Shown: one piece after another, positions 1 to 36,003 of the stretch
Layout: every line of letters starts with the position of its first letter
Numbering within the stretch: position 1 is the stretch's first letter
Source: an uncultured Lentisphaerota bacterium
GTDB taxonomy: Bacteria > Verrucomicrobiota > Kiritimatiellia > RFP12 > UBA1067
Assembly (NCBI GenBank): GCA_900321255.1
Contig: ONVK01000018.1
Coordinates: 1 to 36,003 of the forward strand
Direction: 5' to 3'
DNA: 36,003 nt
Notes under the pieces: generated by a model
What the model was told of the DNA's origin: nothing
Database searches by the model: none
The model's input: only the letters and a program-made list of their open reading frames with translations
Made by a program: the position numbers and the translations under genes

Positions 1-233
1 AGCCGGGCGGAACCTTTCTGGGCGCGGCGGATTCGACAGGACCGCGGCCCGACGGCGTATATGTATACGCCAAGCGGCCGCGTGGACGGAGAAGCCGCCC
101 GCTCAGAAAGGCGAGCACGGTTGCCCGAAACAAAGCCGCACATTGACAGGCAAACCAGCACAGCACAGGCAAAGCTATCGAGCCCTAAGCCGAAACACGC
201 CCCGCCGCGTCCGCGCCACCGCTATCAAGTCGC
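1..233. other. Left-edge stretch with no supported gene
   Basis: This stretch lies downstream of murG. On the minus strand two short frames stay open to the window edge, and one plus-strand frame runs into murG. None has a ribosome binding site or recognisable family features, so I call no gene. The only clear structure is a perfect inverted repeat at 54-71 with 8-bp arms around a central TG. A gene continuing leftward on the minus strand, such as another cell-wall gene after murG, cannot be excluded. Confidence 0.4.
54..71. repeat. Perfect 18-bp inverted repeat
   Basis: The sequence reads GGCGTATA-TG-TATACGCC, two 8-bp arms around a 2-nt centre. The spacer is too short for an RNA hairpin of this size, so a dimeric protein-binding site is the more natural reading. 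No neighbouring start codon in the window tells which gene it would serve. Confidence 0.5.
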
Positions 234-1313
234 CTACTTCGCCACGCTTTCGACGAGATCGGCGACCTTCGAGGCCGCGTCTGGCGTCGCGAGGGCGCGC
301 ATCTTCGCCGACATCTCGGCGAGGCGCTCGGGGCGGTCGTAGCGCCCCATGAGGTAGATGTAGAGCTGCTTCGCGGAAAGCTGCGCCTGGATGCCCTCGT
401 CTGCGGCGCCCTTCGCCGCGAACGCCTCGGCGTTGAAATGCTGATGGTTGCGCATCGCCGAGGGAAGCGGTATGAGCATCGCCGCCTTGCCGCACGCAGC
501 GAGCTCGAAGCAGGTCGACGCGCCGGCGCGCGCTATGACGACGTCTGCGGAGGCGAAGGCATTGGCCATCTCGCGCTCGAAGGCGTTTACGCGCGACGGG
601 AGGGAAACGTGCGCATACGTCGCCATGACGGGACCTTCGTCCGCCGCTCCCGTCTGGTGGATGACGTAGAGAGGACGCGTCTCCCTGCCGGACGCCGCGC
701 GGCGGTCGATCTCGCCCTTCATCATGGCGAGGGCCTCGCTCGCGATGCAGTTGACCATGTGCGCCCCCTGCGAGCCGCCCGTAACGAACACGACGAACGA
801 GCCGGCGGGGATGAAGTCGAAGCGCTTCCCGGAGGCGATGTCGGCGCGCACGGGAAGGCCCGTCTTCACCGTGTCGCTGCCGGGCAGGTACTTCGCGGTG
901 ACATCGAAGCTGATCGCGACCTTCCTGGCGAAGCGCGAGAGGAATTCCACGGCGCGCCCGGGGACGGTGTTCGCCTCGTGGAGAACCACGGGCACGCCGC
1001 GGCCCTTCGCCGCAAGGACGGGCGGAAGCGAGGAATAGCTCCCCATCGCGAGCAGGACGTCGGGCTTCGCGCGCCTCATCTCCTTTCGGCAGCGCAGGAT
1101 CGAGCGCAGGATGGAAAAGGCGTTGCGCGCGGCGAGCTGCTTCGCGCCCGTCGAGAAGACGGCCCCCTTCCAGTTGCGCATGACGCTCGACTCTATGTCG
1201 CGCCCCGAATCCCACACCGTCACGTCGTGTCCGCGACTCTTGAGCTCCTCCGCCACCGCGAGCCCGGGGAACGCGTGCCCGCCTGTACCTCCGCATGCCA
1301 CGATTATCTTCAT
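234..1313 (-). CDS. murG: MurG, lipid II-forming GlcNAc transferase
   Basis: This is the UDP-N-acetylglucosamine transferase that adds GlcNAc to undecaprenyl-PP-MurNAc-pentapeptide (lipid I) on the inner face of the membrane, giving lipid II for peptidoglycan. The 359-residue length is typical. The N-terminal glycine-rich loop GGTGGH is at residues 8-13. HEANTVPG follows in the N-domain. The C-domain holds the UDP-GlcNAc-binding stretch with GAST, FELAACGK and the downstream NHQ..NA signature. The gene follows the TPR gene by 1 nt and ends a pyrF-TPR-murG unit. Its usual partners murC and ftsW are not seen in this window. Identification is secure. Confidence 0.96.
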   Translation of the reverse strand: MKIIVACGGTGGHAFPGLAVAEELKSRGHDVTVWDSGRDIESSVMRNWKGAVFSTGAKQLAARNAFSILRSILRCRKEMRRAKPDVLLAMGSYSSLPPVLAAKGRGVPVVLHEANTVPGRAVEFLSRFARKVAISFDVTAKYLPGSDTVKTGLPVRADIASGKRFDFIPAGSFVVFVTGGSQGAHMVNCIASEALAMMKGEIDRRAASGRETRPLYVIHQTGAADEGPVMATYAHVSLPSRVNAFEREMANAFASADVVIARAGASTCFELAACGKAAMLIPLPSAMRNHQHFNAEAFAAKGAADEGIQAQLSAKQLYIYLMGRYDRPERLAEMSAKMRALATPDAASKVADLVESVAK

Positions 1314-1314
1314 G

Positions 1315-2658
1315 TCACCAGTCCCTTTCGTTCGGTGGAAGCGGGGCCCTGCGCATACGCGCCTTCTTCTCCGCCTCGTGCTCGTCGCTGCGCTCCTGCG
1401 CTTTCTTCAAAACGGCTTCGACCTCCTGATCCTCGGCGTCCTGCTGGTCGCCCTCGTCGGGCTCGTCCCTGTTGTCGTCGTTCTTGTCGTCGCCCTGGTC
1501 CTGCTGCTCGTCCTGCTGTTGCCGCTGGCCCTGCTGCTGATCCTGGTTCTGCTGCTGTTGCTGCTGGTTCTGGTTCTGCTGCTGGTCGTTCTTCTGCTGT
1601 TGCTGCTGGTTCTGCCCGCCGCCGTTCGGATCCTTCGGCAGAAGCTCGCGTATCTCGTTGATGATCTCAAGGGCCTTCTCCTGCTCGGGCGGGAGGGACT
1701 TGTCGACGCAGCCAAGCTGGATCTTCTCGAGCTCTGTTGCGAGGGCCGACACCTTCGCCTGGTCCTCGGCCGTGAACGGCGGCTTGTTCGTGTCGCTCTG
1801 CGCCTGCTGCTCGTAGGCACGCGCCCACGCGGGGAACTTCGCGCGGAAGGCGCGCGTGTAGTCGAGCGCGTCCTGCTGCCAGCTGCGCCCGTTGAACGCC
1901 TCGACGTCAAGCCAGGCGTTCGACTGCGCGGCAAGGTCTTCGTCCATCGCGGCGGGCGGCATCACCGTGAGCTTCACGAACCGCGTGAAGTCGTGCTCCG
2001 CGTCAGAGAGAAGCGGATACGCCTCAGGGTCGAGGTCGCCGAGCTTCTTCGCCGCCTCCTTCGTCTTCTTCCGCGCCGCGTCGATCTGCGCCGATATGGT
2101 CGCCGCCTGCTCCTCGTTCGTTACCGACTGCGCGATGAGTTCGCGGACGGGGATCCACGAATCCGAAAGCCGCTCGGCGCGCTTCGAAAGCGCGTCCGCC
2201 AGCGCAACCGCCCTTTCGGCGCGGTTCGTGCGGTAGGCGCCCGACTCCGCCATAAGAGCGCGGCAGTCCTTCGTCGCGGCGAGGAGCATCGCGCCGGGAT
2301 CCTTGCCTTCGGCGGCCTTGAGCACGGCCTTCAGGTGCTCCTCCTCGCGGATCGCGGGGAGGCGGTCCGTCGCCCTTGTGAAGTTGCGGTTCGCCTTCGC
2401 GTCGTCCGGCGCGGCCCTCAGCGCGATCTGCGCCGCGTTCGCCGCCTCTTCGAGGTTCCCCTTCTCGTACTCGAGCTTCGCGACGACCTCGGCGGCGCGC
2501 GCTCCGTGCGATTTAGTGAGGATGAGCGGGCGCAGCACGCGGAGCGCGTTGGTCACGTCTCCGGCGCGGTAGTACTCGACGCCCTCGTTCCAGACCTCGC
2601 CGTCTGTCGTCGCCGGCTCGGTCGCGGCAAGCAGAAAGGCTGCCAGCGCGAAGATCAC
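1315..2658 (-). CDS. Exported BatC-like TPR protein with Q/N/D-rich tail
   Basis: The 447-residue product starts with a short hydrophobic export or anchor segment (MIFALAAFLLAA). A tetratricopeptide-like region follows (about 20-110: paired helices with GVEYYRAGD and LEYEKGNLEEAA), then a helical middle. The tail (about 345-415) is almost pure Q, N, D and E, and the protein ends in a charged helix with ERDW. That layout, including the terminal DW, resembles BatC TPR proteins of Bat (aerotolerance) operons, which in other bacteria sit with vWA proteins; none are here. The chosen start is GTG at 2658, because it overlaps the pyrF stop as GTGA; the longer upstream frame is the antisense-free shadow of pyrF. 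Function beyond protein-protein contact is unknown. Confidence 0.8.
   Translation of the reverse strand: MIFALAAFLLAATEPATTDGEVWNEGVEYYRAGDVTNALRVLRPLILTKSHGARAAEVVAKLEYEKGNLEEAANAAQIALRAAPDDAKANRNFTRATDRLPAIREEEHLKAVLKAAEGKDPGAMLLAATKDCRALMAESGAYRTNRAERAVALADALSKRAERLSDSWIPVRELIAQSVTNEEQAATISAQIDAARKKTKEAAKKLGDLDPEAYPLLSDAEHDFTRFVKLTVMPPAAMDEDLAAQSNAWLDVEAFNGRSWQQDALDYTRAFRAKFPAWARAYEQQAQSDTNKPPFTAEDQAKVSALATELEKIQLGCVDKSLPPEQEKALEIINEIRELLPKDPNGGGQNQQQQQKNDQQQNQNQQQQQQNQDQQQGQRQQQDEQQDQGDDKNDDNRDEPDEGDQQDAEDQEVEAVLKKAQERSDEHEAEKKARMRRAPLPPNERDW
1495..1620 (-). repeat. CAG-type trinucleotide-rich tract encoding poly-Q
   Basis: Within the TPR gene the coding strand is dominated by CAG/CAA codons broken by AAC and GAC, giving runs of five and six glutamines. 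Such tracts are slippage-prone and may vary in length between strains. The tract also generates a long, artefactual hydrophobic frame on the plus strand. Confidence 0.75.
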
Positions 2659-3350
2659 AGCGCCATCTCCGCGAGAATCGCCGCAGCCGCCGCCACGGGA
2701 TCGTCCGCCGCGAGGATCGGGCGTCCAACGACAAGATGGGTCGCGCCGTCCCTCACCGCGTCGGCGGGAGTCGCGACGCGCTTCTGGTCTCCGACTGCCG
2801 CACCTGCGGGTCTCACGCCGGGCGTGACGAAAAGCGTGCCCGCCGCGAGAGACTTCGAAAGCGAGCCGACTTCCTTCGGGCTGCACACGAGCCCGTCCGC
2901 GCCGTTCCCGACGGCGAACTTCGCCATCGCCGCGACCTGCTCGGCCGGAGTGCGGCCCGCGATCCCGACGTCGCGAAGGTCCTGCTCGTCCATCGAGGTG
3001 AGCACGGTGACGGCGAGAATCTTCGGCGCGGATGCGCCAAACTCCGCCGCTGCGTCGGCAGCCGCGCGGATCATCGCCGCGCCGCCGACGGAGTGGATCG
3101 TCATGAGGTCTACGCCGAGCTTGCCGCCCGAGCGCACCGCGCGCTCGACCGTGCGCGGGATGTCGTGGAACTTGAGGTCGAGAAAGACCTTCTTGCCGAG
3201 GTCCTTCACCGCCTTCACGACATCCGGGCCCTCGGCCGTGTACAGCTCGAGCCCGATCTTGTAGAAGCCAACCCCGTCGCCGATCGCCTTTACCTTCGCG
3301 ACCGCCTCCTCGCGCGTCTGCACGTCAAGCGCAACTATCAGTTCTGCCAT
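2655..3350 (-). CDS. pyrF: Orotidine 5'-phosphate decarboxylase
   Basis: This enzyme makes UMP from OMP, the last step of de novo pyrimidine synthesis. The 231-residue chain has the family catalytic signature DLKFHDIP with D58, K60 and D63, the phosphate-binding VTPGVRP near the C-terminus, and VVGRPI in the final TIM-barrel strand. The length fits the short bacterial subgroup. It has a strong Shine-Dalgarno (GGGAGG, and GAGGA closer in) and its own TGGTATAAT box at 3378-3386, inside the tail region after tsaE. The stop overlaps the GTG of the TPR gene, so translation of the two is probably coupled. Confidence 0.97.
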   Translation of the reverse strand: MAELIVALDVQTREEAVAKVKAIGDGVGFYKIGLELYTAEGPDVVKAVKDLGKKVFLDLKFHDIPRTVERAVRSGGKLGVDLMTIHSVGGAAMIRAAADAAAEFGASAPKILAVTVLTSMDEQDLRDVGIAGRTPAEQVAAMAKFAVGNGADGLVCSPKEVGSLSKSLAAGTLFVTPGVRPAGAAVGDQKRVATPADAVRDGATHLVVGRPILAADDPVAAAAAILAEMAL

Positions 3351-3377
3351 TCCTCGCGTCCTCCCTTGTTGACGGTA

Positions 3378-3386
3378 ATTATACCA
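3378..3386 (-). promoter_or_regulatory. Extended -10 promoter of pyrF unit
   Basis: The minus strand reads TGGTATAAT, a perfect TATAAT with the TGn extension. The leader to the pyrF ATG is about 20 nt and contains GGGAGG. No TTGACA-like -35 is visible at 16-18 bp. The box lies 10 bp past the tsaE stop. Confidence 0.7.
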
Positions 3387-3396
3387 TATTCCGCCT

Positions 3397-3816
3397 TCAC
3401 CGCGACACGGATATCATCCGCTTTTCCTCCCCAAGGCGGCGGAAGGAGACGTGGCGCGCCGACGGGGGGATGAGCGACCCTGCGCGCTCCGGCCACTCGA
3501 TGACGAAAATCGCCCCGCGCGCGAGGTAGTCCTCCCATCCGATCGCCTCGACGTCCTCCTCTCCGTGGAGACGGTAGAGATCCATGTGGACGAGCAGAAC
3601 GTCGGGAGACTGGTGCTCCTGCACGATGCAGAACGTCGGCGAGGTGACGCGCCCGGGAACGCCCAGCGCGGCGGCAAGCCCCTGCGTGAACGTCGTCTTG
3701 CCCGCGCCTAGGTCTCCTTCGAGGCAGACGACGTCGCCGCTCTTAAGCTCCTTCGCGAGCTCCTTCGCGACCGCCCACGTCTCCTCGACGGAGTCTACCT
3801 GATATTCTGATTGCAT
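3397..3816 (-). CDS. tsaE: TsaE, tRNA t6A biosynthesis ATPase
   Basis: TsaE is the ATPase partner of TsaB-TsaD in making N6-threonylcarbamoyladenosine at position 37 of ANN-decoding tRNAs. The 139-residue chain shows Walker A GDLGAGKTT at 34-42, TSPTF at 58-62, the HMDLYRL strand at 77-83 and EWPE at 107-110, all diagnostic. I start it at the ATG at 3816; the longer open frame upstream only shadows the dehydrogenase gene. It follows that gene by 14 bp and should be in its transcript. No strong ribosome binding site is visible. tsaB and tsaD are not in the window. Confidence 0.95.
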   Translation of the reverse strand: MQSEYQVDSVEETWAVAKELAKELKSGDVVCLEGDLGAGKTTFTQGLAAALGVPGRVTSPTFCIVQEHQSPDVLLVHMDLYRLHGEEDVEAIGWEDYLARGAIFVIEWPERAGSLIPPSARHVSFRRLGEEKRMISVSR

Positions 3817-3830
3817 AGAGGTTCGAGAGT

Positions 3831-4832
3831 TCAGGCGTCCAGCAACCCCTCGCGTGCGAGTTCCCTGAAGCATTCCCTCATGTAGCGCGTCGAAAAGGCG
3901 CAGGCGTGAGGCATCCTGACGAGGTTCCACGGCACGTTCCTCGCCGCAGCGAGCCCCTTGCCGCGCGGGCCGACCCCCGGGTTGAGGGCGGTCGGCTCGT
4001 GCTTGAAGACGTCGAGATACGCGCCAGCGAGACGGCCTTCCCCGATCGCCGCGAGAAGCGCCTCCTCGTCCACCGCGTTGCCGCGCCCGACGTTGACGAC
4101 GACGCACTTCTTCGGCAGGCGGCGAATGAGCCGCGCGTCGAGGAAGTCGTCGGTATTCGTATCCGATGGCAATGCAAGTATGAACCAGTCGGCGCGGCGA
4201 AGCAGTGGAGTGGGTATTTTTAACGCAGAGGCGCAGAGACGCAGAGTGGCAGAGGGCTTCTGGCGGATGTCAGTTGTTGAACGTCCCTCATGAAAGTTTT
4301 TCAAAGTGAAGATCCCGTGCCGCGTAATTCCAAAGCATTCGACGCCAAATGGTTCGAGGCGCGCGGCGATCGCGCGGCCGATGCGCCCGAAGCCGGCGAT
4401 GACCGCCGTAGTGCCCTCGAGGTCGCCGCAGTGCTCGGCGAGGGCCGCGCGCGGCCACATGGGGCCCTTCCAGAAGAACCCGCGCGTCCACGCGAGAAGG
4501 AAGCCGAGAACCGTCTCGGCGATGATCGGCCCGTGAAACGCGCCGAAATGGACTTTCACGCCGGCCGGAGCGTCACGCCACGCCACAAGCTCGCGTCCGG
4601 CCGCAGGTGTCGCGAGGACCCTGAGCTTCGGCGCGCGCGGGTACCACTCTTTCCTGAAATGCCAAACAACGGCGTGTGTCGCAGACGGGAGGGCCTTCAG
4701 AAACGAGCGCTCGCTTTTGGCGCGCACGACGCGGCTCCCCTTGGGCACGAGAGACCTGAAGAACTTCAGGTCCCCGTCATTCGCCCGAAAGCACCTCTCG
4801 GGCCACTCAAGCCAAATCAGGTACGTGTTCAC
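3831..4832 (-). CDS. D-isomer 2-hydroxyacid dehydrogenase with in-frame repeat insertion
   Basis: This is a member of the NAD(P)-dependent D-2-hydroxyacid dehydrogenase family (333 residues); the substrate cannot be told. The Rossmann motif GFGRIG is at 147-152. The family catalytic triad is present: R250 (VNVGRG), E279 (KHEP) and H309 (MPHA). Between the NAD-binding strands, residues about 173-210 do not belong to the family. They include the translation (LRLCASAL) of a GCAGAGRCGCAGAG-type dispersed repeat. The frame is kept and the adjoining ADWFILALPSDT block is normal, so the protein may still work. The GTG start at 4832 overlaps the ligase stop as GTGA, implying coupled translation. Confidence 0.88.
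   Translation of the reverse strand: MNTYLIWLEWPERCFRANDGDLKFFRSLVPKGSRVVRAKSERSFLKALPSATHAVVWHFRKEWYPRAPKLRVLATPAAGRELVAWRDAPAGVKVHFGAFHGPIIAETVLGFLLAWTRGFFWKGPMWPRAALAEHCGDLEGTTAVIAGFGRIGRAIAARLEPFGVECFGITRHGIFTLKNFHEGRSTTDIRQKPSATLRLCASALKIPTPLLRRADWFILALPSDTNTDDFLDARLIRRLPKKCVVVNVGRGNAVDEEALLAAIGEGRLAGAYLDVFKHEPTALNPGVGPRGKGLAAARNVPWNLVRMPHACAFSTRYMRECFRELAREGLLDA
4217..4262. repeat. GCAGAGRCGCAGAG dispersed-type repeat inside a gene
   Basis: Plus-strand reading shows AACGCAGAGGCGCAGAG, then GACGCAGAG and TGGCAGAG, a degenerate 9-bp periodic motif. I recognise this from intergenic repeats of other bacterial genomes, where its translation appears as NAEAQRRR or LRLCASA in spurious ORFs. 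Here it lies inside the dehydrogenase gene without breaking the frame. Confidence 0.6.
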
Positions 4833-6490
4833 TCGTCCAGCTTGCCCTTGTAGGCGACGCGGCGGACCTTCCCGATCGAAGTGCGCTCAAGGGGCTCCTT
4901 CCAGACGACGACCTTGCGGACGCGCTTGTAGTCGGCGAGCTCGGCGCTCCGTTCCTGCGTGTGCTTGACCGCGGCCTTCTCGACCTCCGTCCAGTCAGGC
5001 AGCTTCCCGCCGTTCTGCTCCTTGAACCAGTCCTCGTTCGGATAGACGATCGCGCCGACCTTCTCGCCGGGATCGCCGCCCATCGTATAGCCGACGACGA
5101 CGACGTCCTGTATCGCGGGATCCTTGCCGATTACGTTCTCGACCTCCTCGGGGTAGATGTTCTTGCCCTCGCGGTTGACGATGAGGGCCTTCTTCCTGCC
5201 GCGGATCGTGATGAGCCCGTCCTCGTCTATCGACGCGAGGTCGCCCGTCGCGAACCAGTCGCCGTCGAACGCCTCCTTGGTGGCCTTCTCGTTGTGGAAA
5301 TAGCCCTTCATGACGATCGGGCCCTTTACCTGGAGCTCGCCGACGCCGGCCTCGTTCATGTCCGCGAGCCTGACCTCAACGCCGGCGCAGGGCTTGCCTA
5401 TCGTGCCGACCTTGCAGCAGTCGGAGCTCGTGACCGAGACGACGGGCGCGCACTCGGTGAGCCCGTAGCCCTCGACGAAGTTGACGTGTAGCTTCCTGAA
5501 GCACTCGAGAACGTGCTTGGGGCAAGGCGCCCCGCCAGTGATCATGTAGCGGAGCCTGCCGCCGAGCTTCTGCAGGACCATGTGCATCACGGGGCCCCTT
5601 ATGCCGATCGCGAGAAGCGTGCGCGCGATCCTGGAGGACTCGAGCCCCTCCTGGATCTTGTCGTAGAGCTTCTCGCAGAGGAGCGGAACGGCGCAGAGAA
5701 CCGAAGGCCTCAGCAGCTTCATGTCGCGCGCGACGGTGCGGATCGACTCGACGAACTGCATCTCGCAGCCGACGTAGAGCGGCCCGAGGAAGTTCGCCGT
5801 GAAGCTGAACGCGTGGAACAGCGGCAGGACGGTGAAGAAGCTGTCGTCTTCGCCGACATCGGCGTGGAACGTCTTGAACGCGCCGTCAATGTCCGAGACA
5901 AAGTTCCTGTGCGTCAGCATCGCGCCCTTGGGCTTGCCCGTCGTGCCGGAGGTGTAGATGATCGAGGCGACGTCGTCCTCGCGCGCCACGTTGGCGTCAT
6001 ACCACGCGCCGCCGCCGGAAATGCGGAGCTTATCGAACCCGACTACCTTGACCTTGCCGATCGTCTGCCCCTCGTTTATGACGCCGTCCACGCAGACGAT
6101 GCCCCTGAGCTTCGGGAGCTTCGGCGCGAGGCCCATCATCATCTTGAGGTGGTGGACGTCGGTCGTGACGACGACGGCCTCGGAGTCCGCAAGGATGTAC
6201 TCGACCTCCGCATCGTGGAGTTTCGGGTCGAGCGGCACGACCGAAACGCCGGCGCCGGACTGGGCGAGATACGCCTCGAGCCAGGTCGGGGAGTTGCCGA
6301 GGATGATGGCGGCGTTCTCCTCGCGCGGCTTCAGGTCAAAGCGCGTTCCGTAGCCCTCGGCGACGTCTCTGACGCGGGCGAGGTACTCCCGCCACGTGCG
6401 ACGCATCCACGTCTTGTTTTCACTCCATACGAGCGCGTTGCGGCCCGGCCGCTCCGCGACGTTCTTTTCAAGCAATCCGCGAATAGTCAT
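4829..6490 (-). CDS. AMP-forming acyl-CoA (fatty acid) ligase
   Basis: This ANL-superfamily enzyme activates a carboxylic acid, probably a fatty acid, via an acyl-AMP to a thioester. The 553-residue chain shows YTSGTTGKPKG (179-189), GYGLTE (341-346), TGD (416-418), GRKK (431-434) and the C-terminal catalytic lysine in SIGK (K541). I start it at the ATG at 6490 because GGAG lies 6 nt upstream. The in-frame ATG at 6520 falls inside the promoter box and cannot be used from it. It heads a unit with the dehydrogenase and tsaE. Acyl-ACP or aromatic substrates are possible; chain length cannot be judged. Confidence 0.93.
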   Translation of the reverse strand: MTIRGLLEKNVAERPGRNALVWSENKTWMRRTWREYLARVRDVAEGYGTRFDLKPREENAAIILGNSPTWLEAYLAQSGAGVSVVPLDPKLHDAEVEYILADSEAVVVTTDVHHLKMMMGLAPKLPKLRGIVCVDGVINEGQTIGKVKVVGFDKLRISGGGAWYDANVAREDDVASIIYTSGTTGKPKGAMLTHRNFVSDIDGAFKTFHADVGEDDSFFTVLPLFHAFSFTANFLGPLYVGCEMQFVESIRTVARDMKLLRPSVLCAVPLLCEKLYDKIQEGLESSRIARTLLAIGIRGPVMHMVLQKLGGRLRYMITGGAPCPKHVLECFRKLHVNFVEGYGLTECAPVVSVTSSDCCKVGTIGKPCAGVEVRLADMNEAGVGELQVKGPIVMKGYFHNEKATKEAFDGDWFATGDLASIDEDGLITIRGRKKALIVNREGKNIYPEEVENVIGKDPAIQDVVVVGYTMGGDPGEKVGAIVYPNEDWFKEQNGGKLPDWTEVEKAAVKHTQERSAELADYKRVRKVVVWKEPLERTSIGKVRRVAYKGKLDE

Positions 6491-6518
6491 GTCTTGCTCC
6501 AAGTGATGTCTGCGTGAC

Positions 6519-6527
6519 ATTATACCA
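6519..6527 (-). promoter_or_regulatory. Extended -10 promoter of the ligase unit
   Basis: TGGTATAAT on the minus strand lies 28 nt before the chosen ATG at 6490. The leader carries GGAG. The position excludes the longer annotated-style start at 6520. Confidence 0.7.
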
Positions 6528-6554
6528 TATTTTGTCGCAGACGCGTGGTAATTG

Positions 6555-6584
6555 AAAAAAGAAGCGCGGAAAACTTTCCGCGCC
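6555..6584 (-). terminator. Rho-independent terminator after the GGGtGRT gene
   Basis: On the minus strand an 8-bp GC-rich stem (GCGCGGAA/TTCCGCGC) with a 4-nt loop is followed by CTTCTTTTTTC. It lies 22 bp past the stop codon and closes the NifU-like/GGGtGRT unit just upstream of the ligase promoter. Confidence 0.85.
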
Positions 6585-6606
6585 TCCTTTCAACGGTTCG
6601 GGGGAA

Positions 6607-7644
6607 TTACTTCCTGAAGCTCTCCTCGACCGCTACAGCAACCGCGACGGTCGCGCCGACCATCGGGTTGTTGCCCATGCCGATGAGGCCCATCATCTCG
6701 ACGTGCGCCGGGACCGAGCTCGAGCCCGCGAACTGCGCGTCGGAGTGCATGCGGCCCATCGTGTCGGTCATGCCGTAGCTGGACGGACCCGCCGCCATGT
6801 TGTCGGGGTGGAGCGTGCGGCCCGTACCGCCGCCCGAGGCGACGGAGAAGTACTTCTTGCCGTTCTCGATGCACCACTTCTTGTAGGTGCCGGCGACGGG
6901 ATGCTGGAAGCGCGTCGGGTTCGTGGAGTTGCCCGTGATCGAGACGCCGACGTTCTCGAGCTTCATGATCGCGACGCCCTCGGGCACGTTGTCCGCGCCG
7001 TAGCAGTTGACGGCCGCGCGCGGGCCCTTCGAGAACGCCTTCTTCGAGACGACCTTGACCTTCTCGGTCTTGTTGTTGAACGCCGTCTTGACATACGTGA
7101 AGCCGTTGATGCGGCTGATGATGTACGCGGCGTCCTTGCCGAGGCCGTTCAGGATGACGCGGAGGTTCGTCTTGCGGACCTTGTTCGCGTTGAGGGCTAT
7201 CTTGATCGCGCCTTCCGCGGCGGCGAACGACTCGTGGCCCGCGAGGAACGCGAAGCACTCGGTCGCGTCGTCAAGGAGCATCGCGCCAAGGTTGCCGTGT
7301 CCGCGGCCGACCTGGCGGTTCTCCGCGACGGAGCCGGGGATGCAGAACGCCTGGAGCCCGACGCCGATCTCGGCGGCGGCGTCCTTGGCCTTGACGCAGC
7401 CCTTCTTGATCGCCATCGCGGCGCCGACGGTGTAGGCCCACTTCGCGTTCTCGAAACAGATCGGCTGGGTTTCCTCGACGATCTTGTAGGGGTCGAAGCC
7501 GGCCTTGAGGCAGATGTCGCGGCACTCGGGGATCGACTTGATGCCGTAGGGCTTCAGCGCGGCGAGGATCTTTGCCTCGCGGCGCTCGTATCCCTCGAAC
7601 AGCTTCTCGGAGGAAGCCTTCTTAGTTGTCTTCTTTGTAGCCAT
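6607..7644 (-). CDS. GGGtGRT family protein
   Basis: The 345-residue protein belongs to the GGGtGRT family, named for the motif seen here as GGGTGRT at 271-277. The family has no established biochemical role to my knowledge. It is found mostly in anaerobes and beside a NifU-like iron-sulfur scaffold, as here (37 bp downstream of that gene). Conserved cysteines and glycines are present (PICFENAKW, KKGC, ATECFAFLAGHES) and the C-terminal helix is Ala/Val-rich. The N-terminus has a lysine-rich MATKKTTKKA lead that may be untranslated history or a flexible tail. AAAGGA lies 8 nt before the ATG. A terminator follows directly. Confidence 0.88.
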   Translation of the reverse strand: MATKKTTKKASSEKLFEGYERREAKILAALKPYGIKSIPECRDICLKAGFDPYKIVEETQPICFENAKWAYTVGAAMAIKKGCVKAKDAAAEIGVGLQAFCIPGSVAENRQVGRGHGNLGAMLLDDATECFAFLAGHESFAAAEGAIKIALNANKVRKTNLRVILNGLGKDAAYIISRINGFTYVKTAFNNKTEKVKVVSKKAFSKGPRAAVNCYGADNVPEGVAIMKLENVGVSITGNSTNPTRFQHPVAGTYKKWCIENGKKYFSVASGGGTGRTLHPDNMAAGPSSYGMTDTMGRMHSDAQFAGSSSVPAHVEMMGLIGMGNNPMVGATVAVAVAVEESFRK

Positions 7645-7681
7645 TTCTCAGATTCCTTTCACTTGCAGCCGGTCGGCGTGA

Positions 7682-8374
7682 TCACTCCTTGCGGGGATCG
7701 ATGTACTTCGCGGCGCCCTCGAACTGGCCGTAGTGGCCCTTCGCCTTCTCCCACGCCTCGTTCGGGGAAAGGCCCTTCTTGATGAAATCGGTCATCTTGC
7801 CGAGCGAGACGAACTCGTAGCCGATCACCTCGCCGTCCTTGTTGAGGGCCATGCGCGTGCAGTAGCCCTCGGTCATCTCGAGATACCTGGGGCCTTTCGC
7901 CTTCGTCGCGTACATCGTGCCGACCATCGAGCGGAGACCCTTGCCGAGGTCCTCGAGACCGGCGCCGACGACGAGACCTCCGTCGGAGAACGCAGACTGC
8001 GTGCGGCCGTAGACGATCTGGAGGAACAGCTCGCGCATCGCCGTGTTGATCGCGTCGCACACGAGGTCGGTGTTGAGCGCCTCGAGAATCGTCTTGCCGA
8101 CGAGGATCTCGCTCGCCATCGCGGCGGAGTGGGTCATGCCCGAGCAGCCGATCGTCTCGACGAGAGCCTCCTCGATGATGCCGTTCTTGACGTTTAGCGA
8201 CAGCTTGCACGCGCCCTGCTGGGGAGCGCACCAGCCCACGCCGTGCGTGTAGCCGCTGATGTCCTTGATTTGCTTCGCCTGAACCCACTTACCCTCTTCC
8301 GGGATCGGGGCAGGACCGTGATTGCACCCCTTGGCCAACGGGCACTGGTGCTCAACCTCAGTCGAATAGATCAT
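7682..8374 (-). CDS. NifU/IscU-like iron-sulfur scaffold paired with GGGtGRT
   Basis: The 230-residue protein has the IscU/NifU-N-like fold signature, with a central ETIGCSGMTHSAAMASEILVG-type block split here around C77. Further cysteines are C11, C17, C49, C56 and C106. The N-terminal CPLAKGC motif (11-17) is extra to ordinary IscU. It is the first gene of a two-gene unit and probably supplies or holds an Fe-S cluster for the GGGtGRT protein. No IscS/SufS cysteine desulfurase is nearby, so a housekeeping ISC role is not supported. Start: the ATG at 8374 with GAAAGGT upstream. Confidence 0.88.
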   Translation of the reverse strand: MIYSTEVEHQCPLAKGCNHGPAPIPEEGKWVQAKQIKDISGYTHGVGWCAPQQGACKLSLNVKNGIIEEALVETIGCSGMTHSAAMASEILVGKTILEALNTDLVCDAINTAMRELFLQIVYGRTQSAFSDGGLVVGAGLEDLGKGLRSMVGTMYATKAKGPRYLEMTEGYCTRMALNKDGEVIGYEFVSLGKMTDFIKKGLSPNEAWEKAKGHYGQFEGAAKYIDPRKE

Positions 8375-8405
8375 GTTTTTTTACCTTTCGATGTAAAACG
8401 GCGGT

Positions 8406-8414
8406 ATTTTACCA
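8406..8414 (-). promoter_or_regulatory. Extended -10 promoter of the NifU-like unit
   Basis: The minus strand reads TGGTAAAAT, one mismatch from the window's TGGTATAAT consensus. The leader to the ATG is about 25 nt. Confidence 0.55.
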
Positions 8415-8471
8415 AAAACCGCCCCCGCCTTCAAGTGGCAGGGGCGCAATATCCCCAGTCGACGGCGTACA

Positions 8472-8507
8472 TAAAAGAAAACCGCCGCCAACTGGACGAT
8501 GGCGGCG
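8472..8507 (-). terminator. Rho-independent terminator after the 86-residue gene
   Basis: An 8-bp perfect stem (CGCCGCCA/TGGCGGCG, 9-nt loop) is followed on the minus strand by TTTTCTTTTA. It lies 28 bp after the stop of the small helical protein and closes the CsgG-like/86-residue unit. Confidence 0.85.
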
Positions 8508-8535
8508 ATTCTGTTGCCCGGCGTCCGCCGAGGCG

Positions 8536-8796
8536 TCACCGGATGACAATGCCGCGCAGCATGGACAGAACCCGCCCGATGGTCTCGGCGATCACCGCCG
8601 ACTCCCGCGGATCGATGATCCTGTCCTCAAGGAATTTTTCGAGCTTGGATCTGACAAGCGAGAACTCGCCCTTGGAATCGTGTTCCTCGATCCAGCGCTT
8701 GATGACGCGCGCCTCGTCGAAATCGACCCGGCCATCCTGCAGGATGCCCTTGGTCAGCAGCCAGAACTCCTCGCGCATCTCCTCCCTGGTAAGCAT
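8536..8796 (-). CDS. Small all-helical TerB/BRCT-linker-like protein
   Basis: The 86-residue protein is predicted all-helical and charged. Two similar units are visible: GILQDGRVDFDEARVIKRWIEEH and DRIIDPRESAVIAETIGRVL, each with a (G/R)xIxDxxEA-type turn. This resembles the TerB-like or EF-hand-like helical modules that sit beside BRCT domains (GILADG...EAKxLxxWL) in other proteins. GGAGAGGAG lies upstream and a strong terminator downstream, so it is a real gene. It follows the CsgG-like gene by 42 bp. Function is unknown; acidic residues in the turns could bind metal, but this is inference. Confidence 0.7.
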   Translation of the reverse strand: MLTREEMREEFWLLTKGILQDGRVDFDEARVIKRWIEEHDSKGEFSLVRSKLEKFLEDRIIDPRESAVIAETIGRVLSMLRGIVIR

Positions 8797-8838
8797 CGTT
8801 CCGTCTCCTCTCCTGTGTCGCGGACATCCAACCCGCGA

Positions 8839-9738
8839 TTACTTCGCGGGATGGACTCCCATGCCCTTTTCCGCGCCCTCGAGAGGCGTCGTGTAGCAGA
8901 TCTTCTCCTTGACCTCGGTCACGGTCACAGTGCCGATCTTCGTAAGCTCGCTGTCGAGCACCTCCCCGGTGTCCTCGTCAACGACTTCCTCGACCTTGCC
9001 GACGTCGAACTTCATGCCGACCTCGACGCCTTCGCGCGTCCCGCGGTTGATGATGAGCTTGTCGGCCTTGACGAGGGAGACCGAGCCCTCCCACGGAATC
9101 GAGTCGAGCTGGCCGACGAGGAACTCGAGCGCCTGGTTGCAGGCGTCCATCGCGGCCTTGCCCATGTTGTCCTTCATGAATCCGCCGATGTCGCCGGTGA
9201 GCCCGCCGAGCGCAGAGCCGTGGTAGCCGAGCGAGAGGCCCTTCTTGCCGCTCTTGCCGATGACGGACTTCGACGCCTTGACCTGGCCGGTCGCGGAGTC
9301 GACGAGGTAGATGGTGATGTTTATCTCGGCGGAGCCCGCGTCGCCGCCGAGCGTGATGCCCTTGAAGCCAAAGCCGCCGCCGCCGCCCTTCGTCTCCTGG
9401 ACGTGGGTGATCGCGCCCTTGACGAGCAGCTGCGCCGGCGTCATGCGGCCCATCTTCGGGGCCTTCTTGCCGCCAGCCGAGCGCCCCGAGGCCGCAAGAT
9501 CCTGCTCCTGCATCGCAGCGCCGCGCATGTCGGCCTCGCCGAGCACGATGAACTTGCCGCTCTGCACGAGCTGGTCGGTGAAGATCGTCCCCCAGGCGTC
9601 GCCGAGCTCCCACTGGCCGCGCCAGTTGGCCTTGTTCTCGAACTTGTTGACCATGATCGAGTAGCGGAGGTTGCCGCCGTCCGCGAATACCGCAGTCGCG
9701 GCGAGCGCCGCGAAGGCGAATGCTGTCAGCTTTTTCAT
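8839..9738 (-). CDS. Secreted CsgG/HfaB-like protein
   Basis: The 299-residue protein begins with a Sec signal peptide (MKKLTAFAFAALAATAVFA, likely cut after A19). No lipobox cysteine is present, unlike curli CsgG. The middle (about 40-215) follows the CsgG family: FTDQLVQSGKFIVLGEADM, a Gly-rich ITHVQETKGGGGG loop and an ABC-like INITIYLVDSATGQV strand pair. The C-terminal part (about 220-299) resembles the small FlgT-C-type beta domain (ADKLIINRGTREGVEVGMKF). It is probably periplasmic or outer-membrane associated. No curlin-like or adhesin substrate is encoded nearby, so a curli role is not supported. It has its own promoter and AAGGAG. Confidence 0.82.
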   Translation of the reverse strand: MKKLTAFAFAALAATAVFADGGNLRYSIMVNKFENKANWRGQWELGDAWGTIFTDQLVQSGKFIVLGEADMRGAAMQEQDLAASGRSAGGKKAPKMGRMTPAQLLVKGAITHVQETKGGGGGFGFKGITLGGDAGSAEINITIYLVDSATGQVKASKSVIGKSGKKGLSLGYHGSALGGLTGDIGGFMKDNMGKAAMDACNQALEFLVGQLDSIPWEGSVSLVKADKLIINRGTREGVEVGMKFDVGKVEEVVDEDTGEVLDSELTKIGTVTVTEVKEKICYTTPLEGAEKGMGVHPAK

Positions 9739-9783
9739 TTTTTCGTGTCTCCTTGTTTTGTCTCTGATTGACGAACTTGGACA

Positions 9784-9792
9784 ATTATACCA
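9784..9792 (-). promoter_or_regulatory. Extended -10 promoter of the CsgG-like gene
   Basis: TGGTATAAT on the minus strand, about 45 nt from the ATG at 9738. A GTGACA that could act as a weak -35 lies 16 bp upstream. It is the only box in the set where I see a -35-like hexamer. Confidence 0.65.
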
Positions 9793-9807
9793 GATTCCCG
9801 CGCGATG

Positions 9808-10986
9808 TCACGCGACGACCGCGCTTTTCTTCGCCTGCCTCTTCTTCCAGAGAAGGAAGATCGCGGCGCCGGCGACGAGCAGAAGGACTATGGCGAGGAC
9901 GGGTCGGTAGAATATCCACGCGATCGCGATCGTCACGAGCGAGCAGACGAGCGCGATCACGCCGGCCACGAGCCCGTTGCCGATTTCGACGATGTTGCCG
10001 AGGATCGGCAAGACGTCCGCAAGGACGGAGAGCGGCTTCAGGACCATCGAAAGGCCGAAGAACATGAGGAGGAATCCGCCGATTCGCACCAGCCACGTCA
10101 GCATCGCGTTCGCGTCGCGCGCGTCCTCGAACATCTCGGCCGCATCCTTGGTGCCATCGCAGAGAAGATCGACCTTCTTCTTCGTCTTCGCGAGATACCC
10201 GACGAACGTGTCGCCCCTCTGCTTCGCGACGAGCGAGATGCCGTGCGGCAGGATGACGGTGAACTTCACGCGCATGTCGCCGATGCGCGCCTGCGACGCG
10301 ACGTCGCGGTTGTTGAGCGCGTTGTCGCGCGTCTGCTTGTTGGGGACGTAGATCACGGAGCCCTGGCGCTGGGCACGCTCGACCCTGCACACGAAGTCGG
10401 TCGGGAACGCGTACGCCTGTTCGGAGCCGATGCGCCCGACCTGGCGCTCGTTCAGGCGGAACGCGCCGAACGTCACATTCGCCGCGCGCTTCTCTTCGGA
10501 CGGAAACTCGATGAAGCCCGGGTTGTCGTGGCCCTGCTCCTTGAAGCCGCTCGAATCGACGGCGCTATCGAGCCACTCCTGGGTGTAGGTATAGGTGGTT
10601 GTCTTGGTGACGCTGCCGCCGAGGTTCTTCTTCTCCTCGGTCTTGGAGTGCTCGACCCACTGGAGCATCTCGGTCGTGCGCTTCAGGGCGATCGCCATCG
10701 TGGAGACTCCGAACTGGTCGTCGGAAAGGACGTCCTGCGTCGTCGCGAGGCCGGTCATGTGGACAAGCTGCCCCTCCATCTCGGGATCGACCTTCTCTAT
10801 CGACTCGACGGGCACGCACGCGCCCTCTCCCTCGTCGAGCGCCTTCGCCGTCTTCACGCTGTTGCCCTCGTTCCAGAAGAGCACAGGGAAGCCGAGCAGA
10901 AAGAGCACGATGCCGGCCAAGACGCCCTTTACGGAGCTTCCCAGCCTCGAACCCCACGAAACCTTCGTCGTTTCAGTAACCGCCAT
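9808..10986 (-). CDS. TMEM43 family membrane protein
   Basis: The 392-residue protein matches the TMEM43 family: one N-terminal membrane segment (about 18-37), then FWNEGNSVKTAKALDEG, LVHMTG, FGVSTMAIALKR and QWVEHSK, and three or four C-terminal membrane segments after WLVRIGGFLLMFFGLSM. In eukaryotes this family is a nuclear-envelope protein (LUMA); bacterial members are common but uncharacterised. The large region between the membrane segments is likely periplasmic. It is monocistronic or followed by the CsgG-like gene, which has its own promoter. The leader (GGAAACAAGACAGAACAAGG) resembles that of the CsgG-like gene, suggesting shared ancestry or control. Confidence 0.85.
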   Translation of the reverse strand: MAVTETTKVSWGSRLGSSVKGVLAGIVLFLLGFPVLFWNEGNSVKTAKALDEGEGACVPVESIEKVDPEMEGQLVHMTGLATTQDVLSDDQFGVSTMAIALKRTTEMLQWVEHSKTEEKKNLGGSVTKTTTYTYTQEWLDSAVDSSGFKEQGHDNPGFIEFPSEEKRAANVTFGAFRLNERQVGRIGSEQAYAFPTDFVCRVERAQRQGSVIYVPNKQTRDNALNNRDVASQARIGDMRVKFTVILPHGISLVAKQRGDTFVGYLAKTKKKVDLLCDGTKDAAEMFEDARDANAMLTWLVRIGGFLLMFFGLSMVLKPLSVLADVLPILGNIVEIGNGLVAGVIALVCSLVTIAIAWIFYRPVLAIVLLLVAGAAIFLLWKKRQAKKSAVVA

Positions 10987-11018
10987 TTCTTGTCTCCTTG
11001 TTCTGTCTTGTTTCCGAC

Positions 11019-11027
11019 ATTATACCA
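11019..11027 (-). promoter_or_regulatory. Extended -10 promoter of the TMEM43 gene
   Basis: TGGTATAAT on the minus strand, about 32 nt from the ATG at 10986, with AAGGAGAC before the start. It sits directly after the thioesterase stop codon. Confidence 0.7.
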
Positions 11028-11031
11028 AAAA

Positions 11032-11463
11032 TCACGCGCCACGACGCAGACTGTCTGCCTGCCGGCCCAGCTTGAAGCCGGTTCCGACGAACTGCGCGAC
11101 CTCGCGCCCGGTGTCGTCAACCACGTCGACGTTCACGACGCACGAGCTGCGGCCGTCCTTCCTGTAGCGTGCCGTGGCCATCAGCCGCCCTCCCTTGGCC
11201 TGCGAGAGGTAGTTGACGCTGACCTGCTGGGCCACCGTAAGCCTTTCGCGGTCGTTCGTGAGCGCGGCGAAGGCGAAGTCGGCGAGCGTGAAGATCGCCC
11301 CTCCCATCACTCCGCCGAAGGCGTTTTTGTGGCGCTCGCCCAGCGTCATGCTCGTCACGGCATGCGCCTCGTCAATCTCGTCGAGCGTCATTCCGTTCTC
11401 GGTGGCGAACTTGTCGCAGGAGAAATACTCCCTCGCCTCCTCAAGTGTGCTGAATCTTCCCAT
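11032..11463 (-). CDS. Hotdog-fold thioesterase, PaaI/YdiI type
   Basis: The 143-residue single-domain protein has the PaaI-type hotdog core: NAFGGVMGGAIFTLADFAFAALTN (about 47-70), VNYLSQAKGGRLMATARYRKDGRS and a final strand with FVGTGFKL. Such enzymes hydrolyse acyl- or aryl-CoA thioesters; the exact substrate cannot be read. An acyl-CoA ligase is encoded 5 kb away, but in a separate unit. It follows the broken ABC-F gene by 37 bp, has AAAGGAGC before its ATG, and shows no promoter box of its own, so it probably relies on the ABC-F promoter. Confidence 0.86.
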   Translation of the reverse strand: MGRFSTLEEAREYFSCDKFATENGMTLDEIDEAHAVTSMTLGERHKNAFGGVMGGAIFTLADFAFAALTNDRERLTVAQQVSVNYLSQAKGGRLMATARYRKDGRSSCVVNVDVVDDTGREVAQFVGTGFKLGRQADSLRRGA

Positions 11464-11500
11464 GCCAGTGCTCCTTTGCGGCCTTTAGATCCCAGACCCG

Positions 11501-13035
11501 TCATTTGCGGCGCGCAAGCGCCTCGTGGTACTCGGAGTAGCTTCCCTCGAACCAGGTCGTCTTCCCCTTCCCCTCGAACGCGAGGATGTGCGTCGCGATT
11601 CTGTCGAGGAACCAGCGGTCGTGCGAGACCACCATCACGCAGCCGCCGAAGTCCTGAAGGCCCTCTTCCAAGGAGCGAAGAGTCGCGACATCGAGGTCGT
11701 TCGTCGGTTCGTCGAGGAGAAGGAGGTTGCCGCCAGATGTGAGGAGTTTCGCGAGGTGTACGCGGTTTCTTTCGCCGCCTGAGAGGACGCCGACTTTCTT
11801 CTGCTGCTCAACTCTCCGCCGCCCGTAATCGCCTCGTAGACCGTCTCGTCGGCCTTGAGCTCGCTCCTCGTCTGGTCGACGTAGGAGAGCTTCACCGTGT
11901 CGCCGACCTTGAAAGTGCCGGAGACCGGCTTGAGCTGCCCCGTGATGAGCTTGAAGAGCGTCGTCTTCCCCGCGCCGTTCGCGCCGATGACGCCGACTAT
12001 GCCGCCGCGCGGAAGGTCGAAGTTGAGGTCCTCGTAGAGCACCTGGTCGCCGAACGCCATCTTGACGTGCTCCGCGCGGACGACGAGGTCGCCGAGCCGC
12101 GGCCCCGGCGGGATGCGGATGACGAGATCGTCCTCGCGCGTCGAAACCTCCTGCTTCTGCAGCTCCTCGTAGCGCTCGACGCGGGCCTTGGCCTTCGCGT
12201 GGCGCCCCGAGGGGTTCGTCTGTATCCACTTGAGCTCGTTCTCGAGCAGCTTCTGCCTGGACTTCTCTACCTTCGCCTCGCGCGCGAGCATCGCCTCCTT
12301 CTGCTTCAGCCACTCCTCGTAGTTGCCCTTGTAGGGGTAGCAGATGCCGTGGTCGAGCTCGAGGATCCACTCGGTGACGTCGGAGAGGAAGTAGCGGTCG
12401 TGCGTCACGACGATGAGCGTCCCCCTGAACTCCTTCAGGTACGCCTCGAGGCGGAAAGTCGTCTCCGCGTCGAGGTGGTTCGTCGGCTCGTCGAGGAGAA
12501 GGACGTCGGGGTTCGAGAGGAGAAGCCGCGCGATCGCGACGCGGCGGCGCTCGCCGCCCGAGAGGACGCCGACCTGCTTCGACCCGTCTGGGCAGCCGAG
12601 GTCGGCCATGCGGCGCTCCACGAGGTTCTCGAGGTTCCAGTAGTCGTTCGCGTCGATGATCGCCTGGAGCCGCTCCATTTCCGCGGCGGCCTTGGGGTCG
12701 TCGAGCTCGCAGCAGAGGTCCTCGTAGCGAGTCACCATGGCCTGCGCGTCCGCAACGCCCTCCATAACCGTTTCGAGGACGGTCTTCGAGTCGTCGAGCT
12801 CCGGCTCCTGCGGGAGATAGCCGACCTTCGTCCCCTTCGCGACCTGCACCGTGCCCATGAGGTCGGTGTCGAGACCCGCGAGGATCTTGAGGAGAGACGA
12901 CTTGCCCGCGCCGTTCGCGCCGATGACGCCGATGTGCGCGCCGTAGAAGAACGAGAGGTTGACGTCCTTCAGGATCGTCTTCGCGCCGACCTGCTTCGTG
13001 ACATCGATCAAGCTGAACTGGTATTCGCCTGCCAT
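11501..13035 (-). pseudogene. ettA: EttA-type ABC-F ATPase broken by a frameshifting deletion
   Basis: ABC-F proteins carry two ATPase domains and act on the ribosome; EttA gates the first peptide bond according to energy state. The N-terminal frame (13035 to about 11810) has [36 protein letters not shown], the EttA-type arm and PtIM linker, and a second Walker [10 protein letters not shown], ending in EAITGG. The second signature ([15 protein letters not shown]) and [12 protein letters not shown] lie in another frame down to 11501. Compared with EttA, about 26 residues should separate ITGG from QQKK, but only 11 nt are present. The loss of about 67 nt also shifts frame. It could be a real lesion or an assembly error in a Gly-rich stretch. 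Confidence 0.85.
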
Positions 13036-13072
13036 AAAAAGTCGAAAGGTTGAAGGGTTGAGGGGTTGATGG
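13036..13072 (-). repeat. CAACCCTTCAACC-type repeat in the ABC-F leader
   Basis: The plus strand reads four imperfect copies of GGTTGA(A/G)GG in a row. On the coding strand the leader is therefore pyrimidine-rich (CAACC.TCAACC) and has no Shine-Dalgarno before the ATG. Confidence 0.55.
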
Positions 13073-13101
13073 TTGCCGGAGTTCGTGGTGCTTGAATGTT
13101 T

Positions 13102-13110
13102 ATTATACCA
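13102..13110 (-). promoter_or_regulatory. Extended -10 promoter of the ABC-F unit
   Basis: TGGTATAAT on the minus strand, with a leader of about 60 nt that contains the CAACC repeats. Confidence 0.65.
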
Positions 13111-13172
13111 TTTTATCCTGCTTTCGTGGGATTGCGGACGACGGACGGAATGCGCGGGCGGCGAAACGGGAT

Positions 13173-13826
13173 CTACATGACGTACCACAGCATGCAGAAG
13201 AAGTGGCAGATCGTTCCAGCGAGGACGAACAGGTGCCACACCATGTGCGAGTAGGGAAGCGACTTCCAGAGGTAGAACAAGCAGCCGAGCGTGTAGAGCC
13301 CGCCGCCGAGCGTCAGCCACATCGTGCCGAGGCCCTGCAGCGACCTGATGAGCGGCACGATGGCGACGATCGCGACCCAGCCCATGACGACGTAGGCGAC
13401 CGTCGACACGAACCTGAACTTCCCGGTCGTCCTTATCTTGAAGAGGATGCCCGCGAGCGTCCCTCCCCACTCGATGCCGAAGATCGTCCACGCGAGCGCG
13501 GCGTGGCCGGGGCGGAGGGTGACGAGGCAGAACGGCGTGTAGGTGCCGGCGATGAGGAAGTATATCGCCATGTGGTCCATGACGTGGAGGACGCGCTTCG
13601 CGGGGAGATGCGTCACCGTATGGTACGCCGACGATATCGCGTAGAGGAGAATCATCGAGAACCCGAAGATGGCCCCGGACGTCGTCTTCCAGGCGACGTC
13701 GACGCCGCTCGTCGCGCCCTTCCAGACGAGAAGCGCGAGCATCGCCGCGCCGAGATGGGAGCCGACGACGTGCGTGACGGCGTTCGCGACCTCCTCCCCG
13801 GACGTATATGATCTTTCCTTCCTCAT
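13173..13826 (-). CDS. Hemolysin III / PAQR family membrane protein
   Basis: The 217-residue protein has seven predicted membrane helices and the family's conserved residues: EEVANAVTHVVGS at the N-terminus, SSAYHTVTH, a DHMAIYFLIAGTYTPF core, and a final HMVWHLFVLAGTICHFF with the histidines that bind zinc in the PAQR fold. It belongs to the YqfA/TrhA group, linked to membrane fluidity or energetics in other bacteria; cytolysis should not be assumed from the name. It is transcribed divergently from ftsH. A TGGTAAATT box lies 12 nt from the ATG, and there is no ribosome binding site. Confidence 0.92.
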   Translation of the reverse strand: MRKERSYTSGEEVANAVTHVVGSHLGAAMLALLVWKGATSGVDVAWKTTSGAIFGFSMILLYAISSAYHTVTHLPAKRVLHVMDHMAIYFLIAGTYTPFCLVTLRPGHAALAWTIFGIEWGGTLAGILFKIRTTGKFRFVSTVAYVVMGWVAIVAIVPLIRSLQGLGTMWLTLGGGLYTLGCLFYLWKSLPYSHMVWHLFVLAGTICHFFCMLWYVM

Positions 13827-13838
13827 TTCGCGGCGCAG

Positions 13839-13847
13839 AATTTACCA
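13839..13847 (-). promoter_or_regulatory. Putative near-leaderless promoter of the hemolysin III gene
   Basis: The minus strand reads TGGTAAATT, two mismatches from the window consensus, only 12 nt before the ATG at 13826. Transcription would start about 5 nt upstream of the start codon. Confidence 0.45.
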
Positions 13848-13875
13848 AAAAAACACCCAACAAGTCAACGGGATT

Positions 13876-13884
13876 TGGTATAAT
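13876..13884 (+). promoter_or_regulatory. Leaderless promoter of the ftsH operon
   Basis: TGGTATAAT is followed by only 8 nt (CTGCGTAT) before the ftsH ATG at 13893. A start site 6-8 nt after the box falls on or next to the A of the ATG. There is no room for a Shine-Dalgarno. The box lies 28 bp from the divergent box of the hemolysin III gene. Confidence 0.7.
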
Positions 13885-13892
13885 CTGCGTAT

Positions 13893-15887
13893 ATGTCCAA
13901 CGAGTCCAAGAAACCCGCCGCCAGGCCGGACGGGAATAGAACCGGCGCAATGCGATCCTGGATCATAATCGCGACCGTCGTGGCGCTCTTCTTCGCCTTC
14001 TACAAGACGAATCCGGGCGAGCAGGCGGTGCGCGAGCTGACGCAGATCGAGTTCTACAAGGCGCTCGACGAGGGGAAGCTCGTCGAGCCCGTCGTCAGGT
14101 TCATCGACCGCGACGAAGGCGAGACCTATCTCACCGGCGAGATGGAGACCGACCAAGTCGACAAGGACGGCAAGCCCCTCGCCGACAAGAACGGAGACCC
14201 CGTGCGCGTCAGGTACCGCGTGCCCCTCGTCCCGGGCGAGAACGAGCCCCTGATGGAGAACCTCTTCTCCCAGCAGATACCGGTCAAGGTCAAGGAGCGC
14301 AGAAGCCCCCTCTCGCCGCTCGTGATGAACATACTCTTCTTCGGCGGGATGATGTTCCTCTTCTACTGGCTCTTCTACCGCAAGATGGGCGGCGACGGCG
14401 GGATGTTCGGCTTCGGCAAGTCGCGCGCGAAGCTCCTCGACGGCAAGGCGGAGAAGGCAAAGGTCACCTTCTCCGACGTCGCCGGCATCGACGAGGCGAA
14501 GGAGGAGGTCCAGGAGATCGTGTCGTTCCTGAAGGAGCCGGCTGCGTTCCGCAAGCTCGGCGGCCGCATACCCAAGGGCGTCCTCCTCGTGGGCCCGCCC
14601 GGAACGGGCAAGACGCTCCTCGCCAAGGCGATCGCGGGCGAGGCCCAGGTGCCCTTCTTCGCGATTTCGGGCAGCGACTTCGAGGAGATGTTCGTCGGCG
14701 TCGGCGCGAGCCGCATGCGCGACATGTTCGCGGAGGCGAAGAAGAAGGCGCCGTGCATCATCTTCATCGACGAGATCGACTCCATCGGCATGAAGCGCAC
14801 CGGAGCCGGCGCGCTCGGCGCGAGCCGCTACAACGAGCAGACGCTCAACACGATGCTCGTCGAGATGGACGGCTTCTCGCCGAACGAGGGCGTCATAGTC
14901 ATCGCGGCGACCAACCGCCCCGACACCCTCGACGCCGCGCTTCTCCGCCCCGGGCGCTTCGACCGCCAGGTGATGATCGACCTCCCGACGCTGAAGGGAC
15001 GCGAGGACATCCTCGCCCTCCACGGGAAGAAGATCAAGTTCGGGCCCGACGCCGACCTCTCGCGCATCGCGCGCGGCACGCCCGGCTTCTCGGGGGCCGA
15101 CCTCGCGAACCTCCTCAACGAGGCCGCGCTCATGTCTGTCAGGAAGAAGCTCGACGGCGTCGACATGGAGACGCTCGAGGAGGCGCGCGACAAGGTGCTC
15201 TGGGGGCGCGAGCGCAAGAGCGCCGGCTACTCGCAGAAGGACCGCGAAATCACCGCCTGGCACGAGGCGGGGCACGCGATACTCCAGCTCCTCGCGAAGA
15301 ACGCGGATCCCCTCCACAAGGTGACGATCATCCCGCGCGGGCGGGCGCTGGGCGTCACGATGTCGCTCCCCGAACGCGACGTCCTGGGGCGCACGAAGAG
15401 CCACTTCCTCGACGAGCTCGTCATCTGCTGCGGCGGACGGATCGCCGAGAAGATGTTCACCAACGAGATATCGACCGGCGCCGCGCAGGACATCGCGATG
15501 GCGACCGACATCGCGCGCAAGATGGTCTGCACGTACGGGATGAGCGAGCGCTTCGGCTTCCAGGCGTTCAACGAGCAGAGTCCCTACGCCATCGCGGAGT
15601 CGATGCCGCCCGCCTTCAGCGAGGAGACGTCGCGCGCCATCGACGCGGAGGTCTCGAAGCTCATCGCCGACGCGTACGCGCGCGCCGAGCGCGAGATCGC
15701 GGAGAACAGGGACAAGGTCGAGCTTCTCGCGAAGACGCTCCTGGAACGCGAGACCATGGACGGGCGCGACGTCGCGAGGCTCGTCGGCATCGAGATGAAG
15801 GAGCCCGAGAGGGAAGAGGCGAAGCCGGCGGACGAGGCCAAGCCGGGCGAAGCGCAGCCCGGGGAACCCAGGACGGAGGTGCTGTGA
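13893..15887 (+). CDS. ftsH: FtsH, membrane AAA+ zinc protease
   Basis: FtsH is the membrane-anchored ATP-dependent protease that degrades membrane and regulatory proteins. The 664-residue chain has membrane segments at about 21-38 and 142-161 with a periplasmic domain between. The AAA+ module shows GPPGTGKT (234-241), Walker B IIFIDE (289-294), the pore loop MFVG and an SRH with [18 protein letters not shown]. The zinc motif HEAGH is at 457-461, with the third ligand region further on. The C-terminus is a disordered E/K/P-rich tail. It is the first gene of an eight-gene operon, has no ribosome binding site and is probably leaderless. The stop overlaps cdaA as GTGA. Confidence 0.97.
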
Positions 15888-16726
15888 ACGGAATCGCGAT
15901 AAACGCCTCGGACGTGATACAGATCGCGATTCTCTACATCGCGATCTACCTGATCCTCAAAAGCGCGAAGGGCTCGCGCTTCGGCCAGGCGCTGATGGGC
16001 TTCGGGCTCCTCGCCGCGCTCCTCACCGCGTTCGCGTACCTGTTCCACTTCGATGTCCTAACGCGCATCGTCCAGTTCCTGCTCGTCTACATCGCCGTCT
16101 CGACGGTCGTCATATTCCAGCCCGAGATCCGCCGAGTGCTCTCCGCATTCGGCGCGTTCAAATACCTCGAGCGCCCCAAGTACGGGCCTGGCAACGCCGC
16201 GACGCCGGACCTCGTCGTCGACACGCTCCTTTCCCTCGCCGACAGGCGCATCGGGGCGCTGTTCGCCTTCGAGCGCGGCATTTCGCTGAAGGGCTACGAG
16301 GAGACCGGCGTCATGCTCGACGCCGTCTTCTCGCGCGAACTCGTGACGAGCATATTCACGCCGCCGCTGCCGCTGCACGACGGAGGCGCGGTGATGCGCG
16401 GCGGGCGGCTTTCCTCGGCGCACTGCATATTCCCCGTGTCCAGCAACCCCAGCCTCATCGCGAGCGGGATGCGGCACCGCGCCGCAGTCGGGCTCTCCGA
16501 GGATACCGACGCCCTCGTCGTGGTCGTCTCCGAGGAGTCGGGCGACATATCGGTCGCGCGCAACGGGAAGCTCTTCCGCTATTCCGGCGAACAGAGGGCC
16601 GAGACGCTGCACCGCTGGCTCGCGAAGACCCTTCCCTCCGCAGGCGGCGGCACCGCGCGCATCGGCGCGCTCGGGCACTGGCTGCGCGAATGGACAGGCC
16701 TTCTTCCGAAAGGAGAGACGAAATGA
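15884..16726 (+). CDS. cdaA: CdaA-type diadenylate cyclase
   Basis: It makes the second messenger c-di-AMP from two ATP. The 280-residue protein has three N-terminal membrane segments (about 8-26, 36-54, 60-79) and a cytosolic DAC domain. Family motifs are PLHDGGAV (163-170, DGG where Bacillus CdaA has DGA) and the RHR at 197-199 followed by AAVGLSE. The GTG start at 15884 overlaps the ftsH stop, and the frame upstream is only a shadow of ftsH. It is followed by a tiny CdaR-like anchor gene, mirroring the cdaA-cdaR order of Firmicutes. The glmM gene usual there is absent, but nagB sits further down the operon. Confidence 0.93.
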   Translation: MNGIAINASDVIQIAILYIAIYLILKSAKGSRFGQALMGFGLLAALLTAFAYLFHFDVLTRIVQFLLVYIAVSTVVIFQPEIRRVLSAFGAFKYLERPKYGPGNAATPDLVVDTLLSLADRRIGALFAFERGISLKGYEETGVMLDAVFSRELVTSIFTPPLPLHDGGAVMRGGRLSSAHCIFPVSSNPSLIASGMRHRAAVGLSEDTDALVVVVSEESGDISVARNGKLFRYSGEQRAETLHRWLAKTLPSAGGGTARIGALGHWLREWTGLLPKGETK

Positions 16727-16899
16727 GGACCGAGTCGCAGAAGTCCGGGTTCTTCTCGCGGGCGGCGTCGCTCCTGACGCACAACTGGTGGCTCAAGCTC
16801 CTTGCGCTCCTGCTGGCCATAATCGTCTACCATTCCCTCAAGCCCGAGGGCACGAAGATCAGAAACCAAAATGACAGAAACCTCTTCGAATACCGCTGA
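16723..16899 (+). CDS. 58-residue single-helix protein, CdaR/YbbR anchor remnant
   Basis: The ATG at 16723 overlaps the cdaA stop (ATGA). The product is 58 residues with one membrane helix (about 20-38) in the context THNWWLKLLALLLAIIVY. The N-W-x-LKLLALLLA pattern matches the N-terminal anchor of YbbR-domain CdaR proteins, the usual partner of CdaA. None of the extracytoplasmic YbbR domains are present; the chain ends 20 residues after the helix. Its last 29 nt overlap ftsK in another frame. It may be a minimal CdaA partner or a remnant. Similarity is by eye and the helix is short. Confidence 0.6.
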   Translation: MRTESQKSGFFSRAASLLTHNWWLKLLALLLAIIVYHSLKPEGTKIRNQNDRNLFEYR

Positions 16900-19453
16900 A
16901 CCGAGCATCGAGAAGCATGTCTTCGGGTGGCTGCTTTTCATTGTGTCGCTCTTCCCGCTCGTGGCGCTGCTGACCTACGACTGGCGCTCGGTCGCGGCGC
17001 TTCGCGTTCCCCCGCTGCCGTCCACGAACTGGGTCGGCGCACTCGGCGACACGTTCGCCTACTACGGCTACACGGTCATCGGCCTCGCAGTGTGGATAAT
17101 CCCCGTCGTCTGCGTGGCGCTCGGGCTCTGCCTCGTGGGCGGGCGCAGGCTGCGCCTCGGCCGGCGCATCCCGTGGTTCGCGCTCCTGCTCGCCGCATGC
17201 GCGTGCCTTCTCCAGGTGGCGCAGCGCCACGCGCCGGGGATATCGGCCGCCCTCGACCGCGTCAACATAGCCAACGCAGGCGGCGTGGTGGGCTATCTCG
17301 TCATGTCGCGCCTCGTCTCGCCGCTCCTGAGCGACTTCGGCGGTTCCGCGGTCATGGCGATGATCGCGCTCGTCGCGCTCGTCGAATGCATCGGCGTCAA
17401 GGCGATCCTCGGCTTCTTCGCGGGGCTTTACCGCTGGGCTGCGGCTTCGGGGACAATCGCGCCGTCTCGCGAGGCAGCTGGCTCCGACGAGGAGTACGAA
17501 GCCCAGCAGGCGGCCTACCTCGCCGCGCTCCAGGCGAAGAAGGACGCCAAGGAGCAGGCGCGGCTCGAAAAGGAGCAGGCGCGGCTCGAGAAGGAGCGCG
17601 CAAAGGCCGAAAAGGCCGCGGCCCGCCAGGCCGAGAAGGAGGCCATACGCGCGGCGAAGGAGGCGGCGCGGGCCGAGCGCGAGGCGGCAAGGACCGCGGA
17701 GCTCGCCGGCGCGCCGGCCGCAGCGCAGGCCGCCACCGTCCCGCCCGCGCCAAGGCCCGGGGCCGCAGGCGCAGAGTCCGGCGAGGAGGGCGAGCCCCCT
17801 GTCGAGGACAAGGGGCCGTACATCCTGCCGTCGACTTCGCTTCTTGCGCCGCTCAAGACATCCGAGGCCGACCACAGCGACGTCAGCGAAATGAGCCAGC
17901 GCCTCGTCTCGACGCTCAAGCTCTTCGGCGTGGACGCGACTTTGAGCTACACGGTGCAGGGACCCGTCGTCACGAAATACGCGATCGAGCTCGCCCCGGG
18001 AACGCGATATTCGTCCGTCACGAACCTGAACGACAACCTCAAGGGAGCGCTCCACGCGAAGTCCATCCGCATCGAGGCGCCAATCCCTGGCGAAGACAGG
18101 ATCGGCATAGAGGTCCCGAACCGCAGGCCGGCCGGCATCTCGTTCAGGGAGATATTCGAGTCCGAGGCATGGCGCGGCGCGAAGGCCGAGCTTCCCCTTC
18201 TCTTCGGCAAGCGCGCCGACGGCAAGGAGCTCGTCGCCGACCTCGCGTCGATGCCCCACATGCTCGTCGCGGGCGCGACCGGGCAGGGCAAGTCTGTTTG
18301 CCTCAACTCGCTCATCTGCGGGCTTCTCATGACACGCACCCCCGAGCAGCTGAAGCTCATCATGGTCGATCCGAAGTCCGTGGAGTTCACGCCCTACGCG
18401 TCGATCCCCCATCTGCTCGTTCCCGTCATCACCGACAACCGCAAGGTCGTCTTCTCGCTCCACTGGGCCGTCGCCGAGATGGAGAAGCGGCTCAAGATGT
18501 TCGCAAGGGCGCGCGTGAGGAACATCTACGACTTCAACCACCGCGCGACCTTCACGCAGACCGACATGTTCGGCAACGACTCCGAGGTCGGGTCCGACAT
18601 ACCGAAGACGGTCCCCTACATCGTCATCATCATCGACGAGGTGGCGGACCTCATGAGCCAGTGCTCGAAGGAGGTGACGCCCGACATCTCGCGCCTGACC
18701 GCAAAGGCCCGCGCGGCCGGCATACACCTCATCCTCGCGACCCAGCGCCCCGACGCGAAGATCATCACAGGCACGATCAAGGCCAACATCCCCGGCCGCG
18801 TCGCGTTCAAGACGGCGTCGTCGGTCGACTCGCGCACGATTCTCGACGACACCGGCGCTGAAAGCCTTATCGGCAAGGGCGACATGCTGTTCAAGGGCAA
18901 GGACGGCCTTCTCATACGCGCCCAGGGCGCATGGATCTCGGACGCGGAGATCGCGAACATCACCGACTTCATACAGGAGCACTCGAACGTCCAGTTCGAC
19001 GAGAAGTTCGCGACGAAGCTCGGGCGCGTCAAGGAGGCGTCGATCGAAGACCCCTTCGCCTCGAACGAGGACGATCCCGACAACCAGCCCAAGGGCGACG
19101 ACACTACGAGCACGAGGGAAATGGTGAAGGCCAACGAGGACGCCGACCTCTTCAAGCGCGCGCTCGAGTGCATCATCAACACGAACCGCGCGTCCGTGTC
19201 CCACTTCCAGAGGCGGCTCGGCATCGGCTACAACCACGCGGCGAAGCTCTGCGACAAGCTCGAGGACGCCGGGGTGATTGGCCCGCAGCAGGGCGCCGGC
19301 CCAAGGCCGATCATAATGGACCAGCAGCAGCTCCTCGCGATATTCAACGGCAACGGCGCGGCCTCAGGCGGCGCGGCGGACGGCGCGGGAGGCGCTGCCG
19401 TCCCGGAGAGCGGGGGAGACGGGGAATTTGAAAACAACGAGGAGGAACAATGA
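16871..19453 (+). CDS. ftsK: FtsK/SpoIIIE DNA translocase
   Basis: FtsK pumps chromosomal DNA through the division septum and helps resolve dimers. The 860-residue protein has four or so membrane segments (about 17-36, 63-90, 100-116, 158-185). A long charged K/E/R/A helix follows (about 207-278) and a Pro/Gly linker. The motor domain has Walker A GATGQGKS (468-475), VDPKSVEF, Walker B IIIIDE (about 585-590) and LATQRPD. The winged-helix gamma domain, which reads KOPS-like sites, is near 765-830 (ALECIINTNRASVSHFQRRLGIGYN). The start overlaps the small anchor gene by 29 nt. The end overlaps the next gene as ATGA. Confidence 0.96.
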   Translation: MTETSSNTAEPSIEKHVFGWLLFIVSLFPLVALLTYDWRSVAALRVPPLPSTNWVGALGDTFAYYGYTVIGLAVWIIPVVCVALGLCLVGGRRLRLGRRIPWFALLLAACACLLQVAQRHAPGISAALDRVNIANAGGVVGYLVMSRLVSPLLSDFGGSAVMAMIALVALVECIGVKAILGFFAGLYRWAAASGTIAPSREAAGSDEEYEAQQAAYLAALQAKKDAKEQARLEKEQARLEKERAKAEKAAARQAEKEAIRAAKEAARAEREAARTAELAGAPAAAQAATVPPAPRPGAAGAESGEEGEPPVEDKGPYILPSTSLLAPLKTSEADHSDVSEMSQRLVSTLKLFGVDATLSYTVQGPVVTKYAIELAPGTRYSSVTNLNDNLKGALHAKSIRIEAPIPGEDRIGIEVPNRRPAGISFREIFESEAWRGAKAELPLLFGKRADGKELVADLASMPHMLVAGATGQGKSVCLNSLICGLLMTRTPEQLKLIMVDPKSVEFTPYASIPHLLVPVITDNRKVVFSLHWAVAEMEKRLKMFARARVRNIYDFNHRATFTQTDMFGNDSEVGSDIPKTVPYIVIIIDEVADLMSQCSKEVTPDISRLTAKARAAGIHLILATQRPDAKIITGTIKANIPGRVAFKTASSVDSRTILDDTGAESLIGKGDMLFKGKDGLLIRAQGAWISDAEIANITDFIQEHSNVQFDEKFATKLGRVKEASIEDPFASNEDDPDNQPKGDDTTSTREMVKANEDADLFKRALECIINTNRASVSHFQRRLGIGYNHAAKLCDKLEDAGVIGPQQGAGPRPIIMDQQQLLAIFNGNGAASGGAADGAGGAAVPESGGDGEFENNEEEQ

Positions 19454-20175
19454 TGGAATTCGGAAAGACGCTGCGGACGGCGCGCGAGGCGAAGGGCCTC
19501 ACCACCGGACAGATCGCCGAACGGACGCACATGATGGTCCAGGTCGTCGAAGGTCTCGAAAACGAGGACTTCTCGAAAATCGTCGCGCCGATATACGGGC
19601 GCGGTTTCGTAAAGCTCTACTGCGAGACGGTCGGTCTCGAGCCGAAGCCGCTCGTTGACGCCTTCATGGAAATCTACTCCGGCGGCCGCGGCAAATCCGC
19701 CGCGCCGCACGAGCCGGCGAAGCCCGAGCAGCGGCCCGTCGAGCCGACTGCGCCGGAACCGCCGCCGAAGCCCGTCGCGCCAGAACCGCCACAGCGCGTC
19801 CAGGAGACAATCGACTTCGGCGCACCGCCAGCGGCCGAGACGCCGAGGCAGCAGCCGACGACTTCGCGCTACGCGGCGCCGATGCCGATCGATGACGGCT
19901 TCTCGATGCCCGCCGTCAACTGGAGGATGGTCGCCCTCGGCGCGGCCGCAGTCGCGATAGTCGTCCTGGCGCTGCTCGGCGTCCGTGCGCTCTACCGCGT
20001 GACGATGACCGCGCCGGAGGAGGAGACGACCGAAGTCGCGGATCCCGCTCCCGCTCCCGATCCCGCGCCAACTGACGCCCAGTCTCCCGCAAAGGCACCA
20101 GTTGACAGGAAACCACTTCCCCTCAAGCCTTTCTACATCGATTCCAACCACCAAACAGAAACGGAGAACAAATAA
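19450..20175 (+). CDS. RodZ-like HTH membrane protein
   Basis: The 241-residue protein has an N-terminal Xre/HTH_25 domain (about 4-75: FGKTLRTAREAKGLTTGQIAERT and PIYGRGFVKLYCETVGL). A Pro-rich linker with repeated EP/PEPP follows, then one membrane helix (about 157-177) and a short Pro/Ala periplasmic tail. This is the RodZ layout, in which the HTH binds MreB and supports rod shape. The C-terminal beta domain of full RodZ is missing or reduced to about 60 low-complexity residues. Two adjacent ATGs exist (19450, 19453). I use the first, because it overlaps the ftsK stop; GAGGAG lies just upstream. It ends 1 bp before nagB. Confidence 0.82.
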   Translation: MMEFGKTLRTAREAKGLTTGQIAERTHMMVQVVEGLENEDFSKIVAPIYGRGFVKLYCETVGLEPKPLVDAFMEIYSGGRGKSAAPHEPAKPEQRPVEPTAPEPPPKPVAPEPPQRVQETIDFGAPPAAETPRQQPTTSRYAAPMPIDDGFSMPAVNWRMVALGAAAVAIVVLALLGVRALYRVTMTAPEEETTEVADPAPAPDPAPTDAQSPAKAPVDRKPLPLKPFYIDSNHQTETENK

Positions 20176-20176
20176 A

Positions 20177-20956
20177 ATGGAAGTCGTAATCTGCAAGACA
20201 AAAGAAGAAGCGTCCCGGCTCGCGGCGAACATGATCACCGAAGCCGTGAAGAAGAACCCGAAGACCGTTCTGGGCCTCGCGACGGGATCGACGCCCGTCC
20301 TGATGTATGCCGAGATGGCCAAAGCCGTCAAGGCGAAAAAGGTCAGCTACAAGCAGGTGAAGAGCTGGAACCTCGACGAGTACTACGGGCTCGCAGGGAC
20401 GCACGACCAGAGCTACCGCTACTTCATGAACAAGAACCTGTTCGAGAAGATCGACATCAAGCTCTCCAACACCCACGTCCTCAACGGCCTCGCAAAGGAC
20501 CCGGAGAAGGAGTGCAGGGCGTACGAAGCCCAGATCAAGAAGGCCGGCGGCATCGACATCCAGGTGCTCGGCATCGGCTCCGACGGCCATATCGCGTTCA
20601 ACGAGCCGGGCACATCGCTCAACAGCCGCACGTCGATCGTCTACCTCACGCCCTCGACGGTGAAGGACAACGCCCGCCTCTTCTTCAAGGGCGACATGAA
20701 GGCCGTCCCGAAGAGCGCGCTCTCGATGGGCGTCGGCACGATCTGCGAGGCGAAGAAGATCATCCTCCTCGCGTTCGGCGCGAACAAGCAGGACGCGGTC
20801 AAGGGATGCGTCGAAGGCCCGATGAGCCAGTTCTGCACCGCCTCCGCGCTGCAGGCGCACAACGACGCATGGATCTTCTGCGACGAGGCGGCGGCCAAGA
20901 AGCTCAAACTCAAAAAGTACTACGCGTGGCGCAGCGCCACCAAGCTCGGACTATGA
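20177..20956 (+). CDS. nagB: Glucosamine-6-phosphate deaminase
   Basis: This enzyme converts glucosamine-6-phosphate to fructose-6-phosphate and ammonia, feeding amino sugars into glycolysis. The 259-residue protein shows GLATGSTP (33-40), the SWNLDEYYGL block with catalytic D67 and the GIGSDGHIAFNEPG block (132-145), with D136, H138 and E143 in the positions of the E. coli active-site residues. The start is the ATG at 20177 with GGAG 10 nt before it; the upstream open frame lies in the previous gene. No nagA is nearby. Its position in a cdaA/ftsK operon links it to wall-precursor balance, by inference. The stop overlaps the zinc-ribbon gene. Confidence 0.95.
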   Translation: MEVVICKTKEEASRLAANMITEAVKKNPKTVLGLATGSTPVLMYAEMAKAVKAKKVSYKQVKSWNLDEYYGLAGTHDQSYRYFMNKNLFEKIDIKLSNTHVLNGLAKDPEKECRAYEAQIKKAGGIDIQVLGIGSDGHIAFNEPGTSLNSRTSIVYLTPSTVKDNARLFFKGDMKAVPKSALSMGVGTICEAKKIILLAFGANKQDAVKGCVEGPMSQFCTASALQAHNDAWIFCDEAAAKKLKLKKYYAWRSATKLGL

Positions 20957-21183
20957 CTGACGAAGGATTCACAAGCTTCCTCTGCGACCACTGCCATACC
21001 GAGATCGAGGCGACCCTCGACCTCATCGGGCAGGAGACCGAATGCCCGGCGTGCGGCGCCAAGCTCACCGTCCCCGACAATCGGGACGACGGGGTTAAGC
21101 GCCACGCTGCCGACGACATCGATCCGAACCGTACGCAGGCGATGAAGAGCCGCACGATCCGCATCGAGCTCGGCGACCTATGA
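20953..21183 (+). CDS. Small zinc-ribbon protein
   Basis: The 76-residue protein has two CxxC pairs, C11/C14 (CDHC) and C31/C34 (CPAC), spaced as a rubredoxin-like or zinc-ribbon knuckle pair (the sequence ECPACGAKLTVPD is typical). The rest is polar, with a DDIDPNRTQAMKSRTIRIEL tail. The ATG overlaps the nagB stop and the stop overlaps the nuclease ATG, both as ATGA, so it is surely translated. Function is unknown; it may regulate or deliver metal. Confidence 0.8.
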   Translation: MTDEGFTSFLCDHCHTEIEATLDLIGQETECPACGAKLTVPDNRDDGVKRHAADDIDPNRTQAMKSRTIRIELGDL

Positions 21184-22208
21184 GCGCGAGGCGCAAAAAG
21201 AGGAAAAAGGCGTCCGCCGCGAGGCGGATTGCCCTGTTCGCGCTGGTGGTGCTCGTCGGCGGCTATGCCGTGCTTGCCGCGACGGCAGTCTGGTTCGTGC
21301 ACCACCCGCGCGAATGGATTAAGCAGAAAGAGGAATCCATGCCCGGATTTCTCGTCTCCGCGCTCCTGTGGAACGGCAACGGCCTCGGCGACATCACCGA
21401 CGCGCTCGACATCACGGGCACCGACTCGGTCTACGAATACGACGAGGAGGCGCCGTCGGGGAGCGTGTTCTTCGCGGGCGCCCCGAAGCGCACGGGCGAC
21501 GTGCAGCCGGCCGACATAAAGGTCCTCGACCGGGGCGAGTTCGCCGTCGGCTGGTCGCCTTCCCTCAGGCGCCCCGTCTGGTGCGCGTACCACGTCACGC
21601 CAGACGTCCTGTACCAGACCGGCCAGCGCCCCAACTTCAACAAGGACAAGGAGGCCGCGAACTCCCCCGCCCCCGGCGACTACACGCGTTCGGGCTACGA
21701 CCGCGGGCACATGGTGCCGAACCACGCGATAGAGTCCCGCTATGGAGCCGACGACCAGAAGAAGACGTTCCTCATGTCGAACATCGCGCCGCAGACGCCT
21801 GCGCTCAACCAGGGAGTGTGGCGCAACGTGGAGCACCGCATAGCCGACTTCTGGCCGGCGAAGTACGGGGAGATATGGGTGATAGTCGGAACCATACCGA
21901 ACAGACGCGGCGAAACGCTGAGCGGGACCGACATCGAGATTCCCGGGCGCTTCTACCAGGTGATCGTCGCCCAGGAGGGGATGGACGTAAGGGCCCTCGC
22001 CGTCGTATTCGACCAGCACGTGCCGTGGCGGGAATGGGCGGCGCGGAACATCGTCTCGATAGACGAGCTCGAGGAGGAGGCGGGGCTCGACTTCCTGCCG
22101 GACCTGCCGACGTTCATACAGAACCCGCTCGAGGCGGAAACTCCCTCGCGGCTCTGGCCGATAAGGGCGCGCGACGTGTTCAGGCTCATCCTCCTGAACC
22201 TCGAGTAA
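21180..22208 (+). CDS. Membrane-anchored DNA/RNA non-specific endonuclease (NUC1 family)
   Basis: The 342-residue protein has a basic N-terminus and one membrane helix (about 16-38), so the catalytic domain faces the periplasm or outside. The beta-beta-alpha metal nuclease motif is intact: SGYDRGHMVPNHA with D174-R-G-H177, followed by MSNIAPQTPALNQGVW with metal-binding N210. This is the Serratia nuclease/EndoG family, which cuts DNA and RNA. No immunity protein is nearby, so a nutritional or envelope role fits better than a toxin. It is the last gene of the ftsH operon, and its TAA lies 1 nt from the stop of the opposing gene. Confidence 0.92.
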   Translation: MSARRKKRKKASAARRIALFALVVLVGGYAVLAATAVWFVHHPREWIKQKEESMPGFLVSALLWNGNGLGDITDALDITGTDSVYEYDEEAPSGSVFFAGAPKRTGDVQPADIKVLDRGEFAVGWSPSLRRPVWCAYHVTPDVLYQTGQRPNFNKDKEAANSPAPGDYTRSGYDRGHMVPNHAIESRYGADDQKKTFLMSNIAPQTPALNQGVWRNVEHRIADFWPAKYGEIWVIVGTIPNRRGETLSGTDIEIPGRFYQVIVAQEGMDVRALAVVFDQHVPWREWAARNIVSIDELEEEAGLDFLPDLPTFIQNPLEAETPSRLWPIRARDVFRLILLNLE

Positions 22209-22209
22209 G

Positions 22210-23220
22210 CTACCAGGCAAGGGCGCCGAGAGCGTCGGTTATCAACCGCGCGGCCTGTTCGTCGCGCTCCTTTGCCGAAGAGGAACCGAGCACAACCGCG
22301 ACTGCGCGCTTTCCGCCACGCGTCGCGGTAATCACAACCGACGATCCGCCGGCGTCTATGTAGCCGGTCTTGAGCCCGTCAACCGCCTCGCACCCGTCGG
22401 GATTGAATATCTTCTGCCTGTCCTTCACCATCACGTTGTTGTGGTTGCAGAGGTTCTTGACGATGCTCTCCCCTGGGGCGAGTTCCGTCCTTCGCAGGGG
22501 CTGGTTGACGCGGCGCGTAACGGAAACGCGGTAGCCGCCACCCGTCCTCACAAGGTCGCACGTCTTGACTGACGTGAACTCCAGCACCTCGGGCATCTTG
22601 AGAATCGCAAGCGCAAGCTTCAGCTGGTCGCCCGCCGTCGAGACGTTGAACGACTTCCAGGGATACTTCTTCGCGGCGTTCGGCGGAAGACCGTTTGGAT
22701 TGTAGTAGCGCGTCCGCGTCATGCCGAGCTCGGCTGCCCGTGAGTTCATCTTCGCGACAAAGTCGTCGAAAGACCCCGACGAGTTCACGGCAAGGACGAT
22801 CGCCGCGTCGTTCGCGCTCTCGACCATAAGGGCAAGGCAGAGGTCGCGCACCGTCATCGACTCGCCGGCCTTTATGCCGATCCAGCTTGCCTCGCACCTG
22901 TTCACGTCCGGAGTCGCCTCTACCGGCGAGTCGAGATCGTACCGCTCCGCCCTCACGTCTTCAAGGACGAGAAAGAGCGTCATCAGCTTCGTCACGCTCG
23001 CGGGATACGCCTCCGCGTCCGCATTGTCGGTGTAGAGCACCCTTCCGCTCGCCGCATCGGCGCAGATCGCGCCCACGTAGGGCGTGCGGCGGTGGGCCGA
23101 CTGCACCGGAGACGCCGCGGCGGCACGGCGCGCGGCCGACACGGGCTTCTTTGCAGGAGCCGCCACGACTCCCGCCGCGGCGAGGAGGACGAGCGCCGAT
23201 ATGACGAGTCGAGATGTCAC
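22210..23220 (-). CDS. D-Ala-D-Ala carboxypeptidase (PBP5/DacA-like)
   Basis: This serine enzyme trims the terminal D-alanine from peptidoglycan stem peptides. The 336-residue chain starts with a signal peptide (SRLVISALVLLAAAGVVAAPA). The SxxK (S75-K78), SxN (S135-A-N137) and KTG (284-286) motifs are all present. The chain ends soon after the catalytic fold, so the C-terminal membrane-tethering domain of PBP5 is missing; it may be soluble periplasmic. The start is a GTG at 23220 that overlaps the stop of the zinc-ribbon/EIIA gene as GTGA. It is the last gene of a six-gene minus operon. Confidence 0.94.
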   Translation of the reverse strand: MTSRLVISALVLLAAAGVVAAPAKKPVSAARRAAAASPVQSAHRRTPYVGAICADAASGRVLYTDNADAEAYPASVTKLMTLFLVLEDVRAERYDLDSPVEATPDVNRCEASWIGIKAGESMTVRDLCLALMVESANDAAIVLAVNSSGSFDDFVAKMNSRAAELGMTRTRYYNPNGLPPNAAKKYPWKSFNVSTAGDQLKLALAILKMPEVLEFTSVKTCDLVRTGGGYRVSVTRRVNQPLRRTELAPGESIVKNLCNHNNVMVKDRQKIFNPDGCEAVDGLKTGYIDAGGSSVVITATRGGKRAVAVVLGSSSAKERDEQAARLITDALGALAW

Positions 23221-24041
23221 TTGACGGTGTGGCGGGTGGCCTTGACGAGGGCCTTCCATAGCGCGGAGGAATCCTTGGCGGCGATGGCGGCGGCGCGCAC
23301 CTCCTTCTTCGAGAAGGACTGCGCAAGCCCAGCCATGAGCCGCAGGTAGAACGCGCTCACCGCGACCGGAATCGCGGAGAGGAACACGAGGTGGACCTTT
23401 TCGCCGGCCCAGTCGATGCCCTCCTTCGAGACGCCCATCGCGAGGGTCAGCCCGCCGCCCTCGACGCCCCTCACGTGGGGGAACGCCACGTCGTCCATGG
23501 CCGTCGAGAGAACCGCCTCGCGATCCATCGCGGCTGCGACAAGACTGTCGGCGTTCGAGATGAAATGGTTGTCCTCCATCGCCTTGGCAAGCGTGGCGAT
23601 CGCGTCTTCGCGCGAGACGGAGCCGAGGTCGACGACCATGAGCTCCTCTGCGGAGAAGCGGGATATGCCCGTCTTCGGGTCGTCGCGATCGCCCTTCTCG
23701 GCGACGTTGCGCGCGGCATCGACCTCGTCGGCGAAGAGTATGCGCCCGCAGCTCGAACACGCCACGAGATGCTGGCCGAGCCTGACCTGCTGGGCCTGCG
23801 CGATCGGGACCTGCATCCCGCACACGCTGCAGCAGCCGTTGGACATCGAGGCGAGGACGATGTGGCTCTTCTTGTACAGCCGCGCATAGAGACCGGCGCT
23901 CTGCGGCTCAAGCTTCTTCTGCAGCTCGTCAATCGACTCGTTGAGGGAATCGAGGTGGCTGCCGTCGCCCGTCTGGTGGTGTTCGTCACGCGTAAGGACG
24001 AGCTCCTGCAGCTGCCTCATTATGTTTATCTGGCTTTTCAT
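23217..24041 (-). CDS. Zinc-ribbon plus PTS EIIA (fructose type) fusion
   Basis: The 274-residue protein joins two modules. Residues 1-105 form a coiled coil (about 5-60) and a C4 zinc ribbon, C71-x2-C74 and C95-x2-C98, like the CT398/zf-RING_7 proteins. Residues about 128-270 are a PTS_EIIA_2 domain with the phospho-histidine in AFPHVRG (H189) and the LVFLSAIP strand. No EI, HPr or sugar EIIBC is nearby, so this is more likely a regulatory (PtsN-type) switch than a transporter part. It overlaps the DtxR-like gene upstream and the carboxypeptidase gene downstream by 4 nt. The fusion is unusual. Confidence 0.85.
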   Translation of the reverse strand: MKSQINIMRQLQELVLTRDEHHQTGDGSHLDSLNESIDELQKKLEPQSAGLYARLYKKSHIVLASMSNGCCSVCGMQVPIAQAQQVRLGQHLVACSSCGRILFADEVDAARNVAEKGDRDDPKTGISRFSAEELMVVDLGSVSREDAIATLAKAMEDNHFISNADSLVAAAMDREAVLSTAMDDVAFPHVRGVEGGGLTLAMGVSKEGIDWAGEKVHLVFLSAIPVAVSAFYLRLMAGLAQSFSKKEVRAAAIAAKDSSALWKALVKATRHTVK

Positions 24042-24400
24042 TTGTTTTTCTCTGTATATTCGCGGATCTTTTCCAACGTCTCCGCAGAAAGTATGTGCTC
24101 CATCAGGCAGGCGTCCCTGTCGGCAATGCGGCGGTTCACGCCGAGCTTGACGAGGAACGACCTCAGCAGCTTGTGGCGGCCAAGGACAAGTTTCGCGACC
24201 CGCTCGCCCTTCGGCGTCAGGTTGATTGGCGAATACGGCTCCTGGGTGGCGAGCCCGAGCTTCTTCAGCTCGCGTATCGCCTTGACGACGGACGGCATCT
24301 TGACGTTGAGGAGCTTCGCCACGTCGCGCACCTGCGCGGGGCGGTTCTCCCCTATCAGCACGTATATCGTCTCAATGTAGTCTTCAAGGCTCTGTGTCAT
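24038..24400 (-). CDS. DtxR/MntR-like metal-dependent repressor
   Basis: The product is 120 residues from the ATG at 24400. The N-terminal winged helix (SLEDYIETIYVLIGENRPAQVRDVAKLLNVKMPSVVKAIRELKKLGL) is the DtxR/MntR pattern. The dimerisation part follows (GKLVLGRHKLLRSFLVKLGV, then RDACLMEHILSAETLEKIREY), with metal-ligand-type H and E residues. The C-terminal SH3-like domain is absent, as in MntR. A GTG at 24409 overlapping the upstream stop is an alternative start, but GGGAAG is better spaced for the ATG. It probably senses Mn or Fe. No metal transporter gene is next to it. Confidence 0.88.
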   Translation of the reverse strand: MTQSLEDYIETIYVLIGENRPAQVRDVAKLLNVKMPSVVKAIRELKKLGLATQEPYSPINLTPKGERVAKLVLGRHKLLRSFLVKLGVNRRIADRDACLMEHILSAETLEKIREYTEKNK

Positions 24401-24405
24401 ACTCG

Positions 24406-25476
24406 TCACTTCCCGAACGGGCTGGTCTTCTTCATGAGATGGGCGAACTTGACGGCCTCGATCGACTCCTCGAGCGCGACGGGGAACGGCGCCGCGGTGC
24501 GGACCGTGTCGTACACGTGCCGCCAGAACGCGCTCTGGCCGTGCAGAGTCCCCTTCGGCAGCGAAATGGGAATCTTCTTGACCGGAACCTTCTCGTGCAT
24601 GTCACCGAGCTCGGGAGTCCGCACCGACGAGCGGCGGCGCGGGAACGAGAAGTCGGGGTCTATCACCGTGAACATGCCCTCGGTCGCGCCGGGGAGGACC
24701 TTGAACGAGCCGCGCGAGCCGCGTATGACGAAGGAGGGGACCCTGTCCTCGGCGAGAACGCCGCCGTTGAACTCTATGTCGGCCGAGACCGCCCCTCGCG
24801 TCTTCAGGTTTACATGCGCGCAGTCCTCGGCGTCGCCCAGGGACGCCACGCGCTTGAGGTCGCTCCACATCTGTATCGGCGGAAGCGGCAGAAGCCGCAG
24901 CGTCTGGAGGATGAGGTCGGGCATCGCGTAGTATGCCGCGCCGCCGCCGAGCCGCTTCACAGTCTGCCAGTCGTCGCGGCGTATGAAGTCCTCTCGCCTG
25001 ACGCACACCTGGTATATGTCGCCGAGCCTCGCGTCGGCCATCGCCATCTTGGCGAGCAGGAAGTCGGGCGCGAAGAGGCCGCGGTGGAAGACGAACAGGC
25101 GGTTTTTCGCCTTCTGCGCGGCGCCTCGCAGCACCTGCGCGTCGTCGAAGGTAAGGGCGAGGGGGCTCTCGAGGAGAGTCCAGAAGCCGCGCTCCAGCGA
25201 CTTGAGCGCATGATCGACGTGGTCGACGGAGCACGTCGCTATGTCCACCACGTCGATGTCGCGTTCGTCGAGCATGTCGGAGAACCGGCGGAACATCTTG
25301 CAGTCGGGGAAATCCTTCGCGATTATGTCGCGGCGCTCCTTCATGATGTCGCACGCGGCCACGACCTTGAAGAGGGCGGGATGGGCCTTGAAGACCGGGT
25401 AGTGGTCCTCGAACATCGCGCGTCCAAGCCCCATGAGGGCCACGCGCACCGGTGGTCTGTGGCTTTCGGCGTTCAT
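24406..25476 (-). CDS. Gfo/Idh/MocA-like protein lacking usual catalytic residues
   Basis: The 356-residue protein has the NAD(P)-binding Rossmann start VRVALMGLGRAMFEDHYPVF and the Gfo/Idh C-terminal layout. The usual EKP lysine motif is replaced by ESP (103-105). The conserved GGG..D.G.H..D block reads LGGGAAYYAMPDLILQ, so the catalytic histidine position is not a histidine. The protein may bind a dinucleotide without the standard oxidoreductase chemistry, or use another mechanism. The start at 25476 overlaps the nrdR stop (ATGA), which fixes it; the longer open frame upstream lies in nrdR. Confidence 0.8.
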   Translation of the reverse strand: MNAESHRPPVRVALMGLGRAMFEDHYPVFKAHPALFKVVAACDIMKERRDIIAKDFPDCKMFRRFSDMLDERDIDVVDIATCSVDHVDHALKSLERGFWTLLESPLALTFDDAQVLRGAAQKAKNRLFVFHRGLFAPDFLLAKMAMADARLGDIYQVCVRREDFIRRDDWQTVKRLGGGAAYYAMPDLILQTLRLLPLPPIQMWSDLKRVASLGDAEDCAHVNLKTRGAVSADIEFNGGVLAEDRVPSFVIRGSRGSFKVLPGATEGMFTVIDPDFSFPRRRSSVRTPELGDMHEKVPVKKIPISLPKGTLHGQSAFWRHVYDTVRTAAPFPVALEESIEAVKFAHLMKKTSPFGK

Positions 25477-25916
25477 TTCTTCACGATCTCCGTTATGGCA
25501 GAGAGGAACTGGGCGACGTCCTTGAACTGGCGGTACACGCTGGCGAAGCGTATGTAGGCGACTTCGTCCACCTTGTGGAGCTCCTGCATCACGAGCTCGG
25601 CGATCTTGTCGGCCGACACCTCGTCCCCCTCGAGGCTGGCGACCACATGGTCGATCATGGTGCGTATCTGCTCGTCGCTCACCGGACGCTTGCCGCACGC
25701 AACCCTGATGGCCTTGTCGACCTTCGAGCGGTCGAAGGTCTGCCGCGTGCCGTCGCGCTTGATGACGAGGACTTCGTCGCGGTCGATCTCCTCGTAGGTG
25801 GTGAACCTGTAGCCGCACTTCAGGCATTCGCGGCGGCGGCGTATCGCCGCGCCGTCGCGCGCGCTGCGCGAATCGAGCACCTTGTCGTCGTCAACACCGC
25901 ACTTGGGGCACTTCAT
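25473..25916 (-). CDS. nrdR: NrdR, ribonucleotide reductase repressor
   Basis: NrdR represses nrd genes according to the ATP/dATP ratio. The 147-residue protein has the N-terminal zinc ribbon (CPKCG at 3-7, CLKCG at 32-36), then the RRRxxCxxC and RFTTYE pattern, and an ATP-cone (VIKRDGTRQTFDRSKVDKAI). The start is fixed by its ATGA overlap with rnfE. No nrd gene or NrdR box is seen in the window. Confidence 0.97.
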   Translation of the reverse strand: MKCPKCGVDDDKVLDSRSARDGAAIRRRRECLKCGYRFTTYEEIDRDEVLVIKRDGTRQTFDRSKVDKAIRVACGKRPVSDEQIRTMIDHVVASLEGDEVSADKIAELVMQELHKVDEVAYIRFASVYRQFKDVAQFLSAITEIVKK

Positions 25917-26629
25917 GTCCTGTCCCCCTTCGCTTCGCCGCCAGCCCCGCCATCCTTGCCGCGGCCGCACATCGTGCAGTGCCTGCAGTCGAGGTTAACC
26001 GGGAGCGGCGCGGGGGCGCCGTGGCGGCGCGCGTTCCACTCCCCGATGCGGTTGATGAGAGCGAGAAGAAGCCCGAGCGTTATGAAGCCGCCCGCAGGGA
26101 GGATCGCGAGGGTCACGGGACCGGGGTTTATGCCCTTTACCGCGATGTCGCCCCATACGGTGAGAGTCCCCGCGCCGACAATCTCGCGGACCGCGGCGAT
26201 CAAGGCGAGGGAAAGCGTGAAGCCGACGCCGCTCCCGAGGCCGTCGGCGAGCGAATCGACGATGCCGTTCTTCGAGGCGAACGCCTCGGCGCGGCCGAGG
26301 ATGATGCAGTTCACGACGATGAGGGGGATGAAGATGCCAAGCGAGGCCGAGAGGTCGGGCAGATAGGCCTGCATGAGGAGGTCGATCGCCGTGACGAAAG
26401 TCGCTATGATGACGATGTAGCAGGGAATGTGCACCGCAGGCGGGATGACCCGCCTCAGGGCCGACACGAGGCCGTTGGAGCAGACGAGCACGAACGTCGC
26501 CGCGAGCCCCATGCCGAGAGCGTTCTCAAGGCTCGTCGTGACGGCAAGCGTGGGGCACAGGCCGAGCACAAGCCGGAAGATGGGATTGTTCTTGAAAATC
26601 CCATACCAAAAGGATAACCATGTTTTCAT
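25913..26629 (-). CDS. rsxE: RnfE/RsxE-type subunit of an ion-pumping electron transport complex
   Basis: The 238-residue membrane protein matches RnfE/NqrD: ENALGMGLAATFVLVCSNG, HIPCYIVIIATFVTAIDLLMQAY, GIFIPLIVVNCIILGRAEAFASKNG and six membrane segments. In a complete Rnf complex it pumps Na+ or H+ while moving electrons between ferredoxin and NAD. None of the other subunits is in the window; this gene instead heads an operon with nrdR, a Gfo/Idh-like protein and a metal regulator. The C-terminal tail adds CRHCTMC (215-221), which may bind metal. The ATG at 26629 lies 7 nt after a TATAAT, so it is probably leaderless. Confidence 0.92.
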   Translation of the reverse strand: MKTWLSFWYGIFKNNPIFRLVLGLCPTLAVTTSLENALGMGLAATFVLVCSNGLVSALRRVIPPAVHIPCYIVIIATFVTAIDLLMQAYLPDLSASLGIFIPLIVVNCIILGRAEAFASKNGIVDSLADGLGSGVGFTLSLALIAAVREIVGAGTLTVWGDIAVKGINPGPVTLAILPAGGFITLGLLLALINRIGEWNARRHGAPAPLPVNLDCRHCTMCGRGKDGGAGGEAKGDRT

Positions 26630-26636
26630 GAAGCGT

Positions 26637-26642
26637 ATTATA
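26637..26642 (-). promoter_or_regulatory. Leaderless promoter of the rnfE operon
   Basis: The minus strand reads GGCTATAAT-ACGCTTC-ATG. Only 7 nt separate the -10 from the rnfE start codon, with no Shine-Dalgarno. Confidence 0.6.
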
Positions 26643-26673
26643 GCCGAAAAGAAGCGAAATGGCAAGGGCGAAT

Positions 26674-27348
26674 TCAGAAGTTTATCCTGAACTCGTTCCG
26701 GTGCCAGGAAAGCAGCCCGCGGTCGCGCATGCGGCCAAGCGAGCGCGAAAGCGCCGGGCGTGTCACGCCGAAGTACTCGGCCATGCGCTCCCGGTTGAAT
26801 GGCAGCTTCACATTGCCCGTGTTCCCCGACTCGTTGTCGAGTTCCTGGAGGTACATCTGGATTTTCGCCTCTATCGTAGGCGCGTTCATCACCGCCAACT
26901 TACGCCAGGCGGAGAAGAATTCACGCGCGAGGATCTTAGATATGTTCGAGGAAAGCCTCGCCATCCGCGGCTCGGCCACCTCAATCATCCGCCTCACGAC
27001 CGCCATGTCGAGCGAAATGAGGGTGCTCGGCTCTGCCGCCACGACGGTACCTGGCCAGCAGGATATCTCAGGGGTGAACAGTATCCACAACCCCAGCACC
27101 TCGCCGACGCGCAGCTCCCTCGCGAAGATATCATGCCCGCCGACGATCTTCTCGTAGACGCGGAGCCGGCCCGAAACGACGACGAACAGCCTGTTCGCCT
27201 CAAGCCCCGCGTGCGCCACCGCCTCACCTTTCGAAAACTCCCTCTTGACGCCGTTGAAGCGATACAGGAGCGACTCTACGTCGTCGGCCGAAAACCCGCG
27301 GAAAAGATCGGCGCTCCTTGCAAGGTTGAGTATGGAGGATTCTAGCAC
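26674..27348 (-). CDS. Crp/Fnr family transcriptional regulator
   Basis: The 224-residue protein has an N-terminal cyclic-nucleotide-type beta roll (FSKGEAVAHAGLEANRLFVVVSGRLRVYEK and FARELRVGEVLG), a dimer helix, and a C-terminal Crp-type winged helix (LPFNRERMAEYFGVTRPALSRSLGRMRDRGLLS). No Fe-S cysteine cluster of the FNR type is present. C-terminal residues end at RINF. The GTG start at 27348 is 1 nt from the permease stop, indicating coupling; no other usable start is close. It probably controls its own transcript or the permease, by inference. Confidence 0.87.
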   Translation of the reverse strand: MLESSILNLARSADLFRGFSADDVESLLYRFNGVKREFSKGEAVAHAGLEANRLFVVVSGRLRVYEKIVGGHDIFARELRVGEVLGLWILFTPEISCWPGTVVAAEPSTLISLDMAVVRRMIEVAEPRMARLSSNISKILAREFFSAWRKLAVMNAPTIEAKIQMYLQELDNESGNTGNVKLPFNRERMAEYFGVTRPALSRSLGRMRDRGLLSWHRNEFRINF

Positions 27349-27349
27349 A

Positions 27350-28318
27350 TCAGCCCTTCTGGAACCTAACGCGCGGATCGAGCGCGGCATAGGCGAGGTC
27401 AGTGACGAGGTTGACAAACTGGTAGAGGAGAGCACCAAGCACCACTACCGCCCTCACGACGGCCATGTCCGCCGAGTGTATCGCATTGATCGACACCGAC
27501 CCAAGGCCGGGGATGCCGAAGAACGACTCGAGGAGGAGCGAGCCAGTGAAGAGATAAGGTATAGCAAGCGAGATGTAGGTCACGATCGGTATGAGCGCGT
27601 TCCTGAGGACGTGCTTTACGAGAATCGCCGCGCCGGAAAGCCCCTTTGCGCGCGCGGTGAGGACGTAGGGCTTGTAGAGCTCGTCGAGTATCGCCATGCG
27701 GAAGAACCTGACGTCGACGCCGAGGGACGAGAGGACGCCTATGAGAACCGGGAGCGCAAGGTAGAACCAGCCGCGGTAGCCCCATATCGGAAAGAGCCCG
27801 AGCTTGTACGAGAGGAGAAACTGCCCCGCGAGCACCCACACGACGTAGTTGACGCTCATGAGGACGGTCGAGCCGAAGAGAATCGCCTTGTCGGGGAAGC
27901 GCCCCCTCCACGCCGCCGCCACGAACGCGAGGAGAAGCCCGACGACCGTTCCCCCGACGAGGATCGGGACCGTGAGCGAAAGGCTCGGCCCGACGCCGCG
28001 CTTCAGGATGTCGACGACGGGTTCCTTCATCTCAACGGAATAGCCGAGGTCGCCCTTCGCGAGATCGCCCACGAAGTTGAAGAGCTGGCTGTCGAACAGC
28101 CCCTTGAAGCCCGCGTCGCCCCATTTGCCCACGATGAGCGGCTTGTCGTAGCCGAACTTGTGGTTGAAGGCCGCTATCGCCTCGGCCGTCGCGTTCTTGC
28201 CGAGGATGACCTCGGCCGGCGAGCCGCCCACTATGTTGAAGAGCGCGAACGCGAGGAGGACGATCCCCGCGGTGGTGGGGATCACCTCGGCGATTCTCCT
28301 GAGCACGTACTTCAGCAT
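27350..28318 (-). CDS. DppB/OppB-type ABC transporter permease
   Basis: The 322-residue permease has about six membrane segments and the oligopeptide-transporter signature (MLKYVLRRIAEVIPT start, GDLGYSV, YVLTARAKGLSGAAILVKHVLRNALIPIVT with the EAA loop). It would form a channel with a second permease, an ATPase and a binding protein, none of which is encoded next to it. It overlaps the end of the kinase-like gene by 7 nt (ATG at 28318) and precedes the Crp-type gene. Orphan or split-locus status is inferred from this window alone. Confidence 0.88.
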   Translation of the reverse strand: MLKYVLRRIAEVIPTTAGIVLLAFALFNIVGGSPAEVILGKNATAEAIAAFNHKFGYDKPLIVGKWGDAGFKGLFDSQLFNFVGDLAKGDLGYSVEMKEPVVDILKRGVGPSLSLTVPILVGGTVVGLLLAFVAAAWRGRFPDKAILFGSTVLMSVNYVVWVLAGQFLLSYKLGLFPIWGYRGWFYLALPVLIGVLSSLGVDVRFFRMAILDELYKPYVLTARAKGLSGAAILVKHVLRNALIPIVTYISLAIPYLFTGSLLLESFFGIPGLGSVSINAIHSADMAVVRAVVVLGALLYQFVNLVTDLAYAALDPRVRFQKG

Positions 28319-30279
28319 GGCGCCCCGCTCTCTATCGCCGCGCGCAGAACGGCGGCGACCGCCTTGGGGTCGCACTGGTCGAGGCGCTCGAGCGTCTTGG
28401 CCCAGCGGTACGCGCCCGAGCCCGCGACGTCGAACGGACGGTGGACGAAGAGCTCGTCGAACGCGCGGCGGCGCTCGCGGTACTTCGCCTGCACGTCGGC
28501 AAGCGTGCGTTCGAAGGCCGTGACGTAGGCGTCGGCGAACGCTGCGACGTCGGGCACGAACTTCGCGCGGCGGCGCACGACGTTCGCGTACGGGGCCACG
28601 GTGTCCTCAAAAGTGTGGAGGTAGTTGACGAAGCTGCCCGCGTGGTCGGTCGCCACGATCTTCGCCGGAAGCCCGTCGGGGCCGAACTGGACCACTTCGT
28701 AGTTCTTGTCGAAGAGGTTCTCCTTCGTCTCCGAGGAACGCCGCCCGACGATTATGTCGTGCGCGGCCGCCTCGCCCATCAGCCATGCGAACGCGAGCGC
28801 GAACGCCGGATTGCGGAAGCGCGCCGGGGGGATCTTGTCAGAGGCCGTGCCGGGGACGTAGTCGCGGACATAGCCGAACGCGCGCACCGTCGTGCCGTTG
28901 TACTGGTTGTGCCCGCGGTAGGTCTCGGGGAACTGCGCTATCGCGACGCGGGGCGGGAGGTTCATGCCGAGCTGGCAGCACATGAGGCGGCGGTCGAGGA
29001 TGTAGTCGGCGTATTCGTTGGCCTCTATCGTCGCCTGCAGCAGGTCCTTGCCCTCGTCGAGATGCTCGGCGACGCCCCACTTCTGGAAGCGGAGCAGCAC
29101 GAGCCGAACCTCGTCGGAATCGGCGGTCTTGCACTGGATTACGTAGACGCTCCCGTGGCGCGAGCCCTTGATCGGCTCGCGGGCCAGCGAACGGGCGATG
29201 CGCCCGACGTTGACGAACTCGATGTCGTTGAACAGCCGCATCGTGTTGAAGATCACGTTGCGGACGTGGAAGTCGCACAGCGGCTCGAGCGACGGATCGC
29301 GCGTGCGGCTGTATTCGTCCCAGAGGGGGTCGAAGATGACCTCGCCGCGGTCGATGCGCGCGCCGGGAAGCCACTCTATCTGGCGGTAGAACTCGGGCGA
29401 TATGCCCTGGATCAGGTCCTGCTCCGCGGCGTTCGTCTCGTTCGTGCCCGCGGTAACGGCCGTGCACATCGCGTTGCGCCAGTCGAAGTTGCCGACCGAC
29501 TCCTCGCGCAGCTCGGGCGGAAGCGACATGCGCCAGTCGAGGGCTATCTTCTCTACCGCCGCGCGGAGAGCGGCGTCGTCGAGCGAGTCGACCTCGATGC
29601 CCTTCAGGGCGTTCTTGATCTCGATCGGCGTGGTCGTGGGGAACAGATCGACCTCCGGATGGCCCATCCTGTTGCGCTTCTTGAGGAGCGAAACCACCTC
29701 CCTGACCTGCGCCCTGTATTCGTCGGCGGGCAGGGCGGAGACGATGTCATATCCCCCGGCGGTGATGTAGCGAGTGCCGATGGCCTGGTTGTAGAAGTAG
29801 ACCGCCTTCTCGCCTATCGCCACGCGGGAGCCCTCGACTATCCGCGACATGTCCTCCTGGGAGATGGGCGCGCGGGCCATGCGCCAGTTCTCGCCGCGCG
29901 CCCTGAGCGCGTTGCGGACCTTCGCCGCATGCGTGTTGAGGAAGCGAATCCTGCGCTTGTTCACGAGCTTCTGCAGCTCGTCGTCGGCGAGGAAGGCGAG
30001 GTCCATGCGGTCGGGATCGGGGCGGATGAGGACAAAGTCGTCTGTGAAGATCAGGTCGACCGACTGCTCGAGCTCGGCTTCCTCCTCGGAAGATGTGAGC
30101 GGCGGCAGCCCGGCCTCGGAGCGCCTGGCGTTGAGGTGGTCGATCCACATGACGCGCTGCATGGCATGGACGCCGCGCCGCGTCACGAGACCCGGGGTCT
30201 TGAGGAACAAGGTGCCGATCCGGCTGGCAAGGCTGCCGTCCGGAGCTTTTGCGAAAATCTGCTCTCCTAAGATCTGCAT
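28312..30279 (-). CDS. Unrecognised 655-residue protein with a kinase-like second half
   Basis: I do not recognise a family. No signal peptide or membrane helix is visible. Residues 1-360 are helical and charged. Residues about 370-550 show an ordered set of kinase-fold landmarks: KGSRHGSVYVIQC (371-383) like a glycine loop and beta 2; VRLVLLRF (391-398) like beta 3 with R397 at the lysine place; VRAFGYVRDYVPG (465-477) like a hinge; HDIIVGRR...ENLF (507-523) like a PI-kinase-type catalytic loop; and ATDHAGSF (543-550) like the DFG region. The missing lysine leaves activity uncertain. The start is the ATG at 30279, 7 nt from a TGGTATAAT box (leaderless). Its tail overlaps the permease gene. 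Confidence 0.6.
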   Translation of the reverse strand: MQILGEQIFAKAPDGSLASRIGTLFLKTPGLVTRRGVHAMQRVMWIDHLNARRSEAGLPPLTSSEEEAELEQSVDLIFTDDFVLIRPDPDRMDLAFLADDELQKLVNKRRIRFLNTHAAKVRNALRARGENWRMARAPISQEDMSRIVEGSRVAIGEKAVYFYNQAIGTRYITAGGYDIVSALPADEYRAQVREVVSLLKKRNRMGHPEVDLFPTTTPIEIKNALKGIEVDSLDDAALRAAVEKIALDWRMSLPPELREESVGNFDWRNAMCTAVTAGTNETNAAEQDLIQGISPEFYRQIEWLPGARIDRGEVIFDPLWDEYSRTRDPSLEPLCDFHVRNVIFNTMRLFNDIEFVNVGRIARSLAREPIKGSRHGSVYVIQCKTADSDEVRLVLLRFQKWGVAEHLDEGKDLLQATIEANEYADYILDRRLMCCQLGMNLPPRVAIAQFPETYRGHNQYNGTTVRAFGYVRDYVPGTASDKIPPARFRNPAFALAFAWLMGEAAAHDIIVGRRSSETKENLFDKNYEVVQFGPDGLPAKIVATDHAGSFVNYLHTFEDTVAPYANVVRRRAKFVPDVAAFADAYVTAFERTLADVQAKYRERRRAFDELFVHRPFDVAGSGAYRWAKTLERLDQCDPKAVAAVLRAAIESGAPC

Positions 30280-30286
30280 GGAGTAT

Positions 30287-30295
30287 ATTATACCA
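30287..30295 (-). promoter_or_regulatory. Leaderless promoter of the 655-residue gene
   Basis: TGGTATAAT followed by ATACTCC and the ATG. The 7-nt spacer leaves no leader. The T-rich stretch just upstream doubles as the tail of the preceding terminator. Confidence 0.7.
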
Positions 30296-30325
30296 AAATT
30301 AGAGGCCGCGCAAAGGCCGGGCCTC
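30296..30325 (-). terminator. Putative terminator overlapping the CDF stop codon
   Basis: On the minus strand GAGGCC and GGCCTC form a 6-bp stem around a 12-nt GC-rich loop, followed by TAATTTT. The stem begins inside the CDF stop codon. The T-tract is short, so termination may be partial. Confidence 0.45.
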
Positions 30326-31217
30326 AAACAGCATGTCCATCGCCCCACGGCTCGACATGCACGACCACGTCGTCCACGTCTATCCCGGCGCCGACGACGG
30401 CCTCCTTCACGGCATGCCCTATGTCGTGGCCCTCGGCAACCGAGAGCGACCTGTCGACCTGGACATGGATGTCGGCCTGGAACGACGAGCCGTACCGCCT
30501 CGCGCGCGGCTTGTGCACGCCCTTGACGCCTTCCACCCGCATGGCGACCGCGGCGACGGCCTCGGCCTTCGACCCGATCTGCGCGTCCGTCAGTTCCTGG
30601 AACGACGGCCGCGCGAGCTTCCACGAGACGTGGAGGACGAACGCGCTTACGACGAGCGCACCGGCGGCGTCGACCCACCAGAGCGAGGGGAACACCCATA
30701 CGACCGCCACTGCGGCAGCGACGGGGACGGAGCTCAGCGCATCGGACCTGTGGTGCCAGGCATTGGCCTCGAGCGCGGTCGACCTGACGCGCCGCGCCAC
30801 GGACCGCGTCACGACAAAGACGATCTCCTTGAGAACGATGCTCCCGAGCGCGACCGCAAGCGCGAGCGCGCCCGGCGTCGCGCCGGACCCACCGCGCGCA
30901 AGCGACACGACCGCGTTGCGCGCGAGCTCCCATGCGGCGAACACGAGCGCGGCGGATATGACGAGCGTGACGAGCGCCTCGATCTTGCCGTGGCCGTAGG
31001 GATGGTCTTCGTCCGCAGGCGCAGCCCAGCACCTGACGCTGAACACCACGACGAGGTCGGTCACGAGGTCGGACGCAGAATGGACCGCATCCGCGACAAG
31101 CGCCTGCGACGACGACATTACGCCCGCGGCGGCCTTGGCCGCCGCAATCGCGACATTCGCCAGGATCCCGGCGAACGTCACCCGCCGCACCATCCTGATC
31201 TTTCCCTCGGCCTGCAT
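30324..31217 (-). CDS. Cation diffusion facilitator transporter
   Basis: CDF proteins export divalent metals by proton exchange. The 297-residue protein has six membrane segments with the metal-site motifs DAVHSASDLVTD in helix 2 and HHRSDALSS in helix 5, DEDHPYGHGK between helices 2 and 3, and a cytoplasmic ferredoxin-like C-domain (VKGVHKPRARRYGSSFQADIHVQVD). Substrate (Zn, Mn, Fe or Co) cannot be assigned. I start it at the ATG at 31217; the ATG at 31193, with GAGG upstream, is an alternative. It follows rph by 17 bp and probably shares its transcript. Confidence 0.92.
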   Translation of the reverse strand: MQAEGKIRMVRRVTFAGILANVAIAAAKAAAGVMSSSQALVADAVHSASDLVTDLVVVFSVRCWAAPADEDHPYGHGKIEALVTLVISAALVFAAWELARNAVVSLARGGSGATPGALALAVALGSIVLKEIVFVVTRSVARRVRSTALEANAWHHRSDALSSVPVAAAVAVVWVFPSLWWVDAAGALVVSAFVLHVSWKLARPSFQELTDAQIGSKAEAVAAVAMRVEGVKGVHKPRARRYGSSFQADIHVQVDRSLSVAEGHDIGHAVKEAVVGAGIDVDDVVVHVEPWGDGHAV

Positions 31218-31234
31218 CTCCGCCCCCGCAGAAT

Positions 31235-31927
31235 TCAGCCCATGAGCGCGAATATCCGCCTGAGCCCCTTCCGGGCGAGCGCGCGCAGCGCGTCCAGCGA
31301 CTCTTCCGTGAACGGCTTGTGCTCGGCCGTCCCCTGAAGCTCCACATAGCGGCCGTCGTCCGTCATGACGACGTTGAGATCGACCTCCGCCGTCGAGTCG
31401 TGCGCGTAGTCGAGGTCGAGCGTCGGTCTGCCGTCGCACACGCCGACCGAAACGGCCGCGACGCGGTGGACGATCGGGTTTTCGGAGAGCGTGCCGTCGG
31501 CGAGCAGCTTCGCGACGGCGTCCTGCAGGGCCGCCATTCCGCCCGTGATCGACGCGCACCTCGTGCCGCCGTCGGCCTGCAGGACGTCGCAGTCGATCGT
31601 GATCTGCCGCGGGCCGAGCTTCGCCATGTCGACGGCGGCCCTGAGCGAGCGCCCGATGAGGCGCTGTATCTCGGTCGAACGGGCGTCTTGCTTGAGCTTC
31701 TTGATGTCGCGGTCCTTCCGCCCGCCGCCGGTGGACGACGGAAGCATCGAGTATTCCGCCGTAACCCAGCCGCGCCCGGTGTCCTTGAGGAACGGGGGCA
31801 CCTTGTCCTCGACGCTCGCGGTGCAGAGGACCCACGTGTCGCCCCATTTCACGAGAACGCTCCCGGCCGCATACTTTGTGAAGCCGTGCACGAACTCTAT
31901 CTTGCGAAGCTCTGTCCTTCTCTTCAT
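31235..31927 (-). CDS. rph: RNase PH
   Basis: RNase PH is a phosphorolytic 3'-5' exonuclease that matures tRNA 3' ends. The 230-residue protein shows the family core: KWGDTWVLCTASVE, GRGWVTAEYSMLPSSTG, EIQRLIGRSLRAAVD and the GGTRCASITG phosphate-binding block. I start it at the ATG at 31927. The longer frame upstream translates through the tRNA remnant and has no coding features. The ATG lies 5 nt past the tRNA CCA, so rph was once the tail of a tRNA transcript. The element insertion separates it from the original promoter. Confidence 0.95.
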   Translation of the reverse strand: MKRRTELRKIEFVHGFTKYAAGSVLVKWGDTWVLCTASVEDKVPPFLKDTGRGWVTAEYSMLPSSTGGGRKDRDIKKLKQDARSTEIQRLIGRSLRAAVDMAKLGPRQITIDCDVLQADGGTRCASITGGMAALQDAVAKLLADGTLSENPIVHRVAAVSVGVCDGRPTLDLDYAHDSTAEVDLNVVMTDDGRYVELQGTAEHKPFTEESLDALRALARKGLRRIFALMG

Positions 31928-31932
31928 GGCAA

Positions 31933-31980
<48 letters not shown>

Positions 31981-32194
31981 TTGTTTTTAACTTGATTTTT
32001 CCCAAAGTTTATAGGTTATTTTTTGTTTAAGACCGCTTCCGTCCCCCATTTTGTCCCCCACTTTCCCCTTGCTTAGGCTCCGATAGTGTGATACACTGTT
32101 TCGCGTTGTCAATCATTGCAAACATAGTATATCACACAGCCGAGCGGCTGACAACACCGAGCGGAAGAAAAACCATTGCGAAAGGTGGTGCAAG
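31981..32194. repeat. Repeat-rich attachment region before the integrase gene
   Basis: No gene is seen here. GTCCCCCA occurs twice at 12-bp spacing (32041, 32053). A TCCCAAAG copy of the tRNA anticodon-loop sequence recurs at 32000-32007. AGTGT-GAT-ACACT at 32085-32097 is an inverted repeat, and GTGTGATA (32086-32093) recurs inverted as TATCACAC at 32130-32137. Such arrays near integrase genes are commonly integrase arm sites or a repressor operator. Confidence 0.5.
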
Positions 32195-33883
32195 ATGGGA
32201 TTGAAAATAGTGAAGAACGCCGACGGCACGTTTCGCCCGACATGGTACGGGCGCATATCCATCAAAGGCAAGAAGCGAGAAACCAACCTAAACGTATCGG
32301 TTGACGGCAGAATCCCCGTTGACAAGACAGGGAATGTCAGACTGACCGCCAAGGGCGACGCCGCGTTTGAGCGTTCGCGCAAGGCGGCGAAAAAGGCATT
32401 CGACGCGTGGCGCAGGGAATCGCAGAAAGACCCCGCCGAACTCCAGCGCAAGGCGCACAAGGCGCGTACCGGCGAAGACTTGGGTGGTCTGCCGCTTGCA
32501 AAGCTGTTTGCGAACTGGCAGAACGTGTCGCGCGGGAAAGCCCCGACACCTGCCTGGTGCGCGATGGTAAAGGGATGGTTTGAGGATTTCACCGCGTTCG
32601 CGCAAGCAGAAGCCCGCAAGCACCGCAAACGATGCGAAACGGTCAACGACATGACACCAGAAATTGCAACGGCATGGTTCAACCACGTGAAGGCGACGTA
32701 CTCATGGGAAACGGTGCTAAAGATGAAACACCTCATCAGCGGCACTTTCACCCGGTTGCAGGGGCTGGGGCTGTCACGCATCAACCCATTCAGCAATATG
32801 CAGTTGCGCGGCGGCGGCAACGGCGAGAACAAAAAGGTTTCGCGCAAGGCGTTGGACGCCGCCGAGACGGAACGGGTTTTGGAACTTGCGCGGGGCACGG
32901 AAATCTACCCGCTTGTGGTTGCCGCCGCTTGCACGGGCATGAGAATCGGGGACGTATGCAACCTCAAATGGGCGGATGTAGACTTGCGCGGCGGGCTGAT
33001 AGACTGCGTTACCGCGAAGGCGGGTGTACGCGTCACCATCCCGATCTTCGGGCGGCTCATGGAAGTGCTGAACGAATGCGCGACCATTTCCGGAGATGGT
33101 GCCCAGCCATCCCCCTTCGTATTCCCCCAATTCGCAAGGGACTACAACTACACCAACGATAAGGGACACCATACCACGCGCAACAAAATCATCCAGGCGG
33201 TAAAGCCCCTTTTCGCCCGCGCAGTATTCGGGGACACGCCGCCCGCAACAGAGGTGAGCAAGAACGGCCAGACAACCCGCAAACTTGCCGACGTGATAGG
33301 CGATGCAGGGTTCACGGAATACAAGCGCAACCGACTGTTGGACGTCTACACCCGTTTCAAGGCGGGCAACCGCCCAGTTGACATTGCCGCCGCGCTGAAC
33401 GTCAAGCGGTCGCAAATCTCAATGGACCTGCGCGACATCGAGAAACTGACAGGCGAGACTTTGCGTCCGATGGCCGAAAAGTCCTCACGGCGAAAAAACC
33501 GCCTTGAGCTTATTGAAAGCACGAGGCAAAAGCGCGGCATTGGACAAAGGGCGGCAAGCGTCTACGGCTGGCACAGTTTCCGGCACGGATTCGTGATCCT
33601 CGCGCTAAACGCAGGCGTTCCCGTCGAGGACGTGCGGCGCATTGTCGGGCATGGCGATGCGGAAACGACGCTTGACAACTACTACAATCCCGAAAAGAAA
33701 CACGCCGCAGAGCGTGTGCGCCGCCAAATGCGCGGCACTGTGCTGGACAGCGACGGCGCGAGCCACCGCAAAAGAATTGCCGCGACGACACCCGCCCTAC
33801 CCGCGACTTCAATTGACGATGTAATAGCCACACTGACCGAGAAGCAGCGCAAGGCACTTGCCCGCAGACTGCTGGGGCTATGA
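32195..33883 (+). CDS. Tyrosine recombinase/integrase with an internal HTH-like insert
   Basis: It catalyses site-specific integration and excision of the element. The 562-residue protein has an N-terminal arm-binding-like segment, an SAM-like core-binding domain (about 100-205) and a catalytic domain with R250 (TGMRIGD), a candidate K275, H460-x-x-R463 (WHSFRHG), H486 (VGHGD) and nucleophile Y496 or Y497 (TLDNYY). Between the R and HxxR boxes, residues about 372-422 form an apparent extra HTH (NRPVDIAAALNVKRSQISMDLRDIEKL). That makes the protein longer than the usual 350-450 residues. AAGGTGG precedes the ATG. The stop overlaps the next promoter box. Confidence 0.9.
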   Translation: MGLKIVKNADGTFRPTWYGRISIKGKKRETNLNVSVDGRIPVDKTGNVRLTAKGDAAFERSRKAAKKAFDAWRRESQKDPAELQRKAHKARTGEDLGGLPLAKLFANWQNVSRGKAPTPAWCAMVKGWFEDFTAFAQAEARKHRKRCETVNDMTPEIATAWFNHVKATYSWETVLKMKHLISGTFTRLQGLGLSRINPFSNMQLRGGGNGENKKVSRKALDAAETERVLELARGTEIYPLVVAAACTGMRIGDVCNLKWADVDLRGGLIDCVTAKAGVRVTIPIFGRLMEVLNECATISGDGAQPSPFVFPQFARDYNYTNDKGHHTTRNKIIQAVKPLFARAVFGDTPPATEVSKNGQTTRKLADVIGDAGFTEYKRNRLLDVYTRFKAGNRPVDIAAALNVKRSQISMDLRDIEKLTGETLRPMAEKSSRRKNRLELIESTRQKRGIGQRAASVYGWHSFRHGFVILALNAGVPVEDVRRIVGHGDAETTLDNYYNPEKKHAAERVRRQMRGTVLDSDGASHRKRIAATTPALPATSIDDVIATLTEKQRKALARRLLGL

Positions 33884-33889
33884 TATAAT
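33881..33889 (+). promoter_or_regulatory. Extended -10 promoter of the Cys-containing gene
   Basis: TGATATAAT overlaps the integrase stop codon TGA. It keeps the TGn-TATAAT form of the backbone promoters. The leader of about 35 nt holds a direct repeat and GAGG. Confidence 0.55.
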
Positions 33890-33893
33890 ATGA

Positions 33894-33918
33894 GGCTCTT
33901 CTTGCTGGGCTCTTCTTG
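33894..33918 (+). repeat. Direct repeat GGCTCTTCTTG x2
   Basis: An 11-bp sequence appears at 33894-33904 and 33908-33918, 14 bp apart, within the predicted leader of the following gene. It could be a protein-binding or translation-control site. Confidence 0.5.
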
Positions 33919-33929
33919 AGGACTGAAAC

Positions 33930-34898
33930 ATGACAAGCAAAGAACAACTCGACAAGCTCGTTGAAATCGCAAATACGCCAATCGACGACAACGCCGCATA
34001 CGACATTGCCGCCCAACATATCAACGCGATGATCATGAACGCGCGGAAAGTCTTCGGCGGACTATCGACGGAGGCGCAGTTTGCGCAGTTCACGGCGCAA
34101 GCATCAAGGAACCTCAAGGGAAGCGAAATCTGCCTGCTTGTTCATTTCCTTGATCGCTTCCTGCTCGCCCAGCCGTTGGTAGATGGCGGCAGAACGGCGC
34201 TCCGCAACGACGTGACCGTTGCCGAACTTGTGCATCTCAAGCAAGCCGTCGACTTCCTGCAAATCAATTTTCAGATCAGCGCGACAGCGCTGGGAATGAT
34301 GCGCATCTTCACGAAGCGGGCGGTTAAGGCGACCGACTTCTGGGGCATGACGCCCGACGACATGGAAAAGGAACTCAACGCAATCGCGCCGCAGGCGGAC
34401 ATGATTGACGATTTCAAGAAGATGGTGCAAGATCAATTCGCGGCGATGGGCGGCAAACTTGACGCGCTGCAAGACATGGAACGCGAAACGCAGGCGGCGG
34501 CGAAGAAAGCAGCGAACAATTCAAAGGCGGTGCTTGACGAACTGGCGCAATGGCGCGAGTGGGTGCGTGGTATATCTCAATCCGGGGATGCCCAGCCCCT
34601 TCCTCTTCCAACACTCTGTGCAGAGATGCAAAAAGCCGTTGTAGCGAAATGGGACGAGTACAAAGACGGGTGCGCAGGAAAATGCAGGGCAACTTTCCAA
34701 GGATGCCTTGACACCTGCGCCGCAGATTATGTCTATAAAAGCGCGGCTACTGGCAAGACATATCAACTGCTTGAACTTGCGCCGAACGAGGCGACTCTTG
34801 CGGCCATAGTCCACAACGCACAGGTGAAGCGGTCTGCGCAGAAGAAAACCAAAGCCGCCGAAAAATCAAAGTCGCGTCAAAACCGCAAGCGCAAATAA
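33930..34898 (+). CDS. Unrecognised element protein with twin CX3C motif
   Basis: The 322-residue protein is mostly helical. Residues about 145-215 look coiled coil (EKELNAIAPQADMIDDFKK, then many Ala, Lys and Gln). Residues 248-263 carry CX3C-X6-CX3C (C248, C252, C259, C263), able to form a disulfide- or metal-linked hairpin. The C-terminus is strongly basic (KKTKAAEKSKSRQNRKRK), suggesting nucleic-acid contact. No signal peptide is seen. I do not recognise the family. GAGG lies 8 nt before the ATG. It sits between the integrase and the excisionase-like gene; a stem-loop follows. Confidence 0.65.
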   Translation: MTSKEQLDKLVEIANTPIDDNAAYDIAAQHINAMIMNARKVFGGLSTEAQFAQFTAQASRNLKGSEICLLVHFLDRFLLAQPLVDGGRTALRNDVTVAELVHLKQAVDFLQINFQISATALGMMRIFTKRAVKATDFWGMTPDDMEKELNAIAPQADMIDDFKKMVQDQFAAMGGKLDALQDMERETQAAAKKAANNSKAVLDELAQWREWVRGISQSGDAQPLPLPTLCAEMQKAVVAKWDEYKDGCAGKCRATFQGCLDTCAADYVYKSAATGKTYQLLELAPNEATLAAIVHNAQVKRSAQKKTKAAEKSKSRQNRKRK

Positions 34899-35129
34899 CT
34901 TTTTCAACACACCTTTTTACGCGCAGAACGCCGCCCCTGTTGACTGGGACGGCGTTTCGCGTTTCACGCCGTAAAACCAATTGACGCAAGTTTGACTTCT
35001 CGCAAAAATCGTGTGAAATAATACCAGACGTGTCAAGCCAAGGTTGCGTCCGCGATTCGGCGAGCGCCGGAGCGTCGCAACGGTTTGATGACCGCCCGCC
35101 GAGGCGAGACGCGGCATGGAGTAAACGCA
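34899..35129. other. Intergenic region between element genes
   Basis: It holds the stem-loop at 34927-34956, a TTGACT at 34992-34997 with AATAAT 19 bp further (a poor promoter candidate), and GC-rich sequence with an open TTG-initiated frame joined to the next gene. I see no further gene. Confidence 0.4.
34927..34956 (+). terminator. Stem-loop after the Cys-containing gene
   Basis: AACGCCG (34927-34933) pairs with CGGCGTT (34950-34956), and inner CCC pairs with GGG. The downstream T-tract is broken (TTTCGCGTTTC), so this may be a weak terminator or a structural site. Confidence 0.4.
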
Positions 35130-35408
35130 ATGAGTGAACGAGAACGAATGATGAAGCTGCTCGCGGCGACCCCGCAGACTCTGGCAAAAGTGGATGCCAT
35201 CTTGAACGGCTCGGACGGCATGACGGCAAAGGCAGACGACGACTGCCGACTTGTGACGTACACGGAAGCGGCGAAACGCCTGAACCTTTCCCGCCCGACC
35301 GTGTACCGGCTGGTGAAATTGGGACGGCTGGAGGTAGTGCCGCTTGACGGCGTAAACCGCATACGCCTCAAATCGGTAGTGGACTTCGCCAACGGCACGA
35401 CGCGCTGA
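35130..35408 (+). CDS. Excisionase-like HTH_17 DNA-binding protein
   Basis: The 92-residue protein ends in an excisionase-family helix-turn-helix: LVTYTEAAKRLNLSRPTVYRLVKLGRLEVVPLDGVNRIRLKSVVDF (about 41-87). Short proteins of this type direct excision or control element genes. The ATG at 35130 has GGAG 9 nt before it; a TTG start 45 nt upstream would add a weak extension. It lies 11 bp before the RepA-like ATPase gene, so they are likely cotranscribed. Confidence 0.85.
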   Translation: MSERERMMKLLAATPQTLAKVDAILNGSDGMTAKADDDCRLVTYTEAAKRLNLSRPTVYRLVKLGRLEVVPLDGVNRIRLKSVVDFANGTTR

Positions 35409-35419
35409 CAGGGGTGGCT

Positions 35420-36003
35420 ATGTCTGAAATCCAAGACGCAATCGAAGCGGCAACCGCACAAGCGGCGGCCGCGCATGCCGCCGACGAACTTGCGGCGGCT
35501 GGCATAGCCTTTCGCGACTGGCGCGAATTCATGGCGAACGAGCCACCCCCGTTCGACTGGATAATAACGGATATTGTCGCGCATGGCATGAAAGGCGACC
35601 TGAACGCCAAAAGCAAGCAATGGAAATCCTTTTTCGGGATGCAGCTTGCGCTGTGCATCTCCGCCGGGCAATCCTTCCTCGGCATGCAAGTGCCAAAGGC
35701 ACGGCGATGCGCCTACTTCAACCTGGAACTCAGTGATCGGGGAGCATGGGAACGCGGCGCGGCGATGGGCGCGGCAACGGGCGCAACGCCTGCAGGCAAC
35801 ATGCTGTACGTCGTAAATCTCCGAGGCAAGGCAGAGCGGTTGCGAGAGCATACGCCCGCGCTTGTGGCAGAGGTGAGCAGGCTGGAGATAGACCTTGTCA
35901 TCCTCGACCCCCGCTATAAACTCATTGGCGACGGCGAGGATGAAAACTCCGCCGCCGGGTTGCGCGGAGTGCTGCAATTCCGCGATGCGCTGGCAGAAGC
36001 CGC
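35420..36003 (+). CDS. RepA-like AAA_25 ATPase, truncated by window edge
   Basis: The frame is open from the ATG at 35420 to the edge (194 residues seen). After an Ala-rich lead, GDLNAKSKQWKSFF (59-72) is at the Walker A position of AAA_25/RepA-like helicase loaders, followed by LALCISAGQSFLG. Canonical members have SKxGKS; here a Trp replaces the glycine (SKQWKS). Walker B LVILDPRYKL is at 159-168, followed by DENSA as in the family. It probably loads or drives a replicative helicase for the element. GGGGTGG lies before the ATG. The C-terminus is beyond the window. Confidence 0.8.
   Translation, partial: MSEIQDAIEAATAQAAAAHAADELAAAGIAFRDWREFMANEPPPFDWIITDIVAHGMKGDLNAKSKQWKSFFGMQLALCISAGQSFLGMQVPKARRCAYFNLELSDRGAWERGAAMGAATGATPAGNMLYVVNLRGKAERLREHTPALVAEVSRLEIDLVILDPRYKLIGDGEDENSAAGLRGVLQFRDALAEA

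Follow-up and report, generated by a model that had tools for sequence, protein, structure and literature searches.

A conserved protein family of Kiritimatiellia with a predicted kinase-like fold and an atypical putative ATP/metal site

A β3 lysine, an HRD-type aspartate and a catalytic-loop asparagine are typical of the catalytic members of the kinase-like (PKL) superfamily, and none of the three is required for the fold. Bud32/PRPK and actin-fragmin kinase, to which we return below, retain the canonical catalytic motifs. Of the members known for other activities, SelO retains the β3 lysine, the αC glutamate and the DFG motif (PMC3281104), and PKL proteins with altered sites catalyse non-kinase reactions such as AMPylation or glutamylation (PMC10870513). 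Kinase-like folds with altered sites have repeatedly been found to do new chemistry, SelO and SidJ being two examples. The family described here would add to this picture a conserved, profile-invisible group of bacterial proteins, from a phylum with little biochemistry.

Its founding member lies in a window of 36,003 nucleotides (the whole stretch of DNA that was analysed, to which all positions refer unless another contig is named), where a frame of 655 codons plus stop, at 28312..30279 on the minus strand, is a real gene, as judged from its translation and its full-length relatives. We use the name family A for the 655-residue protein together with these relatives. Searches of the genomes of this phylum revealed proteins of the same length across Kiritimatiellia, with 40-99% identity to it, and a single distant copy, at 29% identity, in a different class of the phylum; the nearest records come from rumen and gut assemblies of Kiritimatiellae. 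The gene is single-copy in its own genome, and a search of plasmids, phages and viral contigs found no relative. TGA stops flagged within some family A matches turned out to be normal gene ends. In one genome there are additional short hits to the N-terminal region of family A (G344:C206:3903-4430 and C100:15098-15325), possibly fragments or a further paralog.

Comparison with sequence libraries gave no clue to the family's nature. The protein has no match in Pfam, NCBIfam or the PDB sequences, and nothing useful came from running 30 relatives against Pfam, or against the PDB by phmmer and by family profile; the few Pfam matches among members were weak, scattered and mutually unrelated. The consensus sequences of family A and of its distant paralog, family B (see below), found no Pfam family at E values up to 10, and up to the same value the PF00454 (PI3_PI4_kinase) profile was matched neither by the 30 members nor by the consensus sequences. 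Even with family profiles and consensus sequences, no link at this level to any known kinase family was found, nor was there a confident match to any non-kinase family in the sequence libraries searched. Families A and B make up a conserved two-branch family absent from the domain libraries tested, and none of the papers searched describes a kinase-like family from Kiritimatiellia.

Structure prediction was more informative. Two AlphaFold2 models were built, one of the full-length protein (20 sequences, without templates) and the other of residues 292-655 (a 20-row alignment); both alignments used a subset of the family A loci, shallower than the family and made of fairly close sequences. The full-length model has a pLDDT of 70 and a pTM of 0.56, with a better defined C-terminal part and residues 1-130 predicted with fair confidence. 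No fold was assigned to the N-terminal region as a whole (residues 1-291, 29407..30279, minus strand), which shares its ancestry with the corresponding half of the family B proteins. The model of residues 292-655 alone reaches a pLDDT of 82 and a pTM of 0.82, good values for a prediction from a 20-row alignment. In this domain model (m4fdcac441014) the elements follow the kinase order: five N-lobe strands (β1 353-361, β2 378-385, β3 391-398, β4 444-453 and β5 464-473) with αC (413-437) between β3 and β4, then the hinge, then a C-lobe with αE (491-511), β7 (528-532) and β8 (538-543), followed by a DFG-like turn and helices. Within the domain, confidence is lowest in the catalytic-loop stretch, where residues 515-520 have a pLDDT under 50.

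When the domain model was compared with the PDB by VIA-align, the best 50 of 50 rows were PKL folds, with Z from 11.8 to 9.5 and aligned stretches of about 185-255 residues; as a yardstick, models without a clear match give a best Z of 7-8, falling to 4-5 at rank 50. The top matches include Bud32, actin-fragmin kinase and VPS34, the last within the top three, and VPS34 was also matched by the full-length model (Z 10.7 over 246 residues at 4.2 Å). The best Foldseek matches were VPS34, PINK1, Aurora, VRK2 and PI4K, with weak scores (best E 3e-4, TM 0.2-0.4), and a viral library returned mostly kinases. The bilobal arrangement of PKL proteins, i.e. an N-lobe sheet with αC, a hinge, a C-lobe and a DFG turn, is thus found both in the predicted model and in its PDB comparison. 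Because the matches spread over lipid, protein and small-molecule kinases, they indicate the superfamily and not the subfamily. From these models it is very probable that the C-terminal half of the protein (about residues 337-655, 28315..29271, minus strand) is a PKL fold domain, of a family outside the libraries tested. A possible divergent protein-kinase or PI-kinase-like fold had been proposed by an earlier sequence-only reading, together with its means of verification, namely structure prediction and a comparison with known structures in search of the two lobes. As a prediction the proposal is borne out, since both lobes were seen and no other family was matched; its boundaries, residues 371-550, were too narrow.

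That reading had rested on five motifs, all of which are found in the order and places described (29166-28630, minus strand, residues 372-550), and only three of which are conserved when 30 family A sequences, with identity down to 29%, are aligned. The three are VLLRF, the hinge-like FGYVRDYVPG and DHAGSF. The first carries Arg397 (29089..29091, minus strand), which stands in predicted β3 in the place of the kinase lysine and is Arg in 30/30, so that the VAIK-type lysine is absent from family A. FGYVRDYVPG lies at the end of β5, in the β5/hinge stretch 464-482 (28834..28890, minus strand), of which R472, Y474, G477 and K482 are invariant. DHAGSF is at the metal-site position, just after β8 (D/E545-x-x-G548-x-F550, 28630..28647, minus strand); position 545 is D in 23 sequences, E in 6 and G in 1, and G548 and F550 are 30/30, so that a DFG-type acidic residue and glycine are found in nearly all members. 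The two other motifs did not hold up. For GSVYVI, taken as a glycine loop, position 376 holds Gly in 12/30 sequences and is absent from 14/30, and the family has no conserved glycine loop; the place of the P-loop is occupied by an Arg-rich loop starting at β1 with an invariant N357-x-G359-R360 (29200..29211, minus strand). As to ENLF, the supposed end of the catalytic loop, N521 is Asn in 10/30 and Val in another 10/30. The region 512-528 (28696..28746, minus strand) has instead G512-R513 at its start and F523, D524 and E528 towards its end, all invariant, with Glu528 in the place of the usual Asn, and so it lacks both an HRD-type Asp and a loop Asn in their usual form. The metal and catalytic residues are probably D524, E528 and D545 rather than N521. 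The αC-like helix (413-437, 28969..29043, minus strand) provides a candidate partner for β3 at position 419 (E in 27/30, D in 2) and has invariant Y423, Y426 and R430; E452 is invariant too. Over residues 330-655, 16 of the 34 invariant positions are within the 66 positions that would line a kinase cleft (hypergeometric p = 2e-4), the segments having been picked after seeing the model.

With these elements in place, the best reading is, in our view, that family A is a PKL family of its own with an unusual ATP/metal site; we infer both the catalysis, of which we are half convinced, and the roles of the residues. The domain would be a transferase that uses ATP and metal, in the simplest case a phosphotransferase, with ATP bound between the lobes and its phosphates held by R397 and the Arg-rich β1-β2 loop. 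Since E528 opens β7 and D545 follows β8, the order of the elements in the model suggests that these two would be the metal ligands, standing where kinases have the loop Asn and the DFG Asp, and that D524 is a candidate base; we infer in the same manner that D524 and E528 correspond to the HRD Asp and the loop Asn of kinases. The conserved N-terminal half may bind the substrate or have a regulatory role.

The strongest competitor is a pseudokinase, in which the PKL fold would bind a nucleotide or a partner protein without any transfer, as a scaffold or an allosteric regulator. Three residues that commonly mark active kinases are indeed altered or displaced (Arg for the β3 Lys, no HRD Asp in the usual place, Glu for the loop Asn), the ActPs2 and DYD families of bacterial pseudokinases carry the same Lys-to-Arg change (PMC12599244), and family B is still more degenerate, having lost D524 and D545. 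However, a dead site would need none of the residues that family A has kept down to 29% identity: D524, E528, D/E545 and many charged residues of the cleft, R360, R397, R472, K482, R513, D524 and E528 each being 30/30. Such a pattern seems unlike that of a decayed pseudokinase, and we regard this alternative as somewhat unlikely.

Family B, of about 707 amino acids, was uncovered by profile search; it is present in nearly all genomes of the order and has no match in Pfam. Alignment of the A and B profiles with hhalign gave an E value of 3e-28 overall, 4e-17 for the kinase halves and 2e-15 for the N-terminal halves, against about 0.2 for the crossed halves used as negative control, which points to a shared ancestry along both halves. 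In a tree, a branch with a support of 100/100 separates A from B. They have in common N357, Y423, Y426, R430, R472, G477, E528 and G548, E528 being invariant in B as well. Family B has Gly or other residues at D524 and Ser at D545, and a Lys (K427, in most members) in its apparent β3, the alignment being uncertain around β2-β3. The losses from an ordinary site would thus differ between the two families. In the source genome the family B member (L081:6361-8481, plus strand, on G000:C120) comes directly after a nucleotidyltransferase-APH (MurU-AmgK-like) fusion gene, and such a fusion precedes family B in several genomes. The idea of an obligate A-B pair, of the Fam20A/Fam20C type, was dropped, as B occurs in the absence of A in several genomes (f4, f63, G198, G230, G282) and, at the level of the class, others have A without B. 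At this point we may only speculate that A and B are two branches of a PKL enzyme family born in Kiritimatiellia, with an active site rebuilt, through Arg in place of Lys, Glu in place of the metal Asn and a shifted catalytic Asp, for a phosphoryl, adenylyl or other transfer done by no described PKL family; this broader proposal is unlikely as it stands.

It is less likely again that family A is a PKL-fold enzyme with another of the known reactions, e.g. AMPylation as in SelO or glutamylation as in SidJ: the site is Arg-rich and combines several differences from kinases, and such chemistry is what known altered-site PKL proteins do (PMC10870513), but Pfam gave no SelO match, neither SelO nor SidJ was among the structural matches listed, and nothing points positively to a particular reaction. 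The last possibility, a kinase fold falsely predicted for a domain that has another one, could draw on a model fed by only 20 fairly close sequences, on the weak Foldseek scores and on the lack of any profile in support of kinship, and is very improbable given that two models of different lengths agree, that the Z of the 50 best VIA-align matches, all PKL proteins, is never under 9.5, and that conservation falls on the predicted cleft.

Little can be learnt of function from the gene's surroundings. As proposed earlier, the family A gene heads a tight operon, here of three genes: the start of a DppB-type ABC permease gene (27350..28318, minus strand) overlaps its end by 7 bases, and a Crp/Fnr-type regulator (26674..27348, minus strand), found at this place in close relatives only, could begin at a GTG that lies 1 base beyond the end of the permease gene. 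A TATAAT box (30287..30292, minus strand) 8 bases upstream of the A gene's ATG looks like a leaderless promoter, and TATAAT precedes the A gene in many relatives of the genus despite different upstream genes. In the source genome TATAAT is followed 3-9 bases on by ATG in 215 cases, as compared to 20 for the pattern read backwards (examples in the window are 30292-30277 and 26642-26627 on the minus strand and 13879-13895 on the plus strand); this excess suggests frequent leaderless transcription in the organism. The A-permease pair was seen at about 30 loci, all in the genus or in one nearby genus; in two genomes a DppC-type partner follows it. The DppB-type gene of the window has no adjacent DppC; a DppC-type gene is on another contig of the source genome (G000:C77:1854-2681), and the only SBP_bac_5 protein found there is on a third contig, apart from both. 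Other lineages show other neighbours: folD immediately before A in family f2 and in a pair of f1 genera (L127, L139, L131, L147, L160-L168), a NudC-type Nudix gene directly downstream in three genera (L126, L127, L139), PGM/PMM in f7 and SLT in f19. In two distant lineages (L136, L147) rodA and rng are within one or two genes of A, in differing arrangements. No neighbour is shared with A across the class among the lineages compared. The suggestion of a new signalling or uptake system is consequently unsupported beyond close relatives, and an assignment of function from gene neighbours, which differ between lineages, was set aside.

If family A is, as we favour, a separate PKL family with such an unusual ATP/metal site, it offers a short list of residues for mutation, and its sister family B, with its different losses, a means of comparison. 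Among known systems, the PI3/PI4-kinases (VPS34/PIK3C3, PI4KIIIbeta, PI4KIIalpha; PF00454) are among the best structural matches and give the longest alignments (Z 11.8 to 9.7, about 240-255 residues); unlike them, family A has an Arg for the β3 Lys, and no sequence match, conserved D-R-H-x-x-N loop or known lipid link. Bud32/PRPK and actin-fragmin kinase share the top structural score (4ww7 and 1cja, Z 11.8), again with no sequence match. The ActPs2 and DYD pseudokinases share with family A a conserved Arg for the β3 Lys (PMC12599244), but both fall, as divergent members, within the standard group of bacterial Ser/Thr kinases, whereas family A has no Pkinase match in Pfam, with its members or with the consensus. 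By every sequence test made here family A is outside PF00454 and the standard kinase families, and it may nevertheless work like them. SelO, SidJ and Fam20A, with no detectable kinship to family A, are precedents for a kinase fold with a rewired nucleotide site.
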